Shown piece by piece: positions 1-64,000 of a DNA stretch of 64,000 nt. Under the pieces are notes generated by a model. The model worked only from the letters and a program-made list of their open reading frames with translations. It searched no databases and was not told the origin of the DNA. This DNA is from Semisulcospira habei. Taxonomy: Eukaryota > Mollusca > Gastropoda > Semisulcospiridae. A program made the translations under genes and the position numbers. The stretch's first letter is position 1, and the number at the start of each line of letters is the position of its first letter. Where the stretch lies: positions 186,617,533 through 186,681,532 of the forward strand of contig BTPG01000003.1 of NCBI GenBank assembly GCA_036245525.1, written 5' to 3'.

Positions 1-50
1 AAAAAAAAAAAAAAAAAAAAAAAAATAGACATAAAGAACACAGGACTAAC

Positions 51-112
51 AAGAGACATAAATCCTCATCAGCCCCCGCGACTGCGGGGGCTGATGAGGA
101 TTTATGTCTCTT
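51..112. repeat. HA-family palindrome, perfect 29-bp arms
   Basis: Arms 51-79 and 84-112 are exact reverse complements around a 4-nt loop. Relative to other HA copies both arms carry the same changes (ATAAATCC and CATCAG on the left, mirrored on the right), so the arms changed together. No TTAA ends are recognisable. Confidence 0.9.
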
Positions 113-666
113 GCAGCTGGGCAGCGTTCGCTTTGCCCCCCCCCCCCCCCCAAGTTAAGGGGTTAGCAACAGAAATAAATCCTCATGAGCACACGCTGAT
201 AAACGGGGGGTGCCGGGTGGGTGGGTATGGGGGGTGGGGTGGGGGGAGGGGGTTCAGGAGGATTTATATCTTTTGCATTTGTTTCCTGAACTCCCGACGA
301 AGAAAGGGTTCATTTTGATCGTAAAAGTGGAGTTCTTATAAACTTTTTGTTTGAAACCTGCTGCAGCTTTCGTCATTCCTCCCCCCCTCCCCCCCCCCCC
401 CCCCTACTCCACGACCTTTTGACGTCAACGATTTGTGCGCCTGAGTGCATATCGTCATGGGATGCATAATCGAAAGCCATTTGGCTCTGCAAATTTGAAA
501 GCTCTTGCCGGTAACGTGGTTTAAGCCACTGGCACCATTACGTAAATGTCAAAGGGGTGTTGACGCGCTGGCATAAAATACTCGCAAACTTCATTCTCTC
601 CTCAAAATATAGTTTGCGCTGAGTACACGGTTCCATCTATTCAGCTCACGCAATCTCAACAAATCT
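113..666. other. Non-coding stretch, no gene seen
   Basis: Holds poly-C and poly-G runs (137-151, 381-403) and otherwise unremarkable sequence. I see no coding, RNA-gene or transposon signal beyond the flanking palindromes. Confidence 0.6.
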
Positions 667-734
667 GCAAGAGGCATACATCTTCATGAGCCCCCGCGTC
701 ACGCGGGGGGCCCATGAAGATCTATGCCTCTTGC
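667..734. repeat. HA-family palindrome
   Basis: GCAAGAGGCATA at the left is mirrored by TATGCCTCTTGC at the right, around a GC-rich centre. Arms pair almost throughout, with a few mismatches. Confidence 0.88.
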
Positions 735-939
735 TGGTCTAAACTAGGCATGTGCTTTTTTTTTATTTGAGGGGATCCTCCGCTGTTCATTATATGACTG
801 TCTTCGCCGAGAAGACAAAAAATTCACCAGAGCCACAAAAAGTTTTCCGACAGTCAATATTATTTTGCCCTTTTTTTCTTTACACCAATGGCAAAAAAAA
901 CTACTCGAAGGATCTCTGACTCTTAGCCCAACAACTTTA

Positions 940-1010
940 TGTGTGCCCGTCTGTGATTTTGGACCATACGGCCGGATGCCGTAATGTCCAAAATCACAGA
1001 CGGGCACACA
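940..1010. repeat. HC-family palindrome
   Basis: TGTGTGCCCGTCTGTGATTT on the left pairs with its mirror ending at 1010; arms of about 33 nt around a 5-nt loop. Both arms read CCCGTC/GACGGG where other copies read CTGGTC/GACCAG, a coordinated arm change. No TTAA at the ends. Confidence 0.88.
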
Positions 1011-1320
1011 TTTGCTTCCCTCGCAGACTACGAATTTACGGAGTGGTGTAGACAGGCTGCCCTAGGGTAAGGGGGGATGCCCCTGGGACGGTACCGGCTT
1101 ACTGACACTGAGTGAGACAATTACTGCGGCGTCTGGGTGACCGTCCAGGGATGGGAAGCAGACACATTATTGTACACGAGGCCCGCGCTAATGTTCCGCG
1201 GGTCACTCGGTCTCTGCTGTTTTCTTGGTATGTATTATGTTTGGATAGTTACGTTCAGCTGGATACTTTTGCCATCTTTGTCAAGACACAAGTAGGCCAA
1301 TATGGAGTGTAGCTTTTATC
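1011..1320. other. Non-coding stretch, nothing recognised
   Basis: Mixed-composition sequence between two palindromes. Short open frames here have no recognisable protein character. Confidence 0.5.
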
Positions 1321-1321
1321 A

Positions 1322-1411
1322 ACCCTTTTGGTGTCGGTAGCGGTTTTAGTCGCGATGATTCCTGCACGGAATCATTGCGACAAAAACCGCTACCGACACC
1401 CAAACGGTAAA
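1322..1411. repeat. HD-family palindrome element
   Basis: Nearly the whole 90 bp is one palindrome: GGTGTCGGTAGCGGTTTT at the left is mirrored at the right, around GATTCCTGCACGGAATC. The outer ends (CAACCC.../...GGTA) resemble TTAACCC termini seen in better copies but are eroded. Confidence 0.85.
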
Positions 1412-1933
1412 AAAGAAGGCTTGTGCTGAAAGCACACCTCTCAGATAGGTACCTAGTATGCCAAAGACATCTTCGGTTTGTCTTGTGTAGTCCGTGGGAA
1501 CTGGATGGCTCAGGTGGTTCTAGAGCGTTCAACTCTTTTTCTGAAAGGTCACGGATTCGGATCCAGCTGGCGTCAAACTTTGTTTAGACCCCATTTGGTG
1601 CTGCGTCATTGAAATGACCTTTATGGTGGACAAAGTACGTTCAGCCTATAAAGGTTTAACTTTTTTTTTCTGTAGTCAGGTTCTCAACAGTCACAGGACG
1701 AATCGATTATAAGACCGAGAGAGTCTACAATCTCCACCCAAATAGCTTTTATTCAGATGAGTATTTCCGATCACAAAATTATTTTCATCAGGTTATTTTT
1801 CACAAATTTCCACGAAGTTATTTCCAGCAGAGTTCCACAGTTCTATTTCCCAACAAAATTCCAAGCAGATTTTCCCCACAGGATTATGCTACAGTTCCGT
1901 TGAATTCCGTTGAGACACATCGACCATGATAGT
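1412..1933. other. Non-coding stretch, no gene seen
   Basis: AT-leaning sequence with loose repetition of TTCCACA/TTTCC motifs between about 1740 and 1910. No convincing reading frame. Confidence 0.5.
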
Positions 1934-2153
1934 TTAACAATTGACTGTCAGTGGACGCATCAAATTATTGCTTTTTCCAAGTCGTTGTTAATTCAACAGC
2001 AAAGAACCCCAGCCGTCTAAGGAACATGGACACAAAGTGGTTTCAGCAAGAGGCATAGATCCTCATGGGCCCCCGCAAACTGCGGGGCCCATGAAGATCT
2101 ATGTTTCTTCCAGTTAGATCGTGTTCACTTTTTCTCGGTTGTGAAGGGGTTAA
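1934..2153 (-). mobile_element. HA-family element with palindrome (TTAA ends)
   Basis: The palindrome spans 2046-2112. The right end reads GTGAAGGGGTTAA, the HA terminal motif. The left end near TTTAACAATTGACTG is eroded. The sequence before the palindrome (AACATGGACACAAAGTGG) recurs in the same place in other HA copies, so the element is more than the hairpin. The left boundary is uncertain. Confidence 0.7.
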
Positions 2154-2335
2154 AGAAGGAGACAGCAGCTATTCCAGCACCATTCTTGAATCGTCACATC
2201 CGGTCGGTATCATTTTGCCAGTGTTGTCAGAACTGCGTAGGCTTTGATTAATGTTGTCACTCAGGGCTGATCGGCTTATGCGTTGTCTGGACAACGTTTC
2301 AGTGCCGGATACTTCCCCGTGTGCAAAAGACCCCC

Positions 2336-2402
2336 GGGTCGACGTTTGGCCGTCATTGGCCCGCGTACCGTGGGCTTACGGCAGGCGAAATCGGCCCGAT
2401 AA
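2336..2402. repeat. Decayed HF-family palindrome
   Basis: A partly symmetrical GC-rich segment with GGCCCGCGTAC on the left and ATCGGCCCGATAACCTTTTG on the right. The right end matches the HF copies near 36140 and 37280. The arms are too diverged to pair fully. Confidence 0.55.
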
Positions 2403-2540
2403 CCTTTTGCACGTTGGGTTCATCACTTAGTCACAGTGGACATTGTGGACAAAAACATAATCTTGTCTCAAACCATCGCAGAATGAATGCCAGACTCCGA
2501 CAACCGCGGTGTGTGAGGAAGGCAGGGGTGTAGGTTGCAT

Positions 2541-2607
2541 GCAAGAGGCATAGCTCCTCATGAGCCCCCGCATCTGCGGGGGCTTATGAGGATCTATGCC
2601 TCTTGCA
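2541..2607. repeat. HA-family palindrome
   Basis: GCAAGAGGCATAG is mirrored at the right around CCCCCGCATCTGCGGGGG. Near-perfect pairing with about two mismatches. Confidence 0.9.
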
Positions 2608-3095
2608 GTTTGATGCATTTTACTGTGTCCTAAACTTATGGGGACTTGTGCCTCTTGCGTTGCTGTAGTTTTAATTAATCATCTTTGTCCTGATAAGGAT
2701 AGCTAACTAAGTGTGCTCAGACGCCTGATCAAGCACACATCTCACTTCGACTATGACCCGTCATAATAATATCAGGCTTCCTGCAGGCAGCAGACCACAG
2801 TCGCTGTATGCAGTGTTCTGATAAGTTTGTAAGGCGTGTGACCACAGGAAGGAAAAGCCAACACTAATCACACCATCTCTCTATCACCTCCATCTGGTAA
2901 ATACTAAACGTACACCTCTACACTCTGCATCTCTCACTGGTACATAAGTTAGCACATTCGATACGCCGCGTATCCGGATCGGACACGTCTCGAATGAGTT
3001 ACAAACCTGAAACTAACTTTTACCCAAAAATAAGAGAAAAATAAAAATAAAAATAACTAACTAATAAATATAATAAATGATGACTAAATAAATAA

Positions 3096-3148
<53 letters not shown>

Positions 3149-3802
3149 GCAGGTTGACTACCCAAGTTCCCATTTCGGGTCTGTTTATTTTCAAACAACT
3201 TTGTTGTCTTTCGAAATAAAATTTCAGCTGTCTTCCCCCGTTAGGACGTGTCGCAAAATCAGCGCCAACTGAACCTACGTTTCAATGCCTTGTGACTTGC
3301 ATGATGAATATTTTTCTCTGGCTTTCAACGCTTTCAAATCAGTTAAAAAAAAAAAAAAAAAAAAGAAAGAAAGGTCGACGGAAAGGTGCCAAATGAAACT
3401 CTTGGAATGAGTGTTAGTTTTGGCGGGACATTTGTTCGGAGGACTCTCGAGATGGGCAGAGAGACGTCCATACGTCGATGAAAATGGCTCTATGTTGCAT
3501 ATTTTGGAGTGACCAGCTGTATGAGAGATCACATGTCATTAACGACCATCATTTAGGTGGCTGTAGCCACTCTGATATACAAAGACCTTATAACGGACAT
3601 GCTATTTGAACAAGCCCGTCGTTTTGCCAGGACTCACTACCAGTAGACGCAGATAATATTCTGAAATCGTTTACGAATTCAACGCTAAAGAGCCCAAGGC
3701 GATCAAGGAAAAAAACAAAAACAACAACATCAACAACATAATAATAAAAAATAATGAAACCTAAACTCCATGCAGCGCAGGCATGAGTAGCCAGTGATGT
3801 CA
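2608..3802. other. Non-coding stretch with (AAAT)n and a half HG palindrome
   Basis: Contains half of an HG palindrome (about 2957-2996, GCCGCGTATCCGGA then CACGTCTCGAATGAGTTA), an AAAT-type microsatellite (about 3030-3147) and a 20-nt poly-A run at 3344-3363. No gene is evident. Confidence 0.6.
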
Positions 3803-3870
3803 GCAAGAGGCATAGATCCTCATGAGCCCCCGCAACTGCGCGTGCTCATGAGGATCTGTGTCTCTTGCAG
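3803..3870 (-). repeat. HA-family palindrome
   Basis: Standard HA core with one mismatched segment in the right arm. It is followed by TCTCGGCAACGAAAGGGTTAA (3893-3913), the expected HA right terminus with TTAA. Confidence 0.88.
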
Positions 3871-3947
3871 TTGTTGGACCGTGCTTACTATTTCTCGGCA
3901 ACGAAAGGGTTAAAGTGCCCAGAAAAGATGGAAGAAGAAAGCACCCT

Positions 3948-4482
3948 TACTTACTTACTTACGCCTGTCACCCCTCCCAGGGTATAGGCCGTCGACGAGA
4001 GACCTGCAGCGACTCCTGTCCTGTGCTTCTCCTTTGATTTTACTCCAGGTGGTTCCCAGTCTCTTGATGTCAGCTTGGAGATCTCGACGCCAGGTGTTTC
4101 TCGGCCTACCTCTTTTTCTCTTTCCCTGGGGGTTCCATGAAAATGCCTGCCTAGTGATACTGGAAGCTGGCTTTCTCAGACTGTGACCAGTCCATCCCCA
4201 TCTTCTTCGCCCAATTCCATTCTCTGCTGTTATCTGCTCTGTTCTCTCCCAGAGTCTGACGTTGCTGATCTTCTCTGGCCAGTGGATTTTCAGGATTCTT
4301 CTAAGGCAACTGTTTATGAAGATCTGTACTCTGTTGACTGTGTTTTTTGTCAACCTCCAAGTCTCTGCTCCATATAGGAGAACTGCTTTTACGTTTGAGT
4401 TGAAAATCCGAACTTTGGTGTGTTGCGACAGCTCTCTGGAACTCCACACTTTTTTCAACTGGAGAAAGGCTGCTATGGCTTT
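3948..4482 (-). mobile_element. 5'-truncated RTE-type LINE, 3' end of the reverse transcriptase
   Basis: The minus-strand translation gives the RTE-type RT C-terminus: a VKAVLLYGAETWRLTK segment, then WTGHSLRKP, KRKRGRPRNTWRRDL and a final VDGLYPGRGD. The element ends in TAAGTAAGTAAG at its 3' side (3948-3962). It is bounded by a direct repeat, AAGAAGAAAGCACCCT, at 3932-3947 and 4483-4498, a 16-bp target-site duplication. Endonuclease and RT palm are missing, so it is a dead-on-arrival 3' fragment. The open frame runs a little past the element into flanking DNA (about to 4572). Confidence 0.88.
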
Positions 4483-4498
4483 AAGAAGAAAGCACCCT

Positions 4499-4636
4499 GG
4501 CGACAGTAAATTTGCTGCAGACAACCCTCTCAGACATCTGTGGGAAGTGGTAGACCGCAGGGACATACACAAATGTCATCAGACCATCCTAGACAGCCTG
4601 AAACTCCCAAAGACCTTCTCTGCTCGTCGAACCTAG
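4499..4636 (+). other. Short open frame at the RTE insertion site, unrecognised
   Basis: Downstream of the RTE target-site duplication the plus strand reads openly to a stop at 4636, with a protein-like composition (contains NPLRHLWEVVDRRDIHKCHQ). I cannot assign it. It may be a remnant of a pre-existing coding repeat into which the RTE element jumped. Chance is possible at this length. Confidence 0.25.
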
Positions 4637-5042
4637 ATGGACTGTGCGTTCGTGAGACGTAGATCTAAATTTTCGTACTGACGGCTCTTAGGCGTTCGTT
4701 AGTCATAAATCTAAAATTTTCGCGAGTGCGACCATGCCTCTTTACGCGACACATTGTGCGGGACAATCCAAGATACTGTAGCCTGGCGTGTCGACACAAT
4801 GTCGATATTACTATTAATATTAGCCAGCAATGATTTGGTCAATATAGCAGACACAAATTAGAGTCGGCAAGAGGGATAGGTCATCATAAACCCCCGGAAT
4901 TATTTGGGGCTTATATATATGAGTGCGTTTTATGCGAAGGTATCGCGTTAATTGAAGATTTTTATTTTTTTTATTTTTTTATATATTATCTTGGCGAAAC
5001 ATTGATGTACTTAATATCCAGCAAAAGTGAAAATGATACTGT

Positions 5043-5112
5043 CTGCAAGAGACAGAGATCCTCATGAGTCCCCGCAAATGCGGAGGCTCATGAGGCTCTA
5101 TGTCTTTTGCAG
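5043..5112. repeat. HA-family palindrome
   Basis: CTGCAAGAGACAGAGATCC on the left is mirrored on the right with a few mismatches around CCCCGCAAATGCGGAGG. Confidence 0.88.
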
Positions 5113-5184
5113 ATAAGTTTGTTTCATGCAAAGGTGTAGTGGCAATTTAAGGTGGGACACAGATTAGGTTTTCATAAAACAGGC

Positions 5185-5254
5185 CTGCAAGAGACGTAGA
5201 TCCTCATGAGCCCCCGCAATTGCGGGGGCTCATGAGGATCTATGCCTCTTGCAG
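5185..5254. repeat. HA-family palindrome, nearly perfect
   Basis: Arms of about 34 nt (5185-5218 and 5221-5254) pair with one or two mismatches around CCCCCGCAATTGCGGGGG. Confidence 0.92.
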
Positions 5255-5502
5255 ATAGACAAATGTTCTACAAGAGTGTAGTGGCAATTCAAGATATTAG
5301 CCTGGCGGGACAGTGATGTAGCGAATATCGAACTTTCGCGAGACACGGTAATCACGTCTGCATATTCATCTCACTCGAATTCACGAGAAGGGTGTCCGTG
5401 ACTTATCGTCCGCGGGCGAATTCGCCTCCCTTGGGTAGGGCTACTTACAGAGAATTTGCAAGTGTTAGAGTATACTGGACTGTGGTGTTGAGGTATTGGT
5501 GT

Positions 5503-5610
5503 GTGTGCGTATGTGTGTGTGTGTGTGTGCGTGTGTGCTTGCGTGTGTGTCTGTGTGTGTGTGTGTGTGTCTGTGTGTGTGTGTGCTTGTGTGTTTGTTT
5601 GTTTGTGCTT
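5503..5610. repeat. (GT)n microsatellite, imperfect
   Basis: GT repeats with GC and CT interruptions. The cysteine/valine-rich open frames here are artefacts of the repeat. Confidence 0.9.
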
Positions 5611-6104
5611 ATGTTTCTGTGTAAAAGAGCATATGTTAATCTCGAGTTTTTATTTTATGACCGTTTCCTGTTTGCAGACACTGTTGCTAGAAGTAAAAGA
5701 AAATGACCAAAAGTTTGGGCTTTGTTGAATCATTCAAGCCTCCCCCACCCCTATCGCCCTCACCAAAATCTCAAACCGATGTACCTGCTCTGCACTGAGC
5801 GTTTGAATCCTGATCCTCCTCATGATCGATTTTCTTAACACTTCCCTCCGTTCACCTAGCGCAGCGGACTTCAGAAAACCTATTTATTCTAGAGATCAAA
5901 TCCCGCAAAAAAGAGAGAAAAAAGAAAGAGAAAGAAATAAAGAAAAGAAATCACGCTTAGAAAAGACACGTAGAACACAATTGGTTCTGTTGTACTTGCC
6001 CTTTCTAATCGTGTTTATTTTTTTTTCTTCTTGGGATTCTCTTTGCATTTTACACGCCCTTGCAAGTCACCTTTCCGATTGGGATTTGTATTCATTCTAA
6101 ACCA
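5611..6104. other. Non-coding stretch with a small inverted pair
   Basis: Around 5950-6012 two diverged pieces of the repeat ending CACGCTTAGAAAAGAC face each other as an imperfect inverted repeat; the same repeat end recurs at 13370 and 57765. Otherwise nothing is recognised. Confidence 0.5.
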
Positions 6105-6318
6105 TTAACCCATTCATCCCTGACGCACTACAGCAGGAGATGGGTCGACCATGATAACTCAAGGGTAGTGCCAGATTAGCTTGGCGCCCGTCGGCGCCAA
6201 GCTAATCTGGCACTGCCCTTGAATTATCCTGGTCGATCCATCTCCTGCAACTGGTGCATAATCATTAGATGACGCCTCCAAAATTTGGGAAATACGGCCG
6301 TCGGGCTGAATGAGTTAA
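6105..6318 (+). mobile_element. HB-family element, complete, TTAA at both ends
   Basis: TTAA at 6105-6108 and 6315-6318. Inverted termini read TTAACCCATTCATCCC and GGGCTGAATGAGTTAA. The long palindrome (6132-6248) has the core TTAGCTTGGCGCC around a CGTC loop. It belongs to the HB subfamily with GGTAGTGCC and ATTAGC in the arms. Length is 214 bp with no coding capacity. The structure fits a nonautonomous TTAA-target (piggyBac-type) transposon; the superfamily is inferred from the ends alone. Confidence 0.85.
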
Positions 6319-6718
6319 TTTCCTTCTCGAATCTCCAGTTCAAAGATTAGTTCTAAACACGCATAATATTGAACGCATGATGACTTCATAATAATAAACC
6401 GTATTATAGGCGCTTTCTCAATTTGGGAAATCGACTCAAGCGCCGCGCCTGAACCCAACACACCACTCACGAAACAGACACGGATTACGCCATTTAGACA
6501 ACACGTACAGACAACGAAGGCCTCAGCTACTGAGTTACAGGATTTTGATCGCTGTATTTGAAATTTGTAAAGTGCCTGAGACCGTACCAAAGTGTGGTGT
6601 GTGTGTGTGGGGGGGGGGGGGGTGGAAACCCGAGTACCCGAGAAAGCCCCCGACTTCACTGACAGTAACCCCCCCTCCCTCCCAGCTGCCAAACCTTCAA
6701 ACGTCACAATTTGAGGTA
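6319..6718. other. Non-coding stretch, nothing recognised
   Basis: Contains a 14-nt G run (6609-6622). Open frames on both strands show no recognisable protein family. Confidence 0.5.
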
Positions 6719-6981
6719 TTAACCCCTTCGCTGCCATGGCGCCGATTTGCTTCGACATACTGTAATTCGTGTCACCCCCCCCCCTCCCCCCCCCACCAAA
6801 CCCCCCAAAAAAACAACAACAAACAAAAAATCACTACCAGCCGCTGAAGGAGCAGGGCTACAAAGTGGTGTCAGCAAGAGGCCTAGATCCTCATAAGCCC
6901 CCGCAACTGCGGAGGCTCATGAAGATCTATGCCTCTTGTAGCTGGATCGTGTTCACTCTATCTCGGCAGTGAAGGGGTTAA
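6719..6981 (-). mobile_element. HA-family element, complete, TTAA at both ends
   Basis: Ends are TTAACCCCTTCGCTGCC at the left and GGCAGTGAAGGGGTTAA at the right, an inverted repeat with one mismatch. The palindrome spans 6873-6941. The element is longer than usual (263 bp) because C and A tracts have expanded at about 6775-6830. Confidence 0.85.
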
Positions 6982-7203
6982 TAGCTACGCCATGCGTTCG
7001 GCCAGCAAAGCCGGAAGTCGATCGCTTTTAAGGTTTCATGAAATTACAGTGTCTTTATCTGTTCCTGTACGGTGCGTTGGGAAAGGACCCCTACAAAAAC
7101 TGCAGCCACTTGACTAAATCCTCATGGAAAATCTTAGACGCAACACCCAGCGAAACAGGCCCATGAGTCGGTATAAGGATGCTAGGTGGGAGAGATATCT
7201 TCA

Positions 7204-7274
7204 AGCAAGTAGAATAGATTCTCAATAGCTCCCTGCTGCTGCAGGGACCCTTTGAGAATCTATGCCTCTTGCAG
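7204..7274. repeat. Diverged HA-family palindrome
   Basis: The arms keep TAGATTCTCAA / TTTGAGAATCTA pairing and the GCAAG...CTTGC ends, but the centre is altered. Confidence 0.7.
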
Positions 7275-7350
7275 AGTGAGGAACATTTTTTTAGATTTGT
7301 TTTGTTTGTTGACAGCATTCAAGTTTTTTTGTTGGAAATTTTCTCTTTCA

Positions 7351-7418
7351 GCAAGAGGCCTAGCTTCTCATGAGCCCCTGCATCCGCAGCGGCTCATGAG
7401 ATTCTTGGCCTCTTGCAG
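7351..7418. repeat. HA-family palindrome
   Basis: GCAAGAGGCCTAG at the left is matched by CTTGGCCTCTTGC at the right around CTCATGAG...CTCATGAG. Both arms carry GGCC in place of the usual GGCAT, a coordinated change. Confidence 0.85.
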
Positions 7419-7815
7419 ATAGATGGGCGTTGGACGCGTCATTCTTGATGGAGGACAAGTGTTATACGCAGCTTTCTGGCCGGAAAAGTGAAAATCAATT
7501 CCAAGCAGATCTTCTTTTATCACGTTGCTTTGATTAAAGAGCCGAACGGAGCAACTGTGCGTAAGAATCGATTAAGATCCACTAAAAAAAAGGAAAGATT
7601 AGAGGTGGTAAGTGAAAAACCAAAATGAGACACAGAGAGGCGAAGGGAGGAGGGTTGGGGTGGAGGGGTGGGGGGGGGGGGTAGAGAAAAAGAGAAGATG
7701 ACTGACTGACTGACTGACCACTCAAGAGATATATGGCGCGCAGGACTCTTTCTCAATCATGCTAATATCAAGGAGAACGGCACGTATACTGCACATAAAA
7801 GCATTTAAAGGAGAG
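7419..7815. other. Non-coding stretch
   Basis: Contains a G run (7665-7681) and a short GACT repeat (7700-7719). No gene seen. Confidence 0.5.
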
Positions 7816-8036
7816 AATGAATGAATGAATGAATGAATGAATGAATGAATGAATGAATGAATGATACCTTATTTCTCAAGGATGGAAATAATAGGCGTAC
7901 AGGCATCTTTTCGTGTTTGTCCTTGCTAAACTACAACATTAAAACATGTTAACAGCACAATCAAGCGGCTACACCCACAGGTCACTTGTGTTACATTCCG
8001 ATATAAGTTCACAAGTCGCTGAAGGTTACATTCGCG

Positions 8037-8129
<93 letters not shown>

Positions 8130-8141
8130 GCGCGCGCGCGA

Positions 8142-8172
<31 letters not shown>

Positions 8173-9070
8173 CACACACACACACATCAATTGACAAGGG
8201 TCTTGGGGGGGGGGGGGGGTGCGATGTAAAGTGAGTGTTTATAGACAGCGACTGCGCGCTTATGATACAGCTACTCTTGTATATAAATATAGTGAACAGG
8301 CAAAACACTACAGCAAAGAGAAATATATAAAAACTAACAAGTGCAAAACGGAGAACCACAACAATGCGTTAATAAAAGGAAATCTTACATGGCTCTTTTG
8401 GACACATTATCTACGTTTCTTTTAAGTTTGCTCTGAGATATATTTAAAAGCTTTTGTCCTAAACAATGGAAGATGTCTCGTTTGTTGTATATGTGGAGGA
8501 AGTGAGTTCCATAAATAGGCTCCCGCATACGAAAGGCTGGATTTAAACAAGTCAATTCGCGGTCGTTGAATGACGAGACTGTTCCTCGGAAGTGCTGTAA
8601 ACCCTTTTGCTCTCAGTGAAAAGATTAGCCAGGTAGAGGGGGATTTCCAATTCAGTGCTTTGTGCATAAGTAAACACTTATTTAACGTAAGGTGTTGATG
8701 TAAAGGAAGGAGCCCTGTTGCCTGAAGCTTTTCCTCCAAAGTAAGAGAGGGGATTGGGAGGATCAGTTAATCTGCGAGCTTGTATAGAGAATCCTCTTAA
8801 TCCTTTTAAGGTTAGCTTCATTACAGCGTCCCAAATAGTAGATGCGTAGTCAATGTGAGGTTTTATGTAGGAGTTGAAAAATAGCTTACGTGTCAGTATC
8901 AATGATAGATTTTAATCTTGACAGTAAAATAGCTTCTTTCATAATGTTTTTCCTAGTTGTGTTAGATGGGGCAAACAGCACAGTTGTTCGTCAACAATTA
9001 CCCCGAGGAGACGATATTCTTTGATTTGCTCAATGGGAACTGAGTCAAAAGAGTGGCTAAGTGAAGGGGG
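7816..9070 (-). mobile_element. 5'-truncated CR1-like LINE, 3' end of the RT and 3' tail
   Basis: Minus-strand translation in shifting frames gives the C-terminal part of a LINE ORF2: SVPIEQIKEYRLLGVIVDEQ (near 9045), RKLFFNSYIKPHIDYAST (near 8890) and PRIDLFKSSLSYAGAYLWNS (near 8550), ending at about 8422. The 3' untranslated part runs to a (CATT)n tail, read on the plus strand as (GAAT)n at 7816-7864. A long CA microsatellite sits inside it. Stops and frame changes make it a pseudogene. The clade is tentative. Confidence 0.75.
8039..8186. repeat. (CA)n/(CG)n microsatellite
   Basis: CA repeats with a CG-alternating insert (8128-8149). The alternating purine-pyrimidine track could adopt Z-DNA. 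Confidence 0.95.
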
Positions 9071-9423
9071 GAGGGGGGGGGGGGGAAGCCAGTGAAGGTC
9101 TTTCAGTATAGGGGTTACGTGGTCTCGTTTTCGCCTGCGCCTCAGCCTTGCGGTATTATTTTGAACTCGCTGAAGGTGGCAAATCTGCTCAGATGGAAGA
9201 CCAAAAAGCAGAGAATTGCAGTAGTCAAGACGGCTCGTGACTAAAGCATTCACTAACTTTGCAGTGGCAGATTCAGAAAGACTGTGTCGGACAGATGCGA
9301 TGCGTCTCAGAGAGTATGAATCACCACGACAGATTTCACCGACGTGATCCTGCATATTCAAAGTCTTATCGAGCTTGACACAAAGATATTTGACCGAAGA
9401 CTGAAATGGAATATCAGTGTCAT

Positions 9424-10015
9424 CTATGCGTAAATACTCAGTGTGAATTTGTTAAAGTCGGGATGCTGCGCCAACGGGCAGTAACTCTGTTTTTTTTCTG
9501 GGTTTAACATAAGTTTGTTACTGTCCATCCATGTCGTGACATCGTCAACACAAGACATGGTGCCAGTTTCAACAGACTGAAATTCCCCAGGTGGACTACG
9601 CTGAGAGATTTCGGTGTCATCTGCATACTTATGATAAGAACACTGATGGCTGGAAATAACATCTGACAGCTGTTGTGAATACAACGTAAACAATACAGGG
9701 CCTAAGACAGAGCCCTAATGCACTCCAAACTCCAGAATGGAAGGTCTAGAGACTGTCTATTACACCTACAAACTGGTACCGATCGGAAAGGTAAGATTCA
9801 AACCAAGAGAGAACCGTTTCACGCAGGCCAAAAGTGATTTCAAGCCTCTTCATGAGAATGGAATGGTCCAGCGTATCGAAAGCAGCACTGAGATCCAACA
9901 GGGCCACAAGGGAGACAAGTCTCTCATCTGCTTTACAAAGCAAGTCATTTAGAACACTCAGCATTGCTGTCTCCACGCTGTGACCTTTCATATAGGCGGA
10001 CTTCCAACAGACCAT
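9424..10015 (-). pseudogene. Reverse transcriptase palm region of the LINE
   Basis: Two overlapping-frame pieces. 10015-9746 reads through GHSVETAMLSVLN and DLSAAFDTLDHSILMKRLEI (RT block with the first catalytic Asp). 9693-9424 reads SSHQCSYHKYADDTEIS (the YxDD active site), followed by SCVDDVTTWMDSNKLMLNPE. A frameshift lies between them at about 9700-9740. Confidence 0.8.
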
Positions 10016-10377
10016 TCATCTCTAAGTGTTCCAGAAGCTGTTGTAAGACAACTTTCTCCAGTACCTTAGAAATGAATGGTAGGTTGGATACAGGTCTGTA
10101 GTTTTTAGGGTATTTCTGTCCAAGCCCGGTTTATTTTAGCAACGGGGTAACAACAGCCTGTTTGACAAATTTTACAAGTTTACAATAGCAGCAATCAACG
10201 GTGCAAGATCGCTGATGCACTGCTTTTGAAAACAACTCGGAACAGGATCCAACATGCAACATTTTGTTGGAGACTTTGCAATTATGGCAGTAATGTCGCT
10301 TTCTGTAACATAGTTGAACTTTGCAAAACATGGACCATCATAAACAGCAAAAACGGGCGGATCGCACAGCTTAGCAT

Positions 10378-11100
10378 CTAAGTTCTCACGCAGCAGTTTG
10401 ATTTTGTCAGTGAAAAAATCACAAAATGTCTGCGGCAGTTCAGAAGAGGGGACATCAGCAAGAAGAGCAGTAGACTTGGGTTTTCCAAGCAGTTCATTTG
10501 ACACTGAGAAGAACAGCTTGCTGAAAGAAGCAGCCGAGTCGAGCTTGTCCATGAAGAAATGTCGCTGGCAGCATTTAGGCGCTGAGAGGCCGCATTTCTT
10601 TTACACTTGTATATCTGTCTGTACACGGTCAGTTTGTGCTTTCTCCACTGATGCTCGGCACGCCTCCTCTTACGCCGTGCATCTCTCACATCCTCAGACA
10701 GCCAGGGGGCAGACGGACGGTCCCTGACACGCCTCGTTGTCAGAGGAGCATGACGGTCCAACACTTGTCGAAGACCGTCATTGTACAGGTCCACCAGCTT
10801 ATCCAGCAGAAGGTCGGAGGTCCGGCTACTAACATCAGCGGCAAGCACTTTTACGTCGGCTTGGAAAACTTCAGAATCTATGGCTTGAAGTTTCCGTGAC
10901 GTCACAAGCCGTGTGGGTGGGGGTGGCCTGGCAATAGCCACTTTACACAGCACAGCGTAGTGGTCCGACAGAGCCGGTACGCACGTGCGCACTTCATGAT
11001 TATACGTACTGTACACACGAAGGCGAAACAGGCCATGGTCACGGAGCACAGTCTTTAGGCAGTTCACTTGTCCATCAGAACAATCAATAAAGTGGAAATT
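10378..11100 (-). pseudogene. ORF2 endonuclease C-terminus and linker of the LINE
   Basis: Open minus-strand frame whose first part is only a translated GT microsatellite. From about residue 50 it becomes a real LINE protein: HFIDCSDGQVNCLKTVLRDH, then LSDHYAVLCKV (the conserved SDH of APE-type endonucleases), then an arginine/lysine-rich linker. The N-terminal two thirds of the endonuclease are missing, replaced by the repeat. Confidence 0.72.
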
Positions 11101-11116
11101 GCGCAGGCGAAAACGA

Positions 11117-12160
<1,044 letters not shown>

Positions 12161-12788
12161 CCTAAGCCCTAAAACAAACACTCTGTACCCAGCTGTCCCT
12201 GGCATAATCCGATCGCATGATGACCTGGGGCCGCAAGCCGCCTGTGTGGTACGGAGGCGGCCACTGTGGATAAGATACTGGGTACGGTGAAAAAGCCGGG
12301 TGGCATGCAGGTAACGGTGGCACAGGTGTGACGTGACCTGCGGTCAGAAGCCGGCAGAGGAGAGTACGTCGTTGCCGCGAAAACACGAAGCAAAGGGGTC
12401 CGGTCCAGCTTCCACACGGTGGTAAAGGAGCGGCTGGGAGAAAGGAAAGTTGGAGCAAAAACAGCATCCGACCCGCCCTGTTTGGCACCTGTGAGTTCAT
12501 TGGCAGGCGGCGCACTCTGTTCCTCGTAAGACTGGATGCCGACAGCTGTAGTAGCTTGACGTCCGCCTGAGGCTGAGGGACCAATGTCACTGGTAGTGTT
12601 ACTGCCTTTGGGAGGTGAGAGCAGAGTATTGTGGGCTGTCTCCCAAAGGCGGACAGGTAAAGTCTGTGATGGTTGACGCATGGTACCGTCTGAATTCTGA
12701 GTGGGATGGTCAGGTCCTGGTCTCCGGCCCTCAGCAGAATTTACTACCTGAGTACGATCACTGTCCGAGCATTACTTGTCACAAGCAC

Positions 12789-12843
12789 ATGGTATGGTAT
12801 GGTATGGTATGGTATGGTATGGTATGGTATGGTATGGTATGGT
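12789..12843. repeat. (GGTAT)n microsatellite
   Basis: About eleven GGTAT units. Confidence 0.95.
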
Positions 12844-12849
12844 GTCTCC

Positions 12850-13245
12850 GAGGCGCACATATCCATCTAATTAAAGATGCTCAAGGCGCCGTAGGGATGG
12901 AAGCTGAAGCTTTGAAAGCCTGCTGCTACTAAGCGCTACTTTATGTGCAAACCCCCACCCTACTATTAACTTCGGTGCATGTGATATATTTCTGCTTCCA
13001 TTTCACCGGCCCTACCGGGCCTTCTCTTTTCGAATCAGTAGTAATGAGATGTTTAACGTGCGCACTTCATGATTATACGTACTGTACACACGAAGGCGAA
13101 ACAGGCACCGTAAGCCGAGTCTGTACGTAAATTTGACTCGATGGGAATGAGGAAAATTCCACATCCCATACTTGTCCACCAGAGGATTCAAACCCGGGAT
13201 CTTACGACAGCCAGCGCAGTGTCGTATCCACTAAGCTACGTCCCC
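12850..13245 (-). mobile_element. tRNA-derived SINE
   Basis: The minus strand begins at 13245 with GGGGACGTAGCTTAGTGG (A-box-like) and has GGGTTTGAATCC (B-box, near 13190). The spacing suits a tRNA-related RNA polymerase III promoter. The body runs toward lower coordinates; its 3' limit is uncertain. It contains a 51-bp segment also found in the LINE endonuclease. Confidence 0.7.
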
Positions 13246-13314
13246 ATGTCCACATGTGCTCAGTACATAGCGGGTGGCGCGCTGGTCGCGAGGCTGTTGA
13301 GTGTCAATCCAGAA

Positions 13315-13500
13315 CAAAAAGGTGACTGCCAAGCGTGTAATATGCAAAGAAGTACCCAACGGAGAAAGAAACACGCTTAGAAAAGACGGGTACAACACAA
13401 TTTATTAATATTTCGGGTAAATACCCTTTGTCAAAATAGACAAACAAACAAACAGAGAGATTAGCCGCTACTTATCTTCATTGGCAGAAAGAATGTGGCA
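13315..13500 (+). repeat. Dispersed repeat R, copy 1
   Basis: Begins about AAAAAGGTGACTGCCAAGCG and includes ACAACACAATTTATTAATA and AAATACCCTTTGTCAAAATA. Other copies: 15470-15605 (minus), 57702-57892 (plus), 61386-61535 (minus, diverged). Class unknown; perhaps the 3' end of a retroelement. Confidence 0.7.
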
Positions 13501-13674
13501 ACTGAAGGAGGTGACGTAAAAGAAAGAAAAGGAAGAACAAAAGTGCGGAAAAAGTAAAAATGACGTCAACGAAAAATCGTAAGAGAGAAACTCGGAAAGA
13601 ACCTGAACACGAGAGACAAGAGTGTGTGCAAGCACGTGCAGGAGCGAGCGAAAGAAAAGGCGTGTAGATGAGGC

Positions 13675-13811
<137 letters not shown>

Positions 13812-14100
13812 GGAAAACGAACGGGGAGTACCCTTGGGCACGAAGTAGGCGGAGTGTCTAATACACAAAGCCTGCTAAACACCAACCCGAAGGCAAACTT
13901 TATATCACCTTCAAGTTGAGGACTACCTCGGGGAAAAACGGGAGGACCCCGGGAAAAAAAACCCCAGCATTTAGCACGGTACACAACAAGTAATAAGTCA
14001 TGAAAACAAAGCAAATAATCAAATTCAGTAAGAGAATATTGGTATAAGTGGAGATTAGGTAGTTGTGAAACCGTCTTCAAGGGTAACTCAAAAAATAGGG

Positions 14101-14282
<182 letters not shown>

Positions 14283-14441
14283 TAAGGGGGCGGGGGCGGG
14301 GGGAAAGGAGGAAGGAGGAAGGGGAATAAGAGAAAAGGAAAAAGCGTAAAGAGAGAAAGAGGGCTAGAGAGAAGTTGTAAAGGGGGTAGGGGGGGGGGGT
14401 GGGGAGAAAGAAGGAGAGAGGTAGAAGGGAAAAAAAAAATG

Positions 14442-14642
14442 TAAACAGAGATGTAACCACTGCGCCTGCTGGCGTGTAAAAGCCAGTCTCTTGGAGAAAG
14501 TGCACCTTTTCTTGGCGGCAGAGTTTTGCCAGACGTTCATTAATGGTGCACACTTTCTAAGGGGGCACCGGCCTTGCGGAAGGACGGAGGTGAAGGCGAC
14601 AGATGCTGACGGGAAGGCACGGCGGACTGCTACTGTCAGACT
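14442..14642 (-). pseudogene. SGNH-domain fragment, duplicated copy
   Basis: About 200 bp nearly identical, in the same orientation, to 15711-15911. The minus strand encodes the SGNH C-terminal stretch INERLAKLCRQEKVHFLQET. It sits in the loop of the inverted duplication. Confidence 0.85.
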
Positions 14643-14766
14643 GTCAGTCTCTCCTTCTTTCTCTCCCCCCCCCCTACCCCCTTTACAACTTCTCTCTAGC
14701 CCTCTTTCTCTCTTTACGCTTTTTCCTTTTCTCTTATTCCCCTTCCTCCTTTCCCCCCGCCCCCGC

Positions 14767-14769
<3 letters not shown>

Positions 14770-14810
<41 letters not shown>

Positions 14811-14813
14811 CCT

Positions 14814-14870
<57 letters not shown>
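14770..14870. repeat. (CT)n microsatellite
   Basis: Mirror of the GA tract at 14101-14280, but shorter. Confidence 0.95.
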
Positions 14871-14872
<2 letters not shown>

Positions 14873-15164
14873 CCCCTATTTTTTGAGTTACCCTTGAAGA
14901 CGGTTTCACAACTACCAAATCTCCACTTATACCAATATTCTCTTACTGAATTTGATTATTTGCTTTGTTTTCATGACTTATTACTTGTTGTGTACCGTGC
15001 TAAATGCTGGGTTTTTTTTTCCCGGGGTCCTCCCGTTTTTCCCCGAGGTAGTCCTCAACTTGAAGGTGATATAAAGTTTGCCTTCGGGTTGGTGTTTAGC
15101 AGGCTTTGTGTATTAGACACTCCGCCTACTTCGTGCCCAAGGGTACTCCCCGTTCGTTTTCCTT

Positions 15165-15180
15165 CTCTTTCTCTCTCTCC

Positions 15181-15274
<94 letters not shown>

Positions 15275-15277
15275 GGC
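15165..15277. repeat. (CT)n microsatellite
   Basis: Mirror of the GA tract at 13675-13804. Confidence 0.95.
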
Positions 15278-15599
15278 CTCATCTACACGCCTTTTCTTTC
15301 GCTCGCTCCTGCACGTGCTTGCACACACTCTTGTCTCTCGTGTTCAGGTTCTTTCCGAGTTTCTCTCTTACGATTTTTCGTTGACGTCATTTTTACTTTT
15401 TCCGCACTTTTGTTCTTCCTTTTCTTTCTTTTACGTCACCTCCTTCAGTTGCCACATTCTTTCTGCCAATGAAGATAAGTAGCGGCTAATCTCTCTGTTT
15501 GTTTGTTTGTCTATTTTGACAAAGGGTATTTACCCGAAATATTAATAAATTGTGTTGTACCCGTCTTTTCTAAGCGTGTTTCTTTCTCCGTTGGGTACT

Positions 15600-16180
15600 T
15601 CTTTGTTGAGTGTCAGATTCTCTGTGATCTCTGTCCTGAAGAAGAAACTGTTTGACCAGACGGAGCAGGACACCAGCACGACGCTCATTGACATGAAGTC
15701 TGTCGTTGTTGAACAGAGATGTAACCACTGCGCCTGCTGGCGTGTAAAAGCCAGTCTCTTGGAGAAAGTGCACCTTTTCTTGGCGGCAGAGTTTTGCCAG
15801 ACGTTCATTAATGGTGCACACTTTCTACAGGGGGCACCGGCCTTGCGGAAGGACGGAGGTGAAGGCGACAGATGCTGACGGGAAGGCACGTCGGACTGCT
15901 ACTGTCAGACTCTGGTAGTCCCACAGGATGACGCCAATGTCATGGCCCGAGGCGCAGTCATTTGTACCAACGTAGAATACTGCATGTCCAATGTCAGCAC
16001 GTGGTTCACAATGACTCAGAGCCACTGCCAGCTGTCCAACTGTCACCCCTCGCAGGGTTCAAACGCACGTGGCCCCGGTGGGATCCATCCTCCGGCGATC
16101 TACCCGCTGTGTTAGAGTCGCCAATCAGTAGTCCCGTTATCCTGACTTTAGCCGGTGTGATAAAACTATATGCTCACGCA
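15600..16180 (-). pseudogene. Broken SGNH-hydrolase domain of a LINE ORF1
   Basis: Reading the minus strand from about 16150: LLIGDSNTAG (SGNH block I with the nucleophile-type GDS), a frameshift near 16045, then GHAVFYVGTNDCASG (block III GxND) and AVRRAFPSASVAFTSVLPQG. Another frameshift near 15825 leads into INERLAKLCRQEKVHFLQET and a C-terminal basic segment. The order and spacing match the SGNH domain of the ORF1 at 22498-25752. At 15605 it meets the inverted duplication. Confidence 0.75.
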
Positions 16181-16199
16181 TAGGGCTCAGACAGTAATA

Positions 16200-17660
16200 C
16201 GGTACAGTTTTGTTAGCGGTTTGTCTTGTGACAACTATTCCGTGAGGCACGAGATCCACGTGGAATCTTAAAGGAACGTTTGGCACGGGGAGTTTTAGTG
16301 AGTTTAGGCGAGAACTTAGTCTGTCAGAGGGTGAAATAAGTTAGTACGGGGCTTTACTGTCAGTGAGGACAGACGTGTGTGAGATACCTTAGCCTGTATT
16401 CCAAGACTCTGAAACCTAGAATTCAGGTATGTTTCTATACGTATTATTGATGGTTATTGCGTTGAAGATAGTATGCGTTAATAGGAGTTAATATCAGTTG
16501 TGTAGTGTTGACTGGTTTGGTTCAGTTATGTTGGTTTGGAATTCATTGAGGTAACCGGTTTTTCGTATATAGTTATTTACCGAGATGGATAACTAAGGAA
16601 TGTGAGGAGTGTATGCCTATGTCGTTATGGAGGTAGTACGTGGTTAAGTATAGTCTTTTCCAGCCCCCCCACTCGAGTCTGCCCTGGGGGACTTGGGTGG
16701 GGTTAACTACTTTTTAGTTCCCATGGTCACCCTGGTCAGCCCTACAGGGTGGGTTTCCTTTCTATTCTGGGGCATGTGTTTCTGTCTACCCTTGGTCCAT
16801 TCACCTGTATTTGCCTTTTTTAAACTCTCCATACTGTCTGCGCTGCCTGTAGCTCTTGATATTGGACGTGTGTTGCTAAATGGTCTTAACTTTATTTAGG
16901 CCCCATGTCGTAGGTTTATTTAACGTATTGGACCGGCTGGCTACAAGCATTCAATATTCTGTTTAGTTTTTTTTTCACAAGCAGTGCAGGCACGTCCTGA
17001 GAAAGCCTTGTTGCTGTCGGGAAGTTAAGCAATGTACAATCAATCTATTTGCAGCGTATGGGATAACGTATAGCGAGAGTGTTAGGTTATAGTCTGGTTC
17101 AGGGTAGTGACAGAGATATGGGGGTGTTATGAAGCACGTGTGTGTGTGTGTGTGTGTGTGTGAATGAGCGTGTGAGTTATTTGTATCAGCCAGGTTACGT
17201 AATGTGTCTCATATTACCCAATATGTGTTTGTGTTTAGCAAGAGTTACGTTTTAGGACTTTATTATTGTTCAGAGTGCTTGTCGGAGTCTGGAGCGACGG
17301 ACGCCGAGACGTCAGTCACCAGGGACCTAATGCGAGGTCATCTCTCCATCTCTTCACTCAGGGAGTGAGCGACCGGTGCCGAGACACCCGGGTCACAGCG
17401 AGGACTGCGCTATACGGTACGAGTAACGAGGACGTCCACGGTACGAGAGGCAGGACGACTCGAGAGCGTACAACAAAGGACTTGCACGCCATACGTGAAA
17501 AGGACTTAACGTAAACGGGCGAGAACACCAAACAGGTTGGAGTGTGAGATACTACTACCTAGCCTGGCATTGATATTGTGTGTATGTGGATGTGATGTTG
17601 AGATGCTGGTAGTTGGGAAGGTGTGGTGTAAATAGTTTGATACTCTTTTGAGCGTTTTCT
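16200..17660. other. Spacer between two halves of an ORF1 remnant
   Basis: No coding signal on either strand. A (GT)n tract lies at 17141-17162. It separates the coiled-coil half from the SGNH half of the same ORF1 remnant, so it could be an insertion. I found no clear long terminal repeat, inverted terminus or target-site duplication. Confidence 0.4.
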
Positions 17661-17680
17661 TTATTTATCTTGTATAAAAG

Positions 17681-18600
17681 TTACGTTAGAAAAGAAGCCC
17701 GTGAGTTGTGTTTTACCGCGTGAATGCGCCCGTCTGAGTCAGTGGCGGTGTATGCGTCTGTTGTGCGAGAGTCTGTATGTACGACTGTGAGTAAGTCTGC
17801 GTGCGTTACAGCCGGTAGTCGCACAGTGAACGGGACATCATCCTGCGGTAGCTGACGACTTATAGGATTAGCCGACACCCCTTCGGTCCCTGTCCCGCTA
17901 CTGCTATTCCGTCCAAGGCTGATTGGCGGCGTGGACTGGCCAGCTTCCAATACTTGAGGTAGGGCCGGAGGGATGATGGAGGACTGGGGGCTTATGGTGA
18001 GGGCTTTGTTAGTGTGCGGGCTGGTGTTAGTTTGAGTGGGCGCGGTGGGGGAAAGTGACCGACACAAAGTATCAAACTGAACTTTAAGTTCCGCGATTTC
18101 GGCACTCTGAGTGTCCTTGGTTTTAGCAAGCTTGTTCATTTTTTGTTCAGTGTTTCTTGTTCTTTGATAAGTTTCTCATGGTCCTTGGTCAGTTGTTTAA
18201 GAGCTGCATGGTGCGACTGTTCAGTCGCTGTTAAACACTTTTCTTCGGCTAACTTGCCACTTTTTTTTTTACCATGACCTCAGTGTCCCTGATGGCACTA
18301 TCAAGAACGGTTTGCTTTTCTTGAAGTGTTGCATATTGCCCTTTGATAGCAGCCAGCTCACTTTTTGCAGACGAGAGCTCTGTTTGTAGGTCTCTTATTG
18401 ACTCTGTGGCGGCTGCTAGTTGGCTCAGTATGTCTTCCAACTGGCTAGATGAGAAGGTAGTTGAAGTGGTATTCTCATGGCTGTCGTTTTTGCTGCTCGG
18501 AAGGTCCGCTTGATCGTTGACGCGCTGGGTACTATTGGTATCTGAGTGCACACATGCCTTATTCGTGCTGGTCAAGGTGACATCATAATGGGATTTCGGC
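17681..18600 (-). pseudogene. N-terminal coiled-coil half of a LINE ORF1 remnant
   Basis: Two minus-strand frames (18575-18249 and 18139-17681) separated by frameshifts around 18150-18260. The first encodes a heptad-rich stretch, SQLEDILSQLAAATESIRDL and onward to EKQTVLDSAIRDTEVM, a predicted coiled coil. The second starts with AEIAELKVQFDTL and continues as a Ser/Thr/Pro-rich low-complexity tail. Coiled coil plus the SGNH piece downstream fits a CR1-group ORF1 protein. Confidence 0.55.
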
Positions 18601-19138
18601 AGTGTAGCAAGGGATGTGTCATGGGACAGGGATACAGTGTCCGTTACATCATCAGGGGTGCCTGAGGCAGGCGAGGCTTTTCCGTCAGTCAGGCGACATG
18701 GTTCTGGGTGAATGGGAAGGAGTCTCTATAGGTACAGCAGAGGCTGACTCGCAGACAAGTGGTTGGATCGGTCCATCAGGGTTCTGGGTGGGCTGGGACT
18801 TGCTGTCAATCATAATGGAGGGGGCGGGAGGCAGCGCGAGTAGGGAAGAGGGGGAGGAGAGAGGTAGCGACGTGGAATCAAGATTGGAGCGAAACTGCTA
18901 TACGACGTCCTTCATTATTTCAAATTCCTTGATGATCCATCTATCGCACCCCCTGTCTTGGGCTCTGATAAAACATGTAGTGTACAATACAGTTATTGTG
19001 ACTCGACAGCCTGTTTTTGATGATCCCTGTTTAAGCCTCGGTAGAGTACTCTGTAGCGACTTGGGGTAGGGAGGTTAGACAGGGGACTTCACTTGGTCAT
19101 GATCGACATCTTCGTCTTTCCACTCAGAGTTGCTGTAG

Positions 19139-19481
<343 letters not shown>

Positions 19482-19701
19482 GATGATAATGATGATGAAA
19501 CTTTATTTTTCAACGGTAAAAAGTTTTGACAGAAAACAAATCGTCATTTTACAAACTTGCCGTTGCTAACATCTACAGGATAAAAAAGAAGGGAAACTAT
19601 AAAATATATATGTACATACAAAACCCAATAGCATCATTATATACAGAAAAAATAATAATACTCATCACACACACATGCACACACGCACGCACGCGCGCCG
19701 C

Positions 19702-20238
19702 TCACACATACACCCACACGCACAAACAAACACGAGCACACACACGCGCTATAGCGGTTGCGTCCAAGTGATAAACTGTTAGCTTATTTAGGAGAATGTC
19801 ATGGTCCACAAGGTCAAACGCCTTTTTAAGGTCTAGGAAAACTGCTCCTGACATCAGGCTTTTATTGATTGATTCCAGCCAGCTGTCTACAATATGTGTC
19901 AGTGCTGACTGACAAGAATGTTTCGGTCTAAAACCAGACTGGTGAATATTAAGTAATTTACCTTTTTCGCGAAAATCAAGGAGATGTTTTTGAATGTGCT
20001 TTTCAAGGGGTTTTGACAAAGCTGACAGAAGGGAGATTGGACGATAATTATTAATATCTTCAAGATCTTTAGATTTAGGGATTGGGATTACCTTTGCTTC
20101 TTTAAGAATGATTGGAAATGAACTTTGCTTTATGCAGAGGTTGAAAATATATGTTAGTGATTCTACTGTATACGGTAATGAGATTTTGAGGCTTTCATTA
20201 TCAATACCATCAATGCCAGCAGACTTTTTGTTGGGCAT
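19702..20238 (-). pseudogene. LINE ORF2 reverse transcriptase, N-terminal blocks
   Basis: Encodes KKSAGIDGIDNESLKISLPY, AKVIPIPKSKDLEDINNYRP (fingers), SGFRPKHSCQSALTHIVDSW and VFLDLKKAFDLVDHDILLNK (first catalytic Asp). After YHL the frame enters the CA microsatellite, so the YADD motif, thumb and C-terminus are absent. It is frameshifted relative to the upstream linker near 20240-20300. Confidence 0.85.
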
Positions 20239-20516
20239 GCTAGAAATATATCTGCCGACTTCCGCAACTGTAATATCAGGGATGGTGAAAGTATTTGATA
20301 TAGTTGTTTTTTAAAGTGTTCTCTGAGAGAACTCGGCACTTCATACGGTTTACTGTTATTTGCAGCTGACAATGCCAATATTTCGGCTGTCGTTAAGAAA
20401 TGGTTATTTAATATATCAGCTGACATATGAGATGGGATTTCGGGTGTTGATTTACCCTTCGTAATGACGTTCAGAGCTTTCCAAACAGATGCCGTGTCCT
20501 TTTTGTCTCGAATCAT
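20163..20516 (-). pseudogene. LINE ORF2 linker between endonuclease and RT
   Basis: Starts DKKDTASVWKALNVITKGKS and continues to SSLREHFKKQLYQI, typical of the region between APE endonuclease and RT in CR1-group elements. The frame is lost near 20300, where the RT frame takes over. Confidence 0.65.
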
Positions 20517-20652
20517 TTGTTGGAAAAAAAGACTTCTTAGACGCTCTGACTAAATATTTGACACGATTGCGTTGTTTTTTGTATTCTTCGTACTTTTGCT
20601 CTTTTTTCAGTTTGTCTCTAAATGACATGGCCTGCTTGATATCCGCTGTTAA

Positions 20653-21615
20653 CTACGGTGGTATGGTGGAATGTTTAACTCGTTTTTCAGGTATTGGCGC
20701 ATGTTTATTGAGGACACTGAGAAACAGATCCATCCAGCACGACAAGGCACTGTCAGGAGATTGGTGATCATAAACCTCAGTAAACGGAGCATTGTGCAGG
20801 TCCCACAGAAATTCGTCTTTATTAAAGTGTTTAAAGGAGCGATATTTTATAGTTTTATGTCTTTTAGTTTTTTGCTTGTCTAGTTTCATGGAGACGTTAC
20901 AACATACTGGGTTATGATCGCTGACAGCTAAGGAGGGAAGCTGCACATTTGATATTTTATCGTCATTTGTCACGTAAATGTGATCAATTAAGGTTGAGGA
21001 TGTAGATGTGGTTCTAGTGGGATTTTTAACTAATTGTTTTAAATCGAATAAGGCTGTTGTTGATGCCCATGCAGCATGGTGCCCTTTGGGCTTAAGTAGG
21101 TCAATGTTAAAGTCGCCCAGAAGAACAATGTTATCTTTACTTTGATTAACTTTATCCATCATTTCTACGAAGTCGTCATACCAGTCCCAGCTGGCTGCTG
21201 GATTTCTATAGATAAAGCTAATCAAGACTGTGGGGGATTTAGATGTTTTCACCTCGACCCATAAACTTTCAACTTCGGCTGACTCTAAGTCCTGTCGTCG
21301 TTTAACGTTACTAATGATCGAATCATGTATATATACTGCTAGTCCAGTGTGCTGGGGACTTGAAGCATCTCTGCGAAGTACTGAGAAGTTTGGGACTGAG
21401 ATGGAGTTATCCCTGATAGTGCTTTTGAGCCATGACTCGGATACACCAAAAACATGAAAATGTGTTGGCGTGTTCAAGAACACAGACAAATCTGGCACCT
21501 TATTAACTAGATGGTAAATGTTGAGGTGGCCAATTCTCAACTCATCAGGTTGTTGTGGGGCAGTGTTTACATATTTTGGCACGTTGGTAACAGAACAAAC
21601 GTAGCAATAATATTC
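20653..21615 (-). pseudogene. LINE ORF2 APE-type endonuclease
   Basis: Blocks in order: IGHLNIYHLVNKVPDLSVFL (motif with the catalytic Asn), FGVSESWLKSTI (Glu motif), GLAVYIHDSI, SLWVEVKT...FIYRNPAA, IVLLGDFNIDLLKP (GDFN), TLIDHIYVTND and LAVSDHNPVCCNVSM (SDH). All catalytic motifs look present. The open frame extends further upstream (to 21705) as Phe/Tyr-rich non-protein-like sequence. The real ORF2 start is not clear. Confidence 0.88.
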
Positions 21616-22497
21616 CAAAAAAAAAAAAATAATAATAAAAATAATCTTAATGTGTATAAATGAATAAGAAAGCGACAAGAAAACGTAGAAAAACAACAGC
21701 AACAACAGTAAAGCAAAATTAAAATGTTTTTGACTCTCGTGGTCAGAGTCCGCTGCGAGTTCGAATTACTTGGTAATGTCAGATACAAAATAAAAGGCTC
21801 GACAGCTATGTAGAAAGAATAAAAAAAAATAAAGAAACACTTCCAAGGGCACCTAGCCTGATGCTTCAGTTCCTAACTACTAATATAATAATAATCACAC
21901 ATACAAAAAAATGGATTTCTATAATTTAAAACAAAACAAAAAACAAAAAAGTCACTGCGACTTTGAAATCAAGCACAGCTAACTACGGACAGAACAAAAC
22001 CGCAGTCATTAAAGTCAAAAATGTAATTCTAGATCAAAAAGCTCAATTTAATTCGACTCGAGGATTAATGTAACAAAAAGATCCACGAAACACGCACAAT
22101 GGAACTTTGGCAAGGCTGCGAGAAAACTACTAAAAAACAAAAACAAAAACGGTCTAAAATACACGCTGTCAAATAAGAAGGGTGTGTCCTATGACTGTCT
22201 AACACAAGCTGTCAATCTAGAGACTCGTGTCCTAATGTCCGGCGCGTGGCCTGAATTTCTGCAGGAGAGAAAACAAGGCTGCGCAGTCACTTTCACTAAG
22301 CTGGGGCACTCCTGGGGACGGGGGTAGTGGGGGATATGGAAGTACGGAGGGATTTGAGTACGGGTACACCGGACGGCCGTCTGCTACAAAGAAGAGGGGG
22401 GGGGGGGGCATGGTTGGTGTGGAGTAACCGTAGGGTGGCCGCTGTGGCTTCTGTTCCGGAGCAGTTCCAGCCTTTGATCCACCGCTATGTTGGGTGA
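21616..22497 (-). other. Inter-ORF region of the LINE with a proline-rich tail
   Basis: From 22497 to about 22210 the minus strand still reads as a proline-rich ORF1-like tail (KPQRPPYGYSTPTMPPPPP and, after a frame slip at the C run 22397-22408, RPVYPYSNPSVLPYPPLPP). A similar proline/tyrosine tail is at 12170-12300 in the other LINE. The rest (22200-21620) is AT-rich and non-coding. Confidence 0.6.
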
Positions 22498-25400
22498 CTA
22501 GCGGCGTGCAGTCGGCTTGACTGAATCTTTTTCCACAGCATGCTCCAGTCGGAATCGGGGTGCAAGGTTGGAACTGACTGGGCGCTGAGAGCGTCGGTCT
22601 CTTTGAGGCTCTTTGTCTCTGGCACCAGACTTGCCGTGTGTGTCACCGTGCCCTGGCAGCTGTTCATGGTGGCGAGACTTTGGGTGATTTGGTTCTGGCC
22701 GGGCTGCGTTGTTGGAGGTGCGGCCAGAGTACGAACGCTTGATGTTGACAGCGAGAGCACTGGTGCCCCGCTTGTTGGGATGGATGGCGTCTCTGAACCA
22801 GCCGCTCTTTACCTCGCCGGTTCTTGTAGAGAAGGCGTAGTCATTGTCAACAAAGTTGACCTTGAGGGATGCGCACATTTCTCTGAGGCAGACGTGTGTG
22901 TCAGTGATGCATGGGTCTGGCTGCTGACGCTGGTTGTTCGTGGGCAGGATGGAAGACATGGAGATTTCTGCCTTGGGGAAGACTCGTCTGGCAGCAGAAA
23001 TCACATCCTTCCAGCCCTTCTTGCCGATGACGAACCCACGCTTACAGTCGTTGATGCCAACGTGTATGACGACTGTGCTGAATGTATTCGTGGGTTCGGC
23101 ATCATGAAGGCGCTGTAGAATGCCGGCTCTGTCGAGGCCCGACACTGACACGACCTGTGCCTTGTCCGTGCCAGTGACGGACATCAGCTTTCCGTGCAGA
23201 CCGCGTAGGACAGAGTCACCTAGAAGCCGCGTTTGGGTGACAAGCTTTAGCTCTGGAATCCCAGTACGGTCGGTGGGTTTGTCAGAGCCTGGAGAGGGTC
23301 GGGGTGTTGGTCTCGGCTCCATGTGCTCGGGCGTTTGCCGGATAGCAGTGTTGTCGTGAGCTGGACGCGGGGGTTCAGATGTGGTCGTGGTGGCAGGGGA
23401 TTTGGAGGTGGCAGGCGATTTTTTCGGCGCTTGCTTTGCCTCGGTGTTGGAGGGGGGATAAATGCCTTTCTTGCTGCCTTTCTTGCCGGTCCTCAATCCC
23501 TCCTTTTCCCCCTCCATCTGGGTGATTCTTTGTCGGAGGTGTCTAATTTCAGTTTGCAGCGCATCCACCTCAATATTGTAGGCGTGGCGGATCTCTTCAA
23601 CTGCTGATCTGAGAGCAGCTATCTCTGCCATTACGCGCTCCATGGCCAGGGGGTCTGGGTTGAGAACAACAGGGCAGACCGTCTGGCACGCAGACTCGAT
23701 AACCAAGACATCAGCAGGGGCAGGGGGCTGAGTGCCAATGCCGCCGACGTCAGATGTGATGGCAGCACAATCGCTGTCGATGCTGTCGTTGGTTATGGTG
23801 CCAGCGCCGCCGACGTCGGAGGTAGGGGCAGCACTAGCTTTGAGGTCGATGGGGGAGATAGTGGTAGCGCCAGTGTCGCCGTTGTCGGAGGTGGAGGCAC
23901 TGTTGTTGCAGTTGTTGTAGGTGGTGGTGATTGTAATGCCAGTGCCGCCGACGTCAGACCTAGGGGCAGCACTAGCTCTGTTTTCGCTGTCGGCGATGGT
24001 GCCAGTGCCGCCGACGTCAGACGTAGGGGCAGCACTAGCTCTGTTGTCTCTGTCGTTGACGGTAAAAGTGCCAGTACCGCCGACGACTGAGATAGGGGCA
24101 GCACAAGCTATGTTGTCGCTGTTGCTGATGGTGCCAGTGCCGCCGACGTCTGGTGTAGGGGCAGCACTAGCTCTGTTGTCCCTGTCGCTGGTGTTGATGG
24201 TGCCAGTGCCGCAGACGTCTGACGTAGGGGCAGCACTAGCTCTGTTGTCGCTGTCGCTGGTGTTGGTGGTGCCAGTGCCGCCTTCGTCTGACGTAGGGGC
24301 AGCACTAGCTCTGTTGTCGCTGTCGCTGGTGTTGATGGTGCCAGTGCCGCCGATGTCAGACGTAGGGGCAGCACTAGCTTTGTTGTCGCTGTCGTTTGTG
24401 GTGAAAGTGCCAGTGCCGCCGACTTCTGAGGTAGGGGCAGCACTAGCTGTGTTGTTGCTGTCGGTGACAGTACCGCCGATGTCAGACGTAGGGGCAGCAC
24501 TAGCTCTGTTGTCGCTGTCGCTGTCGGTGATGGTGCCAGTGCCGCCGACGTCTGACGTAGGGGCAGCACTAGCTCTGTTGTCGCTGTCGTTGTCGGTGAT
24601 GGTGCCAGTGCCGCCGACGTCAGACGTAAGGGCAGCACTAGCTCTGTTGTCGCTGTCGCTGTCGTTGATGGTGCCAGTGCCGCCGACGTCTGACGTAGGG
24701 GCAGCACTAGCTCTGTTGTCGCTGTCGGTGCCAGTGCCAGTGCCGCCGACCCACATAAGGGCAGCACTAGCTTTGTTGTCGCTGTCGGTGATGGTGCCAG
24801 TGCCTCCGACGTCTGACGTAGGGGCAGCACTAGCTCTGTTGTCGCTGTCGGTGCCAGTGCCGCCGACCTCAGACGTAAGGGCAGCACTAGCTTTGTTCTC
24901 GCTGTCGGTGATGGTGCCAGTGCCGCCGACGTCAGACGTCGGGTCAGCACTAGCTCTGTTGTCGCTGGTGTTGATGGTGCCAGTGCCGCCGACGTTTGAC
25001 GTAGGGACAGCACTAGCTTTGTTGTCGCTGTCGCTGGTGTTGGTGGTGCCAGTGCCGCCGATGTCTGACGTAGGGGCAGCACTAGCTCTGTTGTCGCTGT
25101 CGCTGGTGTTGGTGGTGCCAATGCCGCCAACGTCGGAGGTAGGGGCAGCACTAGTATTGTTGTCGCTGTCGCTGGTGGTGCTAGTACCGCCGATATTGAT
25201 GGTAGAGGTTCTGTCGCTATAGGTAGAACCCTCGGTGTCGTCCATGACGGTGATGGTCTGGGTGTCGGTTACTGACAGGCTGGTGTCAACTGAAGAGGGC
25301 GGTGACGGTAGCGCCAACTGACTGTGACCAGACTGAGCGGTCAAGGTGTTGACGATTTCTCTCAGCGCTGCAAACTCCCTGTCTACCCACTGGCGGCAGG

Positions 25401-25752
25401 ACCTGCCCTGAACCAGAAAACTGGCTGTGGTGTAGTACGCATGTATTACAAGTAGTTGCCGCTTGCCGTCCTTTATCCGTATGGTTGAGTGCACTAGGTC
25501 TTTCGGCAGACTGGTTGCATCAAGATCAATTTGTTGTTCAAAGGCGGTATGGTTTTCCCCGTAGTCTTCCCACGTTGTTGTGACACCTTGGGGCTTGAAC
25601 TCGCCAACGTAGCGAAGATGTAACACCTTTCGCCACACTGGTAGTTTGCCATGTTCAGTGTTATACGTGATCTGAATAGGGTCCAGAGTCCGTCTAATCT
25701 CTTCCACACTTGCCTGCGTAAATGTTAGTTTGGACCGTGTGGTTGGGCCCAT
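22498..25752 (-). CDS. LINE ORF1: coiled-coil and SGNH-esterase protein with internal tandem repeats
   Basis: Intact 1084-residue frame. Residues 1-150 are an unrecognised globular segment (MGPTTRSKLTFTQASVEEI, QWVDREFAALREIVNTL). Residues about 175-680 are a tandem repeat of roughly 20-24 residues with the theme SDNRASAAPTSDVGGTGT, more than twenty units. Then comes a predicted coiled coil (MERVMAEIAALRSAVEEIRH) and a Lys/Pro-rich linker. The C-terminal SGNH domain has LLGDSVLRG (block I), VVIHVGINDCKRG (block III) and FRDAIHPNKRG (Asp/His block V), so the catalytic triad looks complete. ORF1 proteins with coiled coil plus esterase are known in CR1-group LINEs, where they are thought to bind RNA and help assemble the retrotransposition particle. 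An intact ORF1 beside a deleted ORF2 suggests a fairly young element. Confidence 0.8.
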   Translation of the reverse strand: MGPTTRSKLTFTQASVEEIRRTLDPIQITYNTEHGKLPVWRKVLHLRYVGEFKPQGVTTTWEDYGENHTAFEQQIDLDATSLPKDLVHSTIRIKDGKRQLLVIHAYYTTASFLVQGRSCRQWVDREFAALREIVNTLTAQSGHSQLALPSPPSSVDTSLSVTDTQTITVMDDTEGSTYSDRTSTINIGGTSTTSDSDNNTSAAPTSDVGGIGTTNTSDSDNRASAAPTSDIGGTGTTNTSDSDNKASAVPTSNVGGTGTINTSDNRASADPTSDVGGTGTITDSENKASAALTSEVGGTGTDSDNRASAAPTSDVGGTGTITDSDNKASAALMWVGGTGTGTDSDNRASAAPTSDVGGTGTINDSDSDNRASAALTSDVGGTGTITDNDSDNRASAAPTSDVGGTGTITDSDSDNRASAAPTSDIGGTVTDSNNTASAAPTSEVGGTGTFTTNDSDNKASAAPTSDIGGTGTINTSDSDNRASAAPTSDEGGTGTTNTSDSDNRASAAPTSDVCGTGTINTSDRDNRASAAPTPDVGGTGTISNSDNIACAAPISVVGGTGTFTVNDRDNRASAAPTSDVGGTGTIADSENRASAAPRSDVGGTGITITTTYNNCNNSASTSDNGDTGATTISPIDLKASAAPTSDVGGAGTITNDSIDSDCAAITSDVGGIGTQPPAPADVLVIESACQTVCPVVLNPDPLAMERVMAEIAALRSAVEEIRHAYNIEVDALQTEIRHLRQRITQMEGEKEGLRTGKKGSKKGIYPPSNTEAKQAPKKSPATSKSPATTTTSEPPRPAHDNTAIRQTPEHMEPRPTPRPSPGSDKPTDRTGIPELKLVTQTRLLGDSVLRGLHGKLMSVTGTDKAQVVSVSGLDRAGILQRLHDAEPTNTFSTVVIHVGINDCKRGFVIGKKGWKDVISAARRVFPKAEISMSSILPTNNQRQQPDPCITDTHVCLREMCASLKVNFVDNDYAFSTRTGEVKSGWFRDAIHPNKRGTSALAVNIKRSYSGRTSNNAARPEPNHPKSRHHEQLPGHGDTHGKSGARDKEPQRDRRSQRPVSSNLAPRFRLEHAVEKDSVKPTARR
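23730..25200. repeat. In-frame tandem repeat inside ORF1
   Basis: Units of about 57-72 bp with the plus-strand words GGGGCAGCACTAGCT and GTGCCAGTGCCGCCGACGTC. Length differences are whole codons (optional GATAGC-type steps), so the frame is kept. Variation between units is mostly single-base. Confidence 0.9.
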
Positions 25753-26100
25753 CTTGCCATCTGGCTAACATCACAAGCAGTGTGAGCCTCTCACAGACAA
25801 AACACAGATTAGCACACACCTGGCCTTGACACTTCACTGTTGCCGTGGCAGACGAGGACCAGGTGGTGAGAGAGATCTTGCCTGTGCCGCTATTGTCACT
25901 GTCCCCAGGTCGCCATGCCAGCTGTTGAAACGTTGAAACGTGCCCGCAAGCCCCTGCAGATGCGTGAGGGTGGAGTTGAGCTCCCGACCCCATTCACAGC
26001 TGGCGGGTGTGAGAGCACAAGGGATTAGAAAGTTAGGCAATTGGCCGTCAGAGGTGGCGGCAGGTGGCGGGGGCCGTAGGGTGCCTGGCGTCAGGTACAA

Positions 26101-26403
<303 letters not shown>

Positions 26404-26437
26404 AGACAGACAGACACAGACAGACAGACACAGACAG

Positions 26438-26772
26438 AAAAGAGAGCGCCACATTCATTGGTGCCGTTCATCACTTTCGACAGTCGTCACAGAGGAAGGA
26501 GGGAAAGAAACACACATTGCAGCGTGCACCGAACGTCGTATGACCCCCTCAGGATCAGGTATATAAATTGTACTCACCAGAGAGATGGATCGCCATAGGC
26601 CCCTGCGTGATACAGAATCTCATGAGCATACACGCCTCTTGAAGAAACATGCCATTCTCTACGAGAGTAATCGAGTAACTTCCTGGTCCTGACTGACGTA
26701 AAGTCTTTATTCAGTCACAGAATGAATCCGGAATAATGCACGTACTTTAGCGGGGGTTGTAAAAGAGGTGCC
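26438..26772. other. Non-coding stretch, a decayed HA piece only
   Basis: Around 26590-26645 a degraded HA-like piece remains (CCCCTGCG...CTCATGAG...GCCTCTTG). Confidence 0.45.
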
Positions 26773-26840
26773 AGCAAGAGGCATAGATTCTCATGAGCCT
26801 CTGCGACAGCACGGCTCATGAGAATCTATGCCTCATGCAG
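26773..26840. repeat. HA-family palindrome
   Basis: Both arms carry TAGATTCTCATGAG / CTCATGAGAATCTA where most copies have GATCC/GGATC, a coordinated arm change. Confidence 0.85.
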
Positions 26841-27131
26841 ATGGAACTAGCTGGCTGCTGGACGCCACTAGGGGTATGGAACGTCGTTAAGAAGTAAAGT
26901 ATGAACCCGGACTGATATTTCAATATTGGAGGACGTAACGAAGCTGATCTGTGTCATGAGGGAGCATATATTTTGTTGAACCCCTGCAGTTGTAACGGTA
27001 AATGATAATCTCTGCTTTTGGCAGCCGAAAGAAGCTGACTGCCAGACTTTAATGGGAGAGTGCAACGCATGGCTATAAAATGAACCCGGAAAACTTTTTC
27101 AATAGGACGATGAAAAAAATGGGGGCTGTTC

Positions 27132-27197
27132 TGGAGGCATTATATTCTCACGACACCCTGCAGCTGCAGAGCTCATGATAATATGTGTCTCTTGCAG
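27132..27197. repeat. Diverged HA-family palindrome
   Basis: GCATTATATTCTCACGA against CATGATAATATGTGTCTC around CCCTGCAGCTGCAG. Arms only partly pair. Confidence 0.6.
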
Positions 27198-27420
27198 ACA
27201 AAACAGACTGACCGGTTGATTTTTTGCCAAGGGTGTGGAGCTGTGGGAGAGGTGAAGTATGAATAAGGACAAGCACTCAATTGGCCCAGGCTAGCAAAGC
27301 ATCTTTAGGGTCCCTTCGCCTACGACCAGATGAGTGTTCGATCCAATTTCTCGTCTCTGTTCTAGGCCGAACGCACAAAGACCTCTCCCGTGAGAGGAAT
27401 ACATGAGTCAAGATAGACAG
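27198..27420. other. Spacer between two HA palindromes
   Basis: No coding or repeat signal recognised. Confidence 0.4.
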
Positions 27421-27489
27421 GCAAGAAGCATCGATCATCATGAGGCCCCGCATTCTGCGGGGTCTCATGATGATCTATGCTTCTTGCAG
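27421..27489. repeat. HA-family palindrome with arm-specific variants
   Basis: GCAAGAAGCAT...GATCATCATGA on the left is answered by TCATGATGATC...ATGCTTCTTGC on the right. The variant bases occur in both arms, so pairing is kept. Confidence 0.9.
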
Positions 27490-28010
27490 ACGTTTTCTTT
27501 TCGGTGTTGGAAAGAACTGTGTGCGCAATAAGACTTCTCCTTCCATTTCCTGGGAACATGGACATAACATGGGCCAGCAGGAATTATATGATCCCGTGGA
27601 CAGCCAGGGCAAGTGGGGCTCTTGAGGATCTATGCCTCTTGCGGGTCATGCAATGGCTGCTCTGACAAACTTGCTAGATAGATGTATGTCGCCCGGGGGA
27701 AACAAACGAAGCTGGGAGGTGCTTGTCTTGTTTGGGTGGCTGACAAATGGAGAGCATTGGGAAACAGCCCTAAGTATTGTCAGCTGTAATCACCCCGACC
27801 CCGTTAACAAAAGACCATCGAGCCCAGTCGGGTTTGCTTGGTCAGTAGACATTGACCATGCGTGTGTTCAGCTGTGTGGTTTTGAACCTCATGACCTGTG
27901 ACCTGTTCACAGATTAATGCTACGCATTGCTTCGCGTCAGTAAAAGAAAACAGAAAACATAAAAAAGCGGGATATTTGAACACTTGTACAGAAGTAACGA
28001 CAGCACTCCT
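27490..28010. other. Non-coding stretch
   Basis: A remnant of an HA right arm (GAGGATCTATGCCTCTTGC) lies at 27625-27643. No gene seen. Confidence 0.45.
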
Positions 28011-28011
28011 T

Positions 28012-28113
28012 CTATGTAAATTACTTCGCTTATAACAAACTTCGGATACAGCAACAAGAAAAAGTAGGTCCCCTGGCGATTTGCTATATCCAAAGATTAC
28101 TGTGTTCAGTTCA
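28012..28113. repeat. Dispersed repeat with TTATAAGCGAAG ends
   Basis: Shares ATTACTTCGCTTATAACAAA and CTGGCGATTTG...ATATCC with 46015-46104 at high identity. The two parts of the repeat (CTTCGCTTATAACAAA and TTTGTTATATCCGAAG) are imperfect inverted copies of each other, as in a small inverted-repeat transposon. Confidence 0.6.
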
Positions 28114-28124
28114 TTTCGGCCCAG

Positions 28125-28400
28125 TCAAGATGGGATCTCTGCGCTCGGAAATGCCCATACGCGCTCACCCCATCCGTAAAAAGTCTTCCTTTCGAGATTG
28201 CACTAATATTGGTCTACTTACTATAAATCTCTCACGTCTTTTCAAGTCTTCCCAACGGCCGCTGCCTTTCTCCACACCTCTGCTCTGAAGGCGATCGACT
28301 GTGTGGTGCCTTTGGCTCCGTTCTGAAAGTGCTTTCTCTGGTTTCTGACCACGATTGATCTGCCCCTGTGGCGCCTCTGTGTGAAGATTACTGTATCTCG
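28125..28400 (-). pseudogene. C-terminal fragment of an RNase H-bearing retroelement protein
   Basis: The minus strand encodes RSQRHHTVDRLQSRGVEKGS then KRRERFIVSRPILVQSRKED, and in another frame WGERVWAFPSAEIPS. The first part matches the plus-strand product at 60990-61030. The upstream RNase H portion is absent here. A broken copy. Confidence 0.6.
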
Positions 28401-28499
28401 AACAGTCCACTAAAATATATATATGTATATGCTGAAGTCCCGAGGAAAACGGATGTGAACAGAACACCCATCGACAAACATCTTCTCGAAGGGTTTGCG

Positions 28500-28696
28500 T
28501 AACCCACTTAGCCCCAGCAGGAGACTGATTGACCATGATAATTCAAGGGTAGTGCCAGATTATAATTCAAAGGTAGTGCCAAAAGTTAATCTAGCAATAC
28601 CCTTGAATTATCAGGGTCAATCTACCTCCTGCAACTGGCACATAGTAACACTTAAAAAATGTGGGAAAAGCACTCGTGGGGCTAAAAGGGTTAAGC
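28500..28696 (+). repeat. Diverged HB-family element
   Basis: Outer arms still pair (ATAATTCAAGGGTAGTGCC against CAATACCCTTGAATTATC) but the GGCGCC centre has been replaced by a partial repeat of the arm. The right end reads GGGGCTAAAAGGGTTAA. Confidence 0.7.
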
Positions 28697-28736
28697 AGAT
28701 GTCGGTCCGATGGCCATTTGCTTACTGGAAGTTTTA

Positions 28737-30440
28737 TATTCTCTATGTGATAGGAGTGTAATAGACGTTGTTCATATTCTCTGTGATAGGAGTGTAATAG
28801 ACGTTGTTCATATTCTCTGTGATAGGAGTGTAATAGACGTTGTTCATATTCTCTATGTGATAGGAGTGTAATAGACGTTGTTCATATTCTCTGTGATAGG
28901 AGTGTAATAGACGTTGTTCATATTCTCTGTGATAGGAGTGTAATAGACGTTGTTCATATTTTCTGTGATAGGAGTGTAATAGACGTTGTTCATATTCTCT
29001 ATGTGATAGGAGTGTAATAGACGTTGTTCATATTCTCTATGATAGGAGTGTAATAGACGTTGTTCATATTCTCTTTGTGATAGGACTGTAATAGACGTTG
29101 TTCATATTCTCTGTGATAGGAGTGTAATAGACGTTGTTCATATTCTCTGTGATAGGAGTGTAATAGACGTTGTTCATATTCTCTGTGATAGGAGTGTAAT
29201 AGACGTTGTTCATATTCTCTGTGATAGGAGTGTAATAGACGTTGTTCATATTCTCTATGATAGGAGTGTAATAGACGTTGTTCATATTCTCTTTGTGATA
29301 GGAGTGTAATAGACGTTGTTCATATTCTCTGTGATAGGAGTGTAATAGACGTTGTTCATATTCTCTGTGATAGGAGTGTAATAGACGTTGTTCATATTCT
29401 CTATGATAGAAGTGTAATAGACGTTGTTCATATTTTCTATGATAGGAGTGTAATAGACGTTGTTCATATTCTCTATGTGATAGGAGTGTAATAGACGTTG
29501 TTCATATTCTCTGTGATAGGAGTGTAATAGACGTTGTTCATATTCTCTATGATAGGAGTGTAATAGACGTTGTTCATATTCTCTATGATAGGAGTGTAAT
29601 AGACGTTGTTCATATTCTCTGTGATAGGAGTGTAATAGACGTTGTTCATATTCTCTATGATAGGAGTGTAATAGACGTTGTTCATATTCTCTGTGATAGG
29701 ATTGAAATAGACGTTGTTCATATTCTCTATGATAGGAGTGCAATAGACGTTGTTCATATTCTCTATGATAGGAGTGTAATAGACGTTGTTCATATTCTCT
29801 ATGTGATAGGAGTGTAATAGACGTTGTTCGTATTCTCTGTGATAGGAGTGTAATAGACGTTGTTCATATTTTCTATGTGATAGGAGTGTAATAGACGTTG
29901 TTCATATTCTCTGTGATAGGAGTGTAATAGACGTTGTTCATATTCTCTTTGTGATAGGAGTGTAATAGACGTTGTTCATATTCTCTATGTGATAGGAGTG
30001 TAATAGACGTTGTTCATATTCTCTATGTGACACTCCAAAAAAAGTGATAGGAGTGTAATAGACGTTGTTCATATTCTCTATGTGATAGGAGTGTAATAGA
30101 CGTTGTTCATATTCTCTATGTGATAGGAGTGTAATAGACGTTGTTCATATTCTCTGTGATAGGAGTGTAATAGACGTTCATATTTTCTTTGTGATAGGAG
30201 TGTAACAGACGTTGTTCATATTCTCTGTGATAGGAGTGTAATAGACGTTGTTCATATTCTCTTTGTGATAGGAGTGTAATAGACGTTGTTCATATTCTCT
30301 CTGTGATAGGAGTGTAATAGACGTTGTTCATATTCTCTATGTGATAGGAGTGTAATAGACGTTGTTCATATTCTCTATGATAGGAGTGTAATAGACGTTG
30401 TTCATATTCTCTATGTGATAGGAGTGTAATAGACGTTGTT
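28737..30440. repeat. 36/38-bp minisatellite, roughly 45 units
   Basis: The unit reads GTGATAGGAGTGTAATAGAC then GTTGTTCATATTCTCT, in 36-bp and 38-bp forms (the latter with an extra AT or TT before GTGAT). A foreign 10-bp-scale interruption (CACTCCAAAAAAA) lies at 30031-30043. Runs of 36-bp units give minus-strand open frames with the repeated peptide ENMNNVYYTPIT. The 38-bp units shift the frame, so a real protein is unlikely. Confidence 0.95.
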
Positions 30441-30515
30441 TGGAAATTATACACGTGTTGCGACGAAAGCAATGGATTAAAAGCCCGGACAAACACCCGA
30501 TATTAGGTCACATTT

Positions 30516-30600
30516 GCGACAAAAACGGTAGATTAAAAAGTCTGGACAAACATGCGATATCGCATGTTTGTCCGGACTTTTAATCCACTGTTTTCGTCGT
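30516..30600. repeat. Loop-free 42-bp-arm palindrome
   Basis: Centre is GCGATATCGC with no loop. Arms include GACAAACATGC and ATTAAAAAGTC with their mirrors. A diverged half copy (GCGACGAAAGCAATGGATTA, 30460-30505) lies immediately left. Family not seen elsewhere in the window. Confidence 0.9.
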
Positions 30601-30604
30601 AACA

Positions 30605-31653
30605 TAAACGTTCAATATTGACCTACTTTATGACGACTTTGTCATGGACAAATACGCTGACGACACGGCACTGACAGGACAGATTACAGATGAGGACGAC
30701 AGACATTATCGACAAGAGATCGACGACTTTGTAGAGTGGTGCGATAGAAACTCTCTTGAATTACATGTTCGCAAAACAAGAGAGATGATCATGGATCTCA
30801 GGAAAACTCATCCCGATCCTGTTGTCATCAAGGGAGCAGAAGTTGAGCGTGTAGAGTCCTACAAGTATTTAGTTTTTTTTTTTTTTTTTGACAACGCGCT
30901 CAACTGGAAACAAAACAGAGAGGCTATTGTGAAAAAAGCGCATACCCGTCTTTACTGTTTGAGAAAGCTCAGATCATTTAATGTAAGCACTCAGTTTTAC
31001 AGATGTCTTACTGCTCCAGTATTGTTATCGTTCTAACTTTTGGACTGACGTGGTGGGGCAGAAATTTATGTAAAAGAGATCAAGATCGTCTTAACAAAAT
31101 AACCAGGAACTAAGCGGGCGGTGTGATTGTTAGAGCACTCTGTACAACGGACGGATTACGAACAAACTGGCTGACATTCTTGGTGACAAAACACATCCAC
31201 TTATATATGAATTTGACAGCAGACGTATCAAACGAAGTGGCAGACTTCGAGTACCCAAAAGTAGTACATCACGTTATGCCAACTCTTTTGTCCCTCAGGC
31301 TGTTACCCTTTTCAACAGTAATATCAGTAGATAGTGTCTGTCAACATTCGTTAGCCCATTCAGTAGTTCACTGCAGCATTGTTGACACCAGAAGCACAGG
31401 AGGTATAAACCATATGTGTTTATCTGATTCCAAGAGTGTTACATAGGTAACAGCACGTCTGTTACAGTTCTTCTCTTTAACTGAGGGTTATGGGTTATTT
31501 AATTAATTGAATGAGTGAATGATGATGCCATGTGTTGTATGGGCAGACAGTGAATTTCCCCATGAGGGATTAATAAGTATTATTGTATTGTATTGTATTG
31601 TATTGTATTGTATTGTATTGTATTGTATTGTATTGTATTGTATTGTATTGTAT
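30605..31653 (+). mobile_element. 5'-truncated LINE with TATTG tail
   Basis: Starts inside the RT palm and ends in a (TATTG)n microsatellite (31581-31653) preceded by GAGGGATTAATAAGTATTAT, a typical microsatellite-type LINE 3' end. Coding part at 30644-31036, then decayed coding sequence to about 31450. Confidence 0.8.
30644..31036 (+). pseudogene. LINE reverse transcriptase palm and thumb
   Basis: Encodes MDKYADDTALTG (catalytic YxDD), DFVEWCDRNSLELHVRKTRE and VERVESYKYL. A run of Phe from a 15-nt T tract replaces the usual Gly-containing block after KYL; then LNWKQNREAIVKKAHTRLYC and LRKLRSFNVSTQFYRCL. The frame stops at 31036 and the downstream homologous sequence is out of frame. Order and motifs are those of non-LTR RTs; the exact clade is uncertain. 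Confidence 0.85.
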
Positions 31654-31766
31654 TTCCGGAAATCGCCTATTCTTTTGCAGCAAGCATCGAAACACCCGTG
31701 CATTTTTGTTTTTGTGGTGTGCCTTAGCACTATTTGTGGTGTGTGTGTGTGTGTGTGTGTTAGTGA

Positions 31767-32067
31767 GTCCGACATAGCTCAGGCGGTTAAACGTCGGAGC
31801 AGGAGAGCGAAGGGAATCGCCGGGTCGTGGGTTCGAATCCCGTCCCGACCCCGGTAGCTGGACTCACAATCCAGGGGGAAAAATGGATTTGTTGAATAGC
31901 ATGTCCGTTGAAAGGTCCTGGTAAATCAAAGTGGCACAGTTGGAGTGCGCCTGAGTTCATCAGTGTTCAGGTCGTACTCCATAGGCAAATAGATTTCCCT
32001 GTCCCCCATAACCCGTCCATGATCACCTCGGTGCTGTGGACGTTAAACCCGAACTAACCAACCAACC
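31767..32067 (+). mobile_element. tRNA-derived SINE with LINE-type tail
   Basis: The head GTCCGACATAGCTCAGGCGG holds an A box (TAGCTCAGGCGG) and GGGTTCGAATCCCG holds a good B box (31829-31842). A tRNA-unrelated body follows. The 3' end GACGTTAAACCCGAACTAAC plus (CAAC)n resembles the 3' end of the I-type LINE at 34980-35018, so that LINE may mobilise it. Confidence 0.85.
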
Positions 32068-32073
32068 GTGTGT

Positions 32074-32123
32074 GTGTGCTGGTATGTGAGGCCGTAAGGT
32101 CCAAAATCACAGACCAGCACACA
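32074..32123. repeat. HC-family palindrome with one arm mostly deleted
   Basis: Right arm GCCGTAAGGTCCAAAATCAC plus AGACCAGCACACA is intact. The left arm is cut to TGTGTGCTGGTATGTGA, so the inner half of the left arm is gone. Confidence 0.8.
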
Positions 32124-32625
32124 TTCAGCGGAACAAAAACCACTGCATCACATCCGATATTTGCTTCATCAGATCAAAGCCACGTTCTGTTTCCTCCACA
32201 CACTTGTAGACCTTGGCGCGTGCCTTATGTTGCACGCGCACAATCCTTTCCGATTGGACGGGAGACGTCACGGCACGCGCAGTCATCACGTGCATTTGCA
32301 CGGCAAACAGAGAGCAGCTTTCGAGGACATGATGTGTTTGCAGGGCTTCGGGCTCAGGCACCGATTGTGCGAAACGACGTTGACTTTGAAAGACCTGAGG
32401 GAAGAATTAAACCTTGGTGAATGAACAGAATTTTTGTTGTTGGTCTTGGAACGAAGAGTATGTGGCCAGAAGCTGTAAGAAATTACAGAGCGAAATAGCC
32501 ACGGAGAGATGCAACACTGCCTTCCGATTTAACCCAACGAACTCGTCACACACTACAACAAGAGCAAGAATCAAGAATCACTGAAGAAAACTGTGTTGTT
32601 TGCTTTAATCCCTTTACTGTCAGTA
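32124..32625. other. Non-coding stretch, nothing recognised
   Basis: Mixed-composition sequence; open frames on both strands overlap without recognisable domains. Confidence 0.45.
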
Positions 32626-32718
32626 TACGCAGATTATGATGACTCACTCAAGACGTGCCGCCTCCGGATACGCGGCATAAGCCACGTATCCGGAGGCGGC
32701 ACGTCTCGAATGAGTTAA
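32626..32718. repeat. HG-family palindrome with TTAA right end
   Basis: AGACGTGCCGCCTCCGGATA (32651-32670) is mirrored by the right arm ending at 32706, pairing almost perfectly around GGCATAAGCC. The right terminus TCGAATGAGTTAA matches HB/HG termini. Confidence 0.88.
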
Positions 32719-32787
32719 TGAACCCATAGTAAATTCAAAGTCAAAGATTCTCAGCTGTCTAAAGAACATGGATGCAAAACAATTTCA

Positions 32788-32853
32788 GCAAGAGGCATTG
32801 ATCCTCATGACCCCCGCAAATGCGGTGGCTCATGAGGATCCATTGCCTCGTGC
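32788..32853 (-). repeat. HA-family palindrome
   Basis: Standard core with both arms reading CATTGATCC / GGATCCATTG-like variants. Preceded by the HA internal motif AACATGGATGCAAAA. Confidence 0.82.
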
Positions 32854-32894
32854 GGATTGGTGGTTTTCGATTTTTTTCGGCAAAACCTACCCAG

Positions 32895-32947
32895 CTACGG
32901 ATCGACCACGATAGTTCAACGGTGGCACTAGAATAGCATGGCGCCTC
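32895..32947. repeat. Half HB-family palindrome
   Basis: The left arm only: GATCGACCACGATAGTTCAA to CATGGCGCC. The right arm is absent. Confidence 0.65.
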
Positions 32948-33120
32948 TATAAACACTACACTCGAGCCTTACTGTTCTATCTGTTTCTTGAGCTATTATG
33001 CAGTTTTCAAAGGATCTTTGCCACCGTGAACTGCGCCCTTAGAAAGTGAGAGGTTCGACTCCTAGAACACTGAGATCGTTATCTCCTGGGAGCATTTTAC
33101 GACGACTGCGTCACCTGCCA

Positions 33121-33205
33121 GATAAAATCGACCATGCTATTGCAAGGGTAGTGCCTGTAAAGTCGCCAAGCTTTTTAGGCACTACCTTTAAACCTTCACT
33201 TCCAA
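33121..33205. repeat. Decayed HB-family palindrome
   Basis: AAATCGACCATGCTATTGCA on the left and TTAGGCACTACCTTTAAACC on the right still pair in part; the centre is degraded. Confidence 0.6.
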
Positions 33206-33279
33206 TATATTTCCCTGTTTTTTTTTTCCAGCGCCAATATTGAACGAATCAAACATACCAATAACGTTCCACTAGAATT

Positions 33280-33370
33280 TTAACCCTTTGGCTATCGGTA
33301 GCGGATTTTGACGCGATGATTCCTGTAGGAATCACCGCGACAAAAACCGCTATCGACAGCCAAAAGGTTA
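33280..33370. mobile_element. HD-family element, nearly all palindrome
   Basis: TTAACCCTTTGGCTATCGG at the left mirrors CCGCTATCGACAGCCAAAAGG at the right, followed by TTAT in place of TTAA. About 91 bp, centred on GATTCCTGTAGGAATC. The shortest complete TTAA-type palindrome in the window. Confidence 0.85.
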
Positions 33371-33410
33371 TGGTTGTTCGTTCCAGAACTGAATGAACTG
33401 TAAACTAATA

Positions 33411-33599
33411 ATAATAATAAAGGTAATTTGTATAGCGCCTAATCACCAAGGTGCTCTAGGCGCTTTACAATCACAGTAATGAAACACAAAGTAAAATACA
33501 AAACCAAGCACATACAACAACAACAACAAAATACATTTACAAGGAGCAGAAATCTCTCTCTCCTCCTCTCTCTCTCTCTCTCTCTCCTCTCTCCTCTCT

Positions 33600-33640
<41 letters not shown>

Positions 33641-33750
33641 GTGGCACACACACGCACACACACATGAGCCGGCACACAAAATGGTCTTTACGTATATGCA
33701 ACAGAGAAAAAGGTGTGTTTTAAGCTTGGATTTGAAAATGGAAAGAGATG
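33411..33750 (-). mobile_element. L2-like LINE 3' end with microsatellites
   Basis: The minus strand encodes SSLSIFKSKLKTHLF (about 33760-33710), the typical last residues of an L2/CR1-type ORF2. Its 3' UTR has GGCGCTATACAAATTACCTT and an (ATT)n tail (plus strand 33408-33420). CT and CA microsatellites (33555-33663) lie inside the 3' UTR. Confidence 0.7.
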
Positions 33751-33752
33751 AT

Positions 33753-33930
33753 GGGTCGGTCCGTGGCGCAGTGGTTAAGGCGCCTGCCACCAATGCCATA
33801 GGTGCGAAGTTCGAAAACGGGTTCCGGCGTCGGACTTTTCTCCTCTGGTAAGTGTCACCGTTAATTCGGGCGGACCGTCGGGGTTTTTTTTTCTCCGGGT
33901 ACTCCGGTTCTTCCACCCCCCACCCCCCAC
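33753..33930 (+). mobile_element. tRNA-derived SINE, partial
   Basis: GGTCCGTGGCGCAGTGGTTA carries an A-box-like sequence and AAGTTCGAAAAC a weakened B box. The body contains CTCCGGGTACTCCGGTTCTT. The 3' end is unclear. Confidence 0.65.
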
Positions 33931-34019
33931 ACTTTGGTACCGGTTTCAGGCCACTTTACAAATTTCAAATACAAGCGATCAAAAATCTCTGTAACTTCAG
34001 TAGCTGAACTGGCCCTTCG

Positions 34020-35018
34020 TCTGTCGTGTACTGTGTTTGTCTCGTCATACTAGACGCCCATTTAAGCTCCGCCTCCCTGACCATTCCTCTGTCTTTAGTG
34101 CAGAACTGCAGGCAATTCTGCTGGCACTCAAGCATGCCTATCAGTCTAGGGAAAGGAACTTCCTGATTCTGTCTGACTCTCTTTCTGCCCTGCAGGCCCT
34201 TCAGGGCGCGGGAACAGACCACCCACTGCTGATGCAGATTAGAGAGCTCTACACATACTTGATGAAGGAATATTATGACATCATTTTTATTTGGGTCCCG
34301 GGCCATGTGGGCATCGAAGGCAACAGAATCGCAGATTCTGCTGCCAACAGTGCCCGCAGTGACCCTGTCTCTGACACACAGACTGTTTATAGTGATTTTA
34401 AACCTGTGATTAATGCGTACATAGCCCGCGAGTGGCAGTCCAAGTGGGACAAAGAGGAAGGGAACAAGCTGCATGAAGCTCTTCCTACGGTGTCCGACAG
34501 TCTCCCTTTCCGCTGCGGCAGCCGCCGTGAGGAGACTGTCCTTACTCGGCTCCACATCGGGCACACGTATGTTACGCACTCTTACTTACTTAAACAGGAT
34601 GAGCGTCCGTGGTGTTTTGCCTGTGATGAGCAGTTTTCTGTTCGACACTTTTTGCTGTATTGTGCCGATTTAATTGACACGAGATATAAACACTTCACAG
34701 CAGACTCCTTGAAGGTTTTGTTCCGGGATGTTCCCCCGGACAAAATCTTCAATTTCTTGAGAGAATGCAATATTTTTTACTAAGATCTGAGCATTCATAG
34801 ACTGTGAATTTATTTATTTTGCCCTTTTTGAGAGTCTGTAGACATTTCTTTTAAAGACTCGTACGACATTTTAGCCTGACATTTGTAAAGATATATTTAC
34901 ATCTTGTCTTAAGACCTTGCTGTTAGTCTGGCTGACCAGATTTTTACCCATCCCGCCGTGAGACGGCCTTAGTCGCCTGCTCGGCGTTAAACCCAAATAA
35001 CTAACTAACTAATTAAAT
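34020..35018 (+). mobile_element. 5'-truncated I-type LINE with RNase H and 3' tail
   Basis: An RNase H plus C-terminal domain (34037-34783), then a 3' UTR ending CGGCGTTAAACCCAAATAAC and (AACT)n at 35000-35018. RNase H after the RT is a feature of I-group LINEs. The 5' part (endonuclease, RT) is missing. Confidence 0.82.
34037..34783 (+). pseudogene. RNase H and C-terminal region of the LINE ORF2
   Basis: A 248-residue open frame. RNase H motifs: SVFSAELQAILLALKHA (Glu), ILSDSLSALQALQ (Asp) and IFIWVPGHVGIEGNRIADSA (His and last Asp). The first catalytic Asp (TDGS block) is lost to truncation just upstream. The C-terminal half has CFACDEQFSVRHFLLYC, a Cys/His cluster like the zinc-knuckle end of I-group ORF2 proteins. 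The frame stays open for its whole length, so the insertion may be recent, but without EN and RT it cannot act alone. Confidence 0.82.
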
Positions 35019-35101
35019 GGCGTAAATCCGTGTCTGTTACGTGAGTGTGCGTGTTGGGCTTCAGTTTGCGGCGCTTTGAGTCGATTTTTGCCCAAACATT
35101 G

Positions 35102-35632
35102 AGAAAAAGCGCCTATATAATAACGGTATTATTATTATTATTATCATTATTTTATGAGTGACTCACATCAGCTGGGAGAGCGTTCCATGTAATGGGACCA
35201 AAATGCCAAGGGTTAGGGTTAAAATGGTTAAAATGCCAACCAATACGAAAATGCGCGATGACCTTGAGTGACCTTATTACGTCTAGAGATACGGAAAACA
35301 CCAGTGTCTGAAGCAGAGCGTAGTGAGCGGGATGGTGTATACAGCTGGACAAGATCAGATAAGTAAGGAGGGGCAGAACCAGAGATGATGTTGAAACAAA
35401 TAAAACAGACTTTATACTGAAGTATTCTGTATGAAACTGTCAGCCAGTGCAAATCAGCTAGTAGAGGCATAATGTGTTCACGTTTCGGCACACGAAAAAT
35501 CAGACGTGCAGCACAGTTCGTGACTCTCTGGATCTGGTCAAGAAGATTTTGCGGAACACCGGACAAAAGAGAATTGCAATAGTCTATTCGGGACAGCACA
35601 AGGGAGGTAACAAGTGTTTTGGTAACTTCAAC
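35102..35632 (-). mobile_element. 5'-truncated L2-like LINE, RT C-terminus
   Basis: The minus strand encodes SRIDYCNSLLSGVPQNLLDQ, REHIMPLLADLHWLTVSYRI and SGSAPPYLSDLVQLYTPSRS; after a frameshift near 35270, WHFGPITWNALPADV. The 3' end is ATAGGCGC...ACCGTTATTATT with an (ATT)n tail (plus strand 35131-35150). Confidence 0.82.
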
Positions 35633-36081
35633 AGTCAGCAGATGGTGAAATGTATTAGAAGAATACTAGATTTTAGGGAGAAAAACCACGGGTTTTGAAT
35701 GAGAAGTTTTTCAGCTTTTCAGAACTTGATTGTTAAAGAGGGCATTCCTGTTTTTATGATTGACACAGCGGTCTTTCAATAAACACGCGCCGTGAGATGG
35801 CCTTAGTCGCCTGCTCGGCATTAAACCCCAACAACTAACTTTCAGTGAACAAAACACATCTGCAAGAGTAAAAACTAAAATAAAGATCCTAATGGACCTA
35901 AGACTGTCTGTTTGGGTTTATTATAAGTCCTGCTTCACATAAATTCACTATTTACGCCAGTAAAAGCATTTAGGTGGAATGGTTCACCCGCCTTTCAGTT
36001 TTAGAAATAGTGTCTGACTGTATGCTTATACATATACCTGAAGTAAAGCTGATAACCCGATGAGCGTAATGTTCACGGGCC
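35633..36081. other. Non-coding stretch with an orphan LINE/SINE tail
   Basis: At 35786-35842 sits CGCCGTGAGATGGCCTTAGT and onward to (CAACAACTAAC), nearly identical to the tail of the I-type LINE at 34961-35010. It is a separate truncated insertion. Confidence 0.6.
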
Positions 36082-36143
36082 GATGTAGGTCGCAGCTGGC
36101 CCGCGCACCGGCGTTCGTGCGCGGGCCAGCTGCGACCTACATC
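36082..36143. repeat. HF-family palindrome, perfect arms
   Basis: GATGTAGGTCGCAGCTGGCC with CGCGCAC pairs exactly over 27 nt with 36117-36143 around CGGCGTTC. Followed by ACGACCTTTTG, the shared HF right motif. Confidence 0.92.
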
Positions 36144-36192
36144 TACCCGACGACCTTTTGTTTAGTTGGAAGTGGGAAGTTATCGGACGACT

Positions 36193-36314
36193 TCACACAC
36201 ACACACACGCGCACACGAGCACACTCACGCACGTACGCAAGCACAAACATACACACACACAAACACACACACACACACATACACGCACGCACGCACGCAC
36301 ACACACACACGCAC

Positions 36315-36349
<35 letters not shown>

Positions 36350-36354
36350 GCACG

Positions 36355-36401
<47 letters not shown>

Positions 36402-36424
36402 ACACGCACACGCACACACGCACG
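36193..36424. repeat. (CA)n/(CACG)n microsatellite
   Basis: CA repeats with ACGC blocks in three segments. His/Thr-rich open frames here are artefacts. Confidence 0.95.
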
Positions 36425-36479
36425 CCCCTCACGCACTCACACTGCACTGACAAAGAACAAATTTGGAACTTGATCTGAC

Positions 36480-37230
36480 AGAATCAATAGTTGTGTCCCT
36501 TGATTGTCTCTAGCAAGGGAGGTAATCATGCGTTCGTTGTGGCCAGTTGTCTCGGCGTAGGGAATAAATCCCGTGAACAAGAGATCAGTCTCCGAAACCT
36601 CCAAGGACAATATTTTTAACCTCCTTGTGTTTTAACCATAATGGTTTGCAGTACCGTTTACACAAACGGTGGCGGCACGCGCAAGGGAGTTAAACTGAAA
36701 CTAAGAGGCAAGGGGGCTCATGAGGCGGGGGCTCACCTCTTGCAGCTGGATAGTGTTGGGTGGTGCAGTTCGGTAGTGTTCACATTTTTTTCAGCCGTGA
36801 ACGGGTTTAACAGACTTATCTCCAAAAATCAAAAACCATAAAATGTTGAGAGTTGTTGAAAGATAACTAGTCTACAAAAGCTGTAACACAGGCTGCGGTT
36901 GACAAAAGTATCTTGTGCGATACGTCTTATTTTCCTTGTAACGACCTCTTTTGCTCCTTGTGGCTTTTGAAAAAAAAAAAAAGAAAAAAGCAAGCAACCA
37001 ACCAGCCATTCGACCCAGCCACCGACAGAAAAAAACATTAAGATGATTTTACAGAAACTGCACGTAAGTCATTGCTGATTTCATAACGTTTTATTTTTAA
37101 CACCAGAATGTTATCTATATTACACAGTATACATATGTCTATTGCTCGGGTACATGAGGGTAAACACGATATAGAGAGGCATACAATAGCAGTACTCACA
37201 ACCCACACCAGACAACAACCCTTAGTACAC
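36480..37230. other. Non-coding stretch
   Basis: A decayed HA piece lies at 36700-36745. Otherwise no recognised content. Confidence 0.4.
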
Positions 37231-37231
37231 A

Positions 37232-37290
37232 AAAGATCGTCGGGCTTGCTTCGGCCGCAGTCTGCCGAGGCGGGCCTGATAACCTTTTGC
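37232..37290. repeat. Decayed HF-family palindrome
   Basis: GATCGTCGGGCTTGCTTCGG on the left and GGCGGGCCTGATAACCTTTT on the right. Arms are shortened and mismatched. Confidence 0.6.
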
Positions 37291-37507
37291 ATACTGGGAC
37301 TGTTTCCATGACGAAATCACATGATGTGGACAAGAAAATTTTTAAAAGTTTATCTATAGGTTCAGTGCCAATAATGCGATATCGTCATATTTATCCGGGA
37401 TCTGGTAGCATTCAGTAGCGAGGTTACGTTTACGCCGAGCGACTCCCAACAACGAACGAGAGCGAAGTCACAGTCCATGGCGGATAGCCAGTGTGTAAGA
37501 GAAGTAG

Positions 37508-37604
37508 AGACAACACTCCGAACATCTCCAAGAGGCATAGATCCTCATGAGCCCTCCGGGCTCATGAAGATCTATGCCTCTTGGAGATGTTCGGAGTGTT
37601 GTCT
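37508..37604. repeat. HA-derived palindrome extended beyond the family core
   Basis: Exact or near-exact symmetry over 97 nt: arms about 47 nt with almost no loop (GAGCCCTCCGGGCTC). The outer 20 nt of each arm, AGACAACACTCCGAACATCT and its mirror, do not occur in other HA copies, and the usual GC-rich centre is shortened. Unique flanking DNA has become part of the palindrome. Confidence 0.92.
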
Positions 37605-37910
37605 ATGTCTGTTGCGCAAGCCGTGATTTTACTCTCGTTTGTTGTTTAGAGTCGTGCGTCGGAAACGTGACCTCACAACGTCTTATAGGCTATACTGATG
37701 TTCACGTGTATCTGATGATTGAGGTACGATTGACCATTGCCCTAAAACGCACCATCATTCGCACGAGAGTTCACAGAAAGAGGAAGGTCATAAACTTAGA
37801 CACGGTCATGCACTTATTTACAATTTGTACAAGAAAACCTGATTGGCAAGTAACAGCAATAAGATAACATATTTTACACAGTCCTCCCAGCATCAACAAC
37901 TTTCTCGCAC
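37605..37910. other. Non-coding stretch
   Basis: No recognised content. Confidence 0.4.
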
Positions 37911-37971
37911 GCAAACACACGGACACACACACTCGACTCACGCACGTGCACGCACATGCACACTCACCACA

Positions 37972-38038
<67 letters not shown>

Positions 38039-38105
38039 ACGCCACACACACCACACACCAAACACATGCACGCACACACGCTCGCGCAAACACGCACGCA
38101 CACAT
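37911..38105. repeat. (CA)n microsatellite region
   Basis: Imperfect CA repeat with CACC and CACG variants; purest at 37978-38036. Confidence 0.95.
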
Positions 38106-38218
38106 GTACATGCGCAGCAAAATTTCCATGCCGAAGTGGCCATGGTTCGATATGGCGAACGCTATTGTTATCCTGAATCAGTTAGACGTACGACAGCGTG
38201 ACGTGGGTCAGCACGTTA

Positions 38219-38299
38219 TTAACTCATTCGAGACGTGTCGCATTAGGACCCGCGGCAAATAGCAGCGTATCCGTGTGCGACACGCCTCGAGTAAGTTAA
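38219..38299. mobile_element. HG-family element, TTAA at both ends
   Basis: TTAACTCATTCGAGACGTG at the left and CGCCTCGAGTAAGTTAA at the right form the termini. The inner arms are diverged from the copy at 32651. Its right TTAA (38296-38299) is also the left TTAA of the next HB element. Confidence 0.8.
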
Positions 38300-38512
38300 C
38301 CCATTAAACCCTGAGAACGACATGATCAACTTTTGTTTGGTAGATATCCTCTGAGATCTGCCTCATTGTTTCGGAAATAGATCGACCATGCTAGTTCAAG
38401 GGTGATGTCAGACTAGCTTGGCGCCTGAAGGCGCCAAGCTATTCTGACACCACCATTGAACTATCATGGGCGATGCACATCCTGTCAAATTGTGTCAGAG
38501 CGTTATGGGCTA
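38296..38512 (-). mobile_element. HB-family element abutting an HG element
   Basis: Starts TTAACCCATTAAACCCTG. The palindrome spans about 38380-38475 with core AGCTTGGCGCC around TGAA. The right terminus is eroded (no TTAA). It shares its left TTAA with the HG element. Confidence 0.78.
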
Positions 38513-38788
38513 AGCGTGTCACACTGGCATACCCCCGCCTGGTTCTTGACCACATACCGAGCACACTCTCTACGGCACCAGAAGAAGCGTATTTCCAGCC
38601 TGTTGATCAGTTCTCATATCAGACAGTTTTAGTCCGTTTTCAGCGGCCACTTGGGGTAAAAGTCAGTTACTTCGCTTTCAACTTCAGACAGCTTTCCTAT
38701 AGTCATGAAATCATAATGTGAGACAATCAAGAACGAACAGGGCAGAGGAGTTCGCCCTTGTTTCCATCTGACGTACAATGTCAAATTC
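38513..38788. other. Non-coding stretch
   Basis: No recognised content. Confidence 0.4.
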
Positions 38789-39104
38789 ATTATGTGACAA
38801 AGCGTCCTTGTTGCTGATTGGAGAACCACTTGACGATATTTTTCTCCCTTGATTTGAAATTCGTTACGTGGCAAAGCGTCCTTGTTGCTGATTGAATAAA
38901 CGATTGGAGATTTTGTTCTCAAGTGATTTGGAATTATCACGTGACAAAGCGTCCTTGTTTCTGATTGGAGAAAAGATTGACGTAGAATTCGTCATGTGGA
39001 AAAGCGCGCTTCTTGCTGATTGGAGAAACGCTTGGCAATTTTGCTCCTACGTGATCTGGTATATATCACGTTGCAAAACGTCCTTGCTACTAATTGGAGA
39101 CTAA
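38789..39104. repeat. Five diverged tandem units of about 55-75 bp
   Basis: Each unit begins near CACGTGACAAAGCGTCCTTG and continues TTGCTGATTGGAGA. Unit starts are near 38789, 38862, 38932, 38988 and 39064. Each carries a CACGTG/TACGTG-like word and an inverted CCAAT (ATTGG). Old repeat, function unknown. Confidence 0.75.
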
Positions 39105-40239
39105 CGGGCATAAGGTATTTGTCCATGCCAAAAACTTGACACAAATGCCCTCTCCATGATCCAAATGAATAATGAAGTCAGAATAGAAATCTAACTTACT
39201 GGAAATTTTCCGCAGCGTGTCGCTTGTAACGAGACGCTGAGGAAAATATTCAGCGAGTTACATATCCAGTGTGAATACATAATGTAACCTCATTATGGTC
39301 AATACTGGAATCGTCCATCCAGCATAATACCTTTCCACGATATAAACGGAGAAGGGCGACACAAGTGATTTCAATTGCTAAGGTCGTTCCTACAAACACT
39401 CATTGCTAAAGTGAAGTCCAGTTGAAAGTTTCGAGATCTTCTTCTTGTTCTTCTTCGTTGTACTGTGGAAATCACGTTAGTTCGAGGACTGAACCACAGT
39501 TGTTTTTTTCTGATCAGTACTTTCCCAGTTCACAATGTACCATTCTCTCGAGTCTGTAACTTTCACACAATGTCAACATCATATTTGCTGCTGCAAGTCG
39601 ACAAGGTTGCAAATAAGAGTAAAATTTTCAGACCACACACAGTTTTCAGACCACACCCAGACAACACACACGCGCCTGTGCGCACTTTCAAGCACACATA
39701 CACTCACGCACGCACACGCATTTGTCCAGGTGAGCAGAATCATGATGGGGGATGGAGGTATGATTACAACGCTGACCAGAACGCCGTGCTGAGCCGATAG
39801 CCACCTGTGTTCTTTGAGCTGTCATCGACCCTTTAGGTTACAGCGTTGCGTGAAAAGAAGCATGAATCATATTATGATTCCCCGCAGTCTTCGGAGGCTC
39901 ATGAGGATCCATCCAGCATGCTGACTTACATGTTTTTAAACTTTTGTTCCTAAGACGCAAAGCCCCTGGAAACATTGACACTGTAGTCACGCACGGTGAG
40001 AGCTGGTCCTCCGTTGTCCAGAGCGAAGCTTCCTAACCTCTCAATCAGCAAAAGGCACAGATCCTCATTTGTCCTAGCCGTCGGCATGGACTCTTGATGA
40101 TCTTTTTCCTCCTGCTAACTCAGTTCCATCGTCCAATACTTGTAGAACTACAATCTTAAATCTTACGGATCAGAATGGGTCGCTGCATTCCAAACGGAAG
40201 ATGGACATAAATCCCCTTGAGCCCCTACGGTCCAGATGT
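39105..40239. other. Region downstream of the last supported CDA exon
   Basis: Contains a decayed HA palindrome (39850-39915). No further chitin deacetylase exon could be recognised. It may include the 3' UTR if the protein ends at the TAA at 40336-40338. Confidence 0.4.
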
Positions 40240-40304
40240 AAGAGGCATAGATGCACATAAGCCCCCGCGAGACGCAGGGGCTCATGAGGATCTATGCCTC
40301 TTGC
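40240..40304. repeat. HA-family palindrome next to the last CDA exon
   Basis: AAGAGGCATAGATGCACATA on the left pairs in part, and the right arm is standard HA. It lies about 30 bp downstream of the final supported coding exon. Confidence 0.82.
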
Positions 40305-40339
40305 TTATTTTTGCATGTAGTCCTTTATATCCTGTTTAC

Positions 40340-40587
40340 TTGCAGGACCACGAGGGGATGGTTCCGGCCTGTGAGTTGGGTACTGGGTTCCTGATCCAGT
40401 CGATGACCTGCGACACGGAGACTACCCAGACGTCCTTCTTCTGAGTCATCTGCTCCAGGAACTCGAGGAGACCTTCAAGGTTCCCGTCCTTTCGGCGGAA
40501 CCAGGAAGCGTGGAGGAAGATACCGATGGGGGATCGGTTTGTTTCGTAGTGACGGTTAAAGTTGTCCATGATGAACTTCAGAGTACC
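40340..40587 (-). CDS. Chitin deacetylase-like gene, exon 5 (end of CE4 domain)
   Basis: Continues in frame from the exon at 41540-41809. The acceptor is TTTCTTTCTCCAG before GGTACTCTG. It encodes KFIMDNFNRHYETNRSPIGI, then FLHASWF (the CE4 Leu-His motif 5) and VVSVSQVIDWIRNPVP, a hallmark of the end of animal CDA catalytic domains. At the 3' end the reading is SWSC followed by AAG TAA. Either the protein stops at 40336-40338 or CAA|GTAAAC is a splice donor (exon end 40340) leading to a terminal exon I cannot see. The domain and orientation are certain; the last codons are not. Confidence 0.88.
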
Positions 40588-40638
40588 CTGGAGAAAGAAA
40601 CGGCGTTCAATTATTCAGATTGAAATTAAATTACTTTA

Positions 40639-40852
40639 TTAACTCATTCAGCCCGACGGCCGTATTTCCCAAATTTTGGAGGCGTCATCTAATGACTATG
40701 CACCAGTTGCAGGAGATGGATCGACCATGATAATTCAAGGGCAATGCCAGATTAGCTTGGCGCCGACAGGCGCCAAGCTAATCTGGCACTACCCTTGAAT
40801 TATCATAGTCGACCCATCTCCTGCTGTAGTGCGTCAGGGCTGAATGGGTTAA
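40639..40852 (-). mobile_element. HB-family element, complete, in CDA intron 4
   Basis: TTAA at 40639-40642 and 40849-40852. Termini TTAACTCATTCAGCCCGACG and GTCAGGGCTGAATGGGTTAA form an inverted repeat. The palindrome is centred near 40768 (TTAGCTTGGCGCC around GACA). GGTAGTGCC/ATTAGC subfamily, in opposite orientation to the copy at 6105. It ends 51 bp from the exon 5 acceptor. Confidence 0.88.
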
Positions 40853-41443
40853 TCATTAGAAGTGCAGCAGCAGCCAGTTATTAAACCAACTAATTAACCA
40901 GTCAAATACACAACGAAACAGAAAACAAAGAATGTACCTACAACCGACCGACCGACCAACCAACCAGCCAACCAACCAGTCAACCCAACACATAAACAAA
41001 CAAATGCTTTCGAAATAGTATCCCCACATCGGATGAAGTCATGAAAGTACGGATAACATCGCCTTCTAAACGAAAAAGAAAAAGTCATAAGTGAAATGGT
41101 AGTCACCTCAAAGAAGTTTTGCATATGAACGAGAAATCAAGCGCTCGGCTGAACTTTTACACATTACTCTATCACGAGCTAATGTGCGTACTTCCGGTTC
41201 TCGCGAGTGTGCGTGATAAGTTGTTTTGTTTGACTTTTTGCTTGTTTGTTGCGAAATCCACCTGATACAATATCCATAGTTACCATACATCTAAAATCTT
41301 ATCAGCTGTATTCGTCATAATCGTGTGTACTGGAATACGCCAGAAACATGTGACCCCATTCACTGCCCACTGGACGCAGACTGTTTTTTTTTTTTTTAAA
41401 TCGTACGTTCGACATCAAAGAAACATGGATAAAAAGTGGTTTC

Positions 41444-41512
41444 AGCAAGAGGCATAGATCCTCATGAGCCCCCGCAACTGCGGGGGCACATGAGGATCTA
41501 TACCTCTCGCAG
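41444..41512 (-). repeat. HA-family palindrome next to the CDA exon 4 donor
   Basis: Nearly perfect arms around CCCCCGCAACTGCGGGGG. It begins 27 bp downstream of the exon 4 donor (41539), inside intron 4. Confidence 0.9.
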
Positions 41513-41539
41513 CTGAGTGTTGACGGCAGTGACACCTAC

Positions 41540-41809
41540 CTTGGTGCCGGGGTCAATGGTACAGCCATCAGGCATGGCGCAGGCCAGGCGGTTGGATCCG
41601 TACCAGCGGATGAGCGGCACCTCCCAGAGGCCGGGGTAGGACTTGGTGGGACAGGGGGTGAGCGAGCAGGTCTTGGAATCCGGGGGATAGTCGAGGGTAA
41701 ATGGCCACACTGGGGCGTGGTCGTTTCTGTACAGGTGGCCGGTCACCATGGATGTGTCGTAGGTGAAGCCGTAGTCTTCAAGCATCTGGTACTGGTCGTC
41801 TCCGCCAAC
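41540..41809 (-). CDS. Chitin deacetylase-like gene, exon 4
   Basis: Acceptor GTGGTCATCGCAG before GTTGGC, donor ACCAAG|GTAGGT. Exactly 90 codons in phase 0 at both ends. Encodes VGGDDQYQMLEDYGFTYDTS, HAPVWPFTLDYPPDSKTC (the aromatic motif 4 region, with the WP-Y/F pattern seen in animal CDAs) and PGLWEVPLIRWYGSNRLACA. It follows directly on the MRVPFLQ of exon 3, which keeps the CE4 motif 3 intact. Confidence 0.93.
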
Positions 41810-42267
41810 CTGCGATGACCACATACACTCAGTGAATATATAATTATATATATATACAAGTCTGCTTCAGTTCGTTTGAGCGATACTTGGTGCGCCGTGA
41901 AAAGCACAGTTCGGATTTCAATTCAATTGAATTCAAAAACTTTATTGTGTCAGTCTGGCCGACAAATTTTCTTTCGTTTGGATCACATACGCGCGTACGG
42001 TTTCAGCCACATTGTTTACGATTTCACGACCAATGCACCGGAGTGATAATGGACGGCCTTAACCTCTTAACTGCCGGAGCAAGGTGGACGCTAACCATCT
42101 GCAAGAGACAAAAATCCTCAAGAGCCCCTAACACGCGCCATCGTTGAACATTCCACACAGGAAATATATATAGTTAAGTAGGTCTTGTGGTGCCGCTTCT
42201 GTGTCCATTCATCTTGCCCGGAAAAGGGACTGTAATGAAAAGTTGCAAAACCAAAGGTCTATCTCAC

Positions 42268-42437
42268 CTGCAGGAAGGGTACACGCATGCCTTTGATATC
42301 GTCCTTCTTGACGTTGCTTTCCTTGGCGAGCTTCTTCCTCATGCCCTCGATCTCCTCCACGTACCCGCTGTAGCCGGCGCTGGCCCAGTAGGTTGTCGGT
42401 GAGCGATGGGAAATGCTGTGTGACGCGATCTCGTGAC
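42268..42437 (-). CDS. Chitin deacetylase-like gene, exon 3 (zinc-binding motif 2)
   Basis: Acceptor ATCGCCAG before GTCACGAG, donor CTGCAG|GTGAGA; starts in phase 1 and ends in phase 0. Encodes HEIASHSISHRSPTTYWASA, whose HSISH supplies the two zinc-ligand histidines of the CE4/NodB domain, and ends VKKDDIKGMRVPFLQ, motif 3 with the conserved Arg and Pro. Phase and content join it to exons 2 and 4. Confidence 0.93.
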
Positions 42438-42539
42438 CTGGCGATGGGAGTTGAATTGACGGTATGCGTACACTTTACATCAAATACGCTGACCAGCTAA
42501 AAAAAATGCGACATTTTTTGAACCAACGGAAACACTAAT

Positions 42540-42616
42540 GAGCAAAAGAAATGCGACATTTTGGGAATCAACGGAAACACAAAAGTGATTCCAAAAATGT
42601 CGCGTTTCTTTTGCTC
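42540..42616. repeat. Palindrome of unique type, in CDA intron 2
   Basis: GAGCAAAAGAAATGCGACAT with GGGAATCA is mirrored at 42587-42616. About 30-nt arms around a 17-nt loop, few mismatches. A partial direct copy of the left arm (AAATGCGACATTTTTTGAAC) lies at 42503-42522. Confidence 0.85.
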
Positions 42617-42849
42617 GGCAGTGCAGACATCTTTCTTCAAACCCTGACTCCTAGTGAATACACGGCAACGTTATACGACACTTTCGCAGCTAATGATGCT
42701 GGTCGCCTTGAACTAGTTAGAACGAATTATGTAAAGAAAGGGAAGAACGTCTTCATTGCGCCTTGAAGACACAAGATTAATATAAGTCAGCTTTTGTCAC
42801 ACAATAAATATCTCGCTTTACGCAAAAGGTAAAGTAAGCAACAGATCAT

Positions 42850-42918
42850 CGGGCCGACGTCGGCCGCAGCGGGCCCGCGCACATCCGTGCGCGGACCCAC
42901 CGCGGCCGAAGTCGGCCA
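42850..42918. repeat. HF-family palindrome in CDA intron 2
   Basis: GGGCCGACGTCGGCCGCAGC on the left mirrors GCGGCCGAAGTCGGCC on the right around CGCGCACATCCGTGCGCG. Very GC-rich. It begins 74 bp beyond the exon 2 donor. Confidence 0.9.
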
Positions 42919-42991
42919 GAGAGCCTGTTGTTTATTGTGTACACTACATCTGGGTTTTCCTCGGGGCCCTCATCTGTCTCTCTTCCCTTAC

Positions 42992-43252
42992 CTTGCTTGT
43001 ACAGCTTCTCCACGTAGTGGTATTGGGTGGCGTCACCGGATACATAGAACGTGCCCTTGATGGGGCAGCCGTTGGGGTTGCGAAACTTTGCGTCAAACAG
43101 CTTGGTGTAGTAGTCGTAGTTGGCGATGTTGACGCTGTCGTCAAAGGTGAGCATGACCATCTGGGGCGTGTCCTTGACATCGAGGCCGCCAGGGATGTCG
43201 GGCCCCACGCAGCGACAGTCGGGCAGTTGGCACGTACTGGCAGAGCAGTGAC
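42992..43252 (-). CDS. Chitin deacetylase-like gene, exon 2 (start of CE4 domain)
   Basis: Acceptor CGTTCTCAG before GTCACTGC, donor AAGCAAG|GTAAGG. Starts in phase 1, matching exon 1. Encodes CSASTCQLPDCRC, the cysteine-rich lead-in of animal CDAs, then PQMVMLTFDDSVNIANYDYY: TFDD is NodB motif 1 with the catalytic base and a metal-ligand Asp. KGTFYVSGDATQYHYVEKLY ends the exon. The full set of CE4 motifs across exons 2-5 predicts an active enzyme removing acetyl groups from chitin outside the cell. Confidence 0.93.
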
Positions 43253-43450
43253 CTGAGAACGATGGAAACCAAGTTGCGATTAATATTTGTCCAAGTTCAT
43301 AGCGCATCAGCATTCGGCACAAATTTCTTTATAATTCAAAGTAGACACTAAGATAAGGGGCTGTTTATTCATTATAAAAAATACCATTAGTGAATAGCTT
43401 TGAAATGCCACTCAAGTGATGTTACAATGAAAAAATCCAGAGTTGACACA

Positions 43451-43667
43451 TTAAGCCATTACACCCTGACGTTGTTTTTTTTTCCAAACTTGCGTATTTT
43501 CATGTGAAGGCCATATTGCAGACTAGGAGATATATCAACCACTTTAGTTCAAGGGTGGTGCCAGAATAGCTTGGCGCCTGTGGGCGCCAAGCTATTCTGG
43601 CACCACCCTTGAACTATCATGGTCAAATTATTTCATGCAATAGTGTATCAGGGTGAAAAGGGTTCAA
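43451..43667 (-). mobile_element. HB-family element
   Basis: Left TTAAGCCATTACACCCTGAC, right CAGGGTGAAAAGGGTTC (TTAA lost). The palindrome at about 43533-43626 is nearly perfect with core GAATAGCTTGGCGCC around TGTG; GGTGGTGCC subfamily. Confidence 0.85.
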
Positions 43668-43711
43668 AGACTTGTCACCCGGCATCCCAAGTATCAGTGT
43701 GCGCATGTAAG

Positions 43712-43712
<1 letters not shown>

Positions 43713-43768
<56 letters not shown>

Positions 43769-43818
43769 CGTGCATGTGTGCGTTTGTGTGCATGTGTGTG
43801 AGGGATCGTTGATGGACA

Positions 43819-43872
<54 letters not shown>
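43713..43872. repeat. (GT)n microsatellite, two blocks
   Basis: GT repeats with GTGC/GCAT variation and a unique GATCGTTGATGGACAAT insert at 43804-43820. A similar AACGTTAATGGACAATG follows the second block, so the flank is duplicated. Confidence 0.95.
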
Positions 43873-43875
<3 letters not shown>

Positions 43876-44325
43876 CGTTAATGGACAATGACGTAGTGTT
43901 GTTGTTCTATGTGCTTTGTGGTCAAATTCTTTTACAACCCATAAGGCTTATGTCAGAATCAGGACACAAAACAATGCCATTCACAATGTCGGACGTGATT
44001 CAAATCACAACCCTAGCTTCACCAGGCATTCTTCAGAGTGAGCTATCTCGGTTCCCTTTCCCGTTACACAATCTGACACAATTGTAGACAATCACGAATA
44101 AAGCGAAGAAGAAGCACAACCTTGACATCACAGATGATCTCATTGCGTTAGTAAAACATCTTCAATTCTCGTGGGAAAAAAAAAAAAACTAGCAAAGGGC
44201 ATAAGTTCTCACGGGCCCACGCAGGCAAACAAAGCGAGGACTTAGACACTTAACCTTTACAACGCAGATGTTTTATTTTCGCTAGGAAAAAACATTTTCA
44301 ATCAGCATATAAAAAAGGAAAAGCA
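43873..44325. other. Non-coding intronic stretch
   Basis: A half HA piece (CATAAGTTCTCACGGGCCCA) lies near 44198-44225. No other feature. Confidence 0.4.
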
Positions 44326-44390
44326 GCAAGATACATATATCCTCATGACCCCACGCATCGCGTGGGCTCATGAGGATATATGTATCTTGC
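44326..44390. repeat. HA-family palindrome with coordinated arm variants
   Basis: GCAAGATACATATATCCTCA on the left and TGAGGATATATGTATCTTGC on the right. Other HA copies have GAGGCATAGATCC. Four or more substitutions are mirrored in both arms. Confidence 0.93.
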
Positions 44391-44574
44391 AGAAGGATCA
44401 TGTTAGAAGAAGAAAATTCAAGCCCTCATTAGAACGTGTACTCTTGTACTCTGGATCTTAAAAAAAAAAAACGGTTTCGTAAGATTTAAGAATGTAGTTC
44501 TACAAGTATTGGAAGATATGTTGAACACACATGGAAACTATCCTCATGAGTCTCCGCCGATCTAAAAAAAAAAA

Positions 44575-44788
44575 TTAACTCATTTAACCCCGACACACCA
44601 CAGCAAGACATGGATCGAGCATGATAGTTCAAGTGTGGTGCCAGAATATCTTGGCGCCCATAGGTGCCAAGCTATTCTGGCACCATCCTTGAACTGTCAT
44701 GCTCGACCTGTCTCTAGAATTGTAATACAGTCCTTCAGAGCGCAACTGCAAAATTTGGGGATTTCGGTCCTGGGGTAGAATGTGTTAA
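44575..44788 (+). mobile_element. HB-family element, complete, TTAA at both ends
   Basis: TTAACTCATTTAACCCCGAC at the left and GGTAGAATGTGTTAA at the right. The palindrome has core ATCTTGGCGCC around CATA with a mismatch; GGTGGTGCC subfamily. Its right TTAA (44785-44788) begins the neighbouring HD element. Confidence 0.86.
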
Positions 44789-44913
44789 CGTTTGGCTGTC
44801 GTTTTTGTCGCGATGATTCCTGCAGGAATCATCCTGCAAAAAAAAAAAAAAAAAAACCCGAAAAAAAAAAAAAAAAAAAAAAAAACGCTGCCGACAGCCA
44901 ACGTGTAAGTTAA
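44785..44913. mobile_element. HD-family element with homopolymer expansion
   Basis: TTAACGTTTGGCTGTCG at the left and CGACAGCCAACGTGTAAGTTAA at the right. The centre GATTCCTGCAGGAATC is intact. The right arm has been stretched by long A runs (44838-44856 and 44863-44885), replacing the expected GCGACAAAAACCG. Confidence 0.82.
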
Positions 44914-45113
44914 ACAAAAATGTCCAACACGTGACGAGGGCTGACGAGTGCCAGATGCCGTCAGCCAGTTACGCAAGCCGATCCCAAGAATGAAGCTGTG
45001 GACACGACTTAGCAAACTCAGGCATGGCTTGCACTTTGCGAACCAGTGGCTGGAGTCACGTTCCGTAAATGTGTGCCGCTTTGTGATTTTGCCCCACACG
45101 GTTTAGAGAGATA

Positions 45114-45182
45114 TGTGCTGGTATGTGATTTTGGACCTTACGGCTTTAAAGCCGTAAGGTCCAAAATCACATACCAGCACAC
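45114..45182. repeat. HC-family palindrome, loop-free
   Basis: TGTGCTGGTATGTGATTTTG plus GACCTTACGGC pairs exactly with its mirror, through a TTTAAA centre. Both arms read GGTATGTG/CACATACC against the commoner GGTCTGTG. A half-arm-like GTGTGCCGCTTTGTGATTTT lies at 45071-45090. Confidence 0.93.
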
Positions 45183-45263
45183 AAAATCCGACGACTCATG
45201 AAAATGAAAATCCGTAGGCCGTGCTCCTTGAAGACCGGCGGAATCCACCCCCCCCCCCCCCCC

Positions 45264-45301
<38 letters not shown>

Positions 45302-45748
45302 TGAGGGGAAAAAAAAAAATAACTTGCAAACTCCAGTGCTTGAGGAGTCAGTGTCAGAAGTCACGCTGTTCAAACGCCGTCTCGTCTGCCAGAGAAACAC
45401 GTTATCACGCCCCGAGAGAAAGACAGTTTTGAAAGATAAACATTGACAGGATGGAAGTCGCATTTTCTGCACCTAGGTCTTTCCCCTCTTAACACGCCTT
45501 CTTCCGTCCCCGCCCCCTCACTCCCTTTCCCCCATTCTTAACCCCCTCCCCCATCCTCCCCCCAAAAAATAAATAAATAAATAAATAAATAAATTGAAGA
45601 AACCCCGGCAACACAAAACAAACTGAAAGATTCTACCGGGTGATACCTTGGCGAAACAAGACAGATTTTGGCATTTTCAATTTAAGAGGATTTTGTATTC
45701 TGGCAGGATTCGTGTTTCAGTCTACTACTCCTATAACAAAGGTCTGAT
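45183..45748. other. Intronic stretch with homopolymers
   Basis: C run 45249-45264, A run 45265-45298 and an (AAAT)n tract at 45568-45592. No coding signal. Confidence 0.5.
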
Positions 45749-45962
45749 ATAACTCAATCTACCCCAACACCAAAATCCTTAAATTTTGCCCCTGTCCTCT
45801 CAAGCCTGCATTGCAGTGCAGGACACAGATCGACCATGATAGTTCAAGGGTGATGCCAGAATAGCTTGGCGCCCGTAGGCGCCAAGCTATTCTGGCATCA
45901 CCCTTGAACTATCATGGTGGATCCTTATCCTGCTGTGGTGTGTCTGGGGTAGAATGAGTTAA
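45749..45962 (-). mobile_element. HB-family element
   Basis: The left end ATAACTCAATCTACCCC is a one-base variant of TTAA; the right end GGGTAGAATGAGTTAA is intact. The palindrome around 45820-45935 is almost perfect, with both arms reading GGTGATGCC/GGCATCACC, a coordinated variant. Confidence 0.86.
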
Positions 45963-46009
45963 CAAAAGTCGGACACAACAACACTTTTTCAGACGTCCCG
46001 AGAGCACGC

Positions 46010-46110
46010 TTCCTATGTAAATTACTTCGCTTATAACAAATTTCGTATATACAAACAAGAAAAATGGAGTCCTCTGGCGATTTGTTATATCCGAAGCTTA
46101 CCGTATTAAT
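46010..46110. repeat. Dispersed repeat with TTATAAGCGAAG ends, copy 2
   Basis: Matches 28012-28113 closely. Contains the facing pair CTTCGCTTATAACAAA and TTTGTTATATCCGAAG. Confidence 0.6.
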
Positions 46111-46526
46111 TAGAAACAAGGTAACATAAAAATACAGAGAGGAAACATCTTATGCGTATTTTTGCTTTTGGTGAGAAAAGGACGGAAGTGTAGATGCAAT
46201 ATAAATCGTTAAAGGCACACATACGTTTTTCTTCTACACCAGTGCAAAAGGAGATATAAAAAAGTCATGAAAGAAATGAGATTTTTTTTCCCGGGCACGA
46301 GCACAAAAGAAGACATAAGAAAGTGTTGAAGGAAATTTGTCGTAAGGCACAAATGGAACCGCGCACTGGCTGCATCCTCGCAAAAACTGAACATCAAGCT
46401 TCCAGACGGAGTTCAATTAGGGGCTTCCTCTGCTTTGATTTCGTTTTTCGATTCCGTTCACAACAGGTCTTTCACACAGCAGGACTTTTCCGGGCCCACC
46501 ATCATAGGATCACAAGATCAGACGAA
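46111..46526. other. Non-coding intronic stretch
   Basis: No recognised content. AAAGAAGACATAAGAAAGT near 46306 is partly similar to ACACCAGTGCAAAAGGAGAT near 46237, but not convincingly a repeat. Confidence 0.4.
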
Positions 46527-46733
46527 TTAATCCCTTCCCTGCCACTGTACGTACATTTTTTTTTTGTGGTTTGTTTCTGAAATGTTTGCTCACTCAGAGA
46601 TCAAAAGCCACAACCGCCCAGGAAACAGGAGTACAGATTGGTCTCAGCAAGAGTCATAGATTCTCATCAGCCCCCGCTGTCGTGGCGGCTCATGAGAATC
46701 TATGTCTCTTGCAGTTGGCAGTGAAGGAGTTAA
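46527..46733 (-). mobile_element. HA-family element, complete, TTAA at both ends
   Basis: Left TTAATCCCTTCCCTGCCACTG, right AGTGAAGGAGTTAA. The palindrome at 46646-46712 has both arms reading TAGATTCTCAT / ATGAGAATCTA. 207 bp. Confidence 0.86.
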
Positions 46734-46888
46734 TTCCCTCGACAGCAACTCTTATTACAACAGCCGCTGTCACGCGACTTAAGTCGTGTAGGCTTCCTGG
46801 TCATTTGCACGGATTTAATTTTGGCTGCACTCCTTACGTAAGAGATAGGAGCCACACATTCGCTGACTCAACACAAACACAAACTCGT

Positions 46889-47119
46889 TTAACCCCTTAA
46901 CTGCCGGGGCAAGGCTTAAGCTACCCATCTGCAAGAGACATAAATCCTCATGAGACCTCGCTGTCGCGGGGGCTCATGAGGATTCATGTCTCTTGTTAGT
47001 CCTATGTTCTTCGTGCCTATTTCTGGTTCCATTTCATCTGCGTTCCTCACGCGAATGTCAGTCAGTGTGCTGTGTTTTTTTGACGCAAAATGCGCGATCA
47101 CTGGCAGCGAAGGTCTTAA
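46889..47119 (+). mobile_element. HA-family element, TTAA at both ends
   Basis: Left TTAACCCCTTAACTGCCGG, right GGCAGCGAAGGTCTTAA. The palindrome is at 46931-46995. Opposite orientation to the copy just upstream. Confidence 0.82.
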
Positions 47120-47640
47120 CCTGAGTGCACTAAACAAATTCTCACATGCAAAAAACAAAGTTAATGAAAAGTTCGTTTCCAGTCGTTCGACATTCAAACA
47201 GGATGGATGTTTTTAATTAATATTTTTTTTTAAATTCCGAATGCGGTCGATCTCTGCCGAGATTAATTTTTTTCTGAGCCCTGACAGCCTCCATGGCTTG
47301 CGAAAATCTACACTCTGCATTTAGAAGAAAACAAGTCAAAGTTTACATGAACTTAATAGATTAAAGACGGTAATTCAAGGCGGTGCCAATATTACCATTC
47401 GAGTTGGCTTAAGATATTTAACAGGTTTCTGCAAACTGAGCCACGTGGAAAAAATAGTTTCCTTTCCTGAATACTCTTTAGACAGGCGAAACCATAAAAA
47501 ACATCCAAGTTTAATCAGGTTTTGGAAAGAAAAATTAAGTTTGTGTAAATGTCATGATGTAGTTTTACCTCTTTGCTCTCTTTGTAAATACATAGCCAAA
47601 CTGCCCCAGGCGTCGAAGGAACATAGATACAAAAGTGGTG
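47120..47640. other. Non-coding intronic stretch
   Basis: No recognised content before a decayed HA piece at 47640-47690. Confidence 0.4.
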
Positions 47641-47734
47641 TGAGCAAGAGGAATAGTTCCGCACGAGACTCTGTGTCTCTTGCAGTTGGATAATGCTGAA
47701 CCTTTCTCTCGGCAGTGACGGAGCGAAACAGTTG

Positions 47735-47949
47735 TTAATACATTTTTACCCCAGGACCGAAACCCCCAAATGTTCAGTTTGCCCTCTGAAGGACTGTATT
47801 ACAAGTCTAGAGACGGATCGAGCATGATAGTTCAAGGGTGGTGCCAGAATAGCTTGGCGCCTACGGGCGCCAAGCTATTCTGGCACCACCCTTGAACTGT
47901 CATGCTCAATCCATGTCTTGCTGTGGTGTGTCGGGACTGAATGAGTTAA
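47735..47949 (-). mobile_element. HB-family element, complete, TTAA at both ends
   Basis: Left TTAATACATTTTTACCCC, right GGGACTGAATGAGTTAA. The palindrome has core GAATAGCTTGGCGCC around TACG; GGTGGTGCC subfamily, arms nearly perfect. Confidence 0.88.
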
Positions 47950-47956
47950 AGTCTGT

Positions 47957-48052
47957 AAATTATTAGACATGTGATGGTCTAAATTATTAGACATGTGATG
48001 GTCTAAATTATTAGACATGTGATGGTCTAAATTATTAGACATGTGATGGTCT
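47957..48052. repeat. Four tandem 24-bp units
   Basis: AAATTATTAGACATGTGATG plus GTCT repeated four times with no differences, directly next to the HB element. Confidence 0.95.
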
Positions 48053-48131
48053 ATGTCTTTGGGCCGTACGGCTCTCAGAATTAAAGACCACATTAATACA
48101 TTTTTCAAACTTCGGCTTGAAGTTGTTCCCA

Positions 48132-48202
48132 TCGGGCCGAAGTCGGCCGCAGTGGGCCCGCGCACGACAGTTCGCGGTCCCACTGAGACCGACTTCGGCC
48201 CA
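48132..48202. repeat. HF-family palindrome
   Basis: ATCGGGCCGAAGTCGGCCGC on the left and CCGACTTCGGCCCAATGACC on the right around CGCGCACGACAGTTCGCG. A few mismatches. Confidence 0.88.
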
Positions 48203-48378
48203 ATGACCTTTCTGGGTAAGGCCCAATGTGGCAGATCAGCGCAAATATAAGTTTTACACGACATTTTCTAGGAAATCTGGTTCACTCTGAAAATAGGTAT
48301 CTCGTAGACGTATTGGGAGATACATGCAATATTGCTCCAAGTATAACAATGTTCAAGGCGACCATTTGTGAGAAGAGT

Positions 48379-48447
48379 GTGTGCTGCTTTGTGATGTTGG
48401 ACCATACGGCTGTAAGCCGTATGGTCCAAAATCACAAGCCAGCATAC
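48379..48447. repeat. HC-family palindrome
   Basis: TGTGCTGCTTTGTGATGTTGGACCATACGGC-type arm (48380-48410) pairs with its mirror through a CTGTAAG centre; both arms read CCATAC/GTATGG. Minor mismatches. Confidence 0.88.
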
Positions 48448-49070
48448 AGACGCACTTGACCTAGTTAGAGCCGACTTCATCCCACCCTGCGCGATCGACT
48501 GGTCAATACGTGGGCGGTCACTTCACACAGGGATCATACATACATGAACGACGAAATTCCATTATTGTCAAACCCTCCGCCAATATTCCCCCAGCATTTT
48601 ACAGACACGTGGTAGGACCAGAATAGAAAATGGGGCCTCACCCAGCAGGTCGACTTATCGATCGGTTGGGTTACCTGCCCACGGACTATATTTTCGTCAA
48701 CTAGACACGCGGCTTGGTCACATGGCATCCCGCGAGGGACAAGCCTAGAATTCAAGACCTCATCAACTTCCAGAAGGAATGCATGCACATCACTCTCTAA
48801 GGCCTCACAGAGACCTAAGTTTGGGTTAAATCCATGTGCATCAGTGTCTCGTAGACGGGAGGCGGAGATATGTAACAAGGGGATGAGACTGATAAAACAA
48901 AAAACTTTGATTTGTTCAGCCTCTGTTGAATCGGGGATTAATAGAGGATTTTCTAGGTGAACACAAGCGTCTCATTGTTTGCTCCCCTTGCTCCCGTCTC
49001 GAGCTGAGGTTCAAGTTCGGCAAAGGCCTTGGCACGCTTTCCGTTTTCAGAAGATCGACCCGCTTGTCTT
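48448..49070. other. Non-coding intronic stretch
   Basis: A minus-strand open frame (48878-48534) has no recognised domain. Nothing else seen. Confidence 0.4.
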
Positions 49071-49560
49071 GGACCAAAACCTTTCGTGTTCAAGAGGCGT
49101 AGATTTTCATGAAAATCTACGCCTCTTGAAGAAGTCGATAGGGTCCATTTACATCTATTTATGTTTCTCCGAGGATGACGGTCACCAAGGAGCAAGTATT
49201 TGACCTGATGGGACCTGCGTGTCTTAGATAATATCTTCCAAATGAAAGAGGAATAGATTTTCATGAGTCCCTGACGGGTCCCGCGAAACACTACGTCTTT
49301 TGATCGAATAGATGATTGTCAATTTACATCCGTTTCTGTTCCTCCAAGGATCTGGCCAGATCGAACTTGCATGTTTTAGACTACATCTTCACATTACAAG
49401 AGGCACAGGTGTTCATGGTTCCGCAGGAACTCACGAAGCCTCCTGATGTCATTGACCAGCTCAATCTACACCCAGCTTTGTTCCTCGGAGGAGTAAGAAA
49501 AGCACGTGACCTGCTCGGACGTGCGTGTCAAAGATGTTTACAGTCGGATGGAACAGCCCA
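49070..49560. repeat. Diverged tandem duplication of about 170 bp with hairpins
   Basis: Shared order in two or more units: CATTTACATCTATTTATGTT / CAATTTACATCCGTTTCTGT, then a GTCTTAGA...ATCTTC segment, then an HA-like GAGG...TTCATG piece (49091-49128, 49248-49275, 49399-49425). Confidence 0.6.
49091..49128. repeat. Loop-free short HA palindrome
   Basis: CAAGAGGCGTAGATTTTCA meets its exact mirror with no loop; 19-bp arms. The GC-rich HA centre is gone. Both arms carry GGCGTAGATTTTC variants. Confidence 0.92.
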
Positions 49561-49729
49561 AGACAAACATCCTATGATCTCAAAGTCATCATCTGTTCTG
49601 CATCTTTATTTGGACTTTGGTGTGTAAGTGCGACATTTCTCGCCTTAATTGTACCAAATTCCTGCTAACGACGTCCTGAGAAACGATGCACCTCAGACAC
49701 AATCGAATAAAATGCCCCCATTTCAACTT

Positions 49730-49954
49730 TTAACACATTCTGCTCCAGGACCAAAATCCGCAAATTTTGAAGTCGCCCCCCCCCCCCCCCCCTGAAGACT
49801 GTATTACACTTCTGAAAACAGATCGAGCGTGATAGTTTAAGGGTTGTGCCAGAATAGCTTGGCGTCTATGGGCGCCAAGCTATTCTGGCACAACCCTTGA
49901 ACTATCACGCTCGATCCATGTCTTGCCGTGGCGTGTCGGAGTTGAATGAGTTAA
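49730..49954 (-). mobile_element. HB-family element, complete, TTAA at both ends
   Basis: Left TTAACACATTCTGCTCC, right AGTTGAATGAGTTAA. The palindrome has both arms reading GGTTGTGCC / GGCACAACC, a mirrored variant of GGTGGTGCC. A C run of 15-16 nt lies in the long flank. Confidence 0.88.
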
Positions 49955-50115
49955 TCTGCCAAGCAACACCTCTGAGTCGGCGTGCCTGGAAGCGTTAGTC
50001 TCCTAATTTAGACGTGCTACATTTTGCACCCACATTTTGGCGCCCCATTAGTTATGAAGAACACTGGGCACACAGAATGACACTGAACTATTTTCCAGTC
50101 TAATATCAAGTGTCC

Positions 50116-50264
50116 TTAAACCCCTTCAGTGTCGGCTGACACAAACTGTGTTTCTGCAATCTTCGTTAATTCAACACCAAAAACCCTAGCTGCGGAGGCT
50201 CATGTGGATCTATTCCTCTTGCAGTTGGATGGTGTTCTAATTTTCTCGGCACTGAAAGGTTTAA
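50116..50264 (-). mobile_element. HA-family element with half its hairpin deleted
   Basis: Left TTAAACCCCTTCAGTGTCGG, right TCGGCACTGAAAGGTTTAA. Only the right arm of the palindrome remains (GGAGGCTCATGTGGATC to CTCTTGCAG). The ends are intact. Confidence 0.8.
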
Positions 50265-50934
50265 CGACAGCTTCACTAAGCCATGAAGAAATAAAGAAAG
50301 AAAAAACGGTCGTCGGCAAATTTGAAGCAAACATTGAGGAAAATGTTTCTTTTGAGAAGCGGTTTTAGAATTCAAGAACATTACAGAAATGCTTTTGAAA
50401 ACAACATTTGCTCAAGTTTTTTTTCCGCTCAGTGTTTTTTAAATCAATAATTTCTCAATGTGAAATCCATCGTCGTTCTCAAAATTAACATTTCAAAAGG
50501 TATCACTTGCGAATGTTCAGAACGTCTCTCTGTTCAACGCATACTGTTTGAATGTCACATTACAACAAACTGACTGAGACAAAATAATTAATTCTCATTA
50601 ACGTTAGTGATATAGCAGAAAACACCAACGATGTTCACATAACCACATTGCAATAACAGTAGTTAAATTAATTGAAATGTCATAGTACGGTAGGAAAACT
50701 GTTATAACATAAACGTAGTTTTGAAAACTGTTTTCTGTGAAGCGTTTTTACATTGCAATTTTAAACTTTGCCTCGTGAAAGTTTTTCTTTTCTAATATCA
50801 CCAATGAGTGCTCAGACATTAAATACAATGTTGATGCTGATGAGTAACAAAAATCCGTGGCAAAATATTTTTTTCGCCTTTTATAATTAACCTTGTGGCG
50901 AGATCTTTTGACAATGTTTTAAGAATTGAGATTG
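50265..50934. other. AT-rich intronic stretch, no feature seen
   Basis: No recognisable repeats, frames or palindromes. Confidence 0.5.
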
Positions 50935-51028
50935 TTAACCCTTGGACTGGTATTCACGACACCGCTCGGCGGAACATTCGCGTCTATTGCTCGTTGAAAG
51001 GTATCGTCAGCAGCGACTAAAAGGTTAA
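50935..51028. mobile_element. HE-family element, TTAA at both ends
   Basis: TTAACCCTTGGACTGG at the left and CGACTAAAAGGTTAA at the right. Contains CACCGCTCGGCGGAAC and CGTTGAAAGGTATCGTCAGC, matching 54577-54682. The internal palindrome is weak. The right TTAA is shared with the next HD piece. Confidence 0.72.
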
Positions 51029-51072
51029 CCTTTTCGCCGTCGGTAGCGGTTTTTGTCACGATGATTCCTGCG
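51025..51072. repeat. Left half of an HD-family element
   Basis: TTAACCTTTTCGCCGTCGGT to GATTCCTGCGATTAA. It ends at the centre of the expected palindrome; the right arm is missing. Confidence 0.75.
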
Positions 51073-51190
51073 ATTAAACACCTGCATTCCCAAATATTCT
51101 TCCACCCAGAGAAATGTATTTTGAACGCCATTCAGACCAGCATCATCGCTGACCTTGCCAGATTTGGATTTTCGTCGACGCCCAGATTTT

Positions 51191-51242
51191 TGCAGGTCTG
51201 TGATTTTGGACCTTACGGTCTAAAATCACGGACCTGCACACA
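51191..51242. repeat. HC-family palindrome, shortened
   Basis: TGCAGGTCTGTGATTTTGGA is mirrored at the right around CCTTACGGTC; both arms read GCAGGTC/GACCTGC instead of GCTGGTC/GACCAGC. The centre is trimmed. Confidence 0.88.
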
Positions 51243-51990
51243 AATGCTCTTCACCGTTTTCTTGCATTGGGAGCGTCAAGACAAACAAAGAATCCCGCCC
51301 TTGTCGAGAGATGCATGCATACGGTTGTTGTGTCTCTCTTACGCGCCCGCACATTTCTTTGACGATCGTTATGTTGGCTTTGCAGAATGAAACACTCTAG
51401 AAGTGGGCGTAGACCAAGGACAAATATATACCAAACAAACATTGATGTATTTCGCCCATGTACCGTCTAAACAAAGCAGACCACTGCTCCTTCCCTTGAC
51501 CCATTTCAGTGTCCAAGTCTCCGTCGATATACCCCAAACTTGGTCAGCAAACAGCTGTTAAGATAAGATCTTACTTGTGACCTTTAGTTGTGGAAGACAC
51601 ACATTTTCTAACGCCCGAGGAGATATCCGACTCAGTGGCGCCCAGCACGTATGATGATTGACTTACCATGATAGTTCAAGGGAGTGCCACCTTTGAAATA
51701 TCAAGGTAAAAACAGACATTATTTCAAAGGTCAAGAATCATGTCCTGCTGACACTTCAAGTCTTCCTTCACAAAATGACTGCCATCCTATAGTTATTTAT
51801 TTTATTATTATTATTACATGGTATTTATATGGCGCATTTCTCATTTTTATAATATAACTTTTCCCCTATTGTTCCTACCGGGAGATATACATAACAATAG
51901 AACCAGATAAGTGCCAGCCGACGCGGACTGTGTTGCTGCAATCTTCGTTAATTCAATACCAAAAATACCTAGCTGTCCCAGAAAACATGG
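51243..51990. other. Non-coding intronic stretch
   Basis: A decayed HB palindrome lies at 51665-51720. A short (ATT)n tract lies near 51805-51817. Confidence 0.45.
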
Positions 51991-51995
51991 CTGTC

Positions 51996-52062
51996 AGCAA
52001 GAGGAATAGATCCTCATGAGCCCCCGCAACTGCGGGGGCTCATGCGGATCTATTCCTCTTGC
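51996..52062 (-). repeat. HA-family palindrome, nearly perfect
   Basis: Both arms read GAGGAATAGATCC / GGATCTATTCCTC. One mismatch (CATGCGG against CCTCATG). Flanks 51905-52110 resemble an HA element but the TTAA ends are eroded. Confidence 0.9.
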
Positions 52063-52287
52063 AGATGTATGGTGTTCAAATTTATCGGCACTGAACGTGG
52101 TAAGCATATGAGGACTTAATCTGAAGAAAGTTTTCAGCCCCATGCGAAAAGTATAGGGGCTGCACGTCATGGCAGATCGAACACAACAGCACCTGTTTTG
52201 AGCGATCACTCTTAGAGAAGATCACGTGCCAATAAAGACCATCATTTAAATGGTGGTCGTTAATGACACGAGAGGTTTCAAATCCCT

Positions 52288-53462
<1,175 letters not shown>

Positions 53463-53532
53463 GTGTGCTGGTCTGTGATTTTGGATCTTATGCTTTCAAG
53501 CCGTAAGGTCCAAAATCACGGACCAGCGCACA
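53463..53532. repeat. HC-family palindrome
   Basis: GTGTGCTGGTCTGTGATTTT on the left pairs with the arm ending at 53532, around TTCAAG. Two or three mismatches. Confidence 0.9.
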
Positions 53533-54229
53533 ATTCTGTAAAACCAATTTTAGCAAGAGCACCTAAGTATGCATGTAGCACGGTCGCATCAATCCTCACT
53601 GGCCCCCGCTCTAACAGAGCTCATGTAGATCTGTGCCTTATTTCTGAAAGAACCAGTCCAGCTGACATCTATTTCATCCAGCGTAGAGACTAACACAATC
53701 TTGCGGCCTAAAATATTACTGTGACTGAGGTCTGGGGACCGGCCGTTTCGAAAGTCAGATTTTCCGGCGGCGTTCCTCACCTTTCAATAGCAAAAGATTG
53801 AGAGTGACGCTGAGGCGTACTTCAGCTGTGAAAAGCCTTTTACTTCTCACCGAAATTAGGGTTGATTGAAAATAGTTACACGTAGTGGACAGCCAGTAAT
53901 CGTACTAGTTTCTCTGAAATGACAATTGTTGACGAAAATAAGTACTTTGAAAAATCTATTAAAAAGAAAGCAAAAAAGCAAGAAAGAAAGAAAGAAAAGG
54001 GTTTCATTTCGACCTCAAAGAAAAGTGAATATATAGCTTAGAAAAAAAATGTTGTGGTTGGAACAATAATCCGTCTATAAATATGAAATATTTTTGAAAC
54101 TACGGGAGACCACTCCTACGTTGTCAACAAAGAGTAACCGCCCCTGAAAGCCAAGACGCCAACTTGGAAACTCTCATCATAGATTTGTTACAACAACAAA
54201 GTCTCACCTAGAACACGATACAAATTCTA
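53533..54229. other. Non-coding intronic stretch
   Basis: A decayed HA piece lies at 53570-53640. AT-rich to 54110. No gene seen. Confidence 0.45.
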
Positions 54230-54444
54230 TTAACTCATTCAAGCCCCGACACACCACAGCGAGACATTGATCGAGCATGATAGTTGAAGGGTGGTGCCAG
54301 AATAGCTTGGCGCCCGTAGGCGCCAAGCTATTCTGGCACCACCCTTGAACTATCATGCTAGATCTGTGTCTAAAATTGTAATACAGTCTTTTAGATGACA
54401 ACTTCAAAATTTGGGGATTTCGGTCCTGGGGTAGAATCTGATAA
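54230..54444 (+). mobile_element. HB-family element
   Basis: Left TTAACTCATTCAAGCCCCGAC, right GGGTAGAATCTGATAA (TTAA eroded). The palindrome has core GAATAGCTTGGCGCC around CGTA; arms nearly perfect. Confidence 0.86.
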
Positions 54445-54576
54445 TATGAGAAACCTTCTACTACATTATAGATGGTCTTTGCATAAAACTATTTGAGCTC
54501 ATTCTCTTTAAAAATTTCCGTAATTCCGGAATTGGCTTGAAAAGCGATTCATTGTTTGCGAGGTATCAATTGCTTT

Positions 54577-54682
54577 TAACACTTTGTTCTCACCGATGTC
54601 GATATCGCTCGGCGAAATAAGGCGCGTTGATAGGCCCCGTTTTCGTCGAACGGTATCGTAAGTAGCCGCAGTGGAGGGTTAA
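54577..54682. mobile_element. HE-family element, TTAA at both ends
   Basis: TTAACACTTTGTTCTCACC at the left, CCGCAGTGGAGGGTTAA at the right. Shares CGCTCGGCG and GGTATCGT...AGC with 50935-51028. 106 bp. Confidence 0.72.
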
Positions 54683-54751
54683 TAAACTTTGCCATTGCCA
54701 AATCCTTTATCACATTCGGTATAAATGTGATATTCAAAGTTGGGAACTGTC

Positions 54752-54840
54752 ATCTGAAGACTCCATGACAGCTCTGGAGACAGATCGGACCGCGACAGTT
54801 TATGGGTGGTGTCAGAAGAGCTATTTTGGGTCCCGATTAC
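54752..54840. repeat. Half of a diverged HB-family element
   Basis: GAGACAGATCGGACCGCGAC then GGGTGGTGTCAGAAGAGCTA is a degraded HB left arm without a right arm. Confidence 0.55.
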
Positions 54841-55164
54841 GTCGTGCTCTTCACGGGGAATGTCGGTCAGCGAGCAATGGTTCCAGGCGCGAAATTCGCT
54901 ATCAATCATCTGGCAGCAAAGGGGGTAGAGACAAGACAAAACTTTCCTGAAAAGAAGCCAACTCTTAACTTGTTTAGATCTAATCAAACAGACATTTGAT
55001 GCTTTCCATTTTATTCTGAGTTTAATTCAACGCTGTCTCTTATTGAAATCTGCTTTTTTTTGTTGTTTTGTTTTGTTACTCCTTTTCTTTCCCACGCAGA
55101 TACTCTCAAAATTTGGTTTGATATGTATCCCTTCACTGCCTGGGAAACGTGAACAGCTTTCAAC

Positions 55165-55231
55165 TGCAGGAAGTATAGATCCTCATGAGCCCCGGCCGAC
55201 GCGGGGGCTCATCAGGATCTATGCTTCTTGC
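55165..55231 (+). repeat. HA-family palindrome
   Basis: TGCAGGAAGTATAGATCCTC on the left, GAGGATCTATGC-like arm on the right with ATGCTTCTTGC. Preceded by CCCTTCACTGCCTGGGAAA (HA terminus without TTAA). Confidence 0.85.
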
Positions 55232-55592
55232 TGACACCACTTTGAATCCATGTTCCTCGGAAGGATGGGATTCCGTAGCATTGTATGTCGCAAAGTTTTC
55301 ACAAACACAATCTGCGACCAATTTCATTCTGCTATGCCGCAAAAATCGAGTAAACGCGAGATTGTCGCCCACATTCCAGCTGCTAACAAATTTGTGAGCG
55401 TTGCAGTTCTTTTCGAAGAGAATAACATTATTATTGCTGTTGGATGGACCAGACGATTGAAGCTAGCGGGTTCATTGCAGTCATGTTAAAATAGGTGTCA
55501 TTTGCATTGAGAGCAAGGACTAATCGGTCCATCTTTAGCACTTACATTGACATCTCTAGGGTCTACGCTTTTGGCAGACGGCAGGTCTTCCC

Positions 55593-55801
55593 TTAACGCC
55601 TTCACTGCCGAGAAACAGCGAACACGATCCAACTGCAAGAGACATAGATCTTCATGAGCACCCGCAGTTGCGGGGACTCATGAGGATCTATGTCTCTTGC
55701 TGCCTCCAATTCGTATCCGTGTTCCGCCTTGGGAGGATTGTGTGGCGTTGAATTAACAAAAAATTCATAAACACAGTCCACTGGGGCAGTAAAGGGGTTA
55801 A
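55593..55801 (+). mobile_element. HA-family element, complete, TTAA at both ends
   Basis: Left TTAACGCCTTCACTGCCGAG, right GGGGCAGTAAAGGGGTTAA. The palindrome at 55634-55700 is nearly perfect. The region after it (CCGTGTTCC...GTTGAATTAAC...ACACAGTCC) matches, in reverse orientation, the long flank of the copy ending at 50264. 209 bp, a good family reference. Confidence 0.9.
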
Positions 55802-56085
55802 GAATTGCTTTAAACCTGGCAGATCCCAATGTGTGTCCTGCGTTAACTAAGACTTCCCTACCCATCTGTTCACAAGCCATGTGAGTGGGTAAACGAAAAC
55901 GAGGAAACGTTACTGTCCATTCGTTCATCGAGGAACTTTCCTACGTAGCAAAAGAGACGAAGAGCAGAAAAGAAAACCCGTTCATTTTTTCGACATCTAA
56001 ACTTCCTAGTTAAACACAAGTTAAGCTGGTCCTTCTTGTTTCGCAGTACTATGAAACGACATACAAAAAAAAAAAAAAAAGTTAA
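55802..56085. other. Non-coding intronic spacer
   Basis: No recognised content. Confidence 0.4.
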
Positions 56086-56295
56086 ACCATTCAGCCCTGA
56101 CGCACTACAGCAGGAGATGGGTCAACCATGATAATTCAAGGGTAGTGCCAGATTAGCTTGGCGCCTGTCGGCGCCAAGCTAATCTGGCACTACCCTTGAA
56201 TTATCATGGTTAACCCATCTCCTGCAACAGGTACATAGTCGTTGGATGACGCCTCCAAAATTTGGGAAGTACGTGCGTCGGGCTGAATGAGTTAA
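56086..56295 (+). mobile_element. HB-family element, complete
   Basis: Left TTAAACCATTCAGCCCTGAC, right GTCGGGCTGAATGAGTTAA. The palindrome is almost perfect over about 110 nt, with core TTAGCTTGGCGCC around TGTC; GGTAGTGCC/ATTAGC subfamily. Its right TTAA is the left TTAA of an HA element. Confidence 0.9.
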
Positions 56296-56514
56296 GCCGT
56301 TCCCTGACACTGGACGCAAATGATGTTTCTGAAATCTTTGTTCATTCGGGGACCGAAAGCCACACCTGTGGGAGAGACATGGGGACAAATGGGTCCCAGC
56401 AAGAGGTATAGATCCTCATGAGCCCCCGCGATTGCGGGGGCTCATGAGGATCTATACCTCATGCAGTTGAATGACGTTTAGTTTTTTTTCTTCTCGGCGG
56501 GGTTAGGGTTTAAA
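56292..56514 (-). mobile_element. HA-family element abutting an HB element
   Basis: Left TTAAGCCGTTCCCTGACACTG, right GGCGGGGTTAGGGTTTAA. The palindrome at 56399-56465 has both arms reading GAGGTATAGATCC / GGATCTATACCTC, mirrored variants. Confidence 0.88.
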
Positions 56515-57163
56515 GGATTTATTACAAACTCTTAAACGTTATTGCACGGAAGAGGTCGCCTTAACACCCTCACAGCCTGTGGACGCACAATGCGTTTTTG
56601 GGAATCGTAAATTCAACGAAAAAAAACACCCTCACCTGTCAAAGGAACATGGATACAAAGTGGTTTCAAATTGCGGGGGCTCAGGAGGAGATCACTACCT
56701 CTTGCAGTTTATCGGCGTTCAGTTTTACTTGGCAGTGAAGGTATACAGCAGTAAACAGTCTTCTGCTTTTCACCCCACACCCAAAATATGCACGTGTGCT
56801 TATGCGTGCGCTTGGGGCGTTCGTGGCTCAGTAAAGCCCGCAATCGCAGGGCTGCAGACGATCGTTGCTAAAATCGGGCTGATTCTTTCCATTCTTGTCT
56901 CCAGCCAGAGGATGACATTTCTGGGACCATGAAACAGCATTAGCAGATGGGGTTGCCATGGGAACCGAGTCGGGCTCCCCCAAATCATCCGTTTGTTGGG
57001 TGTCCAACTCGACACTTCATGTCAAAGGGAGTGATGGCTAACTCTCCGTGATGTTCTGCACCCCACAGAGTGCGCTATCGACCTCTGTAACTTGTGATTG
57101 CCGTCTGTGTGCTGGACTGCGATTTCGGACCTTGTCAAAGGTGCGTGGACACAAAGTGGTTTC
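56515..57163. other. Intronic stretch with a decayed HA element
   Basis: About 56565-56745 is an HA element whose hairpin is largely lost (GTGGTTTCAAATTGCGGGGG to CTCTTGCAG). The rest shows nothing. Confidence 0.5.
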
Positions 57164-57243
57164 AGCAAGAGGCATAGACCCTCATGAGCCCCCCCCCCCC
57201 CCCCGCAACTGCGGGGGCTCATGAGGATCTATACCTCTTTCAG
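57164..57243 (-). repeat. HA-family palindrome with poly-C expansion
   Basis: Standard arms, but the left arm's CCCCC has grown to about 15 C while the right arm keeps GGGGG. Both arms otherwise pair. Confidence 0.88.
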
Positions 57244-57700
57244 TTGCGTGGTGTCCATTTTATTTCTCGGCAGTGAATAAAGCAGAAAACAATCATCTAC
57301 TCCCTCCACCCCAACCCCTCCCCCCTCCCCTTCCCACCTCTCAACACCCAGAGAAATATGTATGAGTGCTTACTAGTGCGTGGGACTTTGTGGCTCACGA
57401 ACAGTACTGCATAGTGTGAATAGCCAACGGGCCTTGTGTGTGACCACATGAAAGCACACACAAAAAGGATATATTTGTAGGAAGTCCCTCGCCCCCCCCC
57501 CCACACCCCCTCCATACAATCAGATATGTTCTACCGGCCCAAATTATATAGTGTCGACTGTTTATAAGAGCCAGCCAAAAACTACAACCACACACTTTTA
57601 TTTATTTTTTATTACATGAAGACTCTTTGGAAAACGGTCACATTGTATGCAGCGGCCACATCTGTCCTATCCATTAGGTGACCACTCTAGGTTAATCAAT
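57244..57700. other. Non-coding intronic stretch
   Basis: C-rich tracts at 57301-57350 and 57488-57510. No gene. Confidence 0.45.
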
Positions 57701-57701
57701 C

Positions 57702-57892
57702 CAGACCAAAAAGGTGACTGCCAAGCGTGTAAAATGCAAAGAAGTACCCAACGGAGAAAGAAACACGCTTAGAAAAGACGGGTACAACACAATTTATTAA
57801 TATTTCGGGTAAATACCCTTTGTCAAAATAGACAAACAAACAGAGAGATTAGCCGCTACTTATCTTCATTCGCAGAAGGAATGTGACAACTG
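57702..57892 (+). repeat. Dispersed repeat R, copy 3
   Basis: Nearly identical to 13310-13500, from AAAAAGGTGACTGCCAAGCG to ATGTGACAACTGAA. Confidence 0.85.
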
Positions 57893-58107
57893 AACTATAT
57901 GAACGCTATAGGTTAGGTGTGACTGTATATTATCTCTGTTGGCGGAGATGTTTCGCATCCCACTGAACGTGTTATCGACCCCGGCTATGGGTGATTACCG
58001 TGCCGACCTCCGTGGCTTCCGCAACCCCCAACCCCCTCAAGAAAAAAAAGGTGTGTTTGCTTGCTTTGACCCCTTCACTGCCGAGAAAAGGTGAACGCGA
58101 TCTAACT

Positions 58108-58174
58108 GCAAGAGGTATAGATCCTCATGAGCCCCCGCAAATGCGGGGGCTCATGAGGATTTATGCCTCTTGCT
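58108..58174 (+). repeat. HA-family palindrome, nearly perfect
   Basis: Both arms read GAGGTATAGATCC / GGATTTATGCCTC with two mismatches. Preceded by CCCCTTCACTGCCGAGAAAA, the HA terminus without TTAA. Confidence 0.9.
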
Positions 58175-58276
58175 GAAACCACTTTTGTGTCTATGTTCTT
58201 TGGACAGTTGTGGTTTGGGTGGTTCGGTGAACACAATTTTCAGAAACAAGGTATACGTTCATCAGCAGGGAATGTG

Positions 58277-58499
58277 TTAACCCTATCATTGGAATACACC
58301 AGTGTGTGAAGTAATTTTGACTAAAATAGTTCAAGGGTAGTGCCAGAATAGCTTGGCGCCTGCTAGGCGCCAAGCTATTCTGGCACCACCCTTGAACTAA
58401 AGCCATTGGTCTATATCCTTATGTGTAAGTACTATAATGTAGCTTGCATATGGCAGTGTACACATTTGAAGCTTTTGGCCTCAGTTTGATATGGGTTAA
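58277..58499 (+). mobile_element. HB-family element, diverged ends, TTAA at both
   Basis: Left TTAACCCTATCATTGG, right GATATGGGTTAA. The inner palindrome (TAGTTCAAGGGTAGTGCC to GGCACCACCCTTGAACTA) remains nearly perfect around TGCTA although the flanks differ strongly from other HB copies. Confidence 0.82.
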
Positions 58500-58566
58500 G
58501 TGTGGTTACTTAACGGAGTCTAGTATGACACAGGCGTGAAGAAACTGGAGCCGTGGACCTGTATTT

Positions 58567-58567
58567 G

Positions 58568-58598
<31 letters not shown>

Positions 58599-58748
58599 TT
58601 GTGTGATCTGACTGAGCCTGACTGAATTTGCATGCGTGTGTGTGTGTGTGTATGTGTGTGTTTGTGTGTGTGTGTGTTTGTGTGTGTACGTGTGTGTGTG
58701 CTTGTGCGTGTGTTTTGTGCGTGTACTTGTGCGTGTGTGCTTGTGTGT

Positions 58749-58824
<76 letters not shown>
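58567..58824. repeat. (GT)n microsatellite region
   Basis: GT repeats in several blocks with GTGC and GTAC variants, the unique segment TGATCTGACTGAGCCTGA at 58605-58622 and a similar TGATCTGCCTGAGCCTGA at 58825-58842, so the flank is duplicated. Confidence 0.93.
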
Positions 58825-58826
<2 letters not shown>

Positions 58827-58913
58827 TCTGCCTGAGCCTGAAATTGCATGAACTCTAATGAACCTTTACACCGAAACAACTTCTCTTCTCGTCTCGCGCC
58901 TTTGTGACGACAT

Positions 58914-59400
58914 TCCAAATTAAGCTATTTTCCTAAGTTGGAAAAATGAACACATCCATTGCGTCACATGTTGTTTCATTAAACGAGAATTGCATGCACT
59001 CGCGGGGAACATATTGACACCAAAACATTTCCCCTCTCTCACTGTTGTGACGACATTCCTAATTAAACGATTGTCCAAAATTGGAAATATCAACACCTGG
59101 AATGTGTCGCATGTTATTCGGTTAACCGCTTCGAACGTGTAGCAGCCATTACTGTAAACAGTGTCTGTGGCATCATGCACAATGAGGTTAAGCGTGAATT
59201 TGGGTTCACTGTTTGTGACCTTTCTCCGCGAGTGCGACAATTTCACCATGTCCCACCGTGTGACAATATAACCATATCCTCTCGTGTGACAAATAACCAT
59301 GCCCCATCTCGCACTGTAGTGACTAGGTTCCACAGTTCTGATGACCCCTAACAACCAAAATCAACATTTCGATTGCATCAAATGTTGTCCTATTACATTT
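58914..59400. repeat. Diverged tandem repeat, about 140-bp period
   Basis: ATTCCAAATTAAGCTATTTT (58914) and ATTCCTAATTAAACGATTGT (59054) start two similar units that run through GGAAA...AACAC...GTCACATGTT or GTCGCATGTT. A fainter third piece follows near 59355. Confidence 0.6.
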
Positions 59401-59439
59401 GGGTACGGGAACGTATACAAGCTTCTCAAAGTTTGACCC

Positions 59440-59670
59440 ATTGAGTGGTGACATTGGCAATTAACCAAATCAGCACTGACACTCTGCAACAAGATATGGA
59501 TCTACCGTGAAAGTTCTAGGGTGGTGCCAGAATAGCTTGGCGCCTTTGGCGCCAAGCTATTCTGGCACCACCCTAGAACTATCCTGATTAACAGTCCAGC
59601 TGAACCGTAACGCAGTCTTCTTGGACCATCCCCAGATTTGGGAATTTCAAAGTCTTAAGATCGAACTTGT
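59440..59670 (+). mobile_element. HB-family element with eroded ends
   Basis: The palindrome at about 59494-59588 is nearly perfect: GTTCTAGGGTGGTGCC against GGCACCACCCTAGAAC. Both arms carry CTAGG/CCTAG where other copies have CAAGG/CCTTG, a mirrored change. The centre GGCGCCTTTGGCGCC is shorter than usual. Confidence 0.85.
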
Positions 59671-59947
59671 TGTATGCCAGCTTTGGTCAAAGGTTTGGAC
59701 AAAAGAGTCAGACAACGTGCAGACAAACTAGCTCCCGGTGAAGGGTCAGTTCTAGCAGTTGGGTGATACGGACTGAGGTAATGTGTGGAAGACTTGTGGA
59801 AACGGCAGCCGGTCCGAACACTTTGACGTCATTGTCTATCTGCGATCCGCTTTCATGCTTGGGGACCCGACTTCTGACACTGTTTAATTTGCCTGTTAGT
59901 CAAGTCAATACATTAAAAAAAATTGTATTGGAAAAAAACCTGGCCGG

Positions 59948-60058
59948 TTTAACCCCTTCACTGGCGATAAGAAATGGACAACGCACTAATGCAAGAGGTA
60001 TAGATCCTCATGAGCCCCCCGCATTTGCGGGGGGCTCATGAGGATCTATACCTCTTGC
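59948..60058 (+). mobile_element. HA-family element, left end and palindrome
   Basis: Left TTAACCCCTTCACTGGCG. The palindrome at 59991-60058 is perfect or nearly so, with both arms reading GAGGTATAGATCC / GGATCTATACCTC and an extra C/G pair at the centre. The right end is not recognised. Confidence 0.87.
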
Positions 60059-60479
60059 GGAAATCACTTTGTATAATTGCTGGAGCTCATTCGCATTGAC
60101 TTTACACCGATTTCAGACGTACAATGTACAATGTATGATCAAGTGCAATGAAGATGTTGAAGGCTATTGTGCAGGTGTATTGTTGCTAATCAGGTGTGCT
60201 AGTTAGAAAGTTGAACAGGTCAAGGCCTGCTTTAGAGCGTTAGAAACCTCAGACAATACGCTCCATGAAACGGTCAAAGACACAATAAAGAAACAATGCA
60301 GCAGACTCACAACAAGGAAATCATGGAAAGGCCAAACGCAAGATTCAACCCAAGAGGTCTGGAAAGTGGCAGACTGAAGCAATCAAGAGAATGGGAACGA
60401 ATTTCAACCCAGTTCCAACATATGTACCAAACTATCATACTTGAAAGTTTTGGAGGGAAACTGTCGAGAATGGCCGGCG

Positions 60480-61070
60480 AGCAAGGCAGAAGCGGAAGTC
60501 AAAATGCTGTTAGAAGAGTATAGCAAACCCCAAGATTTGATGATTTACAAAGACGATTCAGTCACCGACAGCCAGTCAAGCTGGGGCTTCACAGTCAAAC
60601 AAAAAAAAAAGCAGCACCATATGAGAAGACAGTGCAGCCTACAAAGCCAAGATCTCAAGCCTGACGGCGGAGGTGGAGGCGGTGACTCACGCTGGATGAC
60701 AATCAAATTGGTAATGCTATCAGTCTCACGGAATCAGAATGCCTACTGCAGAAATCGATGCAGGAGTCGGCGCGTGGCACTGGGCACTGGCCAATATACA
60801 ACTTTGACGTTTGTGGGTCTACTGCTTAGGACATGTTTTTTAGTCCAGGACAATGATCGAGCGGACACCCTCGCTGGCAAGGCAGAGGTCACATAAGGGC
60901 TTAGAATGGGCAGATCAGACGTGATGAGAAACCTGAGAAAGCATTGTCCAAGAACAGAGCCAAAGGCATAAAGGCACCACACAGTCGATCGCCTTCAGAG
61001 CAGAGGTGTGGAGAAAGGCAGCGGCCATTGGGCAGATATGAAAGGACACGAGAAATCCATAGTAAAACAG
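60480..61070 (+). pseudogene. RNase H-bearing retroelement protein, broken
   Basis: Plus-strand pieces in shifting frames: MIYKDDSVTDSQSSWGFTVK (like the first RNase H motif, with Asp-Asp in place of TDGS), a garbled middle, VQDNDRADTLAGKAEVT (the ND-RAD-LAGKA end of RNase H), then MGRSDVMRNLRKHCPRTEPK and, after a stop, RHHTVDRLQSRGVEKGSG. The last piece is also present at 28300 on the minus strand. Premature stops and an A run at 60600-60610 break it. Confidence 0.65.
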
Positions 61071-61082
61071 ACCAATAATATC

Positions 61083-61287
61083 CCACTTAGCCCCGACGCC
61101 CTGCAGCAGGCGATGGATAGAATGATAATTCAAGGGTAGTGCCAGATTACCTTGGCGCCTGACGGCGCCAAGCTAATCTGGCACTACCCTTGAATTATCA
61201 TGGTCGATCCATCTCCTGCAACTGGTGCATAGTCATTAGTTGACACCTCCAAAATTTGGGAATACGGCCGTCGGGCTGAATAAGTTA
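61083..61287 (+). mobile_element. HB-family element
   Basis: Left CTTAGCCCCGACGCCCTGC, right CGGGCTGAATAAGTTAA. The palindrome has core TTACCTTGGCGCC around TGAC with one mismatch; GGTAGTGCC/ATTA subfamily. Confidence 0.85.
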
Positions 61288-61385
61288 ACAGTGACTAGAA
61301 AAAAAAGAGGAAAATTGCTGTTGTCTGCAGAATACAAACCAACTCTAGTATATTTACTGGCCCTGTGAAGGCAAAAGACAGTACA

Positions 61386-61535
61386 GAGTTGCCACATTCC
61401 TTCCGCGATAAATGAAGATAAGTAGCGACTGATCTCTCTATTTCTTTGTTTGTCTGTTTTTAAATATTATTAATAAATTGTGTTGTAATTGTCTTTTCTA
61501 AGCCTGTTTCTTTCTCCGTTGGAGGCTTCTTTAAA
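61386..61535 (-). repeat. Dispersed repeat R, diverged copy
   Basis: Reverse orientation: ATGAAGATAAGTAGCGACTG, TTATTAATAAATTGTGTTGT and TCTTTTCTAAGCCTGTTTCT match the R repeat at lower identity than the other copies. Confidence 0.7.
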
Positions 61536-61792
61536 AGACAGTACATCCAATGTGTGTGACTTTCTGAGGGAGACCACGAGGAGTTTAGAGTAATAACCCC
61601 TTCTCTTTCACTCTTATGCAGTGTCCTCATGTTTAGTTTTATTGTTAGGTGTGTTTAGCAATTTGCACTTTGGTTGTCTGCAGCGCTGTTTTTCTATGTG
61701 ATCTATGCAGGACAAAGTGCGCTACAGAAAGGCACAGGTGGGGGGTTGAGAGAAGGGGAGATCTGATGTCCTTTGCATCATTCTGTGAGTAC

Positions 61793-61996
61793 TTAACTGA
61801 TTGTGCCCGAGGTTATATTTTGGAGTTATCCTCTAAAGACTGCATTACAATTCAAGAGACAGATCGACCATGATAATTCAAGGGTGATGGCAGAATAGCT
61901 TGGCGCCTATAGGCGCCAAGCTATTCTGGCACCACCCTTGAACTATCATGGTCCAGCCATATTTTGCTGTGGTGTGTCGCGGGCAGAATGAGTTAA
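61793..61996 (-). mobile_element. HB-family element, complete, TTAA at both ends
   Basis: Left TTAACTGATTGTGCCCG, right CGGGCAGAATGAGTTAA. The palindrome has core GAATAGCTTGGCGCC around TATA, nearly perfect. Confidence 0.87.
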
Positions 61997-62171
61997 ATTT
62001 GTGTTTATGAGATGGATAGAATTATCATTTTATTTTGCCAAAAGACATAATCAGTGTCCACATACAGTTACAGTTTTTTTTTAAATATTTTTTTTTCTAA
62101 GGTACGTATTTCTTAGACGGATGCGGTTTTGGGACGACATCGGTTATTTGACATTGTATTCGTGATGGTTT

Positions 62172-62262
62172 GTAACCCCTTGCATGTCTGTAGCGGTTTC
62201 TGTCGCAATGATTCCTGTAGGATTGATCGCGACAATAACTGATATCGATGCGGAAAGGCTTA
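62172..62262. repeat. HD-family palindrome, eroded
   Basis: GTAACCCCTTGCATGTCTGT at the left; centre GATTCCTGTAGGATTGATC; arms keep GTCGCAATGATTCC / GATCGCGAC-type pairing with several mismatches. It lies about 145 bp inside intron 1 from the exon 1 donor. Confidence 0.75.
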
Positions 62263-62406
62263 CTTCTCACCTAAGAAAGTAAAAAACAAGTAGAGAAACA
62301 CGCCTCCTTACAAAAAAAAAAAAAGACAGAACTATCTCATCCTTCCATTTCTGAATCGCGTTTCGTTCTTTCTGGGCTATTTCTTGCATTTGAAAAAAAT
62401 TCTCAC

Positions 62407-63682
62407 CTGTTTTTCGTGGTTTCTTGTTGCGCTTGGGTTCTGTTGCAGCAGCAGCCGAGATGGACTGAGCGGGAGGGCCGGCGGCGGCTGCAGCAGACAG
62501 GGGTTGTTGTGCTGGTACTTGCTGGGGTTGTGGCTGTGGTTGATGCCGTCTGGCGGCGGCTGCAGGTTGATAGGACGGCACCAGACCCTGGAACTGGCTG
62601 TCTTGGTTGAAGTTCTTCTTCTGGTACCAGCGGGTCTTCTGAGTGGCGGTGCGGCTGGTGGGAGGTGGGATCCGCTGACGGAGTGCTTTAGGAGTGGAGG
62701 AGCGGGACGCCCACCAGGGGTAATGGTGCAGACTGAAACCGTCATTCCTTTTGTTGCTGTTGTCTTGGATGTAGTTGTTGTCGTTCCTTTTGTCCAATGA
62801 GTTGCTGTTGCTGTTGGTATCTTGGTCTGCGTATCTAGAACCATCCTGATCTCTAGATTTGAAATCGTAGTTATTGTTCTGTTTTCTAACGGTGTTAGCT
62901 TTAAAATCAGTATCCCTGTCAGATACTCCAGTGTTCAGTTCTCGATTGTTGCCTGTGTGTTGCCTCTGGTCTCTGGTGTCGTGTTGCTGTTGGCTGTCTC
63001 TTGGCGAGTCCTGGAGCTGTTCACTCTTTCGTGGTCGTGTGTCTTTGTAGGCAAAAGGATTCATTCGCTTCTTGGGTATTGTCGATACATAGCCCGCGTC
63101 ATGATATTTCACTTCGTTGTCTTCTTTTCTGTATGGACTTTTGGACAACGCGTACCTGGGATCGTCAGAGGTTTCCGGAGCACGGACATGGCCATCTAAC
63201 TGTCGGGGCTGGTCTTGACCGGGTGGGGTTTCATTAGTATAATAGTCACTGTAGTCGTAATTGTAGGCAGGGTCTGTGTAATGCTTGGACCCCTGGCTGT
63301 CGTGGTTGTTGTGAGAATCTTGATAGTGTCCTGAAGACTGGGAGCTATCCTGTCTGTGGCGGTGCCAACTAGGCATGGGCGTGGGGTGACTGGGGGATTT
63401 TCTGTAGTGAGGTTTGGGTCCGGTACGAGAGAAAGGCGAGGGTCCTGCGGGATTCTGTGCACAGTCGGCGTTCTGAGGCCAGTCACACACCTGTGTCTTT
63501 GAGTTGAAGTGGAGGCCACCTGGGCAGGTCATGGTGTATTTCTGATCACCGATACAGATGTCAAAGCGGGTGGGGTTTGTGGGGTTACATACATACACAC
63601 CCTTCGTCCCGCCACACGGCTCTGCCAGCACAACTCGGTTGAATAGCGCCATCAGCGCGCTTAGCAGCAGTTGTAGATGCAT
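62407..63682 (-). CDS. Chitin deacetylase-like gene, exon 1 (signal peptide, CBM14, linker)
   Basis: Starts at ATG 63682 with a signal peptide (MHLQLLLSALMALFNRVVLA). Residues 23-74 are a chitin-binding peritrophin-A (CBM14) domain with six cysteines at 23, 32, 43, 53, 66 and 74 and the CPGGLHFNSKTQVCDW signature. Residues about 75-425 are a disordered linker rich in Gln, Asn, Asp, Ser and Pro, ending RNKKPRKT. The donor ACAG|GTGAGA lies at 62407/62406 and leaves the exon in phase 1, exactly the phase needed by the CE4 exon at 43252. A CBM14 domain before a CE4 domain is the known layout of several animal chitin deacetylases, so I join them. If read on without splicing, the frame runs to 62267 in unconvincing sequence. 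Confidence 0.85.
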
Positions 63683-64000
63683 TGTAGTCGTTATGCTGTA
63701 ATGTCAGTCTTTAAGAACACGCTTCAAGTACGGTAAAGAAAATTGTAATTTAGTCTCTTTGCAGATTTCAGGCTTAAAGAATCGAAGAAGCTCCGGGAAA
63801 AGTTACAGTCTGTATCTGATCAGACATTCACTGAAGTGATCTCTGCATTTCACACGTAGACACAACTATAAAAGAAAGGGGGAAAAAGTGGTGCGACGGA
63901 ACTTAAATTGCAGGCAGAAGCAACATGCCCTCGGAGAATGTTCCTGCTAATCGCAACTATTTACTAAATGTAAAGAAGTCTTGTACTCAGTATATTTATG
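63683..64000 (-). other. Upstream region of the chitin deacetylase-like gene
   Basis: Would hold the 5' UTR and promoter. I see no convincing TATA box in the expected orientation and no repeats. Confidence 0.4.

What the first reader, a model, noticed from the sequence alone, without database searches (positions are those of the whole stretch)
44326..44390. Arms of HA palindromes change together between copies
Within a copy the two arms match each other better than they match other copies. At 44326 both arms have GATACATATATCC-type variants. At 51 both have ATAAATCCTCATCAG. At 26773 and 46646 both have GATTCTCAT. At 27421 both have GAAGCAT and GATCATCATGA. At 51996 both have GAGGAATAG. At 56399 and 59991 both have GAGGTATAG. 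Independent mutation would break pairing; mirrored change needs one arm to be copied from the other (hairpin-templated repair, template switching) or selection for the hairpin.
Basis: partly seen in the sequence, partly recalled or inferred. Interest (0 to 1): 0.87.

Follow-up and report, generated by a model that had tools for sequence, protein, structure and literature searches.

The report
Hairpin repeat arms that change together
A short hairpin repeated many times in what looks like an animal genome tends to carry the same change on both of its arms, most likely because one arm is sometimes copied from the other during DNA replication, a process already known from other organisms.

Summary
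Every quoted variant pair is at its coordinates. Of 36 HA loci found by arm search, 25 have two alignable arms; these carry 25 mirrored changes against 4.8 when right arms are shuffled between copies (0 of 20,000 reach 25). Unmirrored differences are commoner (71), and only 9 of 25 copies have their own partner arm as best match. 16 of the 25 were assigned to a TTAA-ended element of about 215 bp, probably a piggyBac-type MITE; four others lie in tandem arrays. A second family, HB, behaves alike. Most mirrored variants also occur in another copy (19 of 25 HA, 32 of 35 HB), so inheritance from source copies explains much. What inheritance alone leaves open: copy-specific mirrored changes, a stem running 20 bp into its flank (37528), three candidate inverted loops. 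These resemble published footprints of replication template switching. Selection on the hairpin in source copies is the main rival; the inner HB stem looks conserved between copies, which arm copying does not explain. Verdict: real, largely a known process; change after insertion unproven.

The parts
44326..44390 (+). HA hairpin of the finding; 4 mirrored changes (arm positions 7, 8, 13, 28) and 1 single
   Evidence: DNA fold z -12.4
49..114 (+). HA hairpin, mirrored at 8, 13, 22; grouped by eye with 46931 (HA2)
26774..26838 (+). HA hairpin in a tandem array, mirrored at 16 and 29
27421..27487 (+). HA hairpin in the same array, mirrored at 7 and 17
46647..46712 (+). HA hairpin in a TTAA element, mirrored at 16; loop TGTC = reverse complement of GACA found in 26774 and 46931 (candidate loop inversion)
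46931..46996 (-). HA hairpin (HA2), mirrored at 8 and 13
51997..52062 (+). HA hairpin, mirrored at 9; same variant in half copies 47644, 49246, 50192
56399..56464 (+). HA hairpin, mirrored at 9 (T/T); element match 56293-56505
59991..60058 (-). HA hairpin, mirrored at 9 plus one extra C on both arms, no mismatch
58067..58279 (-). nearly full-length HA element (profile 2-214 of 215); hairpin 58108-58173 with loop ATTT = reverse complement of AAAT (candidate loop inversion)
1939..2152 (+). nearly full-length HA element (profile 7-214)
55594..55800 (-). nearly full-length HA element (profile 2-214)
37508..37604 (.). HA hairpin whose stem runs 20 bp beyond the HA boundary on both sides (46 of 47 positions match), inside a longer inverted repeat matching 42 of 55 further out
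49089..49130 (.). shortened HA hairpin, perfect 21-nt arms, first unit of a tandem array; not in the counts
49811..49926 (-). HB hairpin with copy-specific mirrored change at 35 and another mirrored change at 19
56110..56225 (+). HB hairpin, subfamily HB1, mirrored change at 15 mapped to its own branch
45818..45933 (-). HB hairpin, mirrored at 36; loop TACG = reverse complement of CGTA (candidate loop inversion)
939..1011 (.). HC hairpin, two adjacent mirrored changes

Best explanation
HA (and HB) are near-perfect hairpins with loops of about 4 nt that mostly lie inside short TTAA-ended elements, most likely non-autonomous piggyBac-type MITEs. SHOWN: the two arms of a copy share changes far beyond chance, many such changes are shared by other copies, some are specific to one copy, and one stem runs 20 bp beyond the HA boundary. 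INFERRED: a replication fork that meets the hairpin sometimes switches template, so that one arm is copied from the other; this turns a one-arm mutation into a mirrored one (or erases it), sometimes turns the loop round and sometimes lengthens the stem. It happened in the source copies, whose mirrored variants then spread by transposition, and probably also in inserted, immobile copies.
For: Mirrored changes 25 against 4.8 shuffled in HA, 35 against 16.7 in HB (3 of 20,000 reach it). Copy-specific mirrored variants 6 HA and 3 HB, simulated independent arms 0.31 (maximum 4 in 4,000) and 0.74 (P 0.04). HC adds 6 mirrored changes in 4 of 6 copies, without a shuffled control. On flank-only trees 5 HA and 10 HB same-branch mirrored changes, shuffled means 1.3 and 2.75, though the highest of 200 shuffles equals each. 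Stem at 37508-37604: 46 of 47 inner against 42 of 55 outer positions, Fisher p 0.0014, blocks chosen after seeing the alignment. Three loops equal the reverse complement of a recurrent loop (46647, 58108, 45818; P 0.011 HA, 0.07-0.09 HB; test devised after seeing them). 8 of 25 HA and 13 of 35 HB mirrored changes are transversions, which no G-U intermediate explains. Mismatches show no clear strand bias (G-T:A-C 11:16 in 20 of 25 HA copies, 34:22 in 15 HB, p 0.44 and 0.14). Mismatches were transmitted: T9 stands on the element-right arm only in 41445, 55166, 57165, 58108, so perfect pairing was not needed for moving. PMC8794818 names multiple paired changes, stem extension and inverted loops as footprints (passages).
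Against: Most mirrored variants also occur in other copies and may be old. Within HB subfamilies the excess is small (35 against 30.1). One-arm variants completed to both arms are not in excess on the trees (HB 14 against 21.8, HA 4 against 3.3). The HB terminal repeats, much further apart, show a similar within-copy excess (0.685 against 0.636, 111 of 20,000), so they are no clean negative control. The inner HB stem is at or near consensus even in 43523 and 58305, whose flanks look strongly diverged by eye, which copying alone cannot cause. The 37528 stem could instead come from an inverted duplication with later loss at its centre. Trees rest on short flanks. No orthologue was seen.
Confidence: 0.58

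Rival explanations
1. Source-copy inheritance with selection on the hairpin: only copies whose hairpin works (as a transposase-binding or structural part) amplify, so paired changes are kept in source lineages and later copies merely inherit them.
For: The inner-stem changes that mark HB1 (25, 35, 44) and the change at 17 that marks HB2 are mirrored in every member. The inner HB stem is near consensus while flanks and outer stem diverge.
Against: Uncorrected mismatches were transmitted (T9 on one arm in 4 HA copies; outer-stem mismatches common to the 4 HB2 copies). Does not predict loop inversion or a stem running into the flank. Copy-specific mirrored changes also occur in copies not assigned to the TTAA element (44326, 27421, 37528).
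Confidence: 0.25
2. Ectopic gene conversion between copies, which can replace a whole hairpin and so move mirrored variants about.
For: The same mirrored variants occur in copies with different flanks (position 8 in TTAA elements and at 44326 and 5045).
Against: It moves paired changes but does not create them; 44326's changes at 7 and 28 have no donor among the 25 aligned copies.
Confidence: 0.08
3. Selection on an RNA hairpin (small-RNA or other) transcribed from one strand, with compensatory change through G-U pairs.
For: Strong folds of the 5 hairpins tried; tandem arrays of hairpins mostly 142-196 nt apart could be small-RNA loci.
Against: No significant excess of G-T over A-C mismatches; about a third of mirrored changes are transversions; no Rfam match at gathering score; some array hairpins are decayed.
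Confidence: 0.06
4. One arm is regenerated from the other at each transposition (snap-back synthesis).
For: Would give identical arms at birth.
Against: One-arm variants are shared by several inserted copies on the same element arm (T9, A36), so the arms are transmitted separately.
Confidence: 0.02
5. Chance and mutation hot spots.
For: CpG positions (HA 29, HB 14 and 15) recur among mirrored changes.
Against: Simulated independent arms with the same loads, hot columns and transition bias give 3.5 (maximum 11) HA and 10.4 (maximum 23) HB mirrored changes against 25 and 35.
Confidence: 0.01

Closest known systems
Template-switch mutation at short inverted repeats (quasipalindrome correction)
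   Same: Arms made alike, several paired changes at once, stem extension, inverted short loops, short spacer (PMC8794818 and PMC8604942, passages read)
   Different: There inferred on orthologous genes with ancestral reconstruction; here inferred from copies of a repeat in one window
piggyBac-type MITEs
   Same: TTAA at both ends, short terminal inverted repeats, in HA and at the left end of most HB1 copies starting CCC; about 215 bp, too short for a transposase
   Different: No transposase was sought; a long near-perfect hairpin fills much of the element; HB2 left ends begin CTC rather than CCC
Concerted palindrome arms (Nematomorpha mitochondrial coding palindromes)
   Same: Arms evolve together; template switching is proposed as one mechanism (PMC6649704, passages)
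   Different: Those are in mitochondrial genes, not dispersed repeats

Membership tests
Template-switch homogenisation of inverted-repeat arms | Arms share changes beyond independent mutation | tested here: met
Template-switch homogenisation of inverted-repeat arms | Inverted loops | tested here: inconclusive
   2 of 17 HA loops (P 0.011) and 1 of 12 HB loops (P 0.07-0.09) are reverse complements of a recurrent loop; 8 HA and 3 HB copies left out for loop length or uncertain orientation
Template-switch homogenisation of inverted-repeat arms | Stem extension | tested here: inconclusive
   one locus, 37508-37604; an inverted duplication is not excluded; other loci not tested systematically
Template-switch homogenisation of inverted-repeat arms | Simultaneous paired change between an ancestor and its orthologous descendant | not testable with these tools
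   genome search unanswered; no exact match of a 24-nt HA half arm in viral or prokaryote contigs
piggyBac-type MITE | TTAA target-site duplication | tested here: met
   HB: TTAA at the left end in 11 of 15 and at the right end in 12 of 15 copies, ends placed by local alignment; best-preserved HA copies end in TTAA. Empty sites not seen
piggyBac-type MITE | Terminal inverted repeats starting CCC | tested here: inconclusive
   HA and the left end of most HB1 copies yes; HB2 left ends TTAACTC, right ends mostly altered
piggyBac-type MITE | Mobilised by a piggyBac transposase | not tested
   no transposase was looked for
Known structured RNA | Match to an Rfam family | tested here: not met
   0 matches at gathering score over the window

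The most novel reading that the evidence does not exclude
Inserted, immobile hairpin copies keep correcting one arm from the other, so that roughly one in eight copy-specific changes is already mirrored (9 of 75 in HA plus HB; 8 of 74 if 51997's variant, seen in half copies, is not counted; about twice that if erased changes are as frequent). Each of what may be many thousands of copies (extrapolated from 36 loci in 64 kb; genome size unknown) would then be a natural reporter of template switching in a germ line.
Probability: 0.4. Interest if true: 0.6.

Novelty: new member of a known kind. Interest (0 to 1): 0.4.

Why it matters
Template switching at hairpins is hard to measure because each locus is unique. 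A family of similar hairpins scattered through one genome, with arms short enough to align and flanks that give an independent age and family tree, would allow its rate, its dependence on loop and stem, and its direction to be counted. It also warns that paired changes in a repeat hairpin are not by themselves proof of selected RNA structure.

Tried and rejected
Half-step evidence: one-arm variants shared by relatives and completed in others (T9, A36) looked like caught-in-the-act copying, but on the trees such completions are no commoner than after shuffling, so I do not count them for copying; I use the shared one-arm variants only against the need for perfect pairing. Terminal repeats as a negative control: rejected, they show a similar excess (not split by subfamily; ends were placed by local alignment and at least 43523 looks misplaced). 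RNA strand bias: none significant. An excess of single deviations on the element-right arm (27:47 HA p 0.027; 56:77 HB p 0.08, copies of uncertain orientation included) is unexplained. Loop-proximal gradient: in HB the mirrored share is higher towards the loop except in the last block, in HA the reverse, so no general gradient is claimed. Other copies elsewhere: no exact match of a 24-nt half-arm pattern in viral or prokaryote contigs, which says little about other animals. Organism: not identified; animal is inferred from gene content and a gastropod or other mollusc is my guess from recall; one search hits are retrotransposon-type endonucleases, a few under bacterial names. Rows dropped: HA 11 of 36 loci; HB 5 of 20 (33117 and half copies 1912, 32899, 51656, 54776); HC 2 of 8 (45069, 57106). 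Six HA orientations are uncertain (667, 5045, 5187, 27421, 37528, 40238).

Full report
WHAT IS THERE. The window looks like animal DNA (inferred; a chitin-binding domain and reverse-transcriptase and RNase H pieces), with many microsatellites and palindromes; no tRNA and no Rfam match at gathering score was found. HA is a hairpin with 31-nt arms (GCAAGAGGCATAGATCCTCATGAGCCCCCGC and its reverse complement) around a loop of about 4 nt. A search with one arm gave 62 arm hits, that is 25 paired copies, 10 half copies and one shortened hairpin at 49091; a profile search shows some further weak loci.

IS IT MORE THAN CHANCE. Arms were aligned to the consensus, not to each other. The 25 HA copies hold 25 mirrored changes and 71 cells in which the arms differ; shuffling right arms among copies gives 4.8 mirrored (0 of 20,000 reach 25). 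Within-copy identity is 0.907 against 0.851 between copies, but only 9 of 25 copies have their own right arm as (joint) best match. For HB (15 of 20 loci aligned, 56-nt arms) the figures are 35 mirrored against 16.7 (3 of 20,000), 118 unmirrored cells, 4 of 15 best matches. A separate covariation count on 23 HA copies gives 12 of 31 pairs changed on both sides, shuffled mean 3.5, 0 of 500, and 25 cells against 2-10 when the partner is slid. Simulated independent arms with the same loads, hot columns and transition bias give 3.5 (HA) and 10.4 (HB) mirrored changes. A third family, HC, shows 6 mirrored changes in 4 of 6 copies, without a shuffled control.

THE LARGER UNIT. Most HA hairpins lie in an oriented element of about 215 bp with ends like TTAACCCCTTCACTGCC and its reverse complement. 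I assigned 16 of the 25 to it: 14 with a flank-only profile hit at E below 1, some weak, and 49 and 2541 by eye. HB also lies between TTAA ends. TTAA duplication and CCC-starting ends are features of piggyBac elements (PMC10813416, passages), so these are probably piggyBac-type MITEs; no transposase was sought. The other 9 HA copies have different flanks; four of them (5045, 5187, 26774, 27421) lie in tandem arrays: six HA-like units at 26615-27642 spaced 155-292, two at 5043 and 5185 spaced 142; a third array, at 49092-49418 spaced 152-154, holds the shortened hairpin. The locus of the finding, 44326, is one of the 9.

OLD OR NEW. 19 of 25 HA and 32 of 35 HB mirrored variants also occur, on one or both arms, in another copy. 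HB1 is marked by mirrored changes at 25, 35 and 44, HB2 by 17. Shuffling only within HB subfamilies leaves 35 against 30.1 (132 of 20,000), with 19 against 16.1 in the inner stem (86) and 16 against 14.0 in the outer stem (3,019). Within two HA strata (16 element copies, 9 others) it leaves 25 against 5.7 (0 of 20,000); for the element copies with HA2 set apart 11 against 6.0 (3 of 20,000); for the 9 others 14 against 2.8 (1 of 20,000), their subfamilies being unknown. So inheritance from source copies explains most of HB and part of HA. Copy-specific mirrored variants number 6 in HA (44326 three, 27421, 37528, 51997) against 0.31 simulated, and 3 in HB against 0.74 (P 0.04). Two cautions: the 51997 variant also stands in three half copies that were left out, and by eye the decayed unit at 27134 may share 44326's change at 13. 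On trees built from flanks alone, 5 of 5 HA and 6 of 10 HB same-branch mirrored changes are on terminal branches; shuffled means for all branches are 1.3 and 2.75 and for terminal HB branches 2.2 (14 HA and 15 HB copies; 200 shuffles not split by subfamily; the highest shuffles, 5 and 10, equal the observed totals; support values are mostly low).

MECHANISM. PMC8794818 (abstract, outline and passages) lists what template switching should leave besides a single paired change: several paired changes at once, extension of the stem, inverted loops. Candidates for all three are seen. 44326 has 4 mirrored and 1 single change, 49 has 3 and 1. At 37508-37604 the stem runs 20 bp past the HA boundary with identical sequence on both sides; 46 of 47 inner positions match, against 42 of 55 in a block of the same inverted repeat further out (Fisher p 0.0014, blocks chosen after seeing the alignment). 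An inverted duplication could also have made it. Loops read in element orientation are the reverse complement of a recurrent loop in 46647 (TGTC/GACA), 58108 (ATTT/AAAT) and 45818 (TACG/CGTA); P 0.011 for HA, 0.07-0.09 for HB, on 17 of 25 and 12 of 15 copies, a test devised after seeing them. PMC8604942 (passages) reports arm homogenisation and spacer inversion by the same process in yeast, with shorter spacers among the affected repeats. Selection for pairing does not predict inverted loops or a stem running into the flank. Selection through G-U pairs is not supported: no significant strand bias among mismatches (20 HA and 15 HB copies), and 8 of 25 HA and 13 of 35 HB mirrored changes are transversions. 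Strict need for pairing is contradicted by shared one-arm variants, such as T9 on the element-right arm of 41445, 55166, 57165 and 58108; the same fact speaks against arms being rebuilt at each transposition.

WHAT DOES NOT FIT. The inner 32 positions of the HB stem show no deviation in 43523 and one in 58305, although their flanks look strongly diverged by eye and their outer stems are. Copying within a copy cannot keep different copies alike, so something else (selection in source copies, or exchange between copies) acts there too. Completed half-steps are not in excess, and the HB terminal repeats show a similar within-copy excess.

NOVELTY. The process is known. A search for papers with template switch, miniature inverted-repeat, hairpin and transposable element together listed 5 papers, none on this by title; the listings (some cut to 15 rows) showed none on MITE hairpin arms by title. 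No repeat library was at hand, so whether the elements themselves are described is not known. What would be new is a measured rate in a dispersed family, which needs the genome; the genome search did not complete.

Noticed in passing
26615-27642, 49092-49535, 5043-5257: Tandem arrays of HA-like hairpins, with repeated spacer pieces (spacing 142-196 nt, one gap of 292); hairpins in one array range from near perfect to decayed. Could be old satellites or small-RNA loci.
   Followed up: partly
43545-43620, 58326-58399: The inner 32 positions of the HB stem are at or near consensus in copies whose flanks and outer stem are strongly diverged.
   Followed up: partly
939-1011, 45111-45184, 48377-48449, 51186-51242, 53461-53533: HC, a third palindrome family of about 73 bp with no recognised flanking element, also with mirrored changes.
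   Followed up: partly
1322-1408, 33283-33368, 62175-62260; 32642-32715, 38222-38296: Two further palindrome families (HE, HD), each with few copies.
   Followed up: no
HA and HB copies: More single-arm changes on the element-right arm than the left (27:47 and 56:77).
   Followed up: no
23732-25180 and 28736-30440: Long tandem repeats of 69/138-bp units inside a 1088-aa open frame, and of 36-bp units.
   Followed up: no
62267-63703: Open frame with a chitin-binding Peritrophin-A domain.
   Followed up: no
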